A DNA stretch of 49,311 nucleotides from Pseudobdellovibrionaceae bacterium (lineage in GTDB: Bacteria > Bdellovibrionota > Bdellovibrionia > Bdellovibrionales > Bdellovibrionaceae), in assembly GCA_019637895.1 (NCBI GenBank), contig JAHBUU010000002.1:1-49311 (forward strand), read 5' to 3'. A program made the position numbers and the translations under genes. This document shows, piece after piece, positions 1-49,311 of the stretch (positions are counted from its first letter, which is position 1; each line of letters begins with the position of its first letter). The notes below the pieces were generated by a model. It searched no databases and was not told where the DNA came from. It saw only the letters and a program-made list of their open reading frames with translations.

Positions 1-2
1 AA

Positions 3-212
3 GCGGCAAAACGCTTGAAGGCCGAAGGGGTCATCTCGTCTTATCGGCAAGGGACGGATCTTTTCATGCTGACGCAAAAAGCGAATCGGGATTGTTACTT
101 CATGGACACGAAAACACGCCTTTGCACCGTCTATGAAAAACGTCCTGACGTTTGCAGACAGTTCCCCTCGATCGGCCCACGGCCGGGTTTCTGCCCGGTG
201 CGAAAGGTTTAA
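3..212 (+). CDS. YkgJ-like cysteine-cluster protein, 3' end only
   Basis: The reading frame is open at the left edge of the window, so the N-terminus is missing and only about 69 codons are visible. The visible part ends with a C-terminal cysteine pattern (Cys, about 10 residues, CTVYEKRPDVCRQFP, then a final Cys about 11 residues on). That arrangement matches the YkgJ/CxxCxxCC zinc- or iron-chelating family (PF03692), whose biochemical role is not well defined. The N-terminal cysteines that would complete the cluster lie outside the window. The TAA stop interlocks with the stop codon of the convergent hicB gene at 209-212. Confidence 0.6.
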   Translation, partial: AAKRLKAEGVISSYRQGTDLFMLTQKANRDCYFMDTKTRLCTVYEKRPDVCRQFPSIGPRPGFCPVRKV

Positions 213-637
213 GCGGCGATTTGATCCAGATCAAAATCGGGAAAAGCTTGTTTGATTTTAACGAGGGTCTTGAATTGAGGATTGGATGTTCGAGGATTCT
301 CGAGCTTTTGATAGACCCATAGAGATTTGATACCGAGCGCTTCCTTCATCTTTTGCTGAGAAAGCCCCTTTGAGAGTCTCAGGCGTTTGATGCTTGCGGC
401 GATCGCGACCTGTGGGGAAACAGGGATGGCGAGGATGTCTTTTCCTTTGGGGGATGGCTGGGGAAGAGGAAACAGAAGGTCTGAGTCCATCGGTTCGGAC
501 AGTAAAAGGTCCAAGGCATCCTTCAAGTTCTCGACAAGTTCACTTTGCGTATCGCCCTGTGACTGGCAATGCGGAAGCTCGAGGCCCTCGGCCCAGAACC
601 CAGATTTTTCTCGATGAACCCGGAAATGGTATTTCAT
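209..637 (-). CDS. hicB: HicB-family antitoxin with C-terminal HTH
   Basis: 142 aa. Residues 1 to about 60 look like the partly degraded RNase-H-like HicB fold, beginning with a short beta-rich stretch that carries an aromatic FWAEGLELPHCQSQGDT segment. Residues from about 75 to 142 form an XRE-type helix-turn-helix (SKGLSQQKMKEALGIKS). The family binds and neutralises HicA and represses its own operon through the HTH. The ATG overlaps the hicA stop codon by 4 nt (ATGA), which is typical coupling for this module. The order is toxin first, antitoxin second. The DNA-binding half fits the inverted repeat found in front of hicA. Confidence 0.88.
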   Translation of the reverse strand: MKYHFRVHREKSGFWAEGLELPHCQSQGDTQSELVENLKDALDLLLSEPMDSDLLFPLPQPSPKGKDILAIPVSPQVAIAASIKRLRLSKGLSQQKMKEALGIKSLWVYQKLENPRTSNPQFKTLVKIKQAFPDFDLDQIAA

Positions 638-810
638 CCCTTGATCCTTTTCAGAAGTTTCGCTTCGAGTCCTTTTTTCAGCTCTCGGTGGAGGGGAATG
701 GTTTCTCGAGTGGTTCCTCTTCCCACGACGACATGACTGCCACTCTGGCGGAGCCTTTTCCAGCCATGGGCTTCGTACAGTCGAAGCATTTCCTTTCCGC
801 TTAAAGGCAT
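634..810 (-). CDS. hicA: HicA-family mRNA interferase toxin
   Basis: A 58-residue protein. It starts MPLSGKEMLRLYEAHGW, contains a GSH motif with the expected catalytic histidine at residue 26, and continues with a basic segment (TIPLHRELKKGLEAKLLKRI). This is the usual size and pattern of HicA, a double-stranded-RNA-binding-fold ribonuclease that cleaves mRNA during stress. The start is supported by a strong GGAGG eight bases upstream (819-823). The stop overlaps the hicB start. Both genes look intact, so the system is probably functional, though activity cannot be read from sequence. Confidence 0.88.
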   Translation of the reverse strand: MPLSGKEMLRLYEAHGWKRLRQSGSHVVVGRGTTRETIPLHRELKKGLEAKLLKRIKG

Positions 811-824
811 GACCAGTTCCTCCA

Positions 825-853
825 GATTAATACCACTTTTAGGTGGTAGTCAA
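825..853 (-). promoter_or_regulatory. Promoter and probable HicB operator upstream of hicA
   Basis: On the minus strand TTGACT (853-848) serves as a -35 box. A -10-like TATTAA (832-827) or TTAATC (830-825) follows at 15 or 17 nt. A perfect 6-bp inverted repeat TACCAC/GTGGTA (831-836 and 843-848) lies in the spacer, directly between the two boxes. Binding of HicB there would block RNA polymerase, which is the known logic of hicAB autoregulation. The assignment to HicB is inference. Confidence 0.6.
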
Positions 854-1064
854 GAATCCTCCTAGCTTGTGGAAGCAAACGGAGAGCGAGAAGAAGGGTA
901 TAGGCAAGGGGCCGTCGGCGTAGGGAGGGGTCCGAATTTCACCCGATTTTTGTGTCTCACACTGGGAAAGTGTCGAAAAAGGCGGCGCTCTCGGGACGAG
1001 AGTTGTCACCCTGTCTCAGCTTGAGAGGCCAAATGCGATAGAAAGGCTTTGAAATCCGTAGGGT

Positions 1065-1079
1065 TGGCACGTCTGGTGC
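1065..1079 (+). promoter_or_regulatory. Possible sigma54 (-24/-12) promoter
   Basis: The sequence TGGCAC, five bases, GTGC lies 27 bases before the ATG at 1107. The GG and GC dinucleotides have the exact spacing of the RpoN consensus (TGGCAC-N5-TTGC). It sits in an otherwise featureless 250-base gap (854-1106) in which no sigma70 promoter was evident. No enhancer-binding-protein site could be identified. Confidence 0.45.
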
Positions 1080-1106
1080 TCTAGATGAAGGCAGACGGAG
1101 GCACTT

Positions 1107-2126
1107 ATGGAACTCAAAGAACACAAGCTGGAAATCGGGATTGCGATTCTCTGCGTTCTTTTGATCACCGGACTCTTTCGGGTGTTTGGCTCCTTCTTCA
1201 GCTCGCCTCGGATCGAGGTTGGCAACATCTCTTACGAGATGCCGCGCCCAAAGAGCGATATCGTCGGTGAATTCGGCCTAGGTGATCGTGAAATCGATCG
1301 TCGTTACAAAAATCCTTTCGATCAAAAAGGCAAAGCCGACGAGCGCAAGCCTTTGGCTGCCAATGTGAAACAAGCCGCCGCTCCGGCGCAGGCCGCTCGC
1401 AAAGCCGCTGGTCAGTGGATGGCGCTTCGAGCTCCTCAACACAGCGTTCGTGTGATCGACCGGGCGGCCAACAAGGGTCTGACCGGATCTGATTTTGATG
1501 GCAATGGCTCTGCTCCAGTCTCTCCAAACGGCACTCAGAAGGGCCAAGCTGGCGCGCCAACAGGCGATGAAAAGAAAGACAAGCTCTCGGCGGCTCAGTG
1601 GGTGGCTTTGATGAATGCCCAGCCGACTCGTGAGAATATGCAGAAATTCGTGGCCGCCTATAAAGCGGGTGAAGTGGATCCTCAGAGCTTCTACTCGGTG
1701 ATCAACGGCATGCTCGATAAGCAAAACCAAGAACAACAGTTGCTCGCTCTCTACGGACTTGAGATGGCTCCGGAGGCCGCAGGATTCGTCGCCGTGGCTC
1801 AGCGGATCTCGAGCATGCAAGAAGGCGAAGCCAAGACCCAAGCGACGGCTTATTTGCAGTCCTTCGGTGCGCCGACTCGACATAGCTCTTTGATGGTCGC
1901 TTTGAAGAATGAAAACCCGACCGTTCAGTATTATGCGGCCTGGGCCCTTCAGACTGGCCTGAGCAATACCCAGGACCCCAGAAACGGGCGTGACGAGAAT
2001 ACCGTGGCTTCGACCAGCTATCAGCAGTTCGTTCCGATCTTCCAGGAAATGTTGAATAGCAATAACGAGCAGGTCCGAAGTATCGCCAATGACATCCTGG
2101 GGCTTCTCCAGCAGACCACAGCCTGA
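1107..2126 (+). CDS. Membrane-anchored protein with C-terminal helical repeats, unknown function
   Basis: 339 aa, with a GGAGG ribosome binding site at 1097-1101. A short cytoplasmic N-terminus is followed by one transmembrane helix (residues about 9-30, IGIAILCVLLITGLFRVF). Next comes a low-complexity linker rich in Ala, Gln, Gly and Lys (about 75-165). The C-terminal alpha-helical region (about 170-335) has paired helices resembling HEAT or armadillo repeats (for example SSLMVALKNENPTVQYYAAW). No catalytic motif is visible. Such architecture often serves as a protein-binding scaffold, but that is inference. It is followed 15 bases later by an outer-membrane protein gene, so the two probably share a transcript. 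Confidence 0.75.
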   Translation: MELKEHKLEIGIAILCVLLITGLFRVFGSFFSSPRIEVGNISYEMPRPKSDIVGEFGLGDREIDRRYKNPFDQKGKADERKPLAANVKQAAAPAQAARKAAGQWMALRAPQHSVRVIDRAANKGLTGSDFDGNGSAPVSPNGTQKGQAGAPTGDEKKDKLSAAQWVALMNAQPTRENMQKFVAAYKAGEVDPQSFYSVINGMLDKQNQEQQLLALYGLEMAPEAAGFVAVAQRISSMQEGEAKTQATAYLQSFGAPTRHSSLMVALKNENPTVQYYAAWALQTGLSNTQDPRNGRDENTVASTSYQQFVPIFQEMLNSNNEQVRSIANDILGLLQQTTA

Positions 2127-2141
2127 TACGATCTAAGGGCT

Positions 2142-2867
2142 ATGAAACGAGCCCTTTTTCTTTTGTCCTTTTTGAGCCTGTCATCTGCCTTCGGGAGCTT
2201 CGATCTTCCGAAGAATCTCAATGCCAAAGACCGAGAGGGCGTTCTCGGGGTTTTGGGTTTTGGCTCCAAATCCAAGGTCCTTTCAAGCCCGGTGCCTTTG
2301 GGGGGATCTGACGGATTCGAAGTGGGCTTCTCCACCGAGTACATTCCGGTCTCTGATATCGCAGGCCTGGGGAGCGGCAGCTCCGAGCAGGGAGAGCTGA
2401 ACTATCACGTCCTCACCTTTGGCAAAGGCATCGTTCATAATGTCGATACCTTCTTCCACTTCACGCCCATCCCTCAGAGTGACGGTGTCTTTGGATATGG
2501 GGCCCATGTTCGTTGGGGCTTTTGGGAGGCTCGCCGTTTCCCGGCTTTGATGAGTTTCGTGATTCATGGAAGCGGGATGAACTACGGGAACGTCCTGTCC
2601 ACGCGAACGACGGGTTTGGATTTGCTGATGACGGTGGCGTTGGAGCAGGCTGCCCTTTATTTCGGTGGCGGCCCGGTGCGGACGATTGGGACTTTTTCCG
2701 GAGGGACAAACGGTCTCACCCTTGAGGGGAATAACCAGGATGCGGATCTGTCGGATCTGCACACGGTGTTCGGTCTCAGCATGAACTTTGAGAAATTGTC
2801 TTTGACCCTCGAGGTCGACCGAGTCGTGCAGGCGTCCTATGCCGCGCGCATGAGCTATCGATTTTAA
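2142..2867 (+). CDS. Predicted outer-membrane beta-barrel protein
   Basis: 241 aa. The N-terminus [19 protein letters not shown] is a signal peptide with probable cleavage after residue 18. The mature part alternates polar and hydrophobic residues in beta-strand fashion, is rich in Gly and aromatic residues, and ends in SYRF. The C-terminal phenylalanine is the usual BAM-recognition signature of Gram-negative barrels. No named family was recognised. It follows the helical-repeat membrane protein by 15 bases with an AAGGG ribosome binding site. The stop interlocks with that of the convergent rfaE2 gene (TTAA at 2864-2867). Confidence 0.7.
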
Positions 2868-3328
2868 GAAGAGACCTTTTCGATGATTTTTGTGGTGGAT
2901 TTGCCCTCGATGAAATTGAGGGACAAGACTTTGCCACCGTAGGATTGCACGAAGTCGGCACCGACGATTTGGTCGATCTTCCAGTCGCCGCCTTTGACCA
3001 GAAAATCTGGTTTCACTTCTTTGATCAGATTGGCCGGGGTTTCTTCGGTGAAGATGACGGTGTAGTCCACGCAGCCAAGAGCCGCCAGGATTTCAGCCCG
3101 GTCATTTTCGTTCTGAATCGGGCGTGAGGCGCCTTTCAGGATTTTCACGCTGGCATCCGAGTTGACGCCGACGACGAGAAGGTCTCCGAGTTTTCGAGCC
3201 TCTTGGAGGTAGCGAACGTGGCCGACGTGGAGAAGGTCAAAGCAACCGTTCGTAAAGACCACTTTCTTGCCTTTCCTCGCGGAGGCAAGAGCCGAGTCGA
3301 TATCGAAGAAGGCTTTCACCTGACCCAA
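2864..3328 (-). CDS. rfaE2: D-glycero-beta-D-manno-heptose 1-phosphate adenylyltransferase (stand-alone)
   Basis: 154 aa. The enzyme transfers AMP from ATP to heptose-1-phosphate to make ADP-heptose for the LPS inner core. The nucleotidyltransferase signature is plain: [19 protein letters not shown] (HVGH motif) near residue 25, and later KGGDW and EGKSTTKII. Only the cytidylyltransferase-fold domain is present. The kinase half found in bifunctional HldE is absent, so a separate kinase gene must exist elsewhere. The start is TTG at 3328, one base after the stop of the RDD gene, with AAAGG in front; GTG at 3319 is an alternative. It is the last gene of the prmA operon. Confidence 0.93.
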
Positions 3329-3329
3329 C

Positions 3330-4109
3330 TTAGGCCTTTCTGTGCAAGGTGGTGCCCGTGATGGCGCCGGTCAGATCTTTTCCGATGATCCAGCCGATCA
3401 AAGGCAAGATCACCAGTCCGGTCACCGTGAGGACAAGCTGACGAGCGACGACTTGCAAAGAGAACAGAGCCTTGCCCTGTTCGCTCGGGTGTCCCACGCG
3501 CAGGTCGTAAGCCCATTCACCAGGCGTGAAGCCCAGGAAGACGCGATGGATGACCATATAAATGAAAGACACACCCGCGAGCAGTGAGAAGGTCGACAGG
3601 TAAATGAAGCCTTCGGTGTCGGGATTGGAAAGGTTCGTGATCAGATCCACGCGAGTCACGATCAACATAATGATCATGCAAAGCAAACTGGCGGCGGTGA
3701 TCAGCATGGCATCGAGAAGCATCGGAGAAAATTTGGGAGCTGCTGTTTTCCAGGTTTCCGTTTTGCGGGATTGCCGAAGCTCCTGACGGTGCTGGCGATC
3801 GAGTTCGATCTCCATTTTGCGATTCTTCTGAAGAGTGTTCAGAATATCGTCCACCGGTGAGGTGGTCGGCGATGGCGGTGGAGTCGATTTCGTCGACTTG
3901 AGCTCTCGGCGTGGGAGTGGTGCCTTCAGCAAAGGTTCTGTCGCTGGAGTTGGCAGAACCTCGTTGAAATCCAAGCTCCGAGCCTGGAAGGTCTCGAGGG
4001 CCGGTTGGGCGGAGGCCGCCGGAGTCGTTTTATTTCCAGGCTTTTGGTGAAAGCCCAGACCCTCTGTCAGGGGTTTGAATTCAAATTCCTCAAAGGGATC
4101 CGTCCCCAT
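3330..4109 (-). CDS. RDD-family membrane protein
   Basis: 259 aa. The first roughly 125 residues are hydrophilic, rich in Pro, Thr and Lys, and end in a charged helix. The C-terminal half carries three or four transmembrane segments: about 130-150, 165-187 and 215-245. An Arg/Gly-containing stretch [13 protein letters not shown] follows the second. This is the RDD domain arrangement, a family linked to ion or small-solute transport without an agreed substrate. The gene is one base from rfaE2 and 10 bases from rsmE, so it is cotranscribed with translation and LPS genes. The long cytoplasmic N-terminal extension is unusual for the family. Confidence 0.8.
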
Positions 4110-4119
4110 GGGTGCCTCC

Positions 4120-4881
4120 TCAACGCATCAAATCGAAGTCATACTTTAGGACGGACACCAAGGCCATGCAAGCCGTTTCGACCCTGAGAACCTGCGGCCC
4201 CAAAGTGACGGGCTTCAGACCAACTTCCTGAAATGATTCGACTTCTTGGGTGGAAAAACCGCCCTCGCTGCCCACAAAAAGCCAGATTTCAGAAAGGCCC
4301 TGGGGTGTTTGGGATTTCATCCGGGCAAGCTCCTCCTTAATGCCGATGGTCGATGCCCCCTCATAAGCAAAGAGACCCGCGAAACCCTGATTTCGGTTAA
4401 TTCCGTCCAGAAAGGCCTTCAGAGGCTGGGCCTCGTGCAATTCCATTTTTTCGCCGCGCCCGGATTGTTGGGTGGCGGATTGGATGATCTTTTCCCAGCG
4501 TTGAACTTTGTTGTCAGACAGGGTGCTTGCCGAGCGCACGAAGCTGAATTCGGAAAAGACCGGATGCACGGACTTGACGCCCATTTCAACCAGCTTTTCC
4601 AAAACGGAATCCATGACCGGATAGCGAGGCACAGACAGAACGACACGAATCCAGGGTTTGGCCAAAGGCGGAATCGTGCGCTCCTCGATGACTTCGGCTG
4701 TGGCGGACTTGCGATCCAGCTGGGTCACTCGGACGAGGTAGGCTTTGCCTTCTTCGGTGAGGACTTCGAACTTTGAATCCAATTCCTGTCGGCAGACATC
4801 GAAGATGTGGTGATGGAGGTCGCCGCGAAAGTGGACGGTCTCACCGGACTTGTCTGCGGTGTCGATCCAATAACGTCTCAC
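4120..4881 (-). CDS. rsmE: 16S rRNA (uracil1498-N3)-methyltransferase
   Basis: 253 aa, the normal RsmE length. The N-terminal PUA-like beta-barrel is followed by a SPOUT methyltransferase domain. The knot motifs are clear: FVGSEGGFSTQEVESF and LGPQVLRVETACM near the C-terminus, plus QSATQQSGR in the middle. The enzyme methylates U1498 in the decoding region of 16S rRNA using S-adenosylmethionine. Its ATG overlaps the prmA stop codon by 4 nt, so the two are translationally coupled, an association common in other bacteria. Confidence 0.96.
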   Translation of the reverse strand: MRRYWIDTADKSGETVHFRGDLHHHIFDVCRQELDSKFEVLTEEGKAYLVRVTQLDRKSATAEVIEERTIPPLAKPWIRVVLSVPRYPVMDSVLEKLVEMGVKSVHPVFSEFSFVRSASTLSDNKVQRWEKIIQSATQQSGRGEKMELHEAQPLKAFLDGINRNQGFAGLFAYEGASTIGIKEELARMKSQTPQGLSEIWLFVGSEGGFSTQEVESFQEVGLKPVTLGPQVLRVETACMALVSVLKYDFDLMR

Positions 4882-5789
4882 TCGGCGACCTTTTCAAGCC
4901 AGTAGCCGACCCACTCATCTTTCTCGATACGGCGGATGACCTTGAGCGGAGCTTTCTCGATGAAGCTTTGGAAGAACTCATCATCACGCTCTTTGAGAAT
5001 ACCGGTCACGAGCAGGGCGCCGCCAGGCTGAGTGACTCGCAACAGCTCAGGCTGAAGCTGAATCAGAACACCGTCGATGATATTGGCGACGACGACTTCG
5101 TGGGAACCCTTGAGGTCTTCGAGGAGATCGTCACGGATTTCGATATCGCCCAGTTGATTGAGTTCGATGTTCACGCGGGCCGTGCGGCGGGCTTCGGGAT
5201 CGATTTCAATGCCGGTCACCAGATTGAAGCCGGCTTTGCGAGCAAGCATCGCAAGGATCGCGGTTCCGGTTCCAACATCGAGAAGACTCCATTCGCTGAT
5301 CTTCGTTTTGTTTTTCTCGGCGAGTTTGTGGATGAAGAAGGCCATCATCTGCGTGGTCGCATGGGTCCCCGTTCCGAAGGCCATTCCCGGATCGATGCGC
5401 AAGGGGTGGAGACATTCTTTGGGAACTTCTTCCCAAGAGGGCACGACCCAGTAAGGACCGATCAGTTGGAAAGGTTTGAAGCCTTTTTTCCATTCGGCGA
5501 GCCAGTCTTTGGTTTCTTCTTCGGTGATTTCCCAGCGCATATTGGGGTCCATGTCGCGAAGGTCCTCGAAGTATTCCCTTTTTGGATTCTCTGGGAAGAA
5601 AACATCCAGATCCCGGGTTTTGACCGGAACCAAACGCGGATCGTAAGTGAGATCCGGTTGGGTGAACGCGAGAGCTTCGGAAACTCCGGAAGCGCCATGT
5701 TCAAAGGACAGGGTCGTCAGCCGATCTTCGAGGGCATCGGGGACACGGATCAGACGGACACGAAAATAAGTCGCAGGCGTAGTGCTCAT
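4878..5789 (-). CDS. prmA: Ribosomal protein L11 methyltransferase
   Basis: 303 aa. The N-terminal substrate-recognition region includes the EEETKDWLAEWKKGFKPF segment. It is followed by a Rossmann-like SAM domain with the PrmA hallmarks RIDPGMAFGTGTHATT, LLDVGTGTAILAM and VVANI. The protein trimethylates lysine and N-terminal amines of L11. It is the first gene of the minus-strand operon prmA-rsmE-RDD-rfaE2. It is divergent from moxR across a gap of about 100 bases, in which no convincing promoter for prmA was seen. Confidence 0.96.
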   Translation of the reverse strand: MSTTPATYFRVRLIRVPDALEDRLTTLSFEHGASGVSEALAFTQPDLTYDPRLVPVKTRDLDVFFPENPKREYFEDLRDMDPNMRWEITEEETKDWLAEWKKGFKPFQLIGPYWVVPSWEEVPKECLHPLRIDPGMAFGTGTHATTQMMAFFIHKLAEKNKTKISEWSLLDVGTGTAILAMLARKAGFNLVTGIEIDPEARRTARVNIELNQLGDIEIRDDLLEDLKGSHEVVVANIIDGVLIQLQPELLRVTQPGGALLVTGILKERDDEFFQSFIEKAPLKVIRRIEKDEWVGYWLEKVAE

Positions 5790-5853
5790 GATCGCTCATC
5801 TATGCCACAGCGGAAAAAGGAGGTCCATTCGAGATTATTGCTTTGCATCCTTA

Positions 5854-5882
5854 TCGACGGGAAAGGGGAAGGTCCTTATCCT
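5854..5882 (+). promoter_or_regulatory. Candidate promoter abutting the moxR start codon
   Basis: TCGACG (5854-5859), a 17-base spacer and TATCCT (5877-5882) resemble sigma70 boxes with four of six matches each. The -10 ends six bases before the ATG at 5889, so transcription would begin at or within a base or two of the start codon. The bases between are CTCTTGGG; purine-rich GGGGAAGG lies too far upstream (about 14 bases) to act as a normal ribosome binding site. Confidence 0.4.
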
Positions 5883-5888
5883 CTTGGG

Positions 5889-6803
5889 ATGGTGCAAGTC
5901 TTTCAAGAGATCATTCAGCAGGCCTCCGAAGTCGTTCTCGATAAGCGGCCAGAGCTTCATCTTTCCCTGAGCTGCCTTTTAGCGGGTGGACACCTGTTGA
6001 TCGAGGATGTTCCGGGGGTTGGGAAAACCACCTTGGTTCATACTCTGGGACGGCTGACGGGCCTTGAAACCCGTCGGATCCAGTTCACCGTGGATCTTTT
6101 GCCGGCCGATATCCTGGGCAGTCAAATTTTTCATCCTCAACAGCAGAAGTTCGAGTTCCACCCTGGGCCGATTTTTTCCCAACTGGTGATGACGGACGAG
6201 TTGAACCGGGCCAGTCCCCGGACTCAGAGCGCTCTTTTGCAGGCCATGGAAGAGGGGCAGGTTTCATTGGATGGCCAGACTTGGCCGCTGCCGAAACCTT
6301 TTCATGTGATCGCGACTCAGAATCCCCATCAACAGATGGGAACCTTCGCTTTGCCGGAAAGTCAGTTGGATCGTTTTCTGATGAGCCTTGAACTGCACTA
6401 TGCCTCTCGTGAAACCGAGATTCGTCTGTTTCGCACGAAGGATCCTCGGCTGACTTTGGATGGACTCAAGCCGCTCTTGTCGGCGCAGGATCTGCTGTCG
6501 GCTCAACGGTCGGTGGCCGAGGTTGCCGTGGCCGAAAAAGTCGCAAACTACGTCGGTGATCTGTTGGAAAGATCCCGCCAAAGTAGCTCGGGTGCTTTGC
6601 CTCTGTCTACGCGTGCGGGGCTTGCGCTCATTCGTGCGGGCAAGGCTTGGGCTTTCATGGAAGGACGGGATTATCTCAGGCCCGAAGACATTCAGGCCGT
6701 TCTTGTTTCGGTCTTGGGCCATCGCTTGGGAGGCAATCATGGATTACGCAAAGGCCGGGAATGGGCCCTCGCGCTCCAGCGGGAAACCGCCGTTCCTCTT
6801 TAG
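5889..6803 (+). CDS. MoxR-family AAA+ ATPase
   Basis: 304 aa. Walker A is EDVPGVGKTT (about residues 39-48). Walker B and sensor region is LVMTDELNRASPRTQSALLQAMEEGQVSLDG, followed by VIATQNPHQQMGTFALPESQLDRF, all diagnostic for MoxR (AAA_3). MoxR proteins act as chaperone-like ATPases, usually with a DUF58 partner and VWA or transglutaminase proteins. The ATG at 5889 matches the usual family N-terminus; the frame stays open further upstream without a good start. The 3' end overlaps the DUF58 gene by 65 bases. Confidence 0.92.
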   Translation: MVQVFQEIIQQASEVVLDKRPELHLSLSCLLAGGHLLIEDVPGVGKTTLVHTLGRLTGLETRRIQFTVDLLPADILGSQIFHPQQQKFEFHPGPIFSQLVMTDELNRASPRTQSALLQAMEEGQVSLDGQTWPLPKPFHVIATQNPHQQMGTFALPESQLDRFLMSLELHYASRETEIRLFRTKDPRLTLDGLKPLLSAQDLLSAQRSVAEVAVAEKVANYVGDLLERSRQSSSGALPLSTRAGLALIRAGKAWAFMEGRDYLRPEDIQAVLVSVLGHRLGGNHGLRKGREWALALQRETAVPL

Positions 6804-7710
6804 GTTTCCATCTCTCGGATTGTTTCGTCGTCGTCGGTCGCGCACTTATATTTTTCCGACCGGGTTCGGCTTTGCTTTCGGGGGAATGTCGCTGGTCCTT
6901 CTGATGATGGCGATGGGCTATGGGAACAACCTGATTTACTTGTCGGTCTTTGCGCTGATCTCGGTCGCTTTTTGCAGCATGTACGTGACCAATGAAAATG
7001 TTCGTCGCTTGGATGTGGGTCTTTCCAGGTTCGGGCCGATTTTTTCAGGCGAAGACAATGCGGTTTCCATTCGGGTCACCAACTCCTCGGGTTCGGACTC
7101 GCATGATCTGAGTCTGTCTTTGGCGGGGACAAAAAATCAAACCCCTTTGTTTGTGGCCTCTTCACGCAAGTCGATGGGAACCCCGATTGTCTGGCGTCCT
7201 CTCCGGCGAGGGCTGACTCGTTTCCCCAGAGTCAAACTCGAGAGCCGATTTCCTTTTGGGCTTTTGCGATCTTGGAAAAACTGCGATGAACAAACTCAGG
7301 TGATTGTTGTCCCGGAGCGGAAGGGTGACCCGCAATTTCCCTCGTTGGAAGGAGCGGGTCTTGAACGAGGAAGCCTGGGGCTTTTCCGGGATCATCGACC
7401 TTTTCAGAGCACGGATTCACCTCGCCGAGTGGACTGGCGGGCCACAGCCAAGTATCAGGAGCTTTTGGTTAAAAACTTCGAGGGGTCAGAAAAAGTACCT
7501 TTGCATTTTTCGTGGGAGCAGACGAAAGGCCTTAGCAACTTTGAAGCCAGACTTTCTCAGTTGAGTCTTTGGCTTTCAAGAGCCGAGGATATGGGCTTTT
7601 CCTATTCACTCCGTCTGGGGACCACTCAGTTTCCTGAAGCTCAGGGGATGGAGCATCTGAGGCAGTGCCTAGAGAAGCTGGCTCTTGCGGTCGAAGGGGA
7701 TTTCGAGTGA
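6739..7710 (+). CDS. DUF58-domain membrane protein (MoxR partner)
   Basis: 323 aa, starting at the ATG with GGGAGG (6728-6733) in front. A basic N-terminus is followed by two adjacent transmembrane helices (about residues 38-82). The body ends in the DUF58 signature LFRDHRPFQSTDSPRRVDW, continuing RATAKYQELLVKNF. DUF58 proteins are encoded beside MoxR and are thought to receive its remodelling activity, related to the VWA fold. The gene lies between moxR (overlap 65 nt) and the transglutaminase gene (GTGA overlap), so the three form one translationally coupled operon. Confidence 0.88.
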   Translation: MDYAKAGNGPSRSSGKPPFLFRFPSLGLFRRRRSRTYIFPTGFGFAFGGMSLVLLMMAMGYGNNLIYLSVFALISVAFCSMYVTNENVRRLDVGLSRFGPIFSGEDNAVSIRVTNSSGSDSHDLSLSLAGTKNQTPLFVASSRKSMGTPIVWRPLRRGLTRFPRVKLESRFPFGLLRSWKNCDEQTQVIVVPERKGDPQFPSLEGAGLERGSLGLFRDHRPFQSTDSPRRVDWRATAKYQELLVKNFEGSEKVPLHFSWEQTKGLSNFEARLSQLSLWLSRAEDMGFSYSLRLGTTQFPEAQGMEHLRQCLEKLALAVEGDFE

Positions 7711-9677
7711 AGAGGACTTTCTTTGCTCAGCCAGGGCTGGTTCTTTCTTACTTTTTAGTTTTGCTTTTGGCGGCGACGGAAGCGCCTCTTTGGATTTCCT
7801 GTTTCGCGGCGGTCATTTTATTGTGGAAATGGTTGTCAGAGAAAAAGAACTTCCCCAAGTTCTCGCGCAAGCTGACGGCGGCCTTGTCGATTCTGATGGT
7901 GGCGCAGGTATATCTGCAATATCGGACTCTTTTGGGACAAGAGGCCTCGAATACTCTGCTGGTCGGGCTTTCCGCTTTGAAAATCATGGATTACGAGAAC
8001 GAACGGGATCATCGGTTTTTGATTCTGTTGGGATTCATCATGGTCGCGATGAAGGCGGTTTTCAGCGTCGATATCATTTGGACTCTTCCCAGCGGAATTG
8101 CTTTTGCTGGTTTGTGGTATGCTCTGCTCAATCCGGAGATGCGCCCGCGTTTGCGATTTCTGCTTCGCTTGTTCGCGGCCTCGGCTCCGCTGGCGATTCT
8201 TCTGTTCCTGGCGTTCCCGCGCATTGTCGTTCCTTGGGCGATCTCGAGGGCCTCGTCAGTCGGTGCCGTCGGTTTTTCCGACAGCCTGAGTCCTGGAAAC
8301 GTGGCCGGATTGGCGGCGATTGATCAACTGGCTTTCCGGGCGAAATTCCATCATCAAGCCCAGAACTTGGAGACCCTCTATTGGAGGGGAGCGGTACTGA
8401 CGTCTTCTGAAGGATTGCAGTGGATGAGGCCGCGCAATCAGCCAAGGACATCTCCTCGGCTCAAGTCCTCGCGGGGAGTTCGTTATGAAGTGATCATGGA
8501 GCCCGGCATGCGTGGTTACTTGTTCACTTTGAATTATGCCAAGAGCGTGATCTCGGACACCTTGCCGTTCACAGAGTTCAAATATGCGGTTTTTCGTAGC
8601 GCTCAGAATCTGACAAAAAACCAAACCTATCAGGCGGTTTCCGACGAAAATCTGTTCGATACGGAAACACCGGACGAGGAGCTGAAGGAAGTTCCATCCC
8701 TTCCTCCAAAAACACAAGAGTGGGTGAGTGGAGTTTTGGCTCGTGAAAAAACGCCGGCCGGGCGCATGAAAGAGCTGAAACGTTTTTTCGAGGATCCGGA
8801 GTTTGTCTACACCATGCGGCCCGGCTTTTATGCGAACAACGATCTGGATGAGTTTTTATTCGGCCGTAAGCGAGGCTTTTGCGAGCACTTTGCGGGGGCC
8901 TATGGAACGCTCGCCAGAGCCCTGGGTCTTCCTTCGCGGGTGGTGGTGGGATATCACGGCGGTGTTTTCAATCTCATCGGCGATTTTTGGCGGATCTCTC
9001 AGAAAGATGCTCATGCCTGGGTTGAAGTCTTTATCAATGACCGTTGGGAGCAGGTCGATCCGACGGAATGGATTGCGCCTTTGCGTTTGAATATGGGGGC
9101 CGAGAGGTTTTTCGGTTTGTCCGAGCAGCAACAGGCTCAGTATGCACGAACGCCACGTTGGGGACTGGGTGGGGAAGCCGAATTTTCCCTGACCGAAGCC
9201 GTCTCGTTTTTCGTGGACGATCTGAATTACCGATGGACCTATTTCATTTTGGATTTCGACTTGGATCAACAGCGCAGTTTTTGGGCGGGCCTGACGAAAG
9301 ATCTTGGCGCCTTCCTGGCCATCGCGGTTCTGGCTGTGCTGGTGGGCTTGCTTGGTGTTCGTCGGTTGCTTCGTGGTGGTGAGCGCAGGGCGCCCATTGA
9401 AAAATTGATGGATCAGATCATTCGTTGGGGAGAACATCGAGGTGTGCCTTATGAATTTTCCGAGGCACCGCTTCGATATTTGCATCGTTTGGCGCAAACA
9501 TTTCCAATGCAAGCTCAAGCTTTGACTTTGGTCGCTCAGGCCTATGATCGACAGATTTATCGGGAAGAATATCTGTCCCTCGAGATGGTCGCCGCTTCAC
9601 GCAAGCTATGGAACGAGCTCAAAAATAAAAAAAACGCCGAGGTGAAGCCTCGGCGTTTGGAAAAATCGAAAAATTAG
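7707..9677 (+). CDS. TgpA-like membrane transglutaminase
   Basis: 656 aa starting at GTG 7707, which overlaps the DUF58 stop (GTGA). About five transmembrane helices occupy residues 5-175. A large extracytoplasmic transglutaminase-core domain follows, then one more helix near 530-550 and a cytoplasmic C-terminal helical tail. The catalytic triad is present: Cys392 in RGFCEHFAGAY, His436 in DAHAWVEV and Asp451 in VDPTEW. This matches the DUF3488/TgpA type, an essential periplasmic transglutaminase in Pseudomonas whose substrate is unclear. The last 15 codons are built from a terminator hairpin serving the opposite strand, which gives a Lys/Arg-rich tail. Confidence 0.9.
   Translation: MKRTFFAQPGLVLSYFLVLLLAATEAPLWISCFAAVILLWKWLSEKKNFPKFSRKLTAALSILMVAQVYLQYRTLLGQEASNTLLVGLSALKIMDYENERDHRFLILLGFIMVAMKAVFSVDIIWTLPSGIAFAGLWYALLNPEMRPRLRFLLRLFAASAPLAILLFLAFPRIVVPWAISRASSVGAVGFSDSLSPGNVAGLAAIDQLAFRAKFHHQAQNLETLYWRGAVLTSSEGLQWMRPRNQPRTSPRLKSSRGVRYEVIMEPGMRGYLFTLNYAKSVISDTLPFTEFKYAVFRSAQNLTKNQTYQAVSDENLFDTETPDEELKEVPSLPPKTQEWVSGVLAREKTPAGRMKELKRFFEDPEFVYTMRPGFYANNDLDEFLFGRKRGFCEHFAGAYGTLARALGLPSRVVVGYHGGVFNLIGDFWRISQKDAHAWVEVFINDRWEQVDPTEWIAPLRLNMGAERFFGLSEQQQAQYARTPRWGLGGEAEFSLTEAVSFFVDDLNYRWTYFILDFDLDQQRSFWAGLTKDLGAFLAIAVLAVLVGLLGVRRLLRGGERRAPIEKLMDQIIRWGEHRGVPYEFSEAPLRYLHRLAQTFPMQAQALTLVAQAYDRQIYREEYLSLEMVAASRKLWNELKNKKNAEVKPRRLEKSKN
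9621..9658 (-). terminator. Intrinsic terminator of the 9674 gene, inside the transglutaminase gene
   Basis: A perfect 11-bp stem AAACGCCGAGG/CCTCGGCGTTT (9632-9642 and 9648-9658) has a 5-base loop. On the minus strand it is followed by a run of eight T and then ATTTTT (9632 down to 9621), an ideal U-tract. It lies 16 bases past the stop of the minus-strand gene ending at 9674. The whole structure is inside the coding sequence of the convergent transglutaminase gene. Confidence 0.85.
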
Positions 9678-10318
9678 TTCGTCAAGGGAGCGCCCGCGAC
9701 CACGGGTGCCGACGCGGTCGTTGCTTCCGCAGAAGCGGTCGGTGGGACTGCGGGTGCTTGTGTGGGTGGAGCTGCAAGGCTTGGTTGTACCGGAAGAGCC
9801 TGCTGCTGGGGCGCCGGTGTTTCCGCTGGGGTGGCAGGGGCATTGACGGGAACAGAGGCCGTTTCTCGGGCCGGATGTTCTGTTTCGACTTCGGAAACCG
9901 CTTTAGGTTTTGCGGCCGGTTTGTCGTCAACAAAAGAACCTTTCAGTTCGATGCGATCACCGGACATCAAGCCGGTTTGCTCGAGCATGGGGTTTTCGTC
10001 TCTGGAGAGGAGCTTGTATTCGCGAGCCACGGCCACGTTTCCGAAGACACCCAGGATTCTCAGTTGGCCTACCGGAATGTCGATTTCGCCGTAGCTTTGA
10101 GTTCCTCGAGCATCGCGGATGTTCGTTCGGCGAACGGCGGTGACGACGAGATTCTTTTTCAAAGACGAGACTGAGCCGCCCGCCAGATAGAAATCTTTGT
10201 AAGCGGGTTCACTGTCGGACAGAGGAATGTTCCTGCGAACGTCGACAATGGTCAGTTCGTCCGCTCCAGCAAAGGAGAAGACAAGCAACATCAGGGGAAT
10301 GGCAAGCAGCGGTTTCAT
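9674..10318 (-). CDS. Exported protein with Pro/Ala-rich C-terminal tail, unknown function
   Basis: 214 aa from the ATG at 10318, chosen because AAAGGA precedes it and because it exposes a signal peptide (MKPLLAIPLMLLVFSFAGA, cleavage about residue 19-20). Residues 20-130 are beta-rich and contain SGDRIELKGSF near the end. The remaining roughly 80 residues are low-complexity Pro, Ala, Gln and Thr and probably disordered, perhaps a wall-spanning or linker tail. No family was recognised. It is monocistronic, with a strong terminator downstream. Confidence 0.7.
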   Translation of the reverse strand: MKPLLAIPLMLLVFSFAGADELTIVDVRRNIPLSDSEPAYKDFYLAGGSVSSLKKNLVVTAVRRTNIRDARGTQSYGEIDIPVGQLRILGVFGNVAVAREYKLLSRDENPMLEQTGLMSGDRIELKGSFVDDKPAAKPKAVSEVETEHPARETASVPVNAPATPAETPAPQQQALPVQPSLAAPPTQAPAVPPTASAEATTASAPVVAGAPLTN

Positions 10319-10362
10319 AACCGTCCTTTCCGTGGTTCGGAACGCCATCCCTGGGTTCAATC

Positions 10363-10407
10363 GAGCCACCAAAGATGGAATCATCCGGATTCCCTTGGTG
10401 GTGGCTC
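10363..10407. repeat. Nested inverted repeat downstream of the EamA gene
   Basis: A 9-bp perfect outer repeat GAGCCACCA/TGGTGGCTC (10363-10371 and 10399-10407) encloses an inner GGAATC/GATTCC stem (both arms within about 10376-10393). It could fold into a long hairpin in RNA from either strand. There is no T-run, so it is not a textbook intrinsic terminator. It lies 40 bases after the stop of the minus-strand transporter gene and 45 bases before the 10318 gene start, so it may separate the two transcripts. Confidence 0.5.
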
Positions 10408-10446
10408 ATCTTGCTTGTCGGTGCCTGTGCGAAAAACTTCAGCGTC

Positions 10447-11349
10447 TTAGGCTTCGGTCGAGCCTGCAGGTGGGGCCAAGGTCGAGGAGTGACTCCTCTG
10501 AGTGAGCCAGAGGCTTCCCAGCACGAGAACGGCACCCAGGATTTGGCGCAAGGACAGGGCTTCGCCCAGCCAAATCATTCCCGCCAAGGCCGCCATCACG
10601 GGCTCGAGCATGCAAAGCAAGGCGGTCTGAGTGCTGGTGAGCTTTTGGAGGCCTGATTGAATCAGCACGAGGGGGATAACGGTGCCGATCAGAGCGATGG
10701 CAAAGATGATTCCCCAGGTTGATGCCGACCAAGAGGGCATCGCGGAAAAATCCGGGCGATGAAGAAGAGCAAGTCCGATGGTCGCAAAGAGAATGATCCA
10801 GAAGCCAGATCCTGCTGAGGACACTTCGCGCAGTGTGCGGCCGGAGATGATCACGAACAGGGAGTAAGTGATCGCGGAAAGAATTCCGGCCCCGATTGCC
10901 CACAGGGATTGCACCTCGATTTGTCCCCACAGAAGAAAAATCAATCCTGCGGATGCGCCGGCAAGCCCAAACCATTGCTCCTTGCGCAGTCGTTCCCCGA
11001 GGACGGCATTGAAGAGCACGGTCCAGAAAGGGTAGGTATAGAGAAGCAATGCCGCCAGAGCGATTGAAACGCCATCAATGGCCACGAAGTAAAGACTGGC
11101 AAAAACGGTATAGCCGAAAACTCCCAGGCCCGCTGAAATCAAAAATTCTTTTTTTGGAAGAACGAGCTCGTTTCTTTTGAGAACAAAGAGAAAGAAACCC
11201 AGCACCAAGGCCGCCAGTCCGAATCGAATCGTCAGCAGTTGGCCGATGCTGAGGCCGGCCTGAAAGGCCTCTTTGCCGAAAAGCCCAATCAGACCGAAGC
11301 ACAAAGAGGCAAAGCCGACTTCAAGAAGACCTTTTCGGTGGGTTCGCAT
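10447..11349 (-). CDS. EamA/DMT-superfamily transporter
   Basis: 300 aa with ten predicted transmembrane helices arranged as two EamA repeats. The second repeat carries the typical signature near its end (QTALLCMLEPVMAALAGMIW followed by LGEALSLRQILGAVLVLGS). Members export or import metabolites such as amino acids or nucleosides; the substrate here cannot be told. The start lies six bases after the rluB stop with no clear ribosome binding site, so translation is probably coupled. It is the last gene of the 13166-rluB-eamA operon. The C-terminus is a short Ser/Pro-rich tail. Confidence 0.9.
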   Translation of the reverse strand: MRTHRKGLLEVGFASLCFGLIGLFGKEAFQAGLSIGQLLTIRFGLAALVLGFFLFVLKRNELVLPKKEFLISAGLGVFGYTVFASLYFVAIDGVSIALAALLLYTYPFWTVLFNAVLGERLRKEQWFGLAGASAGLIFLLWGQIEVQSLWAIGAGILSAITYSLFVIISGRTLREVSSAGSGFWIILFATIGLALLHRPDFSAMPSWSASTWGIIFAIALIGTVIPLVLIQSGLQKLTSTQTALLCMLEPVMAALAGMIWLGEALSLRQILGAVLVLGSLWLTQRSHSSTLAPPAGSTEA

Positions 11350-11355
11350 AGGTTG

Positions 11356-12228
11356 TTATTTTTTGCGAGATTCGGCGGCAGCTTGTCTGGCTGCCATGGC
11401 CCGCTTGCTGATCTTTTTGGCCGTTTTCTTTTTCGCGGCATCAGAGCGTCCCTTGAGAGACTTTTTGATTTTGAGCTCTTCCGGGTCGTCGTTCAGGAAG
11501 ATCTTTTCGATGGCGGCATCGTTCAAGTAAACCAATTCGCCTTTTTTCAGGGAACCGATGCGCAAGCGACCAATCGCCACGCGCTGGAGCTTTTGAACGT
11601 CAAAGCCGATCTTTGCGAACATCTGACGGATCTGGCGGTTTTTACCTTCGGTGATGATCACCTTGTACCAGTCGTATTTGTCAGAGCCTTCCGGGCGACG
11701 GATTTTTTCGATGGATTTCGCCGTTGCACGGCCGCCGATGATGGAAACACCACGAAGCAGTTTTTGAATCTGATCGGGTCTGGCCTGTCCGTTGATTTTC
11801 ACCATGTAGGTCTTGGTGACTTCTTGGCTCGGGTGCATGACCTTGTTGGCGAAGTCGCCGTCATTGGTCAAAAGGAGGAGTCCCTCCGAATTCCAGTCGA
11901 GACGACCGACAGGGAACACTCGGCCCGGAACCTTGTCCAGATAATCCGCGATGGTCGGACGGTCCATGGGGTCTTCCATGGTCGTGAGCACACCGATCGG
12001 TTTGTTGAACAGCATATAGAGTTTCTGAGTTTGTTTTCGAAGGGGCTTGCCATCCACCAAGACCTTGTCGGTCTTAGGATCGACACGAACACCCAATTCG
12101 AACACGCGTTTGCCGTTGACGGTGACATGACCCTCTTCGATCAAGCGGTCGGCTTGACGGCGGCTTGCGAGCCCGCTGTCGGCGATCAGTTTGTTGAGTC
12201 GGGTGCGAGAGGATTCAGAGTTGGCCAT
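11356..12228 (-). CDS. rluB: 23S rRNA pseudouridine synthase, RluB/RsuA family
   Basis: 290 aa. The N-terminal S4 RNA-binding domain (residues 10-60, RLNKLIADSGLASRRQADRL) is followed by the synthase domain. Its catalytic motif is PVGRLDWNSEGLLLLTNDG (Asp111), with the later EGKNRQIRQMF and LKRV-like strands also present. The family isomerises a uridine in 23S or 16S rRNA; RluB is favoured from the S4 and core pattern, but RluE/RluF/RsuA cannot be ruled out. The last roughly 50 residues are Lys/Ala/Arg-rich and probably bind RNA. The gene overlaps its upstream neighbour by 43 bases. Confidence 0.92.
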   Translation of the reverse strand: MANSESSRTRLNKLIADSGLASRRQADRLIEEGHVTVNGKRVFELGVRVDPKTDKVLVDGKPLRKQTQKLYMLFNKPIGVLTTMEDPMDRPTIADYLDKVPGRVFPVGRLDWNSEGLLLLTNDGDFANKVMHPSQEVTKTYMVKINGQARPDQIQKLLRGVSIIGGRATAKSIEKIRRPEGSDKYDWYKVIITEGKNRQIRQMFAKIGFDVQKLQRVAIGRLRIGSLKKGELVYLNDAAIEKIFLNDDPEELKIKKSLKGRSDAAKKKTAKKISKRAMAARQAAAESRKK

Positions 12229-13166
12229 GTCGGGCTTCCTTCGGGCTTGAGGGTATGGCGGAGATCACGGATCAAAAGAGAGAGCAGGCGATCGCCGGTA
12301 TAGATCTGCTCAAGGGAAGTTTCGGCTTGGGTGATGATCGCAGAGGCCCAACGGCGGGCTTCGGCATCGCCCGCTTGGACCAGTGAGCGGGTTCTTTCGA
12401 GTTTCTGAACGAGCTCCTGGTATTCCTTGTCGCTTTCGCGATCAATGAAGAGCTGTTCCAGGCGGCGGATCGGAACCTGGAGTCGGCTTTGAGAGGCCAG
12501 GGACTCGTTCCGGACTTCGAGGAACTTTTGAAAGACGAAGCCGCGCAGAGCGTGTCCCGTCACCATTCCGTCTTCGAGTGTGAATTGAGCCGTGATGTAG
12601 GGAGCGATCTCGATTTTGTGCTGATGCTGCGAAGATAGCTCGAGATTCGAATCATAGAACAGGGCCAGATCCCGGCGCAGGGGCTCGAGGATTCCACCGC
12701 GCAAAGTGAACTTGCGGTCGTAAGTACGGATCTCAAGATTGCGATCGGCCTTGAGGATGATCGCGATGAAGCGTTTGTTTTGATCGTTGATGATCCGGAA
12801 CTTATCGTCGGGGGAAATCCGGCCGTTCAGATGGCAGGTCAGGATGTCGATGGCGTCCTGGGTGTGCTCGGCTTCGATGATTTGGTATTCTTCGGGGAAG
12901 CGGAGCCCACGCATATCGAACTTTTGCTGATAGAACTTGTTGAAGTTTTCGATCAGGAAGCGAACTTCGTGTCCCAATTGGTTTTTATTGCCGACCCAAT
13001 GCGGATAATCCAGGCAGTCGGTGAAGAAACGTTCGAAGAGTTCTCGGGAAAGCGGTTCTTCCGGATTCGCAAAGCTCCGCAACCAGTTGTAAAGGGCCAA
13101 CCGGGCAGGGGTATTCTGGGGGTTCAGATCCAGCAAGAATTTAAGAAGGGCGCCGACCTTCAACAT
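12186..13166 (-). CDS. Conserved-looking protein of unknown function, upstream of rluB
   Basis: 326 aa, soluble, without signal peptide or membrane helix. It is mixed alpha/beta with a charged helical C-terminal region (about 225-310) containing possible coiled coil. No motif was recognised. Its 3' end overlaps rluB by 43 bases, so the two are cotranscribed and probably coupled. It occupies the position where scpA/scpB often sit beside rluB, but the sequence does not resemble ScpB winged helices. A -10-like TATGTT ends six bases before the ATG and there is no Shine-Dalgarno sequence, so the message may be leaderless. Confidence 0.7.
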   Translation of the reverse strand: MLKVGALLKFLLDLNPQNTPARLALYNWLRSFANPEEPLSRELFERFFTDCLDYPHWVGNKNQLGHEVRFLIENFNKFYQQKFDMRGLRFPEEYQIIEAEHTQDAIDILTCHLNGRISPDDKFRIINDQNKRFIAIILKADRNLEIRTYDRKFTLRGGILEPLRRDLALFYDSNLELSSQHQHKIEIAPYITAQFTLEDGMVTGHALRGFVFQKFLEVRNESLASQSRLQVPIRRLEQLFIDRESDKEYQELVQKLERTRSLVQAGDAEARRWASAIITQAETSLEQIYTGDRLLSLLIRDLRHTLKPEGSPTWPTLNPLAPDSTN

Positions 13167-13186
13167 GCGGCCAACATACAGAAGGA

Positions 13187-13215
13187 TTGCGTTTCCAGTC
13201 CAGCGAAATTACACT
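13187..13215 (+). promoter_or_regulatory. Candidate promoter of the coiled-coil gene
   Basis: TTGCGT (13187-13192), 17 bases and TACACT (13210-13215) form a plausible sigma70 promoter. Its transcription start would fall near 13222, leaving room for the GGGAGGGG ribosome binding site before the ATG at 13237. It overlaps the oppositely oriented promoter-like boxes of the 13166 gene (TGGACT and TATGTT on the minus strand), so the two genes may be mutually regulated. Confidence 0.45.
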
Positions 13216-13236
13216 GGATTTCTCCAGGGAGGGGCT

Positions 13237-13731
13237 ATGCAAAAAGAACTCAATCCAGAACTCTTCGGCGAACGACGGCAGGCACGCACGGAAACCGCGT
13301 CCTCAGCGGCTCCGGAGGCGGCAAGCTTCCTCAATTTGGACCGGCAAGTGATGGATATTCGCCAGCAAATGTCTCTTATTGGCGAAGAGATGAAGCGACT
13401 CTCGTCCCAGCTCCAAGAGTTCATGAAGGCCTCCCATCTCAAGATGGAAAGACTTCAACAGCAGGTGATGCGCCTTGAACAGAACCACAACGGCTTGGTT
13501 CAGGAGTCGGGCCATAAACTGACCCAGATGGGGCTTCGTTTGAGCGAAAGAAAATCGCTTGATCAGAAAATCCAGGAGATGGTCGATCGGCATACCAATG
13601 TGATCAAGAGCTTCGAAGTTCGCATGAACCATCTTCAGAAACTTTTGTCCGAGAAAGACGCTCAGGTCGTCGGTGCACAGGCGGCTTTGAATGAAGCCAA
13701 AATGGAAATTGCCCGCCTCAAACGGCTTTAA
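13237..13731 (+). CDS. Coiled-coil protein of unknown function
   Basis: 164 aa from the ATG with GGGAGGGG immediately upstream; the frame is open before it, but without a comparable start. Residues 35-160 are almost entirely helical with heptad-like spacing of Leu, Met and Ile (for example MKRLSSQLQEFMKASHLKM), predicting a long coiled coil. There is no signal peptide or membrane segment, so it is probably cytoplasmic. The family is not recognised; a structural or division-associated role is possible but unsupported. The stop interlocks with the convergent gene (TTAA at 13728-13731). Confidence 0.75.
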   Translation: MQKELNPELFGERRQARTETASSAAPEAASFLNLDRQVMDIRQQMSLIGEEMKRLSSQLQEFMKASHLKMERLQQQVMRLEQNHNGLVQESGHKLTQMGLRLSERKSLDQKIQEMVDRHTNVIKSFEVRMNHLQKLLSEKDAQVVGAQAALNEAKMEIARLKRL

Positions 13732-14192
13732 GGTTGAGGGGCGCGGGTCGAGCAGGCCTGCGCCAACAGATAAGACTCCTGCCAGGTCTGCAGCTCTCCC
13801 AGAGCACTTTTCAGTTCCCAAAGAACCTGGATTTGATCCCGGTTGTTGAGATCGCAAAATCCCGTCTGCAGGTAACAATCGATATGTCCATGAAGAGCTT
13901 GCTGACGGATGTTCGAGCAGGCAGCGCCTGGTGACAGTTCTTGAACTTGGGTTTGAAGGCAGGTCCGAACCTTGCGGAGCCAGCCTTGAGCGACGGGACT
14001 GAATTCTTGTTCCTTCTCAAGAAATCTTTGGCAAAAGGGGAAGCCGTAATTCAGCCAATAGCCTTTGGCCCCGCAACTGATTTCGCGCTCTTTGCAAAGA
14101 TACATTTCACAAGAGTCCGCCGTCGGTTGGCAGGTCGTCTGCGCGAGGGAAGACAAAGGCAAAATGAGAAGGAGAGAAAGTAACAACCGCAT
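13728..14192 (-). CDS. Cysteine-rich exported protein, unknown function
   Basis: 154 aa. The signal peptide MRLLLSLLLILPLSSLAQ should be cleaved near residue 17-18. The mature protein contains ten cysteines (for example CQPTADSCEMYLCKEREISC, then further single Cys), an even number consistent with five disulfide bonds. No family was recognised. It lies 77 bases downstream of dsbD on the same strand with AGGA before the ATG. The neighbouring gene's product supplies reducing power to the periplasm for disulfide isomerisation, so the two may be functionally linked. Confidence 0.72.
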   Translation of the reverse strand: MRLLLSLLLILPLSSLAQTTCQPTADSCEMYLCKEREISCGAKGYWLNYGFPFCQRFLEKEQEFSPVAQGWLRKVRTCLQTQVQELSPGAACSNIRQQALHGHIDCYLQTGFCDLNNRDQIQVLWELKSALGELQTWQESYLLAQACSTRAPQP

Positions 14193-14269
14193 GGAAAATT
14201 CCTGTCGGTGACCATCTTCTCAGATGAGGCCCCGGCTGACCATGGACAGGCCCTGGTTTTCCAAGAATT

Positions 14270-16066
14270 TCACGGCTCTTGAGGGGCGGTCAGGGAATCG
14301 AGCCGTTTCAGGAATCTCTGGGGAGGTTCGTATTCGGTCAACGAGAGGCTTTTTCGCCATTTTCCCTCGGCCCCAATGAAGATCACCGTTGGAAGTCCCT
14401 GAATATTCCACCGCGTTTTGAGGTCGCGCAAAAGAGGAGAGTCCTTCGTGGCATCGAAGCGCAAAAGGGTAAGGGCTTCGAGCCGTGGTTTGACGTCGGG
14501 ATGCCGGAAAGTCTTTTGCTCCAGCTCGTGGCAGGCGGCACACCACTCGGCCCAGAAGTCGATCACGATGGCTTTCTTTTCAGCGAGGGCCTTTTGCAGG
14601 TTCGCCTCGGAGTAATCGATCCAGGGAGCGCCCCCTTCGGCATGAGACAGCTCTGGTTGCAGCATCTGGGGTTGGAGTGCTTGTCGGAGATCAAAGGTCG
14701 CGAAGGCGAGATATCCGCAACCGATGACAAGTAGAGCCTGTGCGAAGCCCTTTTGAATGCGCTTGAGCGGAGCCGAGCCTTTCAGTGGTGAGAAGGCTCC
14801 GGCCAGGCTTCCCAAAATAAGGAGTCCAAGGCCGAGGGCGCCATCGTGCCAGCGCTGTGGCAGAAGGAAGGACAGATAATAAAAGAACACACCCAGCATG
14901 AGAGTGCCGAGGATGAATTTGGTCGCCTGAAGCCAATTTCCTGAGCGAGGAAGGAATCTGGTCAGCTCGGTGAAAGCGCCAAGGACCAAGAAGATCAAAC
15001 CCAAGCCCATGGCATAGGTGAAAAGAAGCATGAATCCCATCAAGTGGGAGCCACTGAAGGAAACCCAGGCAAGAAGGCCCACGAGCACGGGACCGACACA
15101 GGGACTGGCGACGACTCCGGCGATCAACCCGGACAGGTAGGCGCCGATATAACCGGGCGCCGTTTTTTTCGTTCCGATCTTTTGCCGAATGAAGGAAGGG
15201 ACTTGCAGTTCGAAGAGCCCATACATTCCCAGCGACATCGTCAGAAACAAAACACAGAGTACGCCCAAGACCCACGGACTGCCAAGGCTTGCACCGAAGA
15301 TGGCCCCGCTCGAGGCCGCAATCAGACCGAGGATGGCGTAAGTGGTGGCGATCCCATGAACGTAGAGCAGACTCAGAAGGAAGTTTTGCGCTCGACTGCG
15401 CTTTTCTGCTTCGTGGCCGATCACGGCGAGTGTGATCGGAATCATCGGGAAAATACACGGCGTGAAGCTGGTGATGATGCCCGCTAGAAAAACGAAGAAG
15501 AAAGCGAGCAGGAGATTTTCAGAAAGCAGGCCATCGAGATGCTCGACGCTTCCCCAGTTTGCGGACGGAGAGACTTTTGAGGGCTCATCCTGTTGGAGCA
15601 AGGCTTGTGATTTAAGGAGCGTGATCGGGATGTCGATGGTTTTGGTCGTTGGGAAAAGACAGAAGGTTTCTGAACAAGCCTGATAAACCAGTTCGATCCT
15701 CATGCGGCCGGAAGAATTGCCGAAACCGAGAGGGGCTTGGATGCCGGCTGTGATCTCGGCCGATTCTTTGAAGCCTCGACGCTCTCGTTTTGAAAACTTA
15801 TCGAAAAACGAAATGATGGGTGTGATGGTCGGCGGGCCCAGATGGAACCCATCGGGTTCGAGCAGGGTCAGGCGCACTTGATCTTCGTATCCGTGATAGC
15901 CCTTGGGAAGAGTGACCTTGAGCGTGAGTCGACCGGCCTGACCTGGACTCCAGTCCACCGGAGACACCGCAGCCTTTACAAGCAGAGGATCACGCTCGTC
16001 AAAGGACCAGGAAGTCTGGGGAATCAGAAGGCATGAAAGAAAAAGGAGGGTCAGCAGCCTTGTCAT
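14270..16066 (-). CDS. dsbD: Thiol:disulfide interchange protein DsbD
   Basis: 598 aa with the full three-part layout. A signal peptide (1-21) leads to the periplasmic N-terminal immunoglobulin-like domain with its redox pair (Cys131/Cys136 in ACSETFC). Next comes an eight-helix membrane domain with Cys204 (FTPCIFP) and Cys323 (ASPCVGP). The C-terminal thioredoxin domain carries WCAAC (Cys509/Cys512). DsbD moves electrons from cytoplasmic thioredoxin across the membrane to reduce periplasmic thiols. All six catalytic cysteines are present, so it should be active. AGAGGA precedes the ATG. Confidence 0.96.
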   Translation of the reverse strand: MTRLLTLLFLSCLLIPQTSWSFDERDPLLVKAAVSPVDWSPGQAGRLTLKVTLPKGYHGYEDQVRLTLLEPDGFHLGPPTITPIISFFDKFSKRERRGFKESAEITAGIQAPLGFGNSSGRMRIELVYQACSETFCLFPTTKTIDIPITLLKSQALLQQDEPSKVSPSANWGSVEHLDGLLSENLLLAFFFVFLAGIITSFTPCIFPMIPITLAVIGHEAEKRSRAQNFLLSLLYVHGIATTYAILGLIAASSGAIFGASLGSPWVLGVLCVLFLTMSLGMYGLFELQVPSFIRQKIGTKKTAPGYIGAYLSGLIAGVVASPCVGPVLVGLLAWVSFSGSHLMGFMLLFTYAMGLGLIFLVLGAFTELTRFLPRSGNWLQATKFILGTLMLGVFFYYLSFLLPQRWHDGALGLGLLILGSLAGAFSPLKGSAPLKRIQKGFAQALLVIGCGYLAFATFDLRQALQPQMLQPELSHAEGGAPWIDYSEANLQKALAEKKAIVIDFWAEWCAACHELEQKTFRHPDVKPRLEALTLLRFDATKDSPLLRDLKTRWNIQGLPTVIFIGAEGKWRKSLSLTEYEPPQRFLKRLDSLTAPQEP

Positions 16067-16154
16067 GATCGTCCTCTCAGTCTAGCGGCACCCTGGACCG
16101 AGGACAAGTTCTTTCCCCTGATGGGCTTTGTTCCTTCATTCTCAAATCGAGAGT

Positions 16155-16162
16155 GCCGATGG
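16155..16162 (+). promoter_or_regulatory. Possible FliA-type -10 element before motA
   Basis: GCCGATGG lies 22 bases before the motA ATG and matches the flagellar sigma28 -10 consensus GCCGATAA at six of eight positions. The corresponding -35 (TAAA-type, 15 bases upstream) is poorly conserved (TCAT). The position and the gene it precedes fit class-3 flagellar control, but the evidence is partial. Confidence 0.3.
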
Positions 16163-16184
16163 AGTAGACAGCGAGGTTTCACGC

Positions 16185-17051
16185 ATGGGATTTGTAGGCA
16201 TTATCGTTGTATTCGCGATGGTCTTCGGGGGCTTCTTGCTTGCCGGTGGACATATGAGCGTCATCATTAAGGCGGCTCCTCTCGAACTGATGATCATCGG
16301 GGGCGCGGCCCTCGGCGCTTACATCATCGGGAACCCGATGAAGACGATCAAAGCGGGCTTCAAGATGAGTATCAAAGCGATGACGGCGAAGGGTCCTCAA
16401 AAAAAGGACTACCTCGAACTCATGCAGCTCTTGTTTCAAATTTTCCAGGTCTTCCGAAAAGAAGGTCCTCAAGGGATCGAGAAACACATCGAAGCTCCCG
16501 AAAAATCCGAGATCTTCAAAGCATATCCAAGTTTCATGCACAACCATCACGCGGTTCATTTTCTGTGCGATACCATGAAAGTGACTTTGTCCGCGGAACT
16601 TAGTCCTTACGACGTCGATGATCTTTTGGATGCCGACGTGAAGGCGATCCATAAAGAAGAGCATGCGGCGGTTCACGCCGTTCAAGCCGTTGCAGACGGA
16701 TTCCCGGGTCTGGGGATCGTCGCGGCGGTTTTGGGTATCGTTAAAACCATGGCGCATTTGACCGAAGGAACCGAAGTCATCGGTGCTCTCGTTGCGAGCG
16801 CTCTGGTCGGAACGATGCTCGGGGTTTTCGGCGCTTACGGTCTGATTGGACCGACGGCGACGAAAATGGGACAAGATATCGAAGCGGAAGGACAGTATTT
16901 GTCCGTCATCAAAGCGGCGATGATCGCTTTGCAAAAAGGCTCTCCTCCGATCGTTTGCGTCGAGTACGCACGACGAAGCATCACTCCAGAGGAAAGACCG
17001 AGCTTCGACGAAGTTGATAAAGCAACAAAAGACATCAAGAAAGCGGCGTAA
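16185..17051 (+). CDS. motA: Flagellar motor stator protein MotA
   Basis: 288 aa from the ATG at 16185 (GAGG eight bases upstream). It has four membrane helices, two at the N-terminus (VGIIVVFAMVFGGFLLAGG and the next pair) and two in the C-terminal MotA/ExbB/TolQ proton-channel domain (FPGLGIVAAVLGIVKTM, GALVASALVGTMLGVFGAYG). A charged cytoplasmic loop between them carries the torque-generating surface. With MotB it forms the proton-driven stator. Strong family match at the usual length. motB follows after 26 bases. Confidence 0.96.
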   Translation: MGFVGIIVVFAMVFGGFLLAGGHMSVIIKAAPLELMIIGGAALGAYIIGNPMKTIKAGFKMSIKAMTAKGPQKKDYLELMQLLFQIFQVFRKEGPQGIEKHIEAPEKSEIFKAYPSFMHNHHAVHFLCDTMKVTLSAELSPYDVDDLLDADVKAIHKEEHAAVHAVQAVADGFPGLGIVAAVLGIVKTMAHLTEGTEVIGALVASALVGTMLGVFGAYGLIGPTATKMGQDIEAEGQYLSVIKAAMIALQKGSPPIVCVEYARRSITPEERPSFDEVDKATKDIKKAA

Positions 17052-17077
17052 GAGCCACTTAGGGACTGAGAAGCGAC

Positions 17078-17974
17078 ATGGCAGAGAAGAAACCGATCAT
17101 CGTGATCAAAAAGATAACGGTTGCAGGCGCGGGCCACCACGGGGGATCGTGGAAGGTCGCGCTCGCCGACTTTATGACCGCGTTGATGGCGTTCTTCCTG
17201 GTCATGTGGCTTTTAGGTCAATCAGACGACACGAAAAAAGCGGTGTCGGATTATTTCTCGACCCCATCGATCATCGAATACAACTTCCAGAACTTCGGTG
17301 CCGAGCTGACGTTAGAAAAACTGTTCTTGGATCTGGTGAACGAGCCGTTGAAGGCTTTGCAGCAGTTCCTTGAGCCCAGCGACAAGACGCCGAACATCCT
17401 GGATTCCGGATCGCAGAAAGTGACGATGGCTTTCGTCGCCGATACGATGAAAGAAATGTCGAAAAACTTCTCCATCAATGAAGATGGGTTCGAGTTCGAC
17501 ATTCCGGATTACGAGATGTTCAAGCCGGGGACGCCGGAACCGAATCAGAATTTCGTCGGAGTCATGGACAAATTGAAAATCCTGACCACGGGCCTCGAAG
17601 ATGCGAATGTGAACATCACGTCCTTGTTCTTTGTTCAAGCCTCGAAGGGCCAATCGCCCGAGTCGGCTAGCAAGATCGCGGCTGAGCGAGCGGACCTGGT
17701 CGCTTTGAAAGTCAAAGCGGGTCTTGAGAGTAACACCGTCGATGTCGTGACAGGCATCAACGTGAAAGACAAAAAAGGCGAGATCGATCCATCCAAGTTG
17801 GTCGGCTTCATTCGGGTCAAGGTTTCCCAGAAGGCCGTCAAATCGGATGGAACCAAACCTCGGAAGCTAGAAACCGTGTTCGGATCCAGTCGGGCCGATA
17901 TGTCGGTGTACGACAGCTTCGTTCAGCAGGCGATCAGCCGCAAGAAACCGGAAGAGGCTCCGGCAACCAAATAA
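17078..17974 (+). CDS. motB: Flagellar motor protein MotB with divergent C-terminus
   Basis: 298 aa. The N-terminal plug and transmembrane helix are canonical (GGSWKVALADFMTALMAFF, followed by LVMWLLGQ), and the proton-carrying aspartate is Asp31. The C-terminal third sits where the OmpA-like peptidoglycan-binding domain belongs. Only part of that domain is recognisable (an AAERADLVALKV helix); the usual GHTD segment is replaced by TSLFFVQASKGQ, and the closing NRRVEI strand is FIRVKVSQK. Wall anchoring may therefore differ. A terminator follows directly after the stop. Confidence 0.9.
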   Translation: MAEKKPIIVIKKITVAGAGHHGGSWKVALADFMTALMAFFLVMWLLGQSDDTKKAVSDYFSTPSIIEYNFQNFGAELTLEKLFLDLVNEPLKALQQFLEPSDKTPNILDSGSQKVTMAFVADTMKEMSKNFSINEDGFEFDIPDYEMFKPGTPEPNQNFVGVMDKLKILTTGLEDANVNITSLFFVQASKGQSPESASKIAAERADLVALKVKAGLESNTVDVVTGINVKDKKGEIDPSKLVGFIRVKVSQKAVKSDGTKPRKLETVFGSSRADMSVYDSFVQQAISRKKPEEAPATK

Positions 17975-18020
17975 GTCTGTCGAAGAAAGATCTTTCGAGC
18001 GTTGGTTCGAGAGAGACGAA

Positions 18021-18054
18021 AAGAAAGCCGCGATGAGCGGCTTTCTTGTTTTTC
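18021..18054 (+). terminator. Intrinsic terminator after motAB
   Basis: An 11-bp perfect stem AAGAAAGCCGC/GCGGCTTTCTT (18021-18031 and 18037-18047) with a GATGA loop is followed by GTTTTT on the plus strand. It lies 47 bases past the motB stop and closes the motA-motB transcript. The minus-strand TorF-like gene ends 18 bases further on. Confidence 0.88.
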
Positions 18055-18071
18055 CGACCGAACTGTATTTC

Positions 18072-18755
18072 TTAGAAAGTGACTGTGGCTTTGAGGATCA
18101 AGGCCGGATCGGCGGCCCCGTTGAACTGGGAGGACGCCGAGTTATAGCTCGCACCGATCTGATAATCGACTGAGCCCGCTCTGGTGCCCAGATAGGACTC
18201 TACAAAAAAGTAATTCGAAAGCCCTTCCGAATCGAGCATCAGGTAGCCGACGAGATTCTCCCATTTCCAGGTTTGGAAAACGGGCCAGGTTTTTGAAAAG
18301 GCATAAGATGTGGCAGATTCTTTCGTGCCGAAAAAGTTCGAATACTTTTCGTAGCGGATTCCGTATCCATAGAGATTCAACTTGAGGCCCAGGATATTGC
18401 CGTCTCGCGCCTCTGACTTGTAGTACTTCGCATCGGAGTAGGCGATCACCATGTTGGTGTCCGGGGAAAAGTCCACCTTCAGCTCGGCATTGAGTTTCAG
18501 GAGAAAGTGCGAGTCTTGACCGTTGTAAGAAACGTTTCCACCCCAGAGGCCCATTCGAAACTGGGGACCGAAGTTGAACCAAAAGGAACCTTGCAGGGCC
18601 GGGTCTCCGTCGGTTTGGGTCAGACCCGATTCGACGAAATTCGACATGAGGCTGACGAGGCCGTCGAGGCGATAGGTCGCCGCATTGTTGGTTTGCGCTG
18701 CGACGGGCAGACTGAACGCACTGAAAATCAGCGCGAGGGCGATGATGCTTCTCAT
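18072..18755 (-). CDS. TorF-family putative porin
   Basis: 227 aa. The signal peptide is MRSIIALALIFSAFSLPVAAQ. The mature part contains the TorF/TIGR02001 signature, a strand with SGLTQTDGDPALQGSFWF followed by GLWGGNVSY. The protein is beta-rich throughout and ends in VTF with a C-terminal Phe, as expected for an outer-membrane barrel. Function of the family is unproven; it is grouped with nonspecific or small-solute porins. AAGGGG precedes the ATG. It is monocistronic on the minus strand, divergent from the exonuclease gene. Confidence 0.8.
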   Translation of the reverse strand: MRSIIALALIFSAFSLPVAAQTNNAATYRLDGLVSLMSNFVESGLTQTDGDPALQGSFWFNFGPQFRMGLWGGNVSYNGQDSHFLLKLNAELKVDFSPDTNMVIAYSDAKYYKSEARDGNILGLKLNLYGYGIRYEKYSNFFGTKESATSYAFSKTWPVFQTWKWENLVGYLMLDSEGLSNYFFVESYLGTRAGSVDYQIGASYNSASSQFNGAADPALILKATVTF

Positions 18756-18803
18756 GTTGCCCCTTCAGGTTCACTGATCACGCGCGAAAAGACAAACTGG
18801 ACC

Positions 18804-18832
18804 TCGACTCGGGGCCGGGGGCGTTCTATTCT
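18804..18832 (+). promoter_or_regulatory. Candidate promoter abutting the exonuclease start codon
   Basis: TCGACT (18804-18809), 17 bases and TATTCT (18827-18832) match the sigma70 boxes at four and five positions. The -10 ends eight bases before the ATG at 18841, and the intervening GCCAAGAT holds no clear ribosome binding site. Initiation at the normal distance would leave a leader of zero to two bases. Confidence 0.45.
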
Positions 18833-18840
18833 GCCAAGAT

Positions 18841-19656
18841 ATGGATTTGAATCACCCTTGGACGGAATACACCTTTGTCGCCTTCGATACCGAAACCTCG
18901 GGGGCTTGGCCGATCGGCTGCGATATCGTCGAGTTCGGCGCCGTTAAATGGCAGGGTGGGAAAGAGATCGATCAGATCCAGATGCTCTTTAAGCCCCGCG
19001 AACCGATGACGGATTTCATCATCGGAATTCATGGCATCACCAACGAGATGGTCGAACAGGCCCCGCCGATTTCTCAGGAAATCCGACGGATCGGAGACTT
19101 CTTTCGAGGCGCGGTCTCGATGGCTCATCATGCTCCCTTCGATCTGGGGTTTGTGACGATTGATCTCGAGGCCAACGGGGTGGCTTTGCCGGAAGAGCCG
19201 GCCCTTTGCACGAGCCTGCTTTCTAGAAAACTGATTCATGGAACTCCGAACCACAAGTTGCAGACACTGGTACAGCATTTAGGAATCGATGGGGGCTCTG
19301 CCCATCGGGCTTTGGATGATGCTCGTTCATGTTTGCAGGTGGGGCTCAAGTGTTTCGAGACTTTGGGGCCCGAGGCCACTTTGGAGCAGATTCTGAAGAC
19401 CCAGGAGAAGCGACTGTTCTGGAAGGATTACCAGATTCTGAAGGGCGCAACTCCGCTGATCAAAACCATCTCGGAAGCGATCCGTGAAAAGGCCGTCTTT
19501 CATTTCGTCTATGACAAGGGCCATGATTTCCGTGGGGCAAAGCCCATGGGCATCGTCAGAAACCCCGATGGGGATTTCATGCAGGCTCTTTGCATGAAAG
19601 ACGGGATCGCGAAACGATTCTATCTGTCGAAAATCAAGGATTTCAAACAGCTTTGA
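18841..19656 (+). CDS. DEDDh 3'-5' exonuclease with C-terminal WYL-like domain
   Basis: 271 aa. Residues 8-175 are a DnaQ/RNase T-type exonuclease with all acidic residues: Asp16 and Glu18 (AFDTETSG), Asp101 (HHAPFDLGF), and His155/Asp160 (AHRALDDA). The remainder (about 205-271) looks like a WYL domain: IREKAVFHFVYDKG, a central PMGIVRNPDGDFMQALC, and KRFYLSKIKDF at the end. WYL modules bind ligands or nucleic acid and often regulate DNA-repair or defence enzymes. A role in DNA repair or degradation under ligand control is inferred. The first half is secure, the WYL call moderate. Confidence 0.85.
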   Translation: MDLNHPWTEYTFVAFDTETSGAWPIGCDIVEFGAVKWQGGKEIDQIQMLFKPREPMTDFIIGIHGITNEMVEQAPPISQEIRRIGDFFRGAVSMAHHAPFDLGFVTIDLEANGVALPEEPALCTSLLSRKLIHGTPNHKLQTLVQHLGIDGGSAHRALDDARSCLQVGLKCFETLGPEATLEQILKTQEKRLFWKDYQILKGATPLIKTISEAIREKAVFHFVYDKGHDFRGAKPMGIVRNPDGDFMQALCMKDGIAKRFYLSKIKDFKQL

Positions 19657-19683
19657 AGCATTGGATTCCGCTGGGCCGAGGGG

Positions 19684-20613
19684 TCACTCTGGCAGGAATT
19701 CTTCTGTCTGAGGAATTTCCTGTTTCTGTCGGATTTCTTTCAGGCGGGTGCGGACATCTTCGGCCAACACTTCGAGATGTTTGAAGTCGTCACCGACCCT
19801 GAGTTTTAAACCACGATCCCGGCCATCCAAAGACTCTCTGAGAAACCTTTCGAAAGCGAAAATAGGTCCCGCTATTCGGTGCGAGAGATATTTTCCCAAA
19901 GCGAACAGAAGACCGCAGAAGGTCAGGCAGATCAGTCCGTAAGCAATGACAAATGGAACGATGAACTTGTTCAGCAAGTAAGGATTGTTGCCCACGAGTT
20001 CCGAGATGGTGACTCTCAGGTAGGTATATGAAAACACCAGCCCGATGAGGGTTAGACTGAGTCCTACGCCTACCAGGAAAAAAGAGTACTTGAGCTGGAA
20101 GCGGCGGTTCACCCAGTAATGTTTTCGAATGTCGTTCTCGGGCCAAAGGATCTGACCTTCTTTGATGACGGCGAGAATGATGAATCCATAGCCGATCCAC
20201 TGCAAGGCATCCGCCAAATTGAAAGCGGGGCTTGAAAGTGTCGGATTACCGATGACGATGAAGTCGACCACATATCCCCAAAAAATTCGGTCCGCCACAT
20301 TGCCAAGGATGCCGCCGGTCAGAATCGACAACCCGACTCTGAGAAGCAGAGACTTGATCGGCAGCATGAATTGAATCAGCGCATAGGTGCAAAGAATGAA
20401 CGCGCCACCCGTCGACAAGGTGACGACTCGCAAAACGCCCGGCAGATCCGTGAAGAGTCCAAGCATGGCTCCGTGATTGTGGTGCAGAACAAAATTGAAA
20501 GGACCTTTGGTTTGGATGCCGGTCAGACCGTTGGCCCACAGTTTTGTCACGCGGTCGATGACCCAGACAAAGATCAGAGATGAGAACACCAGAAGCCACT
20601 CACGCTTTCGCAT
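19684..20613 (-). CDS. lspA: LspA-type signal peptidase II fused to a HAMP-like two-helix module
   Basis: 309 aa, nearly twice the usual LspA length. Residues 1-155 are a lipoprotein signal peptidase with GNVADRIFWGYVVDFI and FNLADALQWIG, which supply the catalytic aspartates Asp117 and Asp135. Residues 165-295 add two further membrane helices (176-198 and 217-240). These are followed by SHRIAGPIFAFERFL and a charged helix with GDDFKHLEVLAED, a pattern seen in stand-alone HAMP-like membrane proteins. LspA removes signal peptides from prolipoproteins; this window encodes several lipoproteins. The fusion suggests regulation or localisation of the peptidase. Confidence 0.88.
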   Translation of the reverse strand: MRKREWLLVFSSLIFVWVIDRVTKLWANGLTGIQTKGPFNFVLHHNHGAMLGLFTDLPGVLRVVTLSTGGAFILCTYALIQFMLPIKSLLLRVGLSILTGGILGNVADRIFWGYVVDFIVIGNPTLSSPAFNLADALQWIGYGFIILAVIKEGQILWPENDIRKHYWVNRRFQLKYSFFLVGVGLSLTLIGLVFSYTYLRVTISELVGNNPYLLNKFIVPFVIAYGLICLTFCGLLFALGKYLSHRIAGPIFAFERFLRESLDGRDRGLKLRVGDDFKHLEVLAEDVRTRLKEIRQKQEIPQTEEFLPE

Positions 20614-20692
20614 AGCCCACTCTATCGGAAAAAAATTGCGCTGGGCAATTCGCGGGAACTATCATGAGAAGTCTTGGACAAAGGTGGAGCAG

Positions 20693-22117
20693 ATGAAAAG
20701 AGTGATCTTGTTTTTGGGTGCGGGGCTGCTGTCGGTTTCGGCTTTCGGAGCCAAGTCCGCTCCCGCCGATCTCAAAAAACGATTGGAAGCCAAGATTCAG
20801 GCCTCGGGTGTTCCCGCCGCGAACATGAGTCTGTACATCACGTCCGGGGAAGAGGGCGATGAAGTGATCTTGGATGTGAACTCCAAGAAAAGCCTGATTC
20901 CAGCCTCGATTTCCAAGGTGGCGACGGCCTCGGCCGCTTTGGAAGCCTTTCCTCCGGGCTACAAATTCAAAACCTCATTGTGGGCGGATGGAGCCCTGAA
21001 AGACGGTGTTCTGAAAGGACGGCTGGTTCTGGTTGGAGGAGGAGATCCTTCGTTCGTTTCCGAAAATATGTGGTTCCTGGTGAATCAGTTTTTGCGATCG
21101 GGGATCACAAAGATCGACGGTGACATTTTGGTCGATGATTCCCTTTTTGATGAAATCCGTTACGACGAAAGTCGCGAAGATTCTCGTGTTGATCGAGCTT
21201 ACGATGCCCCGGTCGGAGCGATGTCTTTCAACTGGAATTCGATCAATGTCTTTACGCGTCCCGCGCCGACGACCGGAAAACCGGCTTTGGTTTTTCTGGA
21301 TCCAGAGAATGCTTATACCAAGCTCGTCAATAAAACGACGACGGTGGCCGGTGCAGTCCGGGATATCCAAGTGGAAAGGAAAAGCGGAGCGGGCGCTTCG
21401 GGTGACACGTTGATCGTATCGGGCCGCATCGGAGTGAAAACCGATGAAGTCGTGGTTTTCAAAAACATCACCAAGCCGGATCTGTGGTCGGGAGAAAACC
21501 TGAAATCATTCCTTTCTCAGAGAGGCATCGAGGTCACAGGAAAGATCCTGTCCGGCAAGTTGCCAAAGACAGCCGAGCGAGTGGCCGAGGCGGAATCGAA
21601 ATCCATCGAACTCGTGATTGCGGACATGAACAAATTCTCGAATAACTACGTGGCCGAGATGCTGACTAAAAACATGGCCGCCATGGATGCAAAGCCCGCG
21701 AATCTGGCGAAAGGCGTTCAAAGGATCAACCGTCATCTGAAAGAACTCGGACTGCCGGAAGATCAGCTTGTCTTTAAGAATCCTTCCGGGTTGACCCGGG
21801 ACAATCGTCTAAGCGCCTTCGCAATGTGGAAGGTGTTGAATCATTTGAAGACGGATTTCCGAGTCCAACCCGAGTTCCTGATGTCGCTCCCGATTTCCGG
21901 AGTGGACGGCACCTTGAAATCCCGAATGAAAAATCCAAAAGCTCAACGCTGGGTTCGTGCCAAAACGGGACTTTTGACGGGAGTCACTGCTCTGGCGGGT
22001 TACGCGGGTCGTGAAGACGGAAAGGTTTTCACATTCGTGTTCATTCACAACGGACCTCAGGACGGGTCCAGAATGAGAAGCCTTTTTGATGATTGGCTCA
22101 CTTCTTTGATAGACTAA
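20693..22117 (+). CDS. dacB: D-alanyl-D-alanine carboxypeptidase/endopeptidase (PBP4, DacB)
   Basis: 474 aa from the ATG at 20693, which follows GGTGGAG and opens a signal peptide (MKRVILFLGAGLLSVSAFGA). The penicillin-binding motifs are in order: SISK (Ser72/Lys75), SNN (from Ser316) and KTG (424-426, RAKTGLLTGV). The long insert between the first two motifs is typical of class C PBP4 proteins. It trims peptidoglycan stem peptides or cross-links in the periplasm. An MltD-like transglycosylase gene follows 34 bases later, giving a wall-hydrolase pair. Confidence 0.95.
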   Translation: MKRVILFLGAGLLSVSAFGAKSAPADLKKRLEAKIQASGVPAANMSLYITSGEEGDEVILDVNSKKSLIPASISKVATASAALEAFPPGYKFKTSLWADGALKDGVLKGRLVLVGGGDPSFVSENMWFLVNQFLRSGITKIDGDILVDDSLFDEIRYDESREDSRVDRAYDAPVGAMSFNWNSINVFTRPAPTTGKPALVFLDPENAYTKLVNKTTTVAGAVRDIQVERKSGAGASGDTLIVSGRIGVKTDEVVVFKNITKPDLWSGENLKSFLSQRGIEVTGKILSGKLPKTAERVAEAESKSIELVIADMNKFSNNYVAEMLTKNMAAMDAKPANLAKGVQRINRHLKELGLPEDQLVFKNPSGLTRDNRLSAFAMWKVLNHLKTDFRVQPEFLMSLPISGVDGTLKSRMKNPKAQRWVRAKTGLLTGVTALAGYAGREDGKVFTFVFIHNGPQDGSRMRSLFDDWLTSLID

Positions 22118-22151
22118 AAAGACATACGCCTCACCGGGGAGGGTGGAAACT

Positions 22152-23624
22152 ATGATCGTCGCTTTTTTCCTGGCGGCTTTGTCGTCTATTTCGCTTGCGT
22201 CCCAGGACACCACGCCTGTTCGTTTGGATCCATTGTCGTCTCAGAAAGCGGTCTCTGACGGGCGTTCTTGGCGAGCTCCCGATTTTTCCGAACAGGAATC
22301 TGCCTTGGGGTGGACGTCGGAAGCGTTTGAAACTCCTCAAGGGATGGAAAAACGCGTTCAGTTCTGGATTGATATCTATACTCGCTATACGACTCAGCAA
22401 GGGGTCGTTCACGATCCTGAAAATATTGATTTGGTTTACGAGGTTGTCGATTTCTCTTCGGTCGAAGAGTCCGGTCTTCCTGCTTCCACCAGGGACAAGC
22501 TCAAGCGGAAAATGGTTGAAGACGCCAAGGACAAGGCCATTTCGACTCTCAAAAAGTTGTCTGGTTTGAAATCCGTGAAAGGCTTGCCCGAGAGCGATCA
22601 GCGGATTTGGGAGCGTTTCGCATCCGATTCCGATCCCGAGAAATTTCAGAAAGCCATGGATCCGTCTCGCTTGCGTTTTCAGTTGGGTCAAAAAGACCGC
22701 ATGCAGTCGGCGATTTTCTTGTCGGGGCGTTACCTCGAGGATTTCGAAAAGATCTTCAAAGAAGAAGGCCTTCCGATCGAGCTGACCCGATTGGTTTTCG
22801 TCGAGAGTTCCTTCAATGTGTTGGCGCGATCGAAAGTCGGAGCGAGTGGTCTTTGGCAGATCATGCGTGGAACCGCTCAACCCTTCCGGGTGATCTCGCC
22901 GGCTGTCGATGGTCGAAATCATCCGATCACGGCGACGAAAATCGCGGCCAAGACGCTGGCCTACAACTTCCGTATGCTTGGAAGCTGGCCGCTGGCCGTT
23001 ACTGGTTACAACCACGGCCCGGCCGGTGTGCGCCGGATCGTTGAGCGTTATGAAACCAAGAACCTGCCCGAACTGATCGAAAACGTTCGATCTCGGGCGA
23101 GCTTTGGTTTTGCTTCGAGAAACTTTTATGCCAGCTTCCTGGCCGCTCATCATGTCGAGAAAAATGCCGCTCGGTATTTCCCAGGCATTCAGTGGTCGAA
23201 GAAGTTCGATGCGGATGAGATCAAGCTTCCTCGTTCCGTCACCAACGCTCAACTGCTGGGTTGGTTTGGTGGCAATCGCACGAGCTTGCAACTTTACAAT
23301 CCGCATCTGACCCCACATGCAAAGCTGCGCGGGATTCCGCAAGGAACGGTTGTCTCGGTTCCTTCCGAGAACTACTCGAAGGTTCTGGCGGCCTTGGGCC
23401 GTTCAGCCAGAACGGTCGCTTCGAGACCTGTGGACCGAGTCAGTCGAGGTGCTGTGGCTTCCGAAGCTTCAAGAGGGCGGACGGTTCATCGTGTGGTGCG
23501 CGGAGAAAGTCTGACGACGATTGCGCGATCTTACGGGGTTTCTTTGTCGGCCTTGCTGAGAGAAAACGATATGAATCTCAAGCAGACGATCATCCCAGGA
23601 CAAAGGCTCCGGATCCCTCACTGA
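22152..23624 (+). CDS. MltD-like lytic transglycosylase with LysM domain
   Basis: 490 aa from the ATG at 22152, placed eight bases after GGGGAGGG. A signal peptide (MIVAFFLAALSSISLAS) is followed by about 150 residues of helical sequence. The SLT domain has catalytic Glu218 (LVFVESSFN), KVGASGLWQIMRGTA and TGYNHGPAG. A single LysM repeat lies at the C-terminus (VHRVVRGESLTTIARSYGV, ending PGQRLRIPH). The enzyme cleaves glycan strands to 1,6-anhydro-MurNAc ends and uses LysM for wall binding. The stop codon is embedded in a strong hairpin. Confidence 0.93.
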   Translation: MIVAFFLAALSSISLASQDTTPVRLDPLSSQKAVSDGRSWRAPDFSEQESALGWTSEAFETPQGMEKRVQFWIDIYTRYTTQQGVVHDPENIDLVYEVVDFSSVEESGLPASTRDKLKRKMVEDAKDKAISTLKKLSGLKSVKGLPESDQRIWERFASDSDPEKFQKAMDPSRLRFQLGQKDRMQSAIFLSGRYLEDFEKIFKEEGLPIELTRLVFVESSFNVLARSKVGASGLWQIMRGTAQPFRVISPAVDGRNHPITATKIAAKTLAYNFRMLGSWPLAVTGYNHGPAGVRRIVERYETKNLPELIENVRSRASFGFASRNFYASFLAAHHVEKNAARYFPGIQWSKKFDADEIKLPRSVTNAQLLGWFGGNRTSLQLYNPHLTPHAKLRGIPQGTVVSVPSENYSKVLAALGRSARTVASRPVDRVSRGAVASEASRGRTVHRVVRGESLTTIARSYGVSLSALLRENDMNLKQTIIPGQRLRIPH

Positions 23625-23643
23625 GGGGGATCCCGGAGCCTTT
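23602..23643. terminator. Hairpin straddling the mltD-like stop codon, shared by convergent genes
   Basis: An 11-bp perfect stem AAAGGCTCCGG/CCGGAGCCTTT (23602-23612 and 23633-23643) continues as ATCCC/GGGAT after one bulged base. The stop codon TGA lies in the loop. Neither strand has a long T-run (CCTTTCG on plus, CCTTTG on minus). It may act as a weak two-way terminator between this gene and the convergent tetR-like gene ending at 23653. Confidence 0.6.
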
Positions 23644-23652
23644 CGTGAAATC

Positions 23653-24306
23653 CTATTTCACCAGATAGTTGTAGAAAAGTCGGAAGGCTTCGTCTTTGAA
23701 GGACTTGTCTTGGCTGAGGTTCTGGATTTCCAGAACGGCTCGGTCCATCAGTCCCACGAACGAAGAGACCATGATGTAGGCGACGCGCTGAGGATCCCGT
23801 CCTGGCATTGGAGGGAGCTGGCGCATAACCATCTCTTGATAGGACTTCATCGTCGTTTGGAAGAAGCTCTCATCGGTCAGGTAAGTCTGAATATTCTGCA
23901 GTTTAGAGCGCAGCTCGGCGTTACGGCTGTAGACTTCGATTCCCATGTCGATGAGACGGTGAACCTTGTCTTCTAGGCTCGACAGCGCTTCCATCTCCTT
24001 CACTTGACTCGCGATGAACTCTTGATCGGTGCGGAACATATTGTGGATGACCGCCGAGACGACGGATTCCTTGTTCCCGAAGAACTGATAAAGAGAACCG
24101 ATGCTGACGCCAGCTTCTTTGGCGATCTTATCGGTGGTCACTCCGAAGAAACCTTCGCGGATCAGGATTTTCGAGCAAGCCTCGAGAATCGTGGAGACGG
24201 TTTGTCTGGAGCGTTCTTGAGTCGGAGACTTAACCTGAATTTTCGTCTTCTTCTTTTTCGGTTTGGATTCGGCTCCCACAGGGCCTGTCATTTCTTGTGA
24301 CTCCAT
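23653..24306 (-). CDS. TetR-family transcriptional regulator
   Basis: 217 aa from the ATG at 24306, which follows GAGGAG. A Lys-rich N-terminal tail (PKKKKTKIQVKS) precedes the TetR helix-turn-helix at about residues 30-75 (FGVTTDKIAKEAGVSIGSLY followed by QFFGNKESV). The C-terminal half is an all-helical ligand-binding and dimerisation domain. No adjacent divergent target gene exists; the nearest upstream region is an AT-rich stretch with a 14-bp palindrome. It could regulate itself or the minus-strand genes upstream of it. The ligand is unknown. Confidence 0.92.
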   Translation of the reverse strand: MESQEMTGPVGAESKPKKKKTKIQVKSPTQERSRQTVSTILEACSKILIREGFFGVTTDKIAKEAGVSIGSLYQFFGNKESVVSAVIHNMFRTDQEFIASQVKEMEALSSLEDKVHRLIDMGIEVYSRNAELRSKLQNIQTYLTDESFFQTTMKSYQEMVMRQLPPMPGRDPQRVAYIMVSSFVGLMDRAVLEIQNLSQDKSFKDEAFRLFYNYLVK

Positions 24307-24409
24307 ATTTACTCCTCTCATCACGTCGGTCCTTGGACGTGATACTTTGCGTCTTTGTCCTCTCTTATGAGACTTCATCGGGGGCAAAAATGCAAGTGAT
24401 GAGGCGGCT

Positions 24410-24474
24410 AAGAACTCGTGAAGAGATTGTTACGTTATAAAATAAATTAGTTATTACAATATCTTAAGATATAT
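24410..24474. promoter_or_regulatory. AT-rich tetR upstream region with a 14-bp palindrome
   Basis: This stretch is far more AT-rich than its surroundings. It contains the perfect palindrome ATATCTTAAGATAT (24459-24472). On the minus strand TTGTAA, 16 bases and TAACGT could be a promoter for the regulator gene. The palindrome is immediately past the stop of the 24475 gene and about 150 bases before the tetR start. It is a plausible operator or transcript boundary. Confidence 0.4.
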
Positions 24475-24948
24475 TTAGCGTGAAATGAGTTCGGTCGAGC
24501 AATATGAGGTGGCGCGCTGGCGGTAGGGTGAAAACACCATTTCTTGAGCCAAGGAGAGGCAGGATTTCCGGTTCAAAGTGGATGGAATTTCGCGGATGCA
24601 GGTCCACAGAACCTCATCACGGTTTTCTCCGAACTCCAGGCTGCGAGCGGTTTTCAGACAATTTTTTACGTTGAGCCGTTTGGAATTCCGAAAGAGACAC
24701 GCTTTTTTGGCTTCTTCGGTGGGAGTCGAATACTCGAAGAGACGAGTTCCTTTTAGGCATTCATCCAAAGTGGAGTTGGTGGAAAATCGGTTCAGGCAAA
24801 TTTGACGTTGGCGATCTCGCTCACCAGGCGTGCGTTCCTTCTGTGCCTGCATGAAGCAAGCAGCGAGGGGTCCTCGGCTCGGGGCGCGGGATTGCGCCAA
24901 AGCACCGATGGAAAAAAAGGTGATGAGAAGTCCAATCAACGTCCGCAT
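24475..24948 (-). CDS. Exported protein with repeated cysteine motif, unknown function
   Basis: 157 aa from the ATG at 24948, which follows AAGGA and gives a signal peptide (MRTLIGLLITFFSIGALAQ). The mature protein has eight cysteines, most followed by Leu or Ile, in helical segments roughly 15-25 residues apart (CFMQ, CLNR, CLKG, CLFR, CLKT, CIRE, CLSL). This suggests repeated short helices held by disulfides. No family was recognised. It lies directly after the exported UDG-like gene on the same strand and may be cotranscribed. Confidence 0.68.
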   Translation of the reverse strand: MRTLIGLLITFFSIGALAQSRAPSRGPLAACFMQAQKERTPGERDRQRQICLNRFSTNSTLDECLKGTRLFEYSTPTEEAKKACLFRNSKRLNVKNCLKTARSLEFGENRDEVLWTCIREIPSTLNRKSCLSLAQEMVFSPYRQRATSYCSTELISR

Positions 24949-25057
24949 GATATTCCTTGTTTCGTCCACCCTTGATGCAAGTCTGAGACCGAATCCAAAA
25001 CGCTTTCAGCGAGTTTGGCGTGGCGAACGGTTTGACAGCGGCCCTTCCGAGTCACCG

Positions 25058-27577
25058 TCAGAAACCGCCTGCATTTCTGAAGACGGCTTCACAGCGTCCA
25101 CCACCCATAGCCGCCGCGGCCGGGAGCAGGCGCAAAGTCTTCGGAGTCATCACGCGTTTTTCCAGTTTCCCATCGATTCCTGCCTCGAGCAAAAACTGAC
25201 CGAGAGCCTGTCCGCCCACACGGAGGCCGGATGTCTTAAGTGTTTTTTTGATGGCCTCGATTGAGCGGGTCACGGTCGGCAGAGGTCTGATTTTTTGTCG
25301 AGCAACCCAGTTCGGTGTGATGAGAGCACGGGTGCCGCCTCGGTGTTTACCGAGAGCATCGATGACATGATCGCCGCCGGTGCCTTCCCATGCGCGAGAC
25401 CACCACGTCAGATGAACACGGGGGATGTCTTTCATCTGAGCCGTGATGGTTTTTCCTTTCCCCCAGCCAAGTCGGCTTTGTGAATCGGAGGCGGCTTGGG
25501 CGATGCCGGATTTCACATCCATGCCTTCTCGGTCGATATTGATGACCGGGATTTGCGCCATCTTCAATTGATGAAGAACGCGGGTCATTTCTTGTTTCGC
25601 AATCGGGCCATCGGTGTAAATCGCTTCGATTTTTCCGCTCTTGAGTGCTTCGCGGATGGCGACCTCGCGATATTTTTCCGTGCGTTGACGGGTAACTTCC
25701 CACTCTTCGGCGGTGGCTCCGTCCATTCCGACAGGGACCGTTTTGATCACCAAATACTTGTCGCCGACGCCGAGATCGGACATCAACCCGTTCAGCACCT
25801 GGCCACGGGCACCGGTCAAGGCGCGAGCGGTGATCCAATCATCGATTCCATGAGGGTCCGCAAGAATCAGAACTCGGGAGTCGGTAAAGGATCCACGATG
25901 GAATCCGAAGAGACCTGTGTCTGGATGGGTTTTGGTGTTGTAAGCATCGATGCCGAATTTTTCGAAGGAGGCATCTTGGCCTTTGGCGTCCACGGCCTTC
26001 ATTCCCGCCTTCGGTTCAAACAGCAGTTCTCGGTCGATGCTCGAGATCAAGGCTTTGGCGATTTCAGGTCCCGGGCCACGGTCAAATTCATAGCGGGCGG
26101 CACCTGTGCGTGGACGAACGGACCACAGGTCTTCGGGATTCAGTACCTCTGATGGCAGTGTCTCTTTCGAAGAGGTGATCAGATTCATATCGAATTTCAC
26201 TCGGTCTCTCGATCCTGCAACGATGGTTTGCGGATCGAGACGTGAGGCGTCCGCTCTGGAAACGCGTCGGTCGTCGGGCGCACCGAATTCAAAGTAGCCG
26301 GGGCGAATATCGGCTCGTCCATAACGATAGTCTTTTCCTTCGTGCCACATATTGCGACGAAGCTTCCCGTCGTCATCAAGGTCGGGTTCGACTTTCCAAC
26401 CGAGGGCCTTGAGTTCATTCAGACGATTGAAAGACTTCTTCAGGGCTTCGGAGGCGGCCTCGGGGGTCATTTTGCTCAGAGAACTCGGGTGAGCGGACAT
26501 CGTGAAGCCGATATGGTCTTTCACGATGGTGCCATCAGACAGACGGAGCCCTTTCATGGAGTTCGTTCGTTGTCCGTTGATTTCGACGGCGTCGAGATCA
26601 TATCCGCCGAGCTGTGCGGCGTTCATGATTCCGCTTTTTTCCGCGCCGCCTTGGGTGAAGACCATGAGTTCGATCGCTCGCTTTGGATTTTCCTTGGCGG
26701 CTTTGACGGCGGCCACTTGATCGGCGGGCTTCGAGTAGTCAGGCTTTCGACCGAGCAGGATTTCGTAGACGTCTTTGCCGTCTTTGGTGACGGGAACGGG
26801 GAATTCGTTGTTTCCGCCCGCATAGACGAGTTTGGTTTCAGGAACGCGGATATTCGCCAGACGATCAGGATTCATTTTGGGCGACACTTTAGCGCCTCGA
26901 GCGATCAGGAACTCGGCAAAGGCGTCCCTGGAGGCGCCACCGAACAGAATCATCAATCTCATGCTGTCGGGGTTGTTCTTGATCATCCACTCCCAGAAAA
27001 GCTCTCGTTGTTTGCGGATTTCGCTATCGGCGCCGTTTGCGAGCATCCACAGCTGGTTGTCGACGAAAGAGGATTGACGCAACAGAGGCTCGCCCACTTT
27101 GTCGAATTCGACAAACAGATGATCGAAGGATCCGTATTGGCCTTTGATGGTCGACAAAAAGGCGTTGGTGGTCGACACGCCCTGGTCGACACCGAAATAG
27201 TTGCCGACGCTTTGAACGCGGGCGCCGAAGCCGGAGGTGCCCGGCTGTTTCGCGGCTTCTGCAATGTGGGTGGCGTCCTGTCCGATGAAGAGAATTTTGA
27301 CGTCATTTTTATCGAAGCTGGTTCTGGTCATCATGAGGCCGAAGATGTAACGGAATTTTTGCTGATCCATGATCTGATCCGACATCACCGAATACTCAGG
27401 CAGACTGGCGTACAGATCGATCAGGGCCCGACCCTCGGCGGTTTTTGGATCGGGACCGGCGTTGTACTCCCACTGGGTGCCTTCCTTGATTCCGAAGGTG
27501 GTGGCCAAGGATTGCAGCGGGAACGAGATCAATAGCAGGGCATGGATGAACGCAAAGAAGGTCTTTTCCAAACGCAT
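25058..27577 (-). CDS. Exported protein with two uracil-DNA-glycosylase-like halves
   Basis: 839 aa. The signal peptide covers residues 1 to about 26 (FFAFIHALLLISFPLQSLAT). The first half (about 60-400) resembles the UDG superfamily. ILFIGQDATH (99-104) parallels the family-1 GQDPYH loop and keeps its Asp. FGARVQSVGNYFGV and TTNAF follow, LMILFGGASRDAF parallels the UDG core strand, and HPSSLS (363-368) parallels the family-1 HPSPLS motif, keeping its His. The second half (about 500-760) repeats the layout in degenerate form: ILADPHGIDDW (571-581), GARGQVLNGLM and EAIYTDGPIAKQEM, with no HPS. Activity on DNA is not shown; the export signal makes a periplasmic or extracellular site likely. 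Confidence 0.65.
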   Translation of the reverse strand: MRLEKTFFAFIHALLLISFPLQSLATTFGIKEGTQWEYNAGPDPKTAEGRALIDLYASLPEYSVMSDQIMDQQKFRYIFGLMMTRTSFDKNDVKILFIGQDATHIAEAAKQPGTSGFGARVQSVGNYFGVDQGVSTTNAFLSTIKGQYGSFDHLFVEFDKVGEPLLRQSSFVDNQLWMLANGADSEIRKQRELFWEWMIKNNPDSMRLMILFGGASRDAFAEFLIARGAKVSPKMNPDRLANIRVPETKLVYAGGNNEFPVPVTKDGKDVYEILLGRKPDYSKPADQVAAVKAAKENPKRAIELMVFTQGGAEKSGIMNAAQLGGYDLDAVEINGQRTNSMKGLRLSDGTIVKDHIGFTMSAHPSSLSKMTPEAASEALKKSFNRLNELKALGWKVEPDLDDDGKLRRNMWHEGKDYRYGRADIRPGYFEFGAPDDRRVSRADASRLDPQTIVAGSRDRVKFDMNLITSSKETLPSEVLNPEDLWSVRPRTGAARYEFDRGPGPEIAKALISSIDRELLFEPKAGMKAVDAKGQDASFEKFGIDAYNTKTHPDTGLFGFHRGSFTDSRVLILADPHGIDDWITARALTGARGQVLNGLMSDLGVGDKYLVIKTVPVGMDGATAEEWEVTRQRTEKYREVAIREALKSGKIEAIYTDGPIAKQEMTRVLHQLKMAQIPVINIDREGMDVKSGIAQAASDSQSRLGWGKGKTITAQMKDIPRVHLTWWSRAWEGTGGDHVIDALGKHRGGTRALITPNWVARQKIRPLPTVTRSIEAIKKTLKTSGLRVGGQALGQFLLEAGIDGKLEKRVMTPKTLRLLPAAAAMGGGRCEAVFRNAGGF

Positions 27578-27578
27578 G

Positions 27579-27627
27579 GGGGCCCCACTTGAAAAGGAGC
27601 CCTAGGGGCCCCGGTCTTTTTCAAGGG
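27579..27627 (-). promoter_or_regulatory. Stable hairpin in the leader of the UDG-like gene
   Basis: Two copies of the palindrome GGGGCCCC (27579-27586 and 27605-27612) can pair with each other. Outside and between them, CTTGAAAA and TTTTTCAAG (about 27588-27595 and 27616-27624) form another stem. The copy nearest the gene directly precedes the ATG, and its GTGGGG is the only ribosome-binding-like sequence, so folding would hide it. The structure also resembles a terminator for upstream transcripts. Confidence 0.5.
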
Positions 27628-27756
27628 GGTGAAAATGCAGCAAATAAGCCGGAAAGGCTTTCGCCTAAAGTTGATCTGACGGGGGTTCGAGTGTCGAAAG
27701 TTTTGACAGAGGACGGAAGCGGGCTCGGAGAAGAGGTTCCCTCGAGCCCCGAAGCT

Positions 27757-28962
27757 TTACTGAATCACGCCATAAGGATTGGCGGCATGCTCGAGAAGAT
27801 AGAGAACAGGTTCGATATTTTTTTGAACTGTCGCTGGGATGGCGCCAGCACCGGGATAGAATCCGCCTCCGCCCCAGCGTCCTGGATCAAGCTCGAAGGT
27901 GAAGGAAATGATCCCATGCACGCCGTAAGACCAATCGGTGGCATCACCACTGGCGGTGTACAAACCAGAACTTTGCATCGGCGTATAGCCATTCCACTGT
28001 GCCATGGTTCTGGCCATCGTTTCGTGGACTCGCCGGTCGGCATCGTTCGCGATTGAGGTGTAGGTATGTCCCCATGGATACAGAATGAGTTGTGAATAGG
28101 TGTGGAAGCTCAGCAAGACCGTGATGTTCTCGTGGGCTTCGACGTAATCGCGGATGGCTCGGGTCTCGGGTTCGCTGAAAGCCGACTTTCCCCGGAATGT
28201 TTCCGATGAAGGAGAGGGCGATGCACCCGTCGTTCCCCAGGCGTAATCGTAATTGCGATTCAGATCGACACCGTAGGTGTTGTTGTCATTTTGCGTGCGG
28301 TTTTTTCTCCAAGAACGGTAGCGACCGGATTCGACGTCGTAGGCAAGGCCATCCGGATTCACGGCTGGAATCAGGTGGATGTCGCGGCCGTCGATGAGCG
28401 TGCGGACTCTTTCATCGCCTTGAGCGTATCTTTCGAGGAGAATTTCCCAGATCCGAAGGGGGGTTTCCACGGACAGATGTTCGCGAGCATGATGCCCACC
28501 CATATAAATGATGCCCGGAAGCTGTTCGGCTTTCGCAAGATTGCCAGAGATTCGCAGTGCCCAGATATCTCGGTCTTCGACGGTTTTTCCTACGGAGGAG
28601 ATTCTTACGAGCGTCGGGTATTTTCTGACCAATTCATCCATGGCGGCCTTCAGGCGAGCCTCATCGTGAAAGGCGCCGTCTCCGGCCGGGAAGTCCTTGG
28701 TGTCGGTTTGAACAGGGAAGCTGACTTCGACGAAGTTCATTTTTTCCAGACGGCGAAGCTCGGTTTGAGTTCCGGTGGCGGTCACGAAGTCGTCGGCGAT
28801 GGTTTCGATGGCGACGCCGGTGTCGGCAATCACGCTACGCTCGAATTTTGAATGTGCCTTCAGCTTCATCCAATAAAGCTGGTCATCCGTGGATTCGGCA
28901 TGAGTGCTTGAGAGCATTCCGAACGCGAAAAGACTTAAGAGTAAGAAAGCCTTTGATGGCAT
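27757..28962 (-). CDS. Exported M14 zinc carboxypeptidase
   Basis: 401 aa. A signal peptide (1 to about 22) and propeptide-like region (to about 100) precede the carboxypeptidase A/T fold. Zinc ligands His158 and Glu161 sit in GGHHAREHLS and His287 in LLSFHTYSQ. Substrate-binding Arg and Asn appear in DLNRNYDYAW, and catalytic Glu357 in SFTFELDP. The enzyme should remove C-terminal residues from peptides outside the cytoplasm. All required residues are present. GGAAGGGG precedes the ATG. It lies in a minus-strand run next to other exported proteins. Confidence 0.93.
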   Translation of the reverse strand: MPSKAFLLLSLFAFGMLSSTHAESTDDQLYWMKLKAHSKFERSVIADTGVAIETIADDFVTATGTQTELRRLEKMNFVEVSFPVQTDTKDFPAGDGAFHDEARLKAAMDELVRKYPTLVRISSVGKTVEDRDIWALRISGNLAKAEQLPGIIYMGGHHAREHLSVETPLRIWEILLERYAQGDERVRTLIDGRDIHLIPAVNPDGLAYDVESGRYRSWRKNRTQNDNNTYGVDLNRNYDYAWGTTGASPSPSSETFRGKSAFSEPETRAIRDYVEAHENITVLLSFHTYSQLILYPWGHTYTSIANDADRRVHETMARTMAQWNGYTPMQSSGLYTASGDATDWSYGVHGIISFTFELDPGRWGGGGFYPGAGAIPATVQKNIEPVLYLLEHAANPYGVIQ

Positions 28963-29041
28963 AATGTCCCCTTCCTTGGGCGAGTGGATCTGCCTGGAAT
29001 TCGATCACAGGTTTCAGAACGGAACCACTCTTTCCAAGGTC

Positions 29042-29356
29042 TTAGGACTGAAGTCTAGTTGGGGAGCTTTTTGAGAACATTCGCTCGAGGAGCTGGTTTT
29101 TCTTCAGGAAAGAAACTCCAAAACCGAGTCCGTTGGTCCAAATGACTTCGGCATCGAGCACTCTCGTTTTTCCGATCGAGTGCAAATGGATGGTCGCGCG
29201 GATCAAGTCGCCCTTTTTGGGAACCTGAGTGCCCGCTTTCAGTTCAAGCAAAGCTCCGGTGATGGACAGATTCTTCATGCGACTGACCAGCTGACCGAGG
29301 CGTCCGTAAATTTCGACATGGGCGACTTCGGACGTGGTGTAGCGGTGAGCGGACAT
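29042..29356 (-). CDS. Small PilZ-domain protein
   Basis: 104 aa from the ATG at 29356, preceded by AGGAGA. The single domain shows the PilZ beta-barrel pattern, NLSITGALLELKAG (equivalent to D/NxSxxG) and a closing AEVIWTNGLGFGVSFL. The N-terminal RxxxR that contacts c-di-GMP is not obvious, so ligand binding is uncertain. It would act as a soluble adaptor or as a non-binding PilZ partner. It follows folA by 72 bases on the same strand. Confidence 0.72.
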   Translation of the reverse strand: MSAHRYTTSEVAHVEIYGRLGQLVSRMKNLSITGALLELKAGTQVPKKGDLIRATIHLHSIGKTRVLDAEVIWTNGLGFGVSFLKKNQLLERMFSKSSPTRLQS

Positions 29357-29428
29357 GCTGAATCTCCTGGATGAGTGTCTGACTCTCCTCCATCGGATCA
29401 AGGGCCGGGAAAGATAACGAGAACTCGC

Positions 29429-29920
29429 TTATTTCCGGACGTAGGTCCTGAATGCAAAAGGCGGAGGGCCGGGGCGTCCTTCGTCTTTTTCCAGAATGAA
29501 ACGGCTTTCGTCGAACTCGGGATACTTGGCGTCGCCTTCGACCTCTTGATCGATCACCGTCAAGTAGATGCGATCGACTTTGTCGAGGGTCTGTTTGTAG
29601 ATCTCGCCACCGCCGACGATGAAAACCTCTTCAGAGGGATCAGCGATCAGTTCTTCGGCAAGCTTGAGCGCTTCATCGATGGACGACACAAAATCCACGT
29701 CCCCTTCGTCCGCGACGAAGTGACTGCGGGACACGATGATGTGATGACGATTCGGAAGATGACCGGGAAGGCTTTCAAAGGTTTTTCGGCCCATGATCAT
29801 GATCCGTCCGTCCGTCATCTTTTTGAAGAACCGAAGATCCTCTGGCAAATGCCACGGCAGTTTGTTGTCTTTCCCGATGACCCGGTTTTTTGCCATGGCT
29901 GCGATATGGGAAAGAATCAT
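29429..29920 (-). CDS. folA: Dihydrofolate reductase
   Basis: 163 aa, the usual length. Key features are [16 protein letters not shown] at the N-terminus, [14 protein letters not shown] with the active-site acidic residue, [10 protein letters not shown] and [14 protein letters not shown] (NADPH-binding glycines). The enzyme regenerates tetrahydrofolate from the dihydrofolate that thymidylate synthase produces. Its ATG overlaps the thyA stop by 4 nt, the classic thyA-folA coupling. Confidence 0.97.
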
Positions 29921-30711
29921 ACGGCCACCTCGCCTTTGATGGCGGGATGGGATTCGTAACCGAGGATCTGAATGTCGTCGAAGGTGAAATCAAAAAGATT
30001 TTTGATGTTCGGATTCAACGCCAGCGTTGGCAGCGCTTTCGGTTCTCGAGTGAGTTGCAGCTTTGTTTGTTCGAGATGATTCGAGTACAGATGGGCATCA
30101 CCCAAGGTATGGATGAACTCGCCAGCTTGCAGGCCGCAGACATGAGCGATCATGTGGGTGAGCAGGGCATAGCTTGCGATATTGAATGGAACACCCAGAA
30201 AAATATCCGCCGAGCGCTGATACAGCTGGCAAGAGAGTTTTCCGTTGGCGACGTAGAACTGAAAAAAGGCATGGCAAGGAGGCAGCGCCATTTTTTCGAC
30301 GTCGCCCGGATTGAAGGCGACGACCATCAGGCGGCGAGAATCCGGATTCGTTTTGATCTGCTCGACGACTTTCGTGATCTGATCGATCTGTCGTCCATCC
30401 GAGGTTTCCCACGAACGCCACTGTTTGCCATAAACGGGACCAAGATCGCCATTCTCATCGGCCCATTCGTTCCAAATAGAAACCTTGTTGTCCTGCAGGT
30501 AACGGATGTTGGTGTCACCTTTCAGAAACCACAGCAGCTCATGAATGATCGAGCGCAGATGCAGTTTTTTGGTGGTGACCATGGGGAAGCCTTCCGAGAG
30601 ATCGAATCGCATCTGATAACCGAAAACGCTGCGGGTTCCGGTGCCAGTGCGGTCGGACTTATCCGTGCCGTGCTCAAGGACGTGCTTCATTAAATCGAGG
30701 TATTGTTTCAT
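29917..30711 (-). CDS. thyA: Thymidylate synthase
   Basis: 264 aa, identical in length to the E. coli enzyme. It shows [19 protein letters not shown] (folate and phosphate contacts), the nucleophilic cysteine in [31 protein letters not shown] and [12 protein letters not shown]. It makes dTMP from dUMP and methylene-tetrahydrofolate. There is no strong ribosome binding site. CTGGCA, 17 bases and TATGCT lie in front, with the -10 ending eight bases before the ATG, so a leaderless message is possible. folA follows with ATGA overlap. Confidence 0.97.
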
Positions 30712-30719
30712 AGGTCTTT

Positions 30720-30748
30720 AGCATAATCGTCCGGCGGAAAGTTGCCAG
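30720..30748 (-). promoter_or_regulatory. Candidate promoter abutting the thyA start codon
   Basis: On the minus strand CTGGCA (30748-30743), 17 bases and TATGCT (30725-30720) resemble -35 and -10 boxes. Eight bases (AAAGACCT) separate the -10 from the ATG at 30711. This would give thyA-folA their own start separate from the upp-hpt-GNAT genes upstream. Confidence 0.4.
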
Positions 30749-30861
30749 GGTCTTTCCCGCCATGAAGCATTGTGAGAAAGGAAGAAAAGCTCCCTCTTGC
30801 CTGAAAAGCGGGCCTTTTTGCTTTGCGCAAGCCGCGGATTCCTCTTGAACTGGCAGGGGTT

Positions 30862-31389
30862 CTACGAACGGTCGGTTTTGACCCAGTAGCGACGGATGGT
30901 TTCCTGATCTTCGGGGTCCCAGACGCGCTCCTCGAGACGGCCTCCGAAATGTTCGATGATTTTCCAAGAGGGGGTATTGGTGTCCGCACAGGTCACCATG
31001 ATCTCTGTCAGTTGCAAGCCCTGGCAGTAGAGCAGAGCCTGTTTCATCATTTCCGTGGCGAGGCCTTGGCCTCGATAGGTCGGAGCCACGGCATATCCAA
31101 GATGTCCGCCTCGTTGTCGAAGAGATTCATTCAAAGTGTGACGAACGCTCACCCGTCCAATGATCCGTCCATCGAGAAAGCCGTAAAGCATGGTGTGGGG
31201 AACGCGGCCCGGGGCAAGCTCGCGCCCGGCCTCTTCATCTCGGAGGATCCTCAGCATCTCGGGAAAGGCCATGCCTTCTTTCCAAGAGAAGGTGTACCAG
31301 CTGAGATCTTCACCCTCCCAAAGAGAAAGGCCTTCAAAGAAGGCCTTTTCATCCGAAACCTCAAGAGGACGTAAAACGAGGTTGGTCAT
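30862..31389 (-). CDS. GNAT-family N-acetyltransferase
   Basis: 175 aa with the GNAT fold: strands and helix of motif D/A in LGYAVAPTYRGQGLATEMM (acetyl-CoA pyrophosphate loop RGQGLA), and motif B in TPSWKIIEHFGGRLEERV. The target amine is unknown; RimJ/RimL-like N-terminal or small-molecule acetylation is possible. The ATG directly abuts the hpt stop codon, so it is cotranscribed with the salvage genes. A stretch of 150 bases with no gene separates it from thyA. Confidence 0.9.
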   Translation of the reverse strand: MTNLVLRPLEVSDEKAFFEGLSLWEGEDLSWYTFSWKEGMAFPEMLRILRDEEAGRELAPGRVPHTMLYGFLDGRIIGRVSVRHTLNESLRQRGGHLGYAVAPTYRGQGLATEMMKQALLYCQGLQLTEIMVTCADTNTPSWKIIEHFGGRLEERVWDPEDQETIRRYWVKTDRS

Positions 31390-31920
31390 TTACTGGAAGT
31401 TCTGAACCTGTCCGATGAACGGCAAGTTGCGGTAGAAACCTTGGTAGTCGAGGCCGTAACCGACGACGAACTCATTCGAGATTTGGAAGCCGACGTGATC
31501 CAGTTTGCAAGGAACCTTGAGCGCTTCCGGCTTTTCCAGCAGAGCCACAGTGGTCAGTGAGGCTGGTTTGCGGGACTGGATGGATTGGATCAAGTAGTTC
31601 ATAGTGAGGCCCGTATCCACGATGTCTTCGACGAGGATGACGTGTTTGCCTTCGACCGGTTGAGCGAGATCCAGAGTGACTTTCACTTCGCCGGACGAGG
31701 TGGTTGTCCCGTGATAGCTGGAAACGCCAAAGAACTCGCAGGTGATATCGACACCGATCGAACGGATCAGATCCGAGTAGAACATGAACGAACCCTTGAG
31801 GACGCAGATGGCGATGACCTCTTGGCCCTTGAACTTCTTGGTGAGAGTCGCGCCGATTTCGGAGACTTTCTTCTGGAGTTGTTCCTGAGTGATATAGGGT
31901 TTGATGTCCAGATGATTCAT
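31390..31920 (-). CDS. hpt: Hypoxanthine phosphoribosyltransferase
   Basis: 176 aa from the ATG at 31920, preceded by GAGG at six bases. The PRPP-binding motif is HVILVEDIVDTGLTMNYL, and an earlier loop VLKGSFMFYSDLIR with SSYHGTT forms the flexible active-site part. It converts hypoxanthine and guanine with PRPP to IMP and GMP for purine salvage. It lies eight bases after upp, so the window has both a purine and a pyrimidine salvage enzyme in one operon. Confidence 0.96.
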   Translation of the reverse strand: MNHLDIKPYITQEQLQKKVSEIGATLTKKFKGQEVIAICVLKGSFMFYSDLIRSIGVDITCEFFGVSSYHGTTTSSGEVKVTLDLAQPVEGKHVILVEDIVDTGLTMNYLIQSIQSRKPASLTTVALLEKPEALKVPCKLDHVGFQISNEFVVGYGLDYQGFYRNLPFIGQVQNFQ

Positions 31921-31928
31921 TTTCTGCC

Positions 31929-32699
31929 TCACACGAAAGAGTTGTTCATGATTTCGCCGAAACCGCCGCCGCCGGGAACGATGTAGTCTTTTTCGTTCAG
32001 GCCTTTTTCGAGGTCCCAATGAAGTCCCGGGGGTGCCTCTAGAACGTGCCGTGGGGAAAGCCCTCGGTCAAGTCTTAGAGCATAGATGACGACGTCAGGA
32101 TGGGCGGCAAGGACTCGCTTGAGGTATTCCGGTGTCACGATCAAATGGAGCGCGATAAACCGTCGGGCAGGACCTTCGACTTTGTTTTTGTAGTAATCAA
32201 TGGCGGTCACGATGGTGTTGCCCGTGGCTCCCATCGGGTCTGGAAACAGCACGTCGGCGCCTTTGACGTCTCCGCCGATTTTAAGGCTTCCGAAATTGGT
32301 TCCCAAGACGGCGGCCTCCGCGTCGGTGATCCGGGCGGCCATGATGTGATCCTGACGGAGCTGTGATCCGGGGAGCGCATGGTGAAGGAAGTCATAGCAG
32401 ATATGGGAGGGCCAGGTCCCTGCTCGGGCCAAATTGACGACCACGGCTTTCTGGGACTGTTTGGCGATCCGGGTTTCCAGCAGGACATCGGGGTGGAACT
32501 CGGTCATCCGCGTGGGGCGGCGAACCGTTTCCGACTCGAACTCCTTGTCGACCGCTTCGGCGATGAGCTGGGTATAGAGCAATTCGACTAGGCGGTTGAT
32601 TTCAGGCTGATGGGTTTCGGCCGAGCAGAGCTTGGCAAGGACGCCATTCAGGAAATGGTTATCCAGGAAGCGAACTTGCGGACCATAGTGATGTTGCAT
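31929..32699 (-). CDS. upp: Uracil phosphoribosyltransferase
   Basis: 256 aa, longer than the roughly 210-residue bacterial Upp. The PRPP loop VLFPDPMGATGNTIVTAIDY and conserved RLDRGLSP and a GGGGFGE C-terminal stretch identify the family. The extra length is at the N-terminus (about 40 residues of charged helix) and near residues 170-190. It converts uracil with PRPP to UMP. GGAG six bases before the ATG supports the start. It is followed by hpt. Confidence 0.9.
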   Translation of the reverse strand: MQHHYGPQVRFLDNHFLNGVLAKLCSAETHQPEINRLVELLYTQLIAEAVDKEFESETVRRPTRMTEFHPDVLLETRIAKQSQKAVVVNLARAGTWPSHICYDFLHHALPGSQLRQDHIMAARITDAEAAVLGTNFGSLKIGGDVKGADVLFPDPMGATGNTIVTAIDYYKNKVEGPARRFIALHLIVTPEYLKRVLAAHPDVVIYALRLDRGLSPRHVLEAPPGLHWDLEKGLNEKDYIVPGGGGFGEIMNNSFV

Positions 32700-32720
32700 C
32701 GATAACTCCGGCGGAGGGGG

Positions 32721-33749
32721 CTATTTCGTGAACTCCACGAATAGCACCATTTCGCTCGCACCTGAACGGAAAGCCTCGGATCGGAAAATTTGAAACGGTG
32801 GGACGTTCACGATGCCCTGGTCTTCTCGTCTCAGGCCGTCCGTGGGGAGAAGCCCCGACATAAAGAAGCCCGATCCGTTCGATAGCTCGAAGAGAGCCGG
32901 GTAATTTTTCCTTTGCGGAACGAAGGGTTCGGCCGGGCTGAAGCGTTCTCGCCAAGTGCGGATGATCTCGAGATTCCCGCGCATCATTCCGCCCTCGGCA
33001 TCCTGCTTTTCAATATAGATCGAAAAACCGAGTTCATTTTCCGGGTCTCCCGGATGAACTCCAACAAAGAGCTGCGCAGGGCTGGGTGCGATGGGCCGTT
33101 CGATCTGATGCAGGATCTTCAGGTCGGTATTCGTCGAGACCAGTTTGCGGGCGAGATTTCCCACAAGACCTGCATAGTGATCGCCGATCTGATTGAACTG
33201 ACCGGTGCCGCGGCTCTCCTCGAAAAGCTGTTCCATGCCTCGCGAATTCAGCTCGGCGAAAGTGAAGCGGACTTTATTGAAGGCGGCGGTGTTTTCCGGA
33301 GCCGTTTGCGCTGCCTTTTGAGCGGCGGCCTGAAGAGAGGCTGCAGGCGCCGAGATGGTGTCGGCCGCCTTGAGTTCCAGTTGTTTGGTGACTCCATCGG
33401 CGGAATCCGCCGAGGCCAGGGCGACTTCGTTGCCGGAGCTGGCGGATTCCTCGGTTCGTTCGGCGAAATCGACCGCGGAATCTGCGCTGGTCGCACTGCG
33501 AGCGATCTGGGCGCCGCCTTGTAAATACCGAACTCGCTCGTGCAGATCCGATTGGCGTTGTCGATAGATGCTGTAGCCGCCTCCGGCCGCGATCAAAAGA
33601 ACGAGACCAAGTTGAATAACGGGATTACCCGAGATTTTTTTCCAGACGGGAAGAGCGGGCGGGCGGAATGCAAGCATGTCCACGCCGCATTGGGCGCAGT
33701 ACTGGTCCTTAGGTTGTGTGAAACCGCAACGAGGGCAGTTCACAAGCAT
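32721..33749 (-). CDS. Zinc-ribbon membrane protein, unknown function
   Basis: 342 aa. A rubredoxin-like zinc ribbon at the very N-terminus has four cysteines (Cys5, Cys8, Cys18, Cys21: CPRCGFTQPKDQYCAQCG). One transmembrane helix (about 42-60) follows, then an Ala/Ser/Glu-rich linker to about residue 145 and a globular periplasmic domain (about 150-342) with beta-rich sequence. No catalytic motif was recognised. The ribbon faces the cytoplasm. It heads the upp-hpt run. AGGGGA eight bases upstream supports the start. Confidence 0.7.
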   Translation of the reverse strand: MLVNCPRCGFTQPKDQYCAQCGVDMLAFRPPALPVWKKISGNPVIQLGLVLLIAAGGGYSIYRQRQSDLHERVRYLQGGAQIARSATSADSAVDFAERTEESASSGNEVALASADSADGVTKQLELKAADTISAPAASLQAAAQKAAQTAPENTAAFNKVRFTFAELNSRGMEQLFEESRGTGQFNQIGDHYAGLVGNLARKLVSTNTDLKILHQIERPIAPSPAQLFVGVHPGDPENELGFSIYIEKQDAEGGMMRGNLEIIRTWRERFSPAEPFVPQRKNYPALFELSNGSGFFMSGLLPTDGLRREDQGIVNVPPFQIFRSEAFRSGASEMVLFVEFTK

Positions 33750-33845
33750 GCGATTGTCCCCTGATTCCGCTCATTTGACTGGTTGATGATTTGTTTTCAG
33801 GTTAGGCTATCTGAAGTCCGTTCTCAACCGATTTAGGAACCTCGC

Positions 33846-34805
33846 ATGCAGATGGAAGAAGTCCTGACCAAGGTCTTGCAAGAAGTGGCGTTCTCGCCCG
33901 AGCACGAACCCGTGATGGTGCGTGAGATTCTTGAGGCCTTTTGGCCGTTGATGGATCGTCCTTCTGTGCGTTTGTTCGATGGGACTTTCGGTCGCGGCGG
34001 GCATTTCCGCGCTCTCAGCACGATGTTCGGAAACAAGTTGCAATCAGTGGTGATGGATCAAGATGCCGAAGCGATTCGTCATGCGGAAGAGTCGTTCAGG
34101 CCTTTGGTCGAAGACAAACGTCTGCGCGTCGTCAAAGGAAATTTTTCAGAGTTTTCAGAGCACGATCTAGGTCTCTTTGATATCATGATGTTGGACCTCG
34201 GTGTGAGTTCTCCGCAATTGGATACGGCCGATCGCGGATTCAGCTTTTACCACGATGGTCCTCTCGATATGCGCATGAACCAGGATGGCGGAGTGACGGC
34301 AGAAACGATTCTCAACACGGCCACGGAAGACGAACTCAATCGTCTGTTCCAGGATCTCGGTGAAATCCGTCGTCCTTATCGCGTCGTTCGCGCCGTGGTT
34401 CATGATCGTAAAACCAAAGCCTTCCAAAGCACGAAAGAACTGGCCGGTCTCATCGAGCGCGTCGATGGCTGGAGAGTAAAGGGGCAACATCCCGCCACTC
34501 AGTATTTCATGGCTCTGCGCCTTGCCGTGAACAATGAGCTGGGAGTGGTCGAGACCGCTTTGCCCGATCTGATGAAAGCGTTGAAGCCGGGCGGCCGCTT
34601 GGCTGTTTTGACCTTCCATTCATTGGAAGACCGTATCGTTAAAAATATCTTCCGGAACTCTCCGAACGAGGGAAAGCCGGTGAACAAAAAAGTGATCGTA
34701 CCCACTCAGGAAGAGTGCAAACGAAATTCGCGTGCCAGATCGGCAAAGTTGCGGATTTTCGAACGAGGAGTTCAGGATGAACAAGATCGACCCGCGGCCT
34801 TTTAA
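33846..34805 (+). CDS. rsmH: 16S rRNA (cytosine1402-N4)-methyltransferase
   Basis: 319 aa (MraW). SAM-binding FDGTFGRGGHFRAL, the conserved LDLGVSSPQLDTADRGFSF and PLDMRM, GQHPATQYFMALRLAVN and FHSLEDRIVKN are all present. It methylates C1402 of 16S rRNA and usually stands first or second in the dcw cluster. Here mraZ is absent and a zinc-ribbon gene lies upstream on the other strand. AGGA precedes the ATG; a second ATG lies six bases on. No convincing promoter was found in the 33750-33845 gap. The stop region overlaps ftsL by 29 bases. Confidence 0.97.
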   Translation: MQMEEVLTKVLQEVAFSPEHEPVMVREILEAFWPLMDRPSVRLFDGTFGRGGHFRALSTMFGNKLQSVVMDQDAEAIRHAEESFRPLVEDKRLRVVKGNFSEFSEHDLGLFDIMMLDLGVSSPQLDTADRGFSFYHDGPLDMRMNQDGGVTAETILNTATEDELNRLFQDLGEIRRPYRVVRAVVHDRKTKAFQSTKELAGLIERVDGWRVKGQHPATQYFMALRLAVNNELGVVETALPDLMKALKPGGRLAVLTFHSLEDRIVKNIFRNSPNEGKPVNKKVIVPTQEECKRNSRARSAKLRIFERGVQDEQDRPAAF

Positions 34806-35094
34806 GCCTTTCATCAGCCTCATGCTGATCGTAGTGACTCTTTTGGGCGTTGTCTTTCTGCAGATGGAAGAGCGTCGTCTTGGGTACTCGTTGCTGAAGC
34901 TTCGTCGCGAGCACAAGGCTGTCCTGGACGAAAAAAGAAATCAGGAAATCCAGCTCGCGAAAATCACGCGACCTCAGCTTCTTGAGAGCATGGCTCAAAG
35001 TCATTTCACACTGAAAAAAATCAGCGCCAATCAGATCATCCATCTTTCGGGTGAAGGTGTCAGAACCGTGATGGGCACGGAAAACCGTCCTTAA
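34777..35094 (+). CDS. ftsL: FtsL-like cell-division protein
   Basis: 105 aa from the ATG at 34777 (GAGGAG seven bases upstream). It is bitopic: a short cytoplasmic segment, one helix (about residues 11-29, FISLMLIVVTLLGVVFLQM) and a periplasmic coiled coil with charged heptads (LLKLRREHKAVLDEKRNQE). Sequence identity in this family is low; the call rests on size, topology and position between rsmH and ftsI. FtsL joins FtsB and FtsQ in the divisome. It overlaps rsmH. Confidence 0.8.
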   Translation: MNKIDPRPFKPFISLMLIVVTLLGVVFLQMEERRLGYSLLKLRREHKAVLDEKRNQEIQLAKITRPQLLESMAQSHFTLKKISANQIIHLSGEGVRTVMGTENRP

Positions 35095-35108
35095 AAGAGG
35101 AGCCGTCA

Positions 35109-37067
35109 TTGAAATCTCGGATCGTTCTCATCTTTGTCGGATTCTGCATTTTGTGGGGCTTTCTGTGGTTGCGGGCGGCAAACCTTCAGGTTTTACCGAA
35201 TGATCGTCTGCAAGCTTTGCGCAATCGTCAGTTCAAGACGGTGGTGACTCTTCAGGCCCGGCGCGGGGCGATCATGGATCGCGAAGGTCGCGATCTGGCT
35301 CTTTCGACTCCGGCCTTTTCCGTTTATGCCGATCCTAAAATCATCCAGGGTCATCGGTCCGCCGCTCAGAAAATCGGCAAGATTCTGGGTGTGCGATGGG
35401 ACAATATCTATGCGCGGATCAAAAATCGTGATCGTCGCTTCGTTTGGATCGAACGGCGTATGGATCCAGAGAAAGCCGAACGGATCAAGGCTCTAGGGAT
35501 TCGTGGGATTTCCTTGGTTGAAGAATGGCGCCGGGTTTATCCGAATGAATCCGTGCTGGCACATACATTGGGTTTTTTGGGCGGAGAGGGGCAGGCTCTC
35601 GAAGGGATTGAGCTCGCTTACGATCAAGCGCTCCGGGGGAACCTCAAAAAAGTCGTTGTTCGCAGGGATGCCCGAGGGCGGCCGCTGGTGGCTGATGGGC
35701 TTTTGTTCCAGCAGAATCCAGATGGTCATGATTTGAAGCTGACGATCGACTCCGAGATTCAATACATGCTTGAGTCCGAACTGGCCGGTGCCGTTCGGGG
35801 GTTCGAGGCGGACTCCGCCATGGGAATCGTGCTTGATGCCAATAGTTCCGCGATTCGTGCGATGGCGACGGTTCCGACCTTCGATGCGAACAAGGCGATG
35901 CGAACCTCGGCGGATGTTCGTCGTAACCGCGTGGTCACGGACGCTTTCGAGCCGGGCTCCACGTTCAAACCATTCATCGTTGCCGAAGCTTTGAAAGAAA
36001 AGAAACTCCAGCCGAATTCAAAGTACTTCGCTGAAAACGGTTTGTTCAAAGTCGCCGATCGCACGATCCGAGATGCCGGTCATAAATATGGTTGGTTGTC
36101 CGTGAGCGAGATCCTGGCATTTTCCTCGAATATCGGAACCGCCAAGATCGCCTTTCAGGTCGGAGCTGAATCCTATCGGAAGGCTTTGCTTGATTTCGGC
36201 TTCGGCGCCCGCACCGGTGCCGATTTGCCAGGAGAAGCACGGGGATCCGTTCAGGCCCTTCCTTGGGGACAGCATCTGCTGTCGAATATTTCATTCGGTC
36301 ACGGGATTGCGACCACACCGTTGCAACTCGCGAACGGCTTTGCGGCCCTTGTCAACGGCGGGAAATTGAACACTCCCTATGTGGTCGAAGGAATCCGTGA
36401 CGCCGAGACCGGTGTGATGACCGAGACCGAGCGAAAAATGGTTCGTCAGGTTTTGACTCCGGAACAGTCGGCTCAGATGCGGTTGATGCTCACTGGAGTC
36501 ACCGCTCCGGGAGGAACGGGCGTCAATGCGAAGGTGAACGGCTTCATCGTCGGCGGGAAAACCGGCACCGCGCAAAAGGTTGATCCCAAAGGTCGTGGCT
36601 ATTTGCCGGGAGCTTATATTTCCAGTTTTGCTGGTTTCGTTCCGGCTCATGATCCGAAGTTTGTGATTTACATCGTCGTGGATCAGCCTCGAAAGGCTTA
36701 CTATGGTTCGCAGGTGGCGGCGCCGATCTTTTCGCGAATCGCCTCTTATGCAGCGCGGAAGGAAGGGTTGGCTCCGGTTCTGTTGTCCGAGCGAAACTTG
36801 ATTCGCAAAAAAATCGGCAGGGCGCCTGCAGCCGAAGTTGAAGAGTCTTTGGTTTTGGCGAGCGATCTGTTGAAAACCCGAGATCCTGTCGAGGTCGAAA
36901 GCGTTCCCGATCTGTCAAAGCTCACGGTTCGTGAAGTTCTCCGGCAGGTGAGTGGCAAAGACTTGAAAATCAAAATGATCGGTCGCAAAGGAATGGTGAG
37001 TGAGACGGTTCCTGGGGCCGGAGAACCGGTGCCTGAAGATCGCGAGATCACCGTCATCCTGAAATAG
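35109..37067 (+). CDS. ftsI: Septal transpeptidase FtsI (PBP3) with PASTA domain
   Basis: 652 aa, starting at TTG with GAGGAG seven bases upstream. An N-terminal membrane helix (6-24) is followed by the PBP dimer domain with QARRGAIMDREGRDLA. The transpeptidase has Ser284 and Lys287 (EPGSTFKPF), SSN (339-341) and KTG (484-486). The last roughly 55 residues form one PASTA-type domain (VPDLSKLTVREVLRQ, ending EDREITVIL). It cross-links septal peptidoglycan with FtsW. The PASTA end is not present in enterobacterial FtsI and is known from other lineages. Confidence 0.95.
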   Translation: MKSRIVLIFVGFCILWGFLWLRAANLQVLPNDRLQALRNRQFKTVVTLQARRGAIMDREGRDLALSTPAFSVYADPKIIQGHRSAAQKIGKILGVRWDNIYARIKNRDRRFVWIERRMDPEKAERIKALGIRGISLVEEWRRVYPNESVLAHTLGFLGGEGQALEGIELAYDQALRGNLKKVVVRRDARGRPLVADGLLFQQNPDGHDLKLTIDSEIQYMLESELAGAVRGFEADSAMGIVLDANSSAIRAMATVPTFDANKAMRTSADVRRNRVVTDAFEPGSTFKPFIVAEALKEKKLQPNSKYFAENGLFKVADRTIRDAGHKYGWLSVSEILAFSSNIGTAKIAFQVGAESYRKALLDFGFGARTGADLPGEARGSVQALPWGQHLLSNISFGHGIATTPLQLANGFAALVNGGKLNTPYVVEGIRDAETGVMTETERKMVRQVLTPEQSAQMRLMLTGVTAPGGTGVNAKVNGFIVGGKTGTAQKVDPKGRGYLPGAYISSFAGFVPAHDPKFVIYIVVDQPRKAYYGSQVAAPIFSRIASYAARKEGLAPVLLSERNLIRKKIGRAPAAEVEESLVLASDLLKTRDPVEVESVPDLSKLTVREVLRQVSGKDLKIKMIGRKGMVSETVPGAGEPVPEDREITVILK

Positions 37068-37103
37068 GGCACATTCTTGCGCCCGCACCTTCGAGGTGAG
37101 TCC

Positions 37104-37919
37104 ATGGCCGAAAATGAATATGTTCTTGGAACCGATGAAGATGAGCTGAACCGACTGCGGCGACAGCATGAGCTTTGGGTTTTACAAGCTCAAGATCTGT
37201 GGGTGCGTGCGGGATTTCGTTCGGACCATAAGGTCATGGACCTCGGCTGCGGCCCCGGATTTACCACCTTGGAGCTCGCTCGATATTTGGGGCCAAAATC
37301 ACGAATTACGGCAGTGGATGCCTCGGATCGGTTTTTGAGATATCTCACGGCCCGAGCTCAGGCGGAATTTCCTCAGGCTCGAATCAAGGTCGAAGAGTCT
37401 TTCATCGAAAAAATGGATCTGGATGAAAAAGATTTCGATGCGGCCTACTGCCGATGGCTGATGATTTTCGTGCCGGACGTGCTGGGTGCATTGCGGGCGG
37501 TCCGACACCATCTGAAGCCCGGAGCCGTTTTTGCGTTGCAGGAGTATGTGTCTTACGAAGCGATGCAAGTCTGTCCTGAGATTCCTGTCATGGAGCGAGT
37601 GTTGACGGCGATCTTTAAGAGCTGGAAAGACCAGGGTGGAAATCCCAATCGAGGACGTGAGCTGCCGAATCTCCTGGAGCAGGCGGGATTTCGTGTTCGT
37701 GAATTAAAACCTGTCGCCAGGATCTCGCGACCAAACGAACCTTTGTGGGATTGGCCGACAGGATTTTTCGGGAACTATCTGCCGAGAATGGTGACGCAAG
37801 GCTATTTGTCGGCGGAGGATCGTTTAGAATTTGAAAGAGACTGGAAGGCAGCGATGACAAAGCCGGGCAGTTTCTTTCTTGCACCCATGGTGATCGATAT
37901 CGTCGCGGAAGCGATCTGA
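37104..37919 (+). CDS. SAM-dependent methyltransferase (class I), unknown substrate
   Basis: 271 aa from the ATG at 37104 after GAGGTGAG. The Rossmann-fold methyltransferase has motif I VMDLGCGPGFTTLELARYLG (20 residues, about 45-64), an acidic loop TAVDASDRFLRYL, and a later motif DAAYCRWLMIFV. It resembles ubiquinone/menaquinone-type methyltransferases but no substrate can be named. It sits between ftsI and murE, where the division cluster is interrupted, and is followed by a strong hairpin. Confidence 0.85.
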   Translation: MAENEYVLGTDEDELNRLRRQHELWVLQAQDLWVRAGFRSDHKVMDLGCGPGFTTLELARYLGPKSRITAVDASDRFLRYLTARAQAEFPQARIKVEESFIEKMDLDEKDFDAAYCRWLMIFVPDVLGALRAVRHHLKPGAVFALQEYVSYEAMQVCPEIPVMERVLTAIFKSWKDQGGNPNRGRELPNLLEQAGFRVRELKPVARISRPNEPLWDWPTGFFGNYLPRMVTQGYLSAEDRLEFERDWKAAMTKPGSFFLAPMVIDIVAEAI

Positions 37920-37920
37920 C

Positions 37921-37949
37921 GAAGAGCGGGCCACCCGGTCCGCTTCTTC
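37921..37949 (+). terminator. Terminator-like hairpin after the methyltransferase gene
   Basis: GAAGAGCGGGCC/GGTCCGCTTCTTC (37921-37932 and 37937-37949) forms a roughly 12-bp stem with one bulge and an ACCC loop, followed by CTTCTTCC rather than a pure T-run. It starts one base past the methyltransferase stop and would end the rsmH-ftsL-ftsI-methyltransferase transcript. Its loop and closing bases resemble the second hairpin at 38202-38230. Confidence 0.6.
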
Positions 37950-38032
37950 CGTGGAAGTTCGGACTTCCGAGGTTTTCACTTCAGCCTGAAGTGTGAACAC
38001 GTTGGAAAGCAAACCTCCCGATCAGATCGGTT

Positions 38033-38161
38033 TTACTTCCAGAACCCCAGCAAGAGCTTCAGAATCTGTAGGACCAGGTAAACTAGACCTAAGACTCGTT
38101 TGGCTCTCGCGATGAAACGTCGAAGAGAAGAACACTTGTGGGTATTCTTGTTTTCCGGCAT
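38033..38161 (-). CDS. Small basic amphipathic protein (42 aa), unknown function
   Basis: A 42-residue reading frame with an excellent ribosome binding site, AAAGGAG (38168-38174), six bases before the ATG. The predicted protein is hydrophilic and basic at first (MPENKNTHKCSSLRRFIARA) and strongly hydrophobic after (KRVLGLVYLVLQILKLLL). It ends GFWK. That gives one amphipathic or membrane-embedded helix. No family was recognised. It lies between two related hairpins, at 37921-37949 and 38202-38230. Expression is unproven, but the start context is better than that of most genes nearby. Confidence 0.5.
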   Translation of the reverse strand: MPENKNTHKCSSLRRFIARAKRVLGLVYLVLQILKLLLGFWK

Positions 38162-38201
38162 TCGGAACTCCTTTGTGAAAAGAAGTCTCGAATTCCAATC
38201 A

Positions 38202-38240
38202 GAGCGAGACCGGGCGACCCGGTTTCGCTCTTTGCATTTT
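38202..38240 (+). terminator. Strong terminator hairpin between the small ORF and the esterase gene
   Basis: A 13-bp stem with one G-T pair, GAGCGAGACCGGG/CCCGGTTTCGCTC (38202-38214 and 38218-38230), has a CGA loop. TTTGCATTTT follows on the plus strand. On the minus strand it lies 42 bases past the esterase stop and upstream of the small ORF, so it could also be part of that ORF's leader. Confidence 0.6.
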
Positions 38241-38271
38241 GTAGACCCTGATTTTTAGTGGATCCTTTGTT

Positions 38272-38964
38272 TCAGGACAGGCTGCCGACGCGTTCGTCGA
38301 TATAGGCCCCGAGTCGTTCTAGCACCATCTGCGGGATTTCGTGGCCACCTTTGAATTTGAAAATCGAACCTTTGAGGCCCGCCTGCGTGAGAAGGGTCTC
38401 GAGCCGTTGACCATTTTTCAGAGTCAAAACCGGATCCATCTCGCCGTGGCTTTGGAAAAAAGGCAGACCTTTGCGGGCCGGGGCTTTTTCTTTCATCTCT
38501 GGCTTATTGATCAAAGCTGACGACATCAGCACCAATCCCAATGGATTTTCCGGAGCGTGCACCGCGAGGTCGGCGGCAAGCATTCCACCTTGGCTGAATC
38601 CGCCCAGGATGATGCGGTTCCAGGGAACCTTCATCGCCTCGATCATCTTGAAGGCCTTTTCGCGAACCTGCGGCAGGATTTCGGGGCGTTCTTCGCTGGT
38701 GTCCCATTCGCCACCGCCCGCTTGAGCATTTTGCAGTCGGGCCATATTGATCGGCCACCAAGCCCTGCCGGTCCAGCCGGGGCCGATTGGGACCTCGAGG
38801 CCACCTTGTGGGAAAAGAAAATTGCAGTCCTTCGAAAGCAAAATCAGATCGCCGAGCGGTTGCAGATCGAAGGCGTCGGCGCCGTAGCCGTGAAAAAGAA
38901 TGAACCAGGGTGCATCTGGGTCTCGAACATGGTCGAGGGCTTGAACGGGTCCGATCTTACGCAT
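38272..38964 (-). CDS. Phospholipase/carboxylesterase-family serine hydrolase
   Basis: 230 aa from the second of two adjacent ATGs (38964), which best fits GGAGG (38969-38973). The alpha/beta-hydrolase triad is clear: nucleophile in GGFSQGGML, Asp in SHGEMDPVLTL and His in GGHEI, with HGYGAD forming the oxyanion region. The family cleaves esters of short-chain or phospholipid substrates; the natural substrate is unknown. It is transcribed divergently from murE. Its ribosome binding site lies within 10 bases of the murE -35 box. Confidence 0.88.
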   Translation of the reverse strand: MRKIGPVQALDHVRDPDAPWFILFHGYGADAFDLQPLGDLILLSKDCNFLFPQGGLEVPIGPGWTGRAWWPINMARLQNAQAGGGEWDTSEERPEILPQVREKAFKMIEAMKVPWNRIILGGFSQGGMLAADLAVHAPENPLGLVLMSSALINKPEMKEKAPARKGLPFFQSHGEMDPVLTLKNGQRLETLLTQAGLKGSIFKFKGGHEIPQMVLERLGAYIDERVGSLS

Positions 38965-38976
38965 CATTCCTCCGGG

Positions 38977-39005
38977 TTGTTCCGTCTCTGGGACCGTTCT
39001 ACAAT
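38977..39005 (+). promoter_or_regulatory. murE promoter immediately before the start codon
   Basis: TTGTTC (38977-38982), exactly 17 bases and TACAAT (39000-39005) form a near-consensus sigma70 promoter. The -10 ends seven bases before the ATG at 39013, so transcription should begin at or one base before the start codon. The bases between are TCCCCCT with no ribosome-binding complement. murE is therefore probably leaderless. Confidence 0.65.
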
Positions 39006-39012
39006 TCCCCCT

Positions 39013-40515
39013 ATGAAGCTCCAAGATCTTTTTACCGGACATTCTGGTTTCACGACAAAAACGGGAGCCGAACTACCGGACCTCGACATCAAAGGGCTCA
39101 GCTCGGACGCTCGAAAGGTCGAACCCGGATTTCTGTTCATTGCGATCAAAGGCTCCAAAGCGGATGGTCACGACTTCATCGTGGATGCCATCGGTCGAGG
39201 GGCGGTGGCGCTCGTTGTTCAGGATGGGGCCCGTGTTCCTGACTCTTTCTCGGGACCCGTAATCATTTCGGCCGAGATTCGTCTTTTGGTGGATCGCCTA
39301 GCGAGTCGCTTCTGGGGAGATCCTTCGCAGAAGATGTTCTGTGTGGGAGTCACCGGGACCAATGGAAAAACGTCCACGACTTATCTTGTCGAGACGGTTT
39401 TGAATGCCGGGCATTTACCTTGCGGTGTGATCGGCACGGTCAATCATCATCTCGGTGACAAGGTTTGGCCTAGTGACATGACGACACCGGATCCGATCTT
39501 TTTGCAAAAGCGTCTCAAGGAATTCCAAGAAGACGGAGCCCAGGCGGCCGCGCTGGAAGTTTCCAGTCATGCTTTGGATCAGGCCCGGGCCGATAGCGTG
39601 AACTTCGATGTCGCGGTTTTCACCAATTTGACCAGGGACCATCTCGACTATCATCAGGACATGGAATCCTATTTCGCGGCCAAGCAGCGACTGTTCCTGG
39701 ATCTCTTGCATGGAACCCTCAAACCCAAGCCTCGGGCTATCGTGAATATCGGTGACGAGTGGGGGCGTAAGTTGCGCATCTCGGATCGGGCGGCCTTGTG
39801 GACGTATGGCGCTTCGGATGCGGACTTCCGTCATCAGATCATTGCGTCCGAATTTACCGGAACGGTTTTCCATGTGGAGTGTCCTTTCGGGGCTCTCGAT
39901 ATCGACTTTCCGATGCCCGGAGATCACAACGTTCAAAATGCGGTTGCTGCTTTGGCGGTCGGATTGGCCGCAGGACTGGATCTGGAGCAAGCAGCGTCGG
40001 CCTTGTCGAAGTTCCATGGCGTACCGGGTCGCCTTCAGGCCGTTCCCAATATGACGGGCCTGCATGTTTTCGTGGACTATGCTCATTCGCCGGATGCTCT
40101 TGAAAATGTCCTGCTGACATTGAGAAACATTCGAGAGGGCATGGGATCTCCTGCTCGAATCTGGGTGATCTTTGGCTGCGGTGGTGATCGTGATCGAGGG
40201 AAGCGCCCTGAAATGGGAAGAATCGCCGAAAGTCTCGCGGATCAGGTGGTCGTAACTTCGGATAACCCCAGGACAGAGGATCCAAACGCAATCATCGCGG
40301 ACATCCTGGGTGGACTTCAGCAAAAAACAAAGGCCCATTCGATCGTCGATCGCAGTGCGGCCATTCATTTCGCGATCGAGAATGCGATTCCTGGTGATGT
40401 GATCCTCATCGCTGGAAAAGGACACGAGGACTATCAGGTCGTTGGGACGGAGAAACGTCCGTTTCGGGATGCAGAGGTGGCTGATACGGCCCTCAGAGCG
40501 AGAGGAAATTCATGA
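39013..40515 (+). CDS. murE: UDP-MurNAc-L-Ala-D-Glu:meso-diaminopimelate ligase
   Basis: 500 aa. The Mur-ligase P-loop is GVTGTNGKTST (114-121). EVSSHALDQAR and DYAHSPDALENVL complete the ATP and UDP-sugar sites. The amino-acid specificity motif DNPR (417-420, in SDNPRTEDP) indicates meso-DAP, as in Gram-negatives, not Lys. The product is the cytoplasmic UDP-MurNAc-tripeptide. A promoter adjoins the start codon. The stop overlaps murF by 4 nt (ATGA). The carbamylated lysine sits in a conserved position near residue 220. Confidence 0.97.
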   Translation: MKLQDLFTGHSGFTTKTGAELPDLDIKGLSSDARKVEPGFLFIAIKGSKADGHDFIVDAIGRGAVALVVQDGARVPDSFSGPVIISAEIRLLVDRLASRFWGDPSQKMFCVGVTGTNGKTSTTYLVETVLNAGHLPCGVIGTVNHHLGDKVWPSDMTTPDPIFLQKRLKEFQEDGAQAAALEVSSHALDQARADSVNFDVAVFTNLTRDHLDYHQDMESYFAAKQRLFLDLLHGTLKPKPRAIVNIGDEWGRKLRISDRAALWTYGASDADFRHQIIASEFTGTVFHVECPFGALDIDFPMPGDHNVQNAVAALAVGLAAGLDLEQAASALSKFHGVPGRLQAVPNMTGLHVFVDYAHSPDALENVLLTLRNIREGMGSPARIWVIFGCGGDRDRGKRPEMGRIAESLADQVVVTSDNPRTEDPNAIIADILGGLQQKTKAHSIVDRSAAIHFAIENAIPGDVILIAGKGHEDYQVVGTEKRPFRDAEVADTALRARGNS

Positions 40516-41927
40516 GTGATTTGAGCTTGGATTTTATTCTGAAAGCGACCGGAGGCAAACTTTTGTCCGAAAAGGCAAAAAGCTTTCGCGGTGTGGGAAC
40601 GGATTCTCGGGCGGATCTGTCGGGACAGATTTTTGTCGCCTTGGCCGGAGAGAATTTCGATGGGCATGGATTTCTGGCCGCTGCCGTTGAAAAAGGGGCT
40701 TCGGCCTTGCTGGTTCATGACGAATCGAAAGTCGGTGCTCTTGGTGACAGAGCGACGGTCATCCGGGTTCCCGACACTCTGAAAGCCCTGCAGGCAATGG
40801 GCCGAGCCGTCCGTCTTCAGAGCAAAGCCTTGGTAATCGGGCTCACCGGATCGAATGGCAAGACCACGACAAAAGAGTTCATCGCGGCGACGCTGGCTCC
40901 GTTCAAAAAGGTGCACGCATCGAAGGGCTCTTTCAACAACCACTGGGGTGTGCCTTTTACTCTGCTTCAGTTGGAACCGGAAAAAGAAGTGGCCGTCATC
41001 GAAATGGGGATGAATCATGCTGGCGAGATCACCGAGCTGGTGTCGATTGCGGAGCCCGATGTCGTTCTTTGCACGATGGTCGGAAGGGCTCACGTCGAGC
41101 ACTTCGGTTCCATTGAGAAGATCGCGGCCGCCAAAGAGGAAATTTACGAGACCGCAAAACCGGAAGCCATTCGGATCTATAATCTGGACAATCCTTGGAC
41201 GAAAAAAATGTTCGAGAAGGCAAGTCAGCGCTTTCCTCGGTCTCGTCTTTTGACGTTTTCTTCGGTCGAGGCCGGTGCCGATGTCCTCTTGCGGATCGCT
41301 CGGCTGGGCATGCGTGAGATGGTGATCGAAGGACAGATTGCGGGTGAGGTCGGCCGTGTCGAAGTTCAAGTCTTTGGCGCGCAGAATCTGGTCAATCTGA
41401 TGGCGGCGGCAGCGGCGGGGCTTGCCGCAGGTCTCAAGCCTGCCCAGATCTGGCAAGGGCTGGCGGAATGCCGAACTGCTTGGGGGCGGAATCAATTTGT
41501 CCGTTTGAAATCGGGCGCCGAGATGATTTTTGACGCCTACAATGCAAACCCCGACAGCATGGCGGCCTTGCTCGACAATATGAAGCTGCTCGAGAGCAAA
41601 GGAAAAAAAATCGGAGTCTTTGGTCAAATGCTCGAGCTGGGCGAAACCTCTCCGCAACTGCACGAAGAACTTGCCCGTCATGCGGGAGTGGCGGGCTTTG
41701 ATCAACTTTTTTTCATCGGTGCTGATGAAAAATCCTTCCGTCAAGGACTCGAGGGTGTTGGCTACAAGGGCGAGCTGCACACGGGGCGTGACTATTCGGA
41801 CTCTCTGGGAAAGACCTTGGCGGGCTCTTTGAAGCCCGATGACATCGTGGTCGTCAAAGGATCTCGTGGAACCAAGCTTGAGCGTTTTGTGGAACCTTGC
41901 GAGCCTTTGGATTTCGGGAAGAAATAG
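40512..41927 (+). CDS. murF: UDP-MurNAc-tripeptide:D-Ala-D-Ala ligase
   Basis: 471 aa. The P-loop is GLTGSNGKTTTK (about 110-121). GVPFTLLQLEPEKEVAVIEM (20 residues) and later FDAYNANPDSM, with GVFGQMLELGE, are standard MurF motifs. It adds D-Ala-D-Ala to complete the UDP-MurNAc-pentapeptide. AGAGGA precedes the ATG, which overlaps the murE stop. A PilZ-domain gene follows after 21 bases and then mraY. Confidence 0.97.
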   Translation: MSDLSLDFILKATGGKLLSEKAKSFRGVGTDSRADLSGQIFVALAGENFDGHGFLAAAVEKGASALLVHDESKVGALGDRATVIRVPDTLKALQAMGRAVRLQSKALVIGLTGSNGKTTTKEFIAATLAPFKKVHASKGSFNNHWGVPFTLLQLEPEKEVAVIEMGMNHAGEITELVSIAEPDVVLCTMVGRAHVEHFGSIEKIAAAKEEIYETAKPEAIRIYNLDNPWTKKMFEKASQRFPRSRLLTFSSVEAGADVLLRIARLGMREMVIEGQIAGEVGRVEVQVFGAQNLVNLMAAAAAGLAAGLKPAQIWQGLAECRTAWGRNQFVRLKSGAEMIFDAYNANPDSMAALLDNMKLLESKGKKIGVFGQMLELGETSPQLHEELARHAGVAGFDQLFFIGADEKSFRQGLEGVGYKGELHTGRDYSDSLGKTLAGSLKPDDIVVVKGSRGTKLERFVEPCEPLDFGKK

Positions 41928-41948
41928 TTCAGCGGAAGGAATGAAGAG

Positions 41949-42650
41949 ATGGACGGGAACGAATCTTCGGTGATCTACGAGCGGATCGCGCAACCGGAAC
42001 GTCGCTGGGCTCTGTTTCACAAGATGTTCGAAGGCTTGAAGCCGCTCAGTCTGGAATCAGGAACCGGATCCTCCGTGGATTTGCGGATTCGCAGCCTTGA
42101 AGTCGACGATGAGCTTTTGATCCTGGATGGCGTCTTCCCCTCATCGGAAGACGAGCGAATCATGGTTCGTTTCATGGAAGGTGAAAATCGCGGCTTTTTC
42201 CGTTGCCGCTCCGAGTGGAAGGACGGGAACGTCCGTTTACTTCTCAAAAACGAGGATGTGTTCCTCGAGCAAAAGCGGAAGGATTTTCGTTTGGTCATTC
42301 CCGAAAACTATCCTGCTCGTTTCGAGATCACGATGCGGGCTCAGGGAATCCTGCCGGTTCAGTCGCGGGTTTTGGATTTGAACATCACGGGTGTCAGCCT
42401 CGAAGTCGATGCCAAGGAAGTCTTTGAAGTCGGCGAGATCCTAGAGGGTGGGCTTCAGTTGGGGAGCCGGCCGCTGGTGAACCTCGCCGGAGAGGTTCGT
42501 TTCCATGCAAAGAGATCCGAGGCCGGAAAAATGCAGATCGGGCTTCGGTTCAAACACACGCTTCGCTCTTCCGAGGCGAACCTCATGGAGCTGATCGCCT
42601 ATTTTCACTCGGACCTGTTTCAATTGCGGCGAGGCGGCTCTTCCTTTTGA
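41949..42650 (+). CDS. PilZ-domain protein (YcgR-like) in the cell-wall cluster
   Basis: 233 aa, soluble. The N-terminal half (about 1-105) is a beta-rich domain resembling the YcgR N-domain. The C-terminal half is PilZ: an arginine-rich linker QKRKDFRLVIP (RxxxR-type), then DLNITGVSLEV (DxNxTGxS), and a closing GLRFKHT strand. These are the residues that hold a c-di-GMP dimer. It should be a c-di-GMP-responsive cytosolic protein. It lies between murF and mraY, 21 bases after murF with AAGAG before the ATG, and is the only non-cell-wall gene in murE-murD. Confidence 0.85.
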   Translation: MDGNESSVIYERIAQPERRWALFHKMFEGLKPLSLESGTGSSVDLRIRSLEVDDELLILDGVFPSSEDERIMVRFMEGENRGFFRCRSEWKDGNVRLLLKNEDVFLEQKRKDFRLVIPENYPARFEITMRAQGILPVQSRVLDLNITGVSLEVDAKEVFEVGEILEGGLQLGSRPLVNLAGEVRFHAKRSEAGKMQIGLRFKHTLRSSEANLMELIAYFHSDLFQLRRGGSSF

Positions 42651-42753
42651 TATTGCAAAGATGAGTAATTCCAATAACTTAGAAAGTTTTTCTTGCTATT
42701 GAGAATCCCTTTATGTTAGTCAGTCTGTCTGACATCAAGGGGATCACCAACGC
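42651..42753 (+). promoter_or_regulatory. AT-rich gap before mraY
   Basis: About 100 bases, more AT-rich than the flanking genes, with no gene. It contains TTGCTATTGAGAATCCCTTT as a promoter-like stretch, but no -10 box at correct spacing is convincing. GTCAG-TCTGT-CTGAC (42719-42733) is a short inverted repeat. AAGGGG (42737-42742) lies 11 bases before the mraY ATG, longer than usual for a ribosome binding site. Confidence 0.3.
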
Positions 42754-43830
42754 ATGCTTTACCAATGGCTTTATAGCTTCTCGGACGAGTTTTCGGCGCT
42801 CAACGTTTTCCGGTACATCACAGTTAGAACCTTCATCGCTTTCTTTACGGCGTTTTTTCTGTGTTTGATCTGGGGTCCTTATTTCATTCGCCGGTTGCGC
42901 GAAAAGCATTTCGGACAATCCATTCGCGAAGACGGACCACAAGAGCATAAAAAGAAGGCTGGAACGCCGACCATGGGGGGCGGACTCATTTTGATGAGTA
43001 CGCTGGTTCCATGCCTTTTGTGGGTGGACATGACCAATGCCATGGTTTGGGCCACTTTGCTGGTCACCTGGGGCTTTGGGCTGATTGGTTATCTGGATGA
43101 CTATATGAAAGTCAGCAAGCGGAACTCGAAAGGGCTCTCGGGAAAAATCCGCTTGGCCGCAGAGTTTCTGATCGCGGGCGGAACGATTGCAATTTTGGTT
43201 CAGTACTTCGGACTTTCGACGGAAGTCAGCCTGCCCTTCGTGAAGAATGTGGCCATCGATCTGGGCTGGTTCTATGTGGCCTTCGGTTCCTTGGTGATCG
43301 TCGGAACGGCGAATGCCGTGAATCTGACTGATGGTTTGGACGGACTTGCCATCGTGCCGGTGATGATCTCGGCGGGAACCTTGGGGCTTTTCGCATATAT
43401 CGCAGGTCATTTTTCGATTTCGAGCTATCTGCAGATTCCCCACGTTCTGGGTGCGGGCGAACTCGCTCCGGTGGCGGCAACCATCGTGGCCGCAAGCCTT
43501 GGATTCTTGTGGTTCAACGCCTATCCGGCCCAGGTCTTCATGGGCGATGTGGGTTCTTTGTCGCTGGGTGGCTTTTTGGGAACCATGGCGGTGCTCACTA
43601 AAAATGAGCTGCTGATGGCGGTTCTCGGCGGCGTCTTCGTTGTCGAGGCCTTGTCGGTCATTACACAAGTTGCAAGTTTCAAACTCACTGGAAAACGCGT
43701 CTTTAAAATGGCGCCGATCCATCATCACTTCGAGCTGAAAGGACTGACGGAAACGAAAATCATCGTTCGCTTCTGGATCATCTCCTTGCTGCTCGCTGTT
43801 TTGTCTTTGGCCACTCTGAAATTGAGATAG
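42754..43830 (+). CDS. mraY: Phospho-N-acetylmuramoyl-pentapeptide transferase
   Basis: 358 aa with about ten membrane helices. The family motifs are all there: [10 protein letters not shown] near the N-terminus, [24 protein letters not shown] (magnesium and UMP site), [12 protein letters not shown] and the histidine loop [12 protein letters not shown]. It transfers phospho-MurNAc-pentapeptide to undecaprenyl phosphate to form lipid I. It is at normal length. murD follows after 14 bases. Confidence 0.97.
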
Positions 43831-43844
43831 ATAGGTAGGTTCGT

Positions 43845-45233
43845 ATGTGGAAAGAGTTCTCTGACTTAAAAGATAAACGCATTCTCGTCGTCGGTTTGGG
43901 TCGTACGGGCGTTTCGCTCGCTCACTTCCTTTGTCAGCACGAAGCCCAAGTCACGGTGACGGATCACAAATCCAAGCCGGAACTGTCGGCGCAGCTCGAG
44001 CTGATCGACAAACTTCCGATCAAATTCGAACTGGGGAGCCATAGCCCCAAGACTTTCTTGCAGCAGGATCTGGTGATTCTGTCTCCGGGTGTGCCGTCGA
44101 ATATGAAAATCTTCGACTACGCTCGCAGCCAGGGCGTCAAGATCACCGGTGAGTTCGAGTTCGCAGCGGGCTTCATCAAAGAACCCGTGATTGCGGTGAC
44201 AGGAACGAACGGGAAGACCACGGTCAGCCGTTTGGTGGAATCCTTCCTGGGTGAATCGGGGATTTCTTCGTGGGTCGGCGGAGCCACGGATCGTCCTTTG
44301 ACTGATTACTTGCGCATGGGTGAAAAAGCCCAGGTCGTGATCGCCGAAGTGTCGAGCTTCATGCTCGAGCATGCGGAAAACTTTAACCCTCAGAACGTCA
44401 TCTTCACGAATCTTGCGGAAAACCATTTGGATCGTTACCGCTCCATGGAAGAGTACGTGAACGCGAAAAGACGGATCTTCAAGAATACGAATCTGGCGAC
44501 GACTTCGATCTTGAACGCCGACGACAATGCGGTTGTCGAGCTTGCCAGGGATCCGTCGGTTCAGCGCGGAAAGATTTTCTACTTCTCGCGTAAGCCTTTG
44601 CTTGAGCCTCAGATCATGAATATCGGTGGGGCGGTCAATATCGGTGACGAAATTCGAGTCCGCACGGGACCTGAGATCGAGTACTACACGATCAAAGGCA
44701 TGAGGATGCGCGGGAAGCACAATATTGAAAACATCATGGCGGCGATTCTCGCTGCTCGCGAACATGGTGCGAAACACGATGCCATCCAAAAGGTGATCGA
44801 CGGCTATCGCAATCTTCCGCATCGAATCGAGTACGTGCGCAAGGTCGGCGGGGTTCAGTTCTACAACGATTCCAAAGCGACCAACGTGCATGCGGTTCTT
44901 CGCGCTCTGGACACTTTCGACGAGAACGTCATCCTGATCATGGGTGGTAAGGAAACGAATTTGAACTATGAGCCTCTTCGCAACATGGTGAAGAGAAAGG
45001 TCAAGACCTTGATCCTGGTCGGTGAAGCGAAAGAGCGCATCAACCGCGATCTTGGTGATTTCAGCGAGACCTTCCTGATCGGTACTTTCGAGGAAGCGAT
45101 CTTGATCGCTTATCAAAAGTCCAGGATTGCAGATACGATCCTTCTGTCTCCGGGCTGCTCAAGCTTTGACATGTTTGACAGCTATGAGGAAAGAGGGGAC
45201 TATTTCAAAGAGCTGGTTCAAAAGTTCAAATGA
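43845..45233 (+). CDS. murD: UDP-MurNAc-L-alanine:D-glutamate ligase
   Basis: 462 aa. The N-terminal UDP-binding Rossmann part (VVGLGRTGVSLAHFL) is followed by P-loop AVTGTNGKTTV (119-126), then NLAENHLDRY and YNDSKATNVHAVLRAL, with SPGCSSFDMFDSYEERGD at the end, all MurD signatures. It adds D-Glu to UDP-MurNAc-Ala in the cytoplasm. In most dcw clusters ftsW and murG come next; here the following genes are lipoproteins, so the cluster ends or is split at this point. Confidence 0.97.
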   Translation: MWKEFSDLKDKRILVVGLGRTGVSLAHFLCQHEAQVTVTDHKSKPELSAQLELIDKLPIKFELGSHSPKTFLQQDLVILSPGVPSNMKIFDYARSQGVKITGEFEFAAGFIKEPVIAVTGTNGKTTVSRLVESFLGESGISSWVGGATDRPLTDYLRMGEKAQVVIAEVSSFMLEHAENFNPQNVIFTNLAENHLDRYRSMEEYVNAKRRIFKNTNLATTSILNADDNAVVELARDPSVQRGKIFYFSRKPLLEPQIMNIGGAVNIGDEIRVRTGPEIEYYTIKGMRMRGKHNIENIMAAILAAREHGAKHDAIQKVIDGYRNLPHRIEYVRKVGGVQFYNDSKATNVHAVLRALDTFDENVILIMGGKETNLNYEPLRNMVKRKVKTLILVGEAKERINRDLGDFSETFLIGTFEEAILIAYQKSRIADTILLSPGCSSFDMFDSYEERGDYFKELVQKFK

Positions 45234-45266
45234 GATGATTTCTCTTAAAGCGGCACGGAGGCCTCT

Positions 45267-45674
45267 TTGAAAAGATCGATCTGCTTTCTTTGTCTTGCAT
45301 CCCTATTGGCCTTATCCGGTTGCTCCAACGCGATGAAGAAGCGTCAGGAGCAGCGGGAAAAGGTGGCCGCTTCCTCCGGGCTTTTCTGCGAGTTCGTCAG
45401 TGGTGACGACCACAAAGACGTCGACGTCGAACTCAACTTTTCGATGGCTCGACGCTGCGATCCTGCCAAAAACTTCACTGTCACGTCTTATAAGAGCTCG
45501 GCCGAGGTCAATGGACTCATCTATTGCTGCTCGATCCTGAGAAAAGCCGAGCGTTCGACGCCCGCTGCGGCCAAACCAGAGGCAAAACCGGCACCCGAGG
45601 TAAAGGTGCCTGAAGCCAAAGCCTCGGCTCCCACTCCTGCTCCGAAGGCTCCCGTGGGCGAAGCGGCGCCTTAG
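45267..45674 (+). CDS. Lipoprotein with Ala/Pro/Lys-rich tail, unknown function
   Basis: 135 aa, starting at TTG with GGAGG six or seven bases upstream. Residues 1-18 are a lipoprotein signal (FLCLASLLALSGC with lipobox LSGC). The mature part has four further cysteines (FCEFV, RRCDP, YCC). The last 45 residues are low-complexity PAAAKPEAK-type repeats rich in Ala, Pro and Lys, which may span or bind the cell wall. No family was recognised. It is on the same strand as murD, 33 bases later. Confidence 0.68.
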   Translation: MKRSICFLCLASLLALSGCSNAMKKRQEQREKVAASSGLFCEFVSGDDHKDVDVELNFSMARRCDPAKNFTVTSYKSSAEVNGLIYCCSILRKAERSTPAAAKPEAKPAPEVKVPEAKASAPTPAPKAPVGEAAP

Positions 45675-45841
45675 AACTTTCAGTTGTTGAGTTTCAAAAT
45701 CAGTTTCGTGGCGACACCGCGTCCGGACCTTGGTTCGGAAGTCTTCCTGCGTTCAGATAGAGATTTTCAAAATTGATATTTCCTTATGTAGTGAAGGAGA
45801 CACCTTCAACTCATTATCTCAACTGTTTCACGGGAGACATC

Positions 45842-47119
45842 ATGAAACCTTGGGTTCTTTTGCCTTTGGCCGCCATTTTTGTGAGCGCTTGCGCTTCGAA
45901 GCCTGCGCCGGAAGCTCCTCCAGCTGAGAGCAGCCCTCAAGTGATTTACTTGAAAGAAGGCGACCGTCAACCGGCGGGTGAACCGACAATCGAGTGGGAA
46001 CGAGATGCCCGTGACATCGAAGTGAACGCGGCAGGGGGCAGCTATACGGCCGTCTTTAATCCAAAGAAAGTCATGAAGTGGGTCGAGTCGGTCCCTTATC
46101 AGGATTATGAAACTCGTTGGGTTCCAGTCGAGCGCCCTGGCACTTGCGAACGCTATGTCTGCCGTAACGATGCGACGAATGAAAGCCCTTCTTGGAATCG
46201 GTTCTTCCGGGCCTCCTCTCGTGCGGACAAAATCAAGGCTCTTTCAGATGCGGTCAAAGGGATTGGCGAAGTTTCCGCCGAGAAACTGGTGAGTGGACGT
46301 TATTTCACCTCGAAGCCGCGTTCCTGGAATGCGTTCGTGAACGAAATCGATCGTGCTAAAAACAATGGCGTTCTGCCATCGAACATCGTCTACAACGTCA
46401 CGGTGAAATACAAAGCCGACAACATGACCAGTTTGGGTTATGAGGCGAACTCTTGCTCTGTCGAGCAGTACAGTTGCATCATTTTCGAAGACAAGCTGGT
46501 TCAGTTCCCGGTGACTCGCTACCGCTCGGTCACTCGTCAGAAAGTGATGGAAGAGCGCCGTCGCGAGTTCCAGATTTTCGTGAACAACCCGATCCTTCAG
46601 AGCTTTGAAACCGATCTGATCACTGTTCAGGTTGGTGATCAGGACGGCGACGTTTCCATCCATTATCCGGATGCAAAAACAATCTATCAGCATCAGATCG
46701 ATCTTCGTGCTGGACGAATCACCTTCACCGGTGTTGATCGGGTTAAGTTGCCATTGCCTCGCACGATCCTGCGCGGTGGAGACCTCGCTTTCCGTAAAGG
46801 CAGCGAAGAGGCTGAACTGAATCTGTCGGTGGATGCGAAGTACATCCCTGAGGCGCAAAGTGGTGGGAACGACCAACTGGTCATTCGCTATGTGATCGGA
46901 CGCTGCAAACAAAACTGGCTGGGCTACTGCAAAGGTGACTTTGTAATGGATCAGCCGATGTATGCTCAGGTCACGGGGTCTCAGGTCTATCTGCGGATTC
47001 CGATTTCTCAGAACGAGCGGATGCAGGTGAAGTATTCCTTTGCCCGTATGAACAGCCGTTTCTACAACGACCAGTACACTCCGGAAGTTGAATCTTCGAA
47101 GATCAACCGGAACAAATAA
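45842..47119 (+). CDS. Large predicted lipoprotein, unknown function
   Basis: 425 aa from the ATG at 45842, with GGGAGA upstream. The signal ends in a lipobox (IFVSAC). The mature protein is beta-rich and hydrophilic, with cysteines in TCERYVC, SCSVEQYSC and GRCKQNWLGYC, suggesting disulfides. Nothing catalytic is visible. The upstream gap (45675-45841) has no confident promoter. It is followed by a 20-bp terminator stem. Confidence 0.66.
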   Translation: MKPWVLLPLAAIFVSACASKPAPEAPPAESSPQVIYLKEGDRQPAGEPTIEWERDARDIEVNAAGGSYTAVFNPKKVMKWVESVPYQDYETRWVPVERPGTCERYVCRNDATNESPSWNRFFRASSRADKIKALSDAVKGIGEVSAEKLVSGRYFTSKPRSWNAFVNEIDRAKNNGVLPSNIVYNVTVKYKADNMTSLGYEANSCSVEQYSCIIFEDKLVQFPVTRYRSVTRQKVMEERRREFQIFVNNPILQSFETDLITVQVGDQDGDVSIHYPDAKTIYQHQIDLRAGRITFTGVDRVKLPLPRTILRGGDLAFRKGSEEAELNLSVDAKYIPEAQSGGNDQLVIRYVIGRCKQNWLGYCKGDFVMDQPMYAQVTGSQVYLRIPISQNERMQVKYSFARMNSRFYNDQYTPEVESSKINRNK

Positions 47120-47134
47120 GAGAGCCTTCGGTTT

Positions 47135-47178
47135 AAAATAGAAAAGGCTTCCGCAAATGCGGAAGCCTTTTCTATTTT
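47135..47178. terminator. Bidirectional terminator between two lipoprotein genes
   Basis: A perfect 20-bp stem AAAATAGAAAAGGCTTCCGC (47135-47154) pairs with 47159-47178 across an AAAT loop, with T-rich arms on both strands (TTTTCTATTTT). It lies 16 bases past the plus-strand stop and five bases past the minus-strand stop, so it serves both convergent genes. Confidence 0.93.
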
Positions 47179-47182
47179 GGGA

Positions 47183-47803
47183 CTACTTGCGGAAAGCAAC
47201 GGATTCATCGATCACGGTTGGGCGACCTTCGGGAGTGCCCTTGTCGGCGCTTTGACCGAAATAGAGGACGCCATCACGGATCTGAAAGAGGTCGTATTGA
47301 TCTCGTGGTGTTTTTGTCCAGCAACGATCGAGAATTGGGTTCTCAGAGGTCTTGTCAGTGATGTTCTGAGCTTGATCCTTTGGCCAATCGGCAAACTGGC
47401 AGAAGGACAGCGTGGTCAAGATCTCGGATCCTCGGTCGCTGACCGGTTTCATCTCGACAGTTTTCCAGTTGATGTCAATTTCCCAGTTGTCGTTGGATTT
47501 ATCGACGTTTCCGTAGGTGCCTGTCTCCTGAACCTCGATGATGGCATCGGTGCACTCGTTCGTTTCATAGTAAGTCGTGACCTTACGAATGTCGCCGCCA
47601 ATGCGATACTCTTCTTTTTGTGCGGCCAGGCCGAACAGATCGAGGGAAATATTCTGGCAGTCGGATTTCCAAGTTTCGGCGATTCCGGATTCACGCACGT
47701 CTTCGTCGGTGAGGTTTCTAACGCCTGAACCAGAGGTATCGCTGCTATTGCAAGCACCGAGCATCAGGGCGAGGGACCCGGCGAAAATCGCTTTTTTCAA
47801 CAT
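47183..47803 (-). CDS. Lipoprotein of unknown function
   Basis: 206 aa from the ATG at 47803, preceded by AAGGAG at seven bases. The signal MLKKAIFAGSLALMLGAC ends in lipobox LGAC. Ser/Gly residues follow the modified cysteine. The mature body is acidic and beta-rich and has four more cysteines (DCQNI, ECTDAI, FCQFA, RCWTK). A recognised family could not be assigned. It should sit in the outer or inner membrane facing the periplasm. Confidence 0.7.
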   Translation of the reverse strand: MLKKAIFAGSLALMLGACNSSDTSGSGVRNLTDEDVRESGIAETWKSDCQNISLDLFGLAAQKEEYRIGGDIRKVTTYYETNECTDAIIEVQETGTYGNVDKSNDNWEIDINWKTVEMKPVSDRGSEILTTLSFCQFADWPKDQAQNITDKTSENPILDRCWTKTPRDQYDLFQIRDGVLYFGQSADKGTPEGRPTVIDESVAFRK

Positions 47804-48050
47804 CGTCTTTCTCCTTGTTGTGATGATTGGAAGATTCAAGAGGAATCCCCGTTGATCGACTTTTCGTTGATAGCAGCCTGTGGGGCGGGCATTCAAACGG
47901 CCCCAGCGAATTTCCAGAAATCGGGAAAAGGAACGGCTCGGAATTGAAGAGTTCCCGAAATCGATGTCAAAGAAGGTGACAGCCTTTTCTTTTCTTCAGG
48001 GCGGGATTCCCCTAGGGGCCAGGAGCCCGCTCCCGCCATGGAACGAATCT

Positions 48051-48062
48051 TGGAATATTCCA
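48051..48062. promoter_or_regulatory. 12-bp palindrome upstream of the lysozyme-like gene
   Basis: TGGAATATTCCA is a perfect palindrome 22 bases before the ATG at 48085. A GC-rich hairpin (GGCGGGA/TCCCGCC, with CCCCTAGGGG inside) lies just upstream. These are the only notable elements in the 281-base gap 47804-48084. The palindrome could be an operator; no regulator is suggested by its sequence. Confidence 0.35.
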
Positions 48063-48084
48063 TGATGCCGACATGGGGAGTACG

Positions 48085-49206
48085 ATGGGTTTCAGTCGAG
48101 AATTTTCTGCGTTCGCGGTTTTTCTGGTGGCGATGACTGCCGGAGCAAACCCTCTCGACTCGATTCCGGAGGCCGTGTGTCCGGCTCAAGAAGAGCCGGC
48201 GCCCCCTCCACTTCCCGGAGAACCCACTGTTCAGCTGCCCGATGTCGGGCCAATTCCTCTTCCTCGGCCAAGACCCACCCCTCCGAAAGTTCCAGAGATT
48301 CCTGATGATGGGCCTGATCTGTCTTCGACAGGGATCGAGCTGTATGACCGAGCCCTGCGTGACGAAGAACCGAAGAGCATTCTTCCGTTTTGGTTCGGCT
48401 ATCCTTGGGCGAAAATCAAAACTCCCGTTCTTTGGACGCGGTATCTCAGCGAATCCTTGCGAACCAATGGACGGGAACTTTTGCGGACGGCTCCGAAAGA
48501 TGCCGAGCTCTTCTGTCCCAATTTCAAAAATTTGAACGATGAGCAGCGATTGGCTTTTTGGGTCCGTTTGATCTCGCTGCTGATGGAGCGGGAAAGCACC
48601 TACAATCCCGTGCGAACCTACAGTGGAGAAAGCATCGAGTACGGACTTTTCAGCACCGGCCTTTTGATGCTGTCGCTGTCTTCGGCGAAACAGTCGCGCT
48701 TTGGTTGCACGATGATCCAAAGCAACGATGACCTCTTTTTTTGGCGAAAGAATATGGACTGTGCGGTTCGGATCATGTCCTTCTTTTACAAAGAGGACCA
48801 GGTCATCGCTTCGCACTCTCAGGTCGAGCCCGGAACCGGGCGATGGATGGGGCTTTCGCGTTACTGGGAGCCGATGCGGGACAATCGTTTGCGCGGAGAA
48901 AAGAGTCGGCATCTCTTGATGAGGTCCGTGAAGCAGCAACGGCTTGACTGGCTTGAAGAGGGCCGGGGGAAATCCCACCCTGCAAAGCGAGACGAGATTC
49001 ATAAAAGTCGAGGCGAAAAGTCCTTTGGCCGAATCCTGCGTTTGATGAATCAAATGGCATTTTGTCCGTCGGGGTCGCCTGATGACTATGAAGCGCCAGA
49101 GCCTTTGCCGGAAATCGTTCCGATCCCTCGGCCTCGGCCCGAGCCATGGCCGCCGAAGCCGGAAGAGCCGAAGATTCCTCCGGGCTGTCCTCCCATCAAA
49201 AAATGA
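48085..49206 (+). CDS. Exported lysozyme-fold (SLT-like) protein with proline-rich arms
   Basis: 373 aa from the ATG at 48085, with GGGGAG four bases upstream; an upstream in-frame ATG at 48073 lacks a ribosome binding site. A signal peptide (about 1-20) is followed by a proline-rich arm (IPLPRPRPTPPKVPEIP). The domain at about 145-260 resembles lytic transglycosylases: MERESTYNP with the presumed catalytic Glu, YGLFSTGLL, and MDCAVRIMSFFYK. A second arm (IPRPRPEPWPPKPEEPK) closes the protein. The substrate is probably peptidoglycan; the fold call is by motif only. Confidence 0.62.
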   Translation: MGFSREFSAFAVFLVAMTAGANPLDSIPEAVCPAQEEPAPPPLPGEPTVQLPDVGPIPLPRPRPTPPKVPEIPDDGPDLSSTGIELYDRALRDEEPKSILPFWFGYPWAKIKTPVLWTRYLSESLRTNGRELLRTAPKDAELFCPNFKNLNDEQRLAFWVRLISLLMERESTYNPVRTYSGESIEYGLFSTGLLMLSLSSAKQSRFGCTMIQSNDDLFFWRKNMDCAVRIMSFFYKEDQVIASHSQVEPGTGRWMGLSRYWEPMRDNRLRGEKSRHLLMRSVKQQRLDWLEEGRGKSHPAKRDEIHKSRGEKSFGRILRLMNQMAFCPSGSPDDYEAPEPLPEIVPIPRPRPEPWPPKPEEPKIPPGCPPIKK

Positions 49207-49272
49207 GGGAATCATTTTTCGCTGGATCAAAGTCCGTGATGATTTGATTTCATCCCGAGCGTGGATTCTGGA

Positions 49273-49301
49273 CTGACAAGAAGAGCACACTTCCTTAGAC
49301 T
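49273..49301 (+). promoter_or_regulatory. Possible promoter at the right edge
   Basis: CTGACA (49273-49278), 17 bases and TAGACT (49296-49301) resemble sigma70 boxes. The gene it would serve begins outside the window, so it cannot be tested here. The 105 bases after the lysozyme-like gene hold no other recognisable element. Confidence 0.35.
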
Positions 49302-49311
49302 ATATGGATAT

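Follow-up and report, generated by a model that had tools for sequence, protein, structure and literature searches.

DNA glycosylases count as repair enzymes that work inside the cell, and, to our knowledge, all characterized uracil-DNA glycosylases (UDGs) are intracellular. The classical UDG family 1 (Ung) features GQDPYH as motif A and HPSPLS as motif B; the roles of its GQD, of the uracil-reading Asn, and of the motif B His have been described (PMC5387724, PMC10359453). BdiUNG (Blr0248, PDB 5gn2) of Bradyrhizobium diazoefficiens is described in PMC8307549, which cites Chembazhi et al. 2017, as a separate UDG class of broad specificity; BdiUNG-like enzymes are reported there to have a wide range, with uracil derivatives, hypoxanthine, and xanthine as possible substrates. 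BdiUNG is a single domain of 272 aa and is treated as a DNA-repair enzyme.

The protein described here is encoded by a Pseudobdellovibrionaceae genome within a stretch of 49,311 nucleotides that was analyzed as a whole and is called the window (Table 1). It resembles BdiUNG in the predicted fold, the full domain length, the GQD of motif A, and the NTF, HPT, and DLPxGxPxWM segments. However, it carries two such domains in tandem behind an export signal, its family has GQ[DE][AG].. where BdiUNG has GQDP, and the second domain has no pocket.

Table 1. Features of the tandem UDG-like gene and its surroundings (positions in the window)
Feature	Residues	Position	Strand	Remarks
CDS, exported tandem UDG-like protein	839 aa	25058..27577	minus	ATG start; homologues align over nearly the full length
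Signal peptide	1–25	27503..27577	minus	Probable SPase I cleavage after SLA; called from sequence; a signal peptide or lipobox lies here in nearly all full-length relatives
Unit 1, BdiUNG-class UDG domain	about 36–460	26198..27472	minus	Pocket residues kept
Unit 1 motif A, GQDATH	99–104	27266..27283	minus	Aligns with GQDPAQ of 5gn2
Unit 1 TNAF	137–140	27158..27169	minus	Asn138 is the equivalent of the uracil-recognizing Asn; aligns with VNTF of 5gn2
Unit 1 motif B, HPSSLS	363–368	26474..26491	minus	His is the equivalent of the leaving-group-stabilizing His; aligns with HPT of 5gn2
Unit 2, predicted UDG fold without catalytic residues	about 497–760	25298..26089	minus	hhalign to unit 1; AF2 and Foldseek
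Unit 2 ADPHG at the motif A position	573–577	25847..25861	minus	Asp574 invariant (D 57/57)
Unit 2 KTVP in place of the uracil-recognizing Asn	612–615	25733..25744	minus	K/R 51/57, P 57/57
Unit 2 C-terminal signature, IPRVHL...WEGTGGDH	718–737	25367..25426	minus	Counterpart of BdiUNG KDLPAGLPAWMRGD
Exported protein with regularly spaced Cys-containing repeats	164 aa	24475–24969	minus	Directly downstream of the UDG-like gene; no Pfam match
Exported M14 carboxypeptidase		27757–28962	minus
SLT-LysM protein		22143–23621	opposite to the UDG-like gene	Cell-wall enzyme
S13 D-Ala-D-Ala carboxypeptidase		20477–22114	opposite to the UDG-like gene	Cell-wall enzyme
Strong stem-loop		27582–27629	minus	Ends a few bases before the UDG-like start codon

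Relationship to BdiUNG and other uracil-DNA glycosylases

The window protein alone has no UDG match in Pfam or NCBIfam and falls into no curated family; Pfam SpoU and NCBIfam L16 matches lie below the cut-off and were rejected. Searched by phmmer against the PDB, it yields one weak match, that of its C-terminal half to BdiUNG 5gn2 (E = 6e-4). An alignment of 26 members (A1) was built from relatives in 100 related genomes. With the A1 profile, 5gn2 scores E = 1.9e-20, and the alignment of the first half takes in the GQD motif and the NxF segment. Behind it come other UDGs that match at motif A, at E of 0.3–0.9 only. The UDG-superfamily kinship that the initial annotation had claimed for the first half is thereby borne out by the match to a solved UDG. 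When ten repeat units of short-form relatives, drawn from both halves, are combined, the resulting profile matches residues 30–253 of the 272 of 5gn2 at E = 1.8e-32; this match includes the HPT of motif B and the DLPxGxPxWM signature at the C-terminus. Since this match covers 5gn2 nearly end to end, each repeat unit corresponds to a complete BdiUNG-type domain.

The short-form relatives are a subfamily of about 640–790 aa (L104, L117–L121, and others) that carries GQEGAQDE in place of GQD[AG]TH and is the closest to BdiUNG. Their first halves match 5gn2 as a profile at E = 7.8e-22, are 33–45% identical to BdiUNG in the aligned core, and match Pfam UDG (PF03167) weakly in five out of five cases (best E 5.7e-5).

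The motifs quoted in the initial annotation all occur at the residues given there: in addition to those of Table 1, unit 1 features FGARVQSVGNYFGV at residues 117–130, TTNAF at 136–140, and LMILFGG at 208–214. In the sequence profile, these motifs pair residue by residue with GQD, NTF, and HPT of BdiUNG. Unit 1 has motif A, the NTF segment, and motif B of the BdiUNG class in this order, and the alignment of the unit profile adds the C-terminal DLPxGxPxWM segment.

Compared with UDG family 1, GQD..H and HPSSLS echo the Ung motifs and the Asn and His equivalents are kept, whereas the Pro-Tyr after GQD is missing and the protein is exported and duplicated. No significant whole-domain sequence match to family 1 is found (best E 0.3), nor is there an Ung match in Pfam or NCBIfam, and GQDATH places the window protein outside this family. 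UDG family 4 and UdgX are the next best structural matches after BdiUNG, but the protein has GQDAT where these have GE[AG]PG (GE[AG/Q]PG with the UdgX variant), features no UdgX KRRIH loop, and, with one Cys in its mature form, has too few cysteines for an Fe-S cluster; it belongs to neither.

The structure of the full-length protein was predicted by AF2 on A1 with a pLDDT of 89.7 and a pTM of 0.87. Foldseek against the PDB places 5gn2 first (E = 7.3e-10), followed by family-4 UDGs, UdgX, and SMUG1. Unit 2, modeled alone from its own alignment (A5), reached a pLDDT of 92.3, and here too 5gn2 is the top match (E = 8.8e-12, with a TM of 0.72 on the target). Foldseek covered the full length and the second half; the match of the first half to 5gn2 comes from the sequence profile. 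The initial annotation had made its reading depend on a UDG α/β/α core, and this core is indeed predicted, with both searched models matching UDGs ahead of other folds. Two complete UDG-superfamily domains in the 839-aa protein are thus confirmed at the level of profiles and predicted models.

Origin of the two units

The two halves align with each other by hhalign at 96–97% probability (E of 4e-9 to 2e-11). A weaker second copy had been placed at residues 565–760; the copy is real but longer, spanning about 497–760. Even a fragment of BdiUNG used alone as the query matches both halves of short-form relatives—at E of 2e-20 and 8e-14 for the two halves of one 708-aa protein. In a maximum-likelihood tree of 101 units, all second units split from all first units with a support of 100/100; BdiUNG, itself on a long branch, groups with the first units. 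This clean split indicates that the duplication happened once, before the family spread. As judged by the unit sequences, a single old tandem duplication in the Bdellovibrionota lineage explains the whole family.

Conservation of the pocket

Among 57 members, the motif A residues of unit 1 are kept as G in 57, Q in 55, and D or E in 56 (D 42, E 14), and the Asn is kept in 56. The His-Pro of motif B is present in all 55 members having residues at those columns, and most long forms carry HP[ST]xLS, which resembles Ung HPSPLS. In unit 2, AD[PQ] replaces GQ[DE], Lys or Arg occupies the position of the Asn, and the HP motif is missing, so that this unit is by sequence not a UDG enzyme; in the alignment of the units, the Asp of its ADPHG sits opposite the unit 1 Gln of GQ[DE]. 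The initial statement that the Asp and His equivalents are retained therefore applies to unit 1 but not to unit 2, in which no catalytic residue is left.

Unit 2 is nevertheless not decaying: among long forms, the mean pairwise identity of its motif A core is 59%, on a par with the 60% of unit 1. Its C-terminal signature (residues 716–760) reaches 53% among long forms, and new conserved signatures, ADPxGxDD and IPRxHL...WEGTSGDR, have appeared in it.

In two divergent members, L023 and L030, the unit 1 pocket is broken and the export signal is kept. L030, from the other genome of the window's genus (G001), has shrunk to about 525 aa and lacks the pocket residues in both units, while its lipoprotein signal stays; it is possibly a pure binding version.

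Export

Signal peptides were called by eye and by a hydrophobicity scan. The N-terminus of the window protein reads MRLEKTFFAFIHALLLISFPLQSLA and continues with TT after the cleavage site; its basic n-region is followed by a hydrophobic stretch and by SLA ahead of TT, which by these means makes it a typical Sec signal peptide, in agreement with the initial annotation. Nearly all full-length relatives carry an SPase I or lipoprotein-type export signal, and several are lipoproteins. The presence of the signal is conserved and its sequence is not (17% identity), as expected of signal peptides. Both attributes first noted for the window protein, exported and duplicated, hold across the family as judged by the N-terminal signals and the unit tree. 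Most of the proteins are basic in their mature form, with a median pI of 8.9, which fits nucleic-acid binding as a weak indication.

Distribution

Members of the family occur in 80 of 369 genomes of the phylum, and a genome rarely has more than one. The named relatives come almost all from metagenome-assembled genomes and are labeled Bdellovibrionaceae, Bacteriovoracaceae, Halobacteriovoraceae, Oligoflexales, Deltaproteobacteria, and the like. In the genus that is probably Bdellovibrio itself, the family is absent from the 19 genomes searched. Short and long forms were not seen together in any one genome, which suggests the same role for both; one genome (G156) carries two short-form copies. 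A phage or plasmid origin was considered and rejected: neither the 50,697 phage records nor the 72,556 plasmid records searched contain a match, and a search of IMG/VR with the long-form patterns gave no confirmed relative.

The genome of the window also encodes a canonical cytosolic Ung (L001) with GQDPYH and HPSPLS, so the tandem protein is not the housekeeping UDG. Marginal BdiUNG matches to ORFs of about 460 aa in the probable Bdellovibrio genus were set aside as UdgX-like, with GEQPG, RIHKKP, and no signal peptide, and are probably of the known cytosolic type. Related genomes encode UDGs of the UdgX/family-4 type (L110–L116), six of about 460–490 aa with a long N-terminal extension and one of about 216 aa, probably of the known cytosolic type.

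Genomic neighborhood

On the minus strand, the UDG-like gene stands between the gene of the exported M14 carboxypeptidase, which it follows, and the genes of the small Cys-rich exported protein and a TetR regulator, which come after it; two cell-wall enzyme genes lie nearby in the opposite orientation (Table 1). A conserved operon was rejected because, across 40 loci, no gene recurs beside the family gene in more than a few. The nearby thyA and folA of the window hence carry no weight. With neither a conserved neighborhood nor the gene in the probable Bdellovibrio genus, prey DNA as the target has no specific support.

No clear Shine–Dalgarno sequence is visible at the UDG-like gene. The stem-loop upstream of the start codon has a minimum free energy of −38.1 kcal/mol for a stretch of 101 nt (z −2.35); it is not apparent in an alignment with the three nearest relatives and has no Rfam match.

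Function

The reading that we favor, with moderate confidence, is that of a nucleic-acid base-excision enzyme built as an exported tandem of BdiUNG-class domains, to judge by motifs and predicted models; it may act on DNA outside the cytoplasm. At a periplasmic or outer-surface location, unit 1 would flip a damaged or non-canonical base from extracytoplasmic nucleic acid and hydrolyze the glycosidic bond, with uracil, hypoxanthine, xanthine, and oxidized uracil as candidate bases given the breadth of BdiUNG. Asp101 would place the water, Asn138 would read the base, His363 would stabilize the leaving base, and Leu367 would occupy the vacated space. Unit 2 would assist without catalysis of its own, holding either the nucleic acid or a partner molecule, and the natural substrate could be DNA released from prey, DNA of the environment, or entering mobile elements. 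Tentatively, the family might be described as secreted or surface tandem UDGs that clear prey, environmental, or invading phage DNA of modified or deaminated bases, with the pseudo-UDG half as a processivity or docking module.

Several observations weigh against base excision. The Pro-Tyr that follows GQD in Ung is missing from motif A (GQDATH versus GQDPYH) and the short forms have GQE for GQD, so the chemistry or the substrate may differ; L023 and L030, pocketless yet exported, make a non-enzymatic role possible at least there. Among the homologue loci compared, no conserved gene neighbor points to DNA, and uracil-containing extracellular DNA is not an obvious food source.

The foremost alternative is an exported binder of nucleic acids or nucleobases—a DNA adhesin, a receptor, or a salvage-binding protein—whose unit 1 pocket holds a base, a nucleoside, or DNA without cleaving it. 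Non-enzymatic UDG folds are known, such as vaccinia D4, which acts as a processivity factor; the equal conservation of a unit 2 devoid of catalytic residues, by which half of the protein is already under selection for a job other than catalysis, the lipoprotein members, and the GQE of the short forms fit such a binder as well. We hold it to be rather unlikely: the Asp (in 42 members) or Glu (in 14) that activates the water is kept together with the His-Pro and the long-form Leu of HP[ST]xLS, a combination that catalysis, and not mere binding, needs.

Recruitment of the fold for an envelope job unrelated to nucleic acids, by binding peptidoglycan, a glycan, or a protein partner, is improbable. 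The location outside the cytoplasm, the new unit 2 signatures, and the SLT-LysM and S13 carboxypeptidase genes nearby would suit it, but a base-recognition Asn in 56 of 57 members and a His in 55 of 55 are hard to explain without a base-like ligand, and the homologue neighborhoods have no recurrent genes. An ordinary cytoplasmic repair enzyme with its hydrophobic N-terminus as an anchor or a mis-called start, for which the intracellular location of characterized UDGs would speak, is hardly credible given that this widely diverged family has an N-terminal signal or lipobox in almost every full-length member and that the signal segment is as unconserved in sequence as signal peptides are.

No secreted UDG was found described in the open-licence literature searched. 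What is new is the duplication and export of BdiUNG-class domains; no such protein is described in the same papers. A fold and a kinship are now given to a protein that has no Pfam or NCBIfam match, and a new lead is added to the predator secretome. It raises a testable question, namely whether base excision takes place on extracellular DNA or a base-binding pocket has been recruited otherwise. As judged by its export signals, the family shows that the UDG fold has crossed the inner membrane in a phylum of predatory bacteria.
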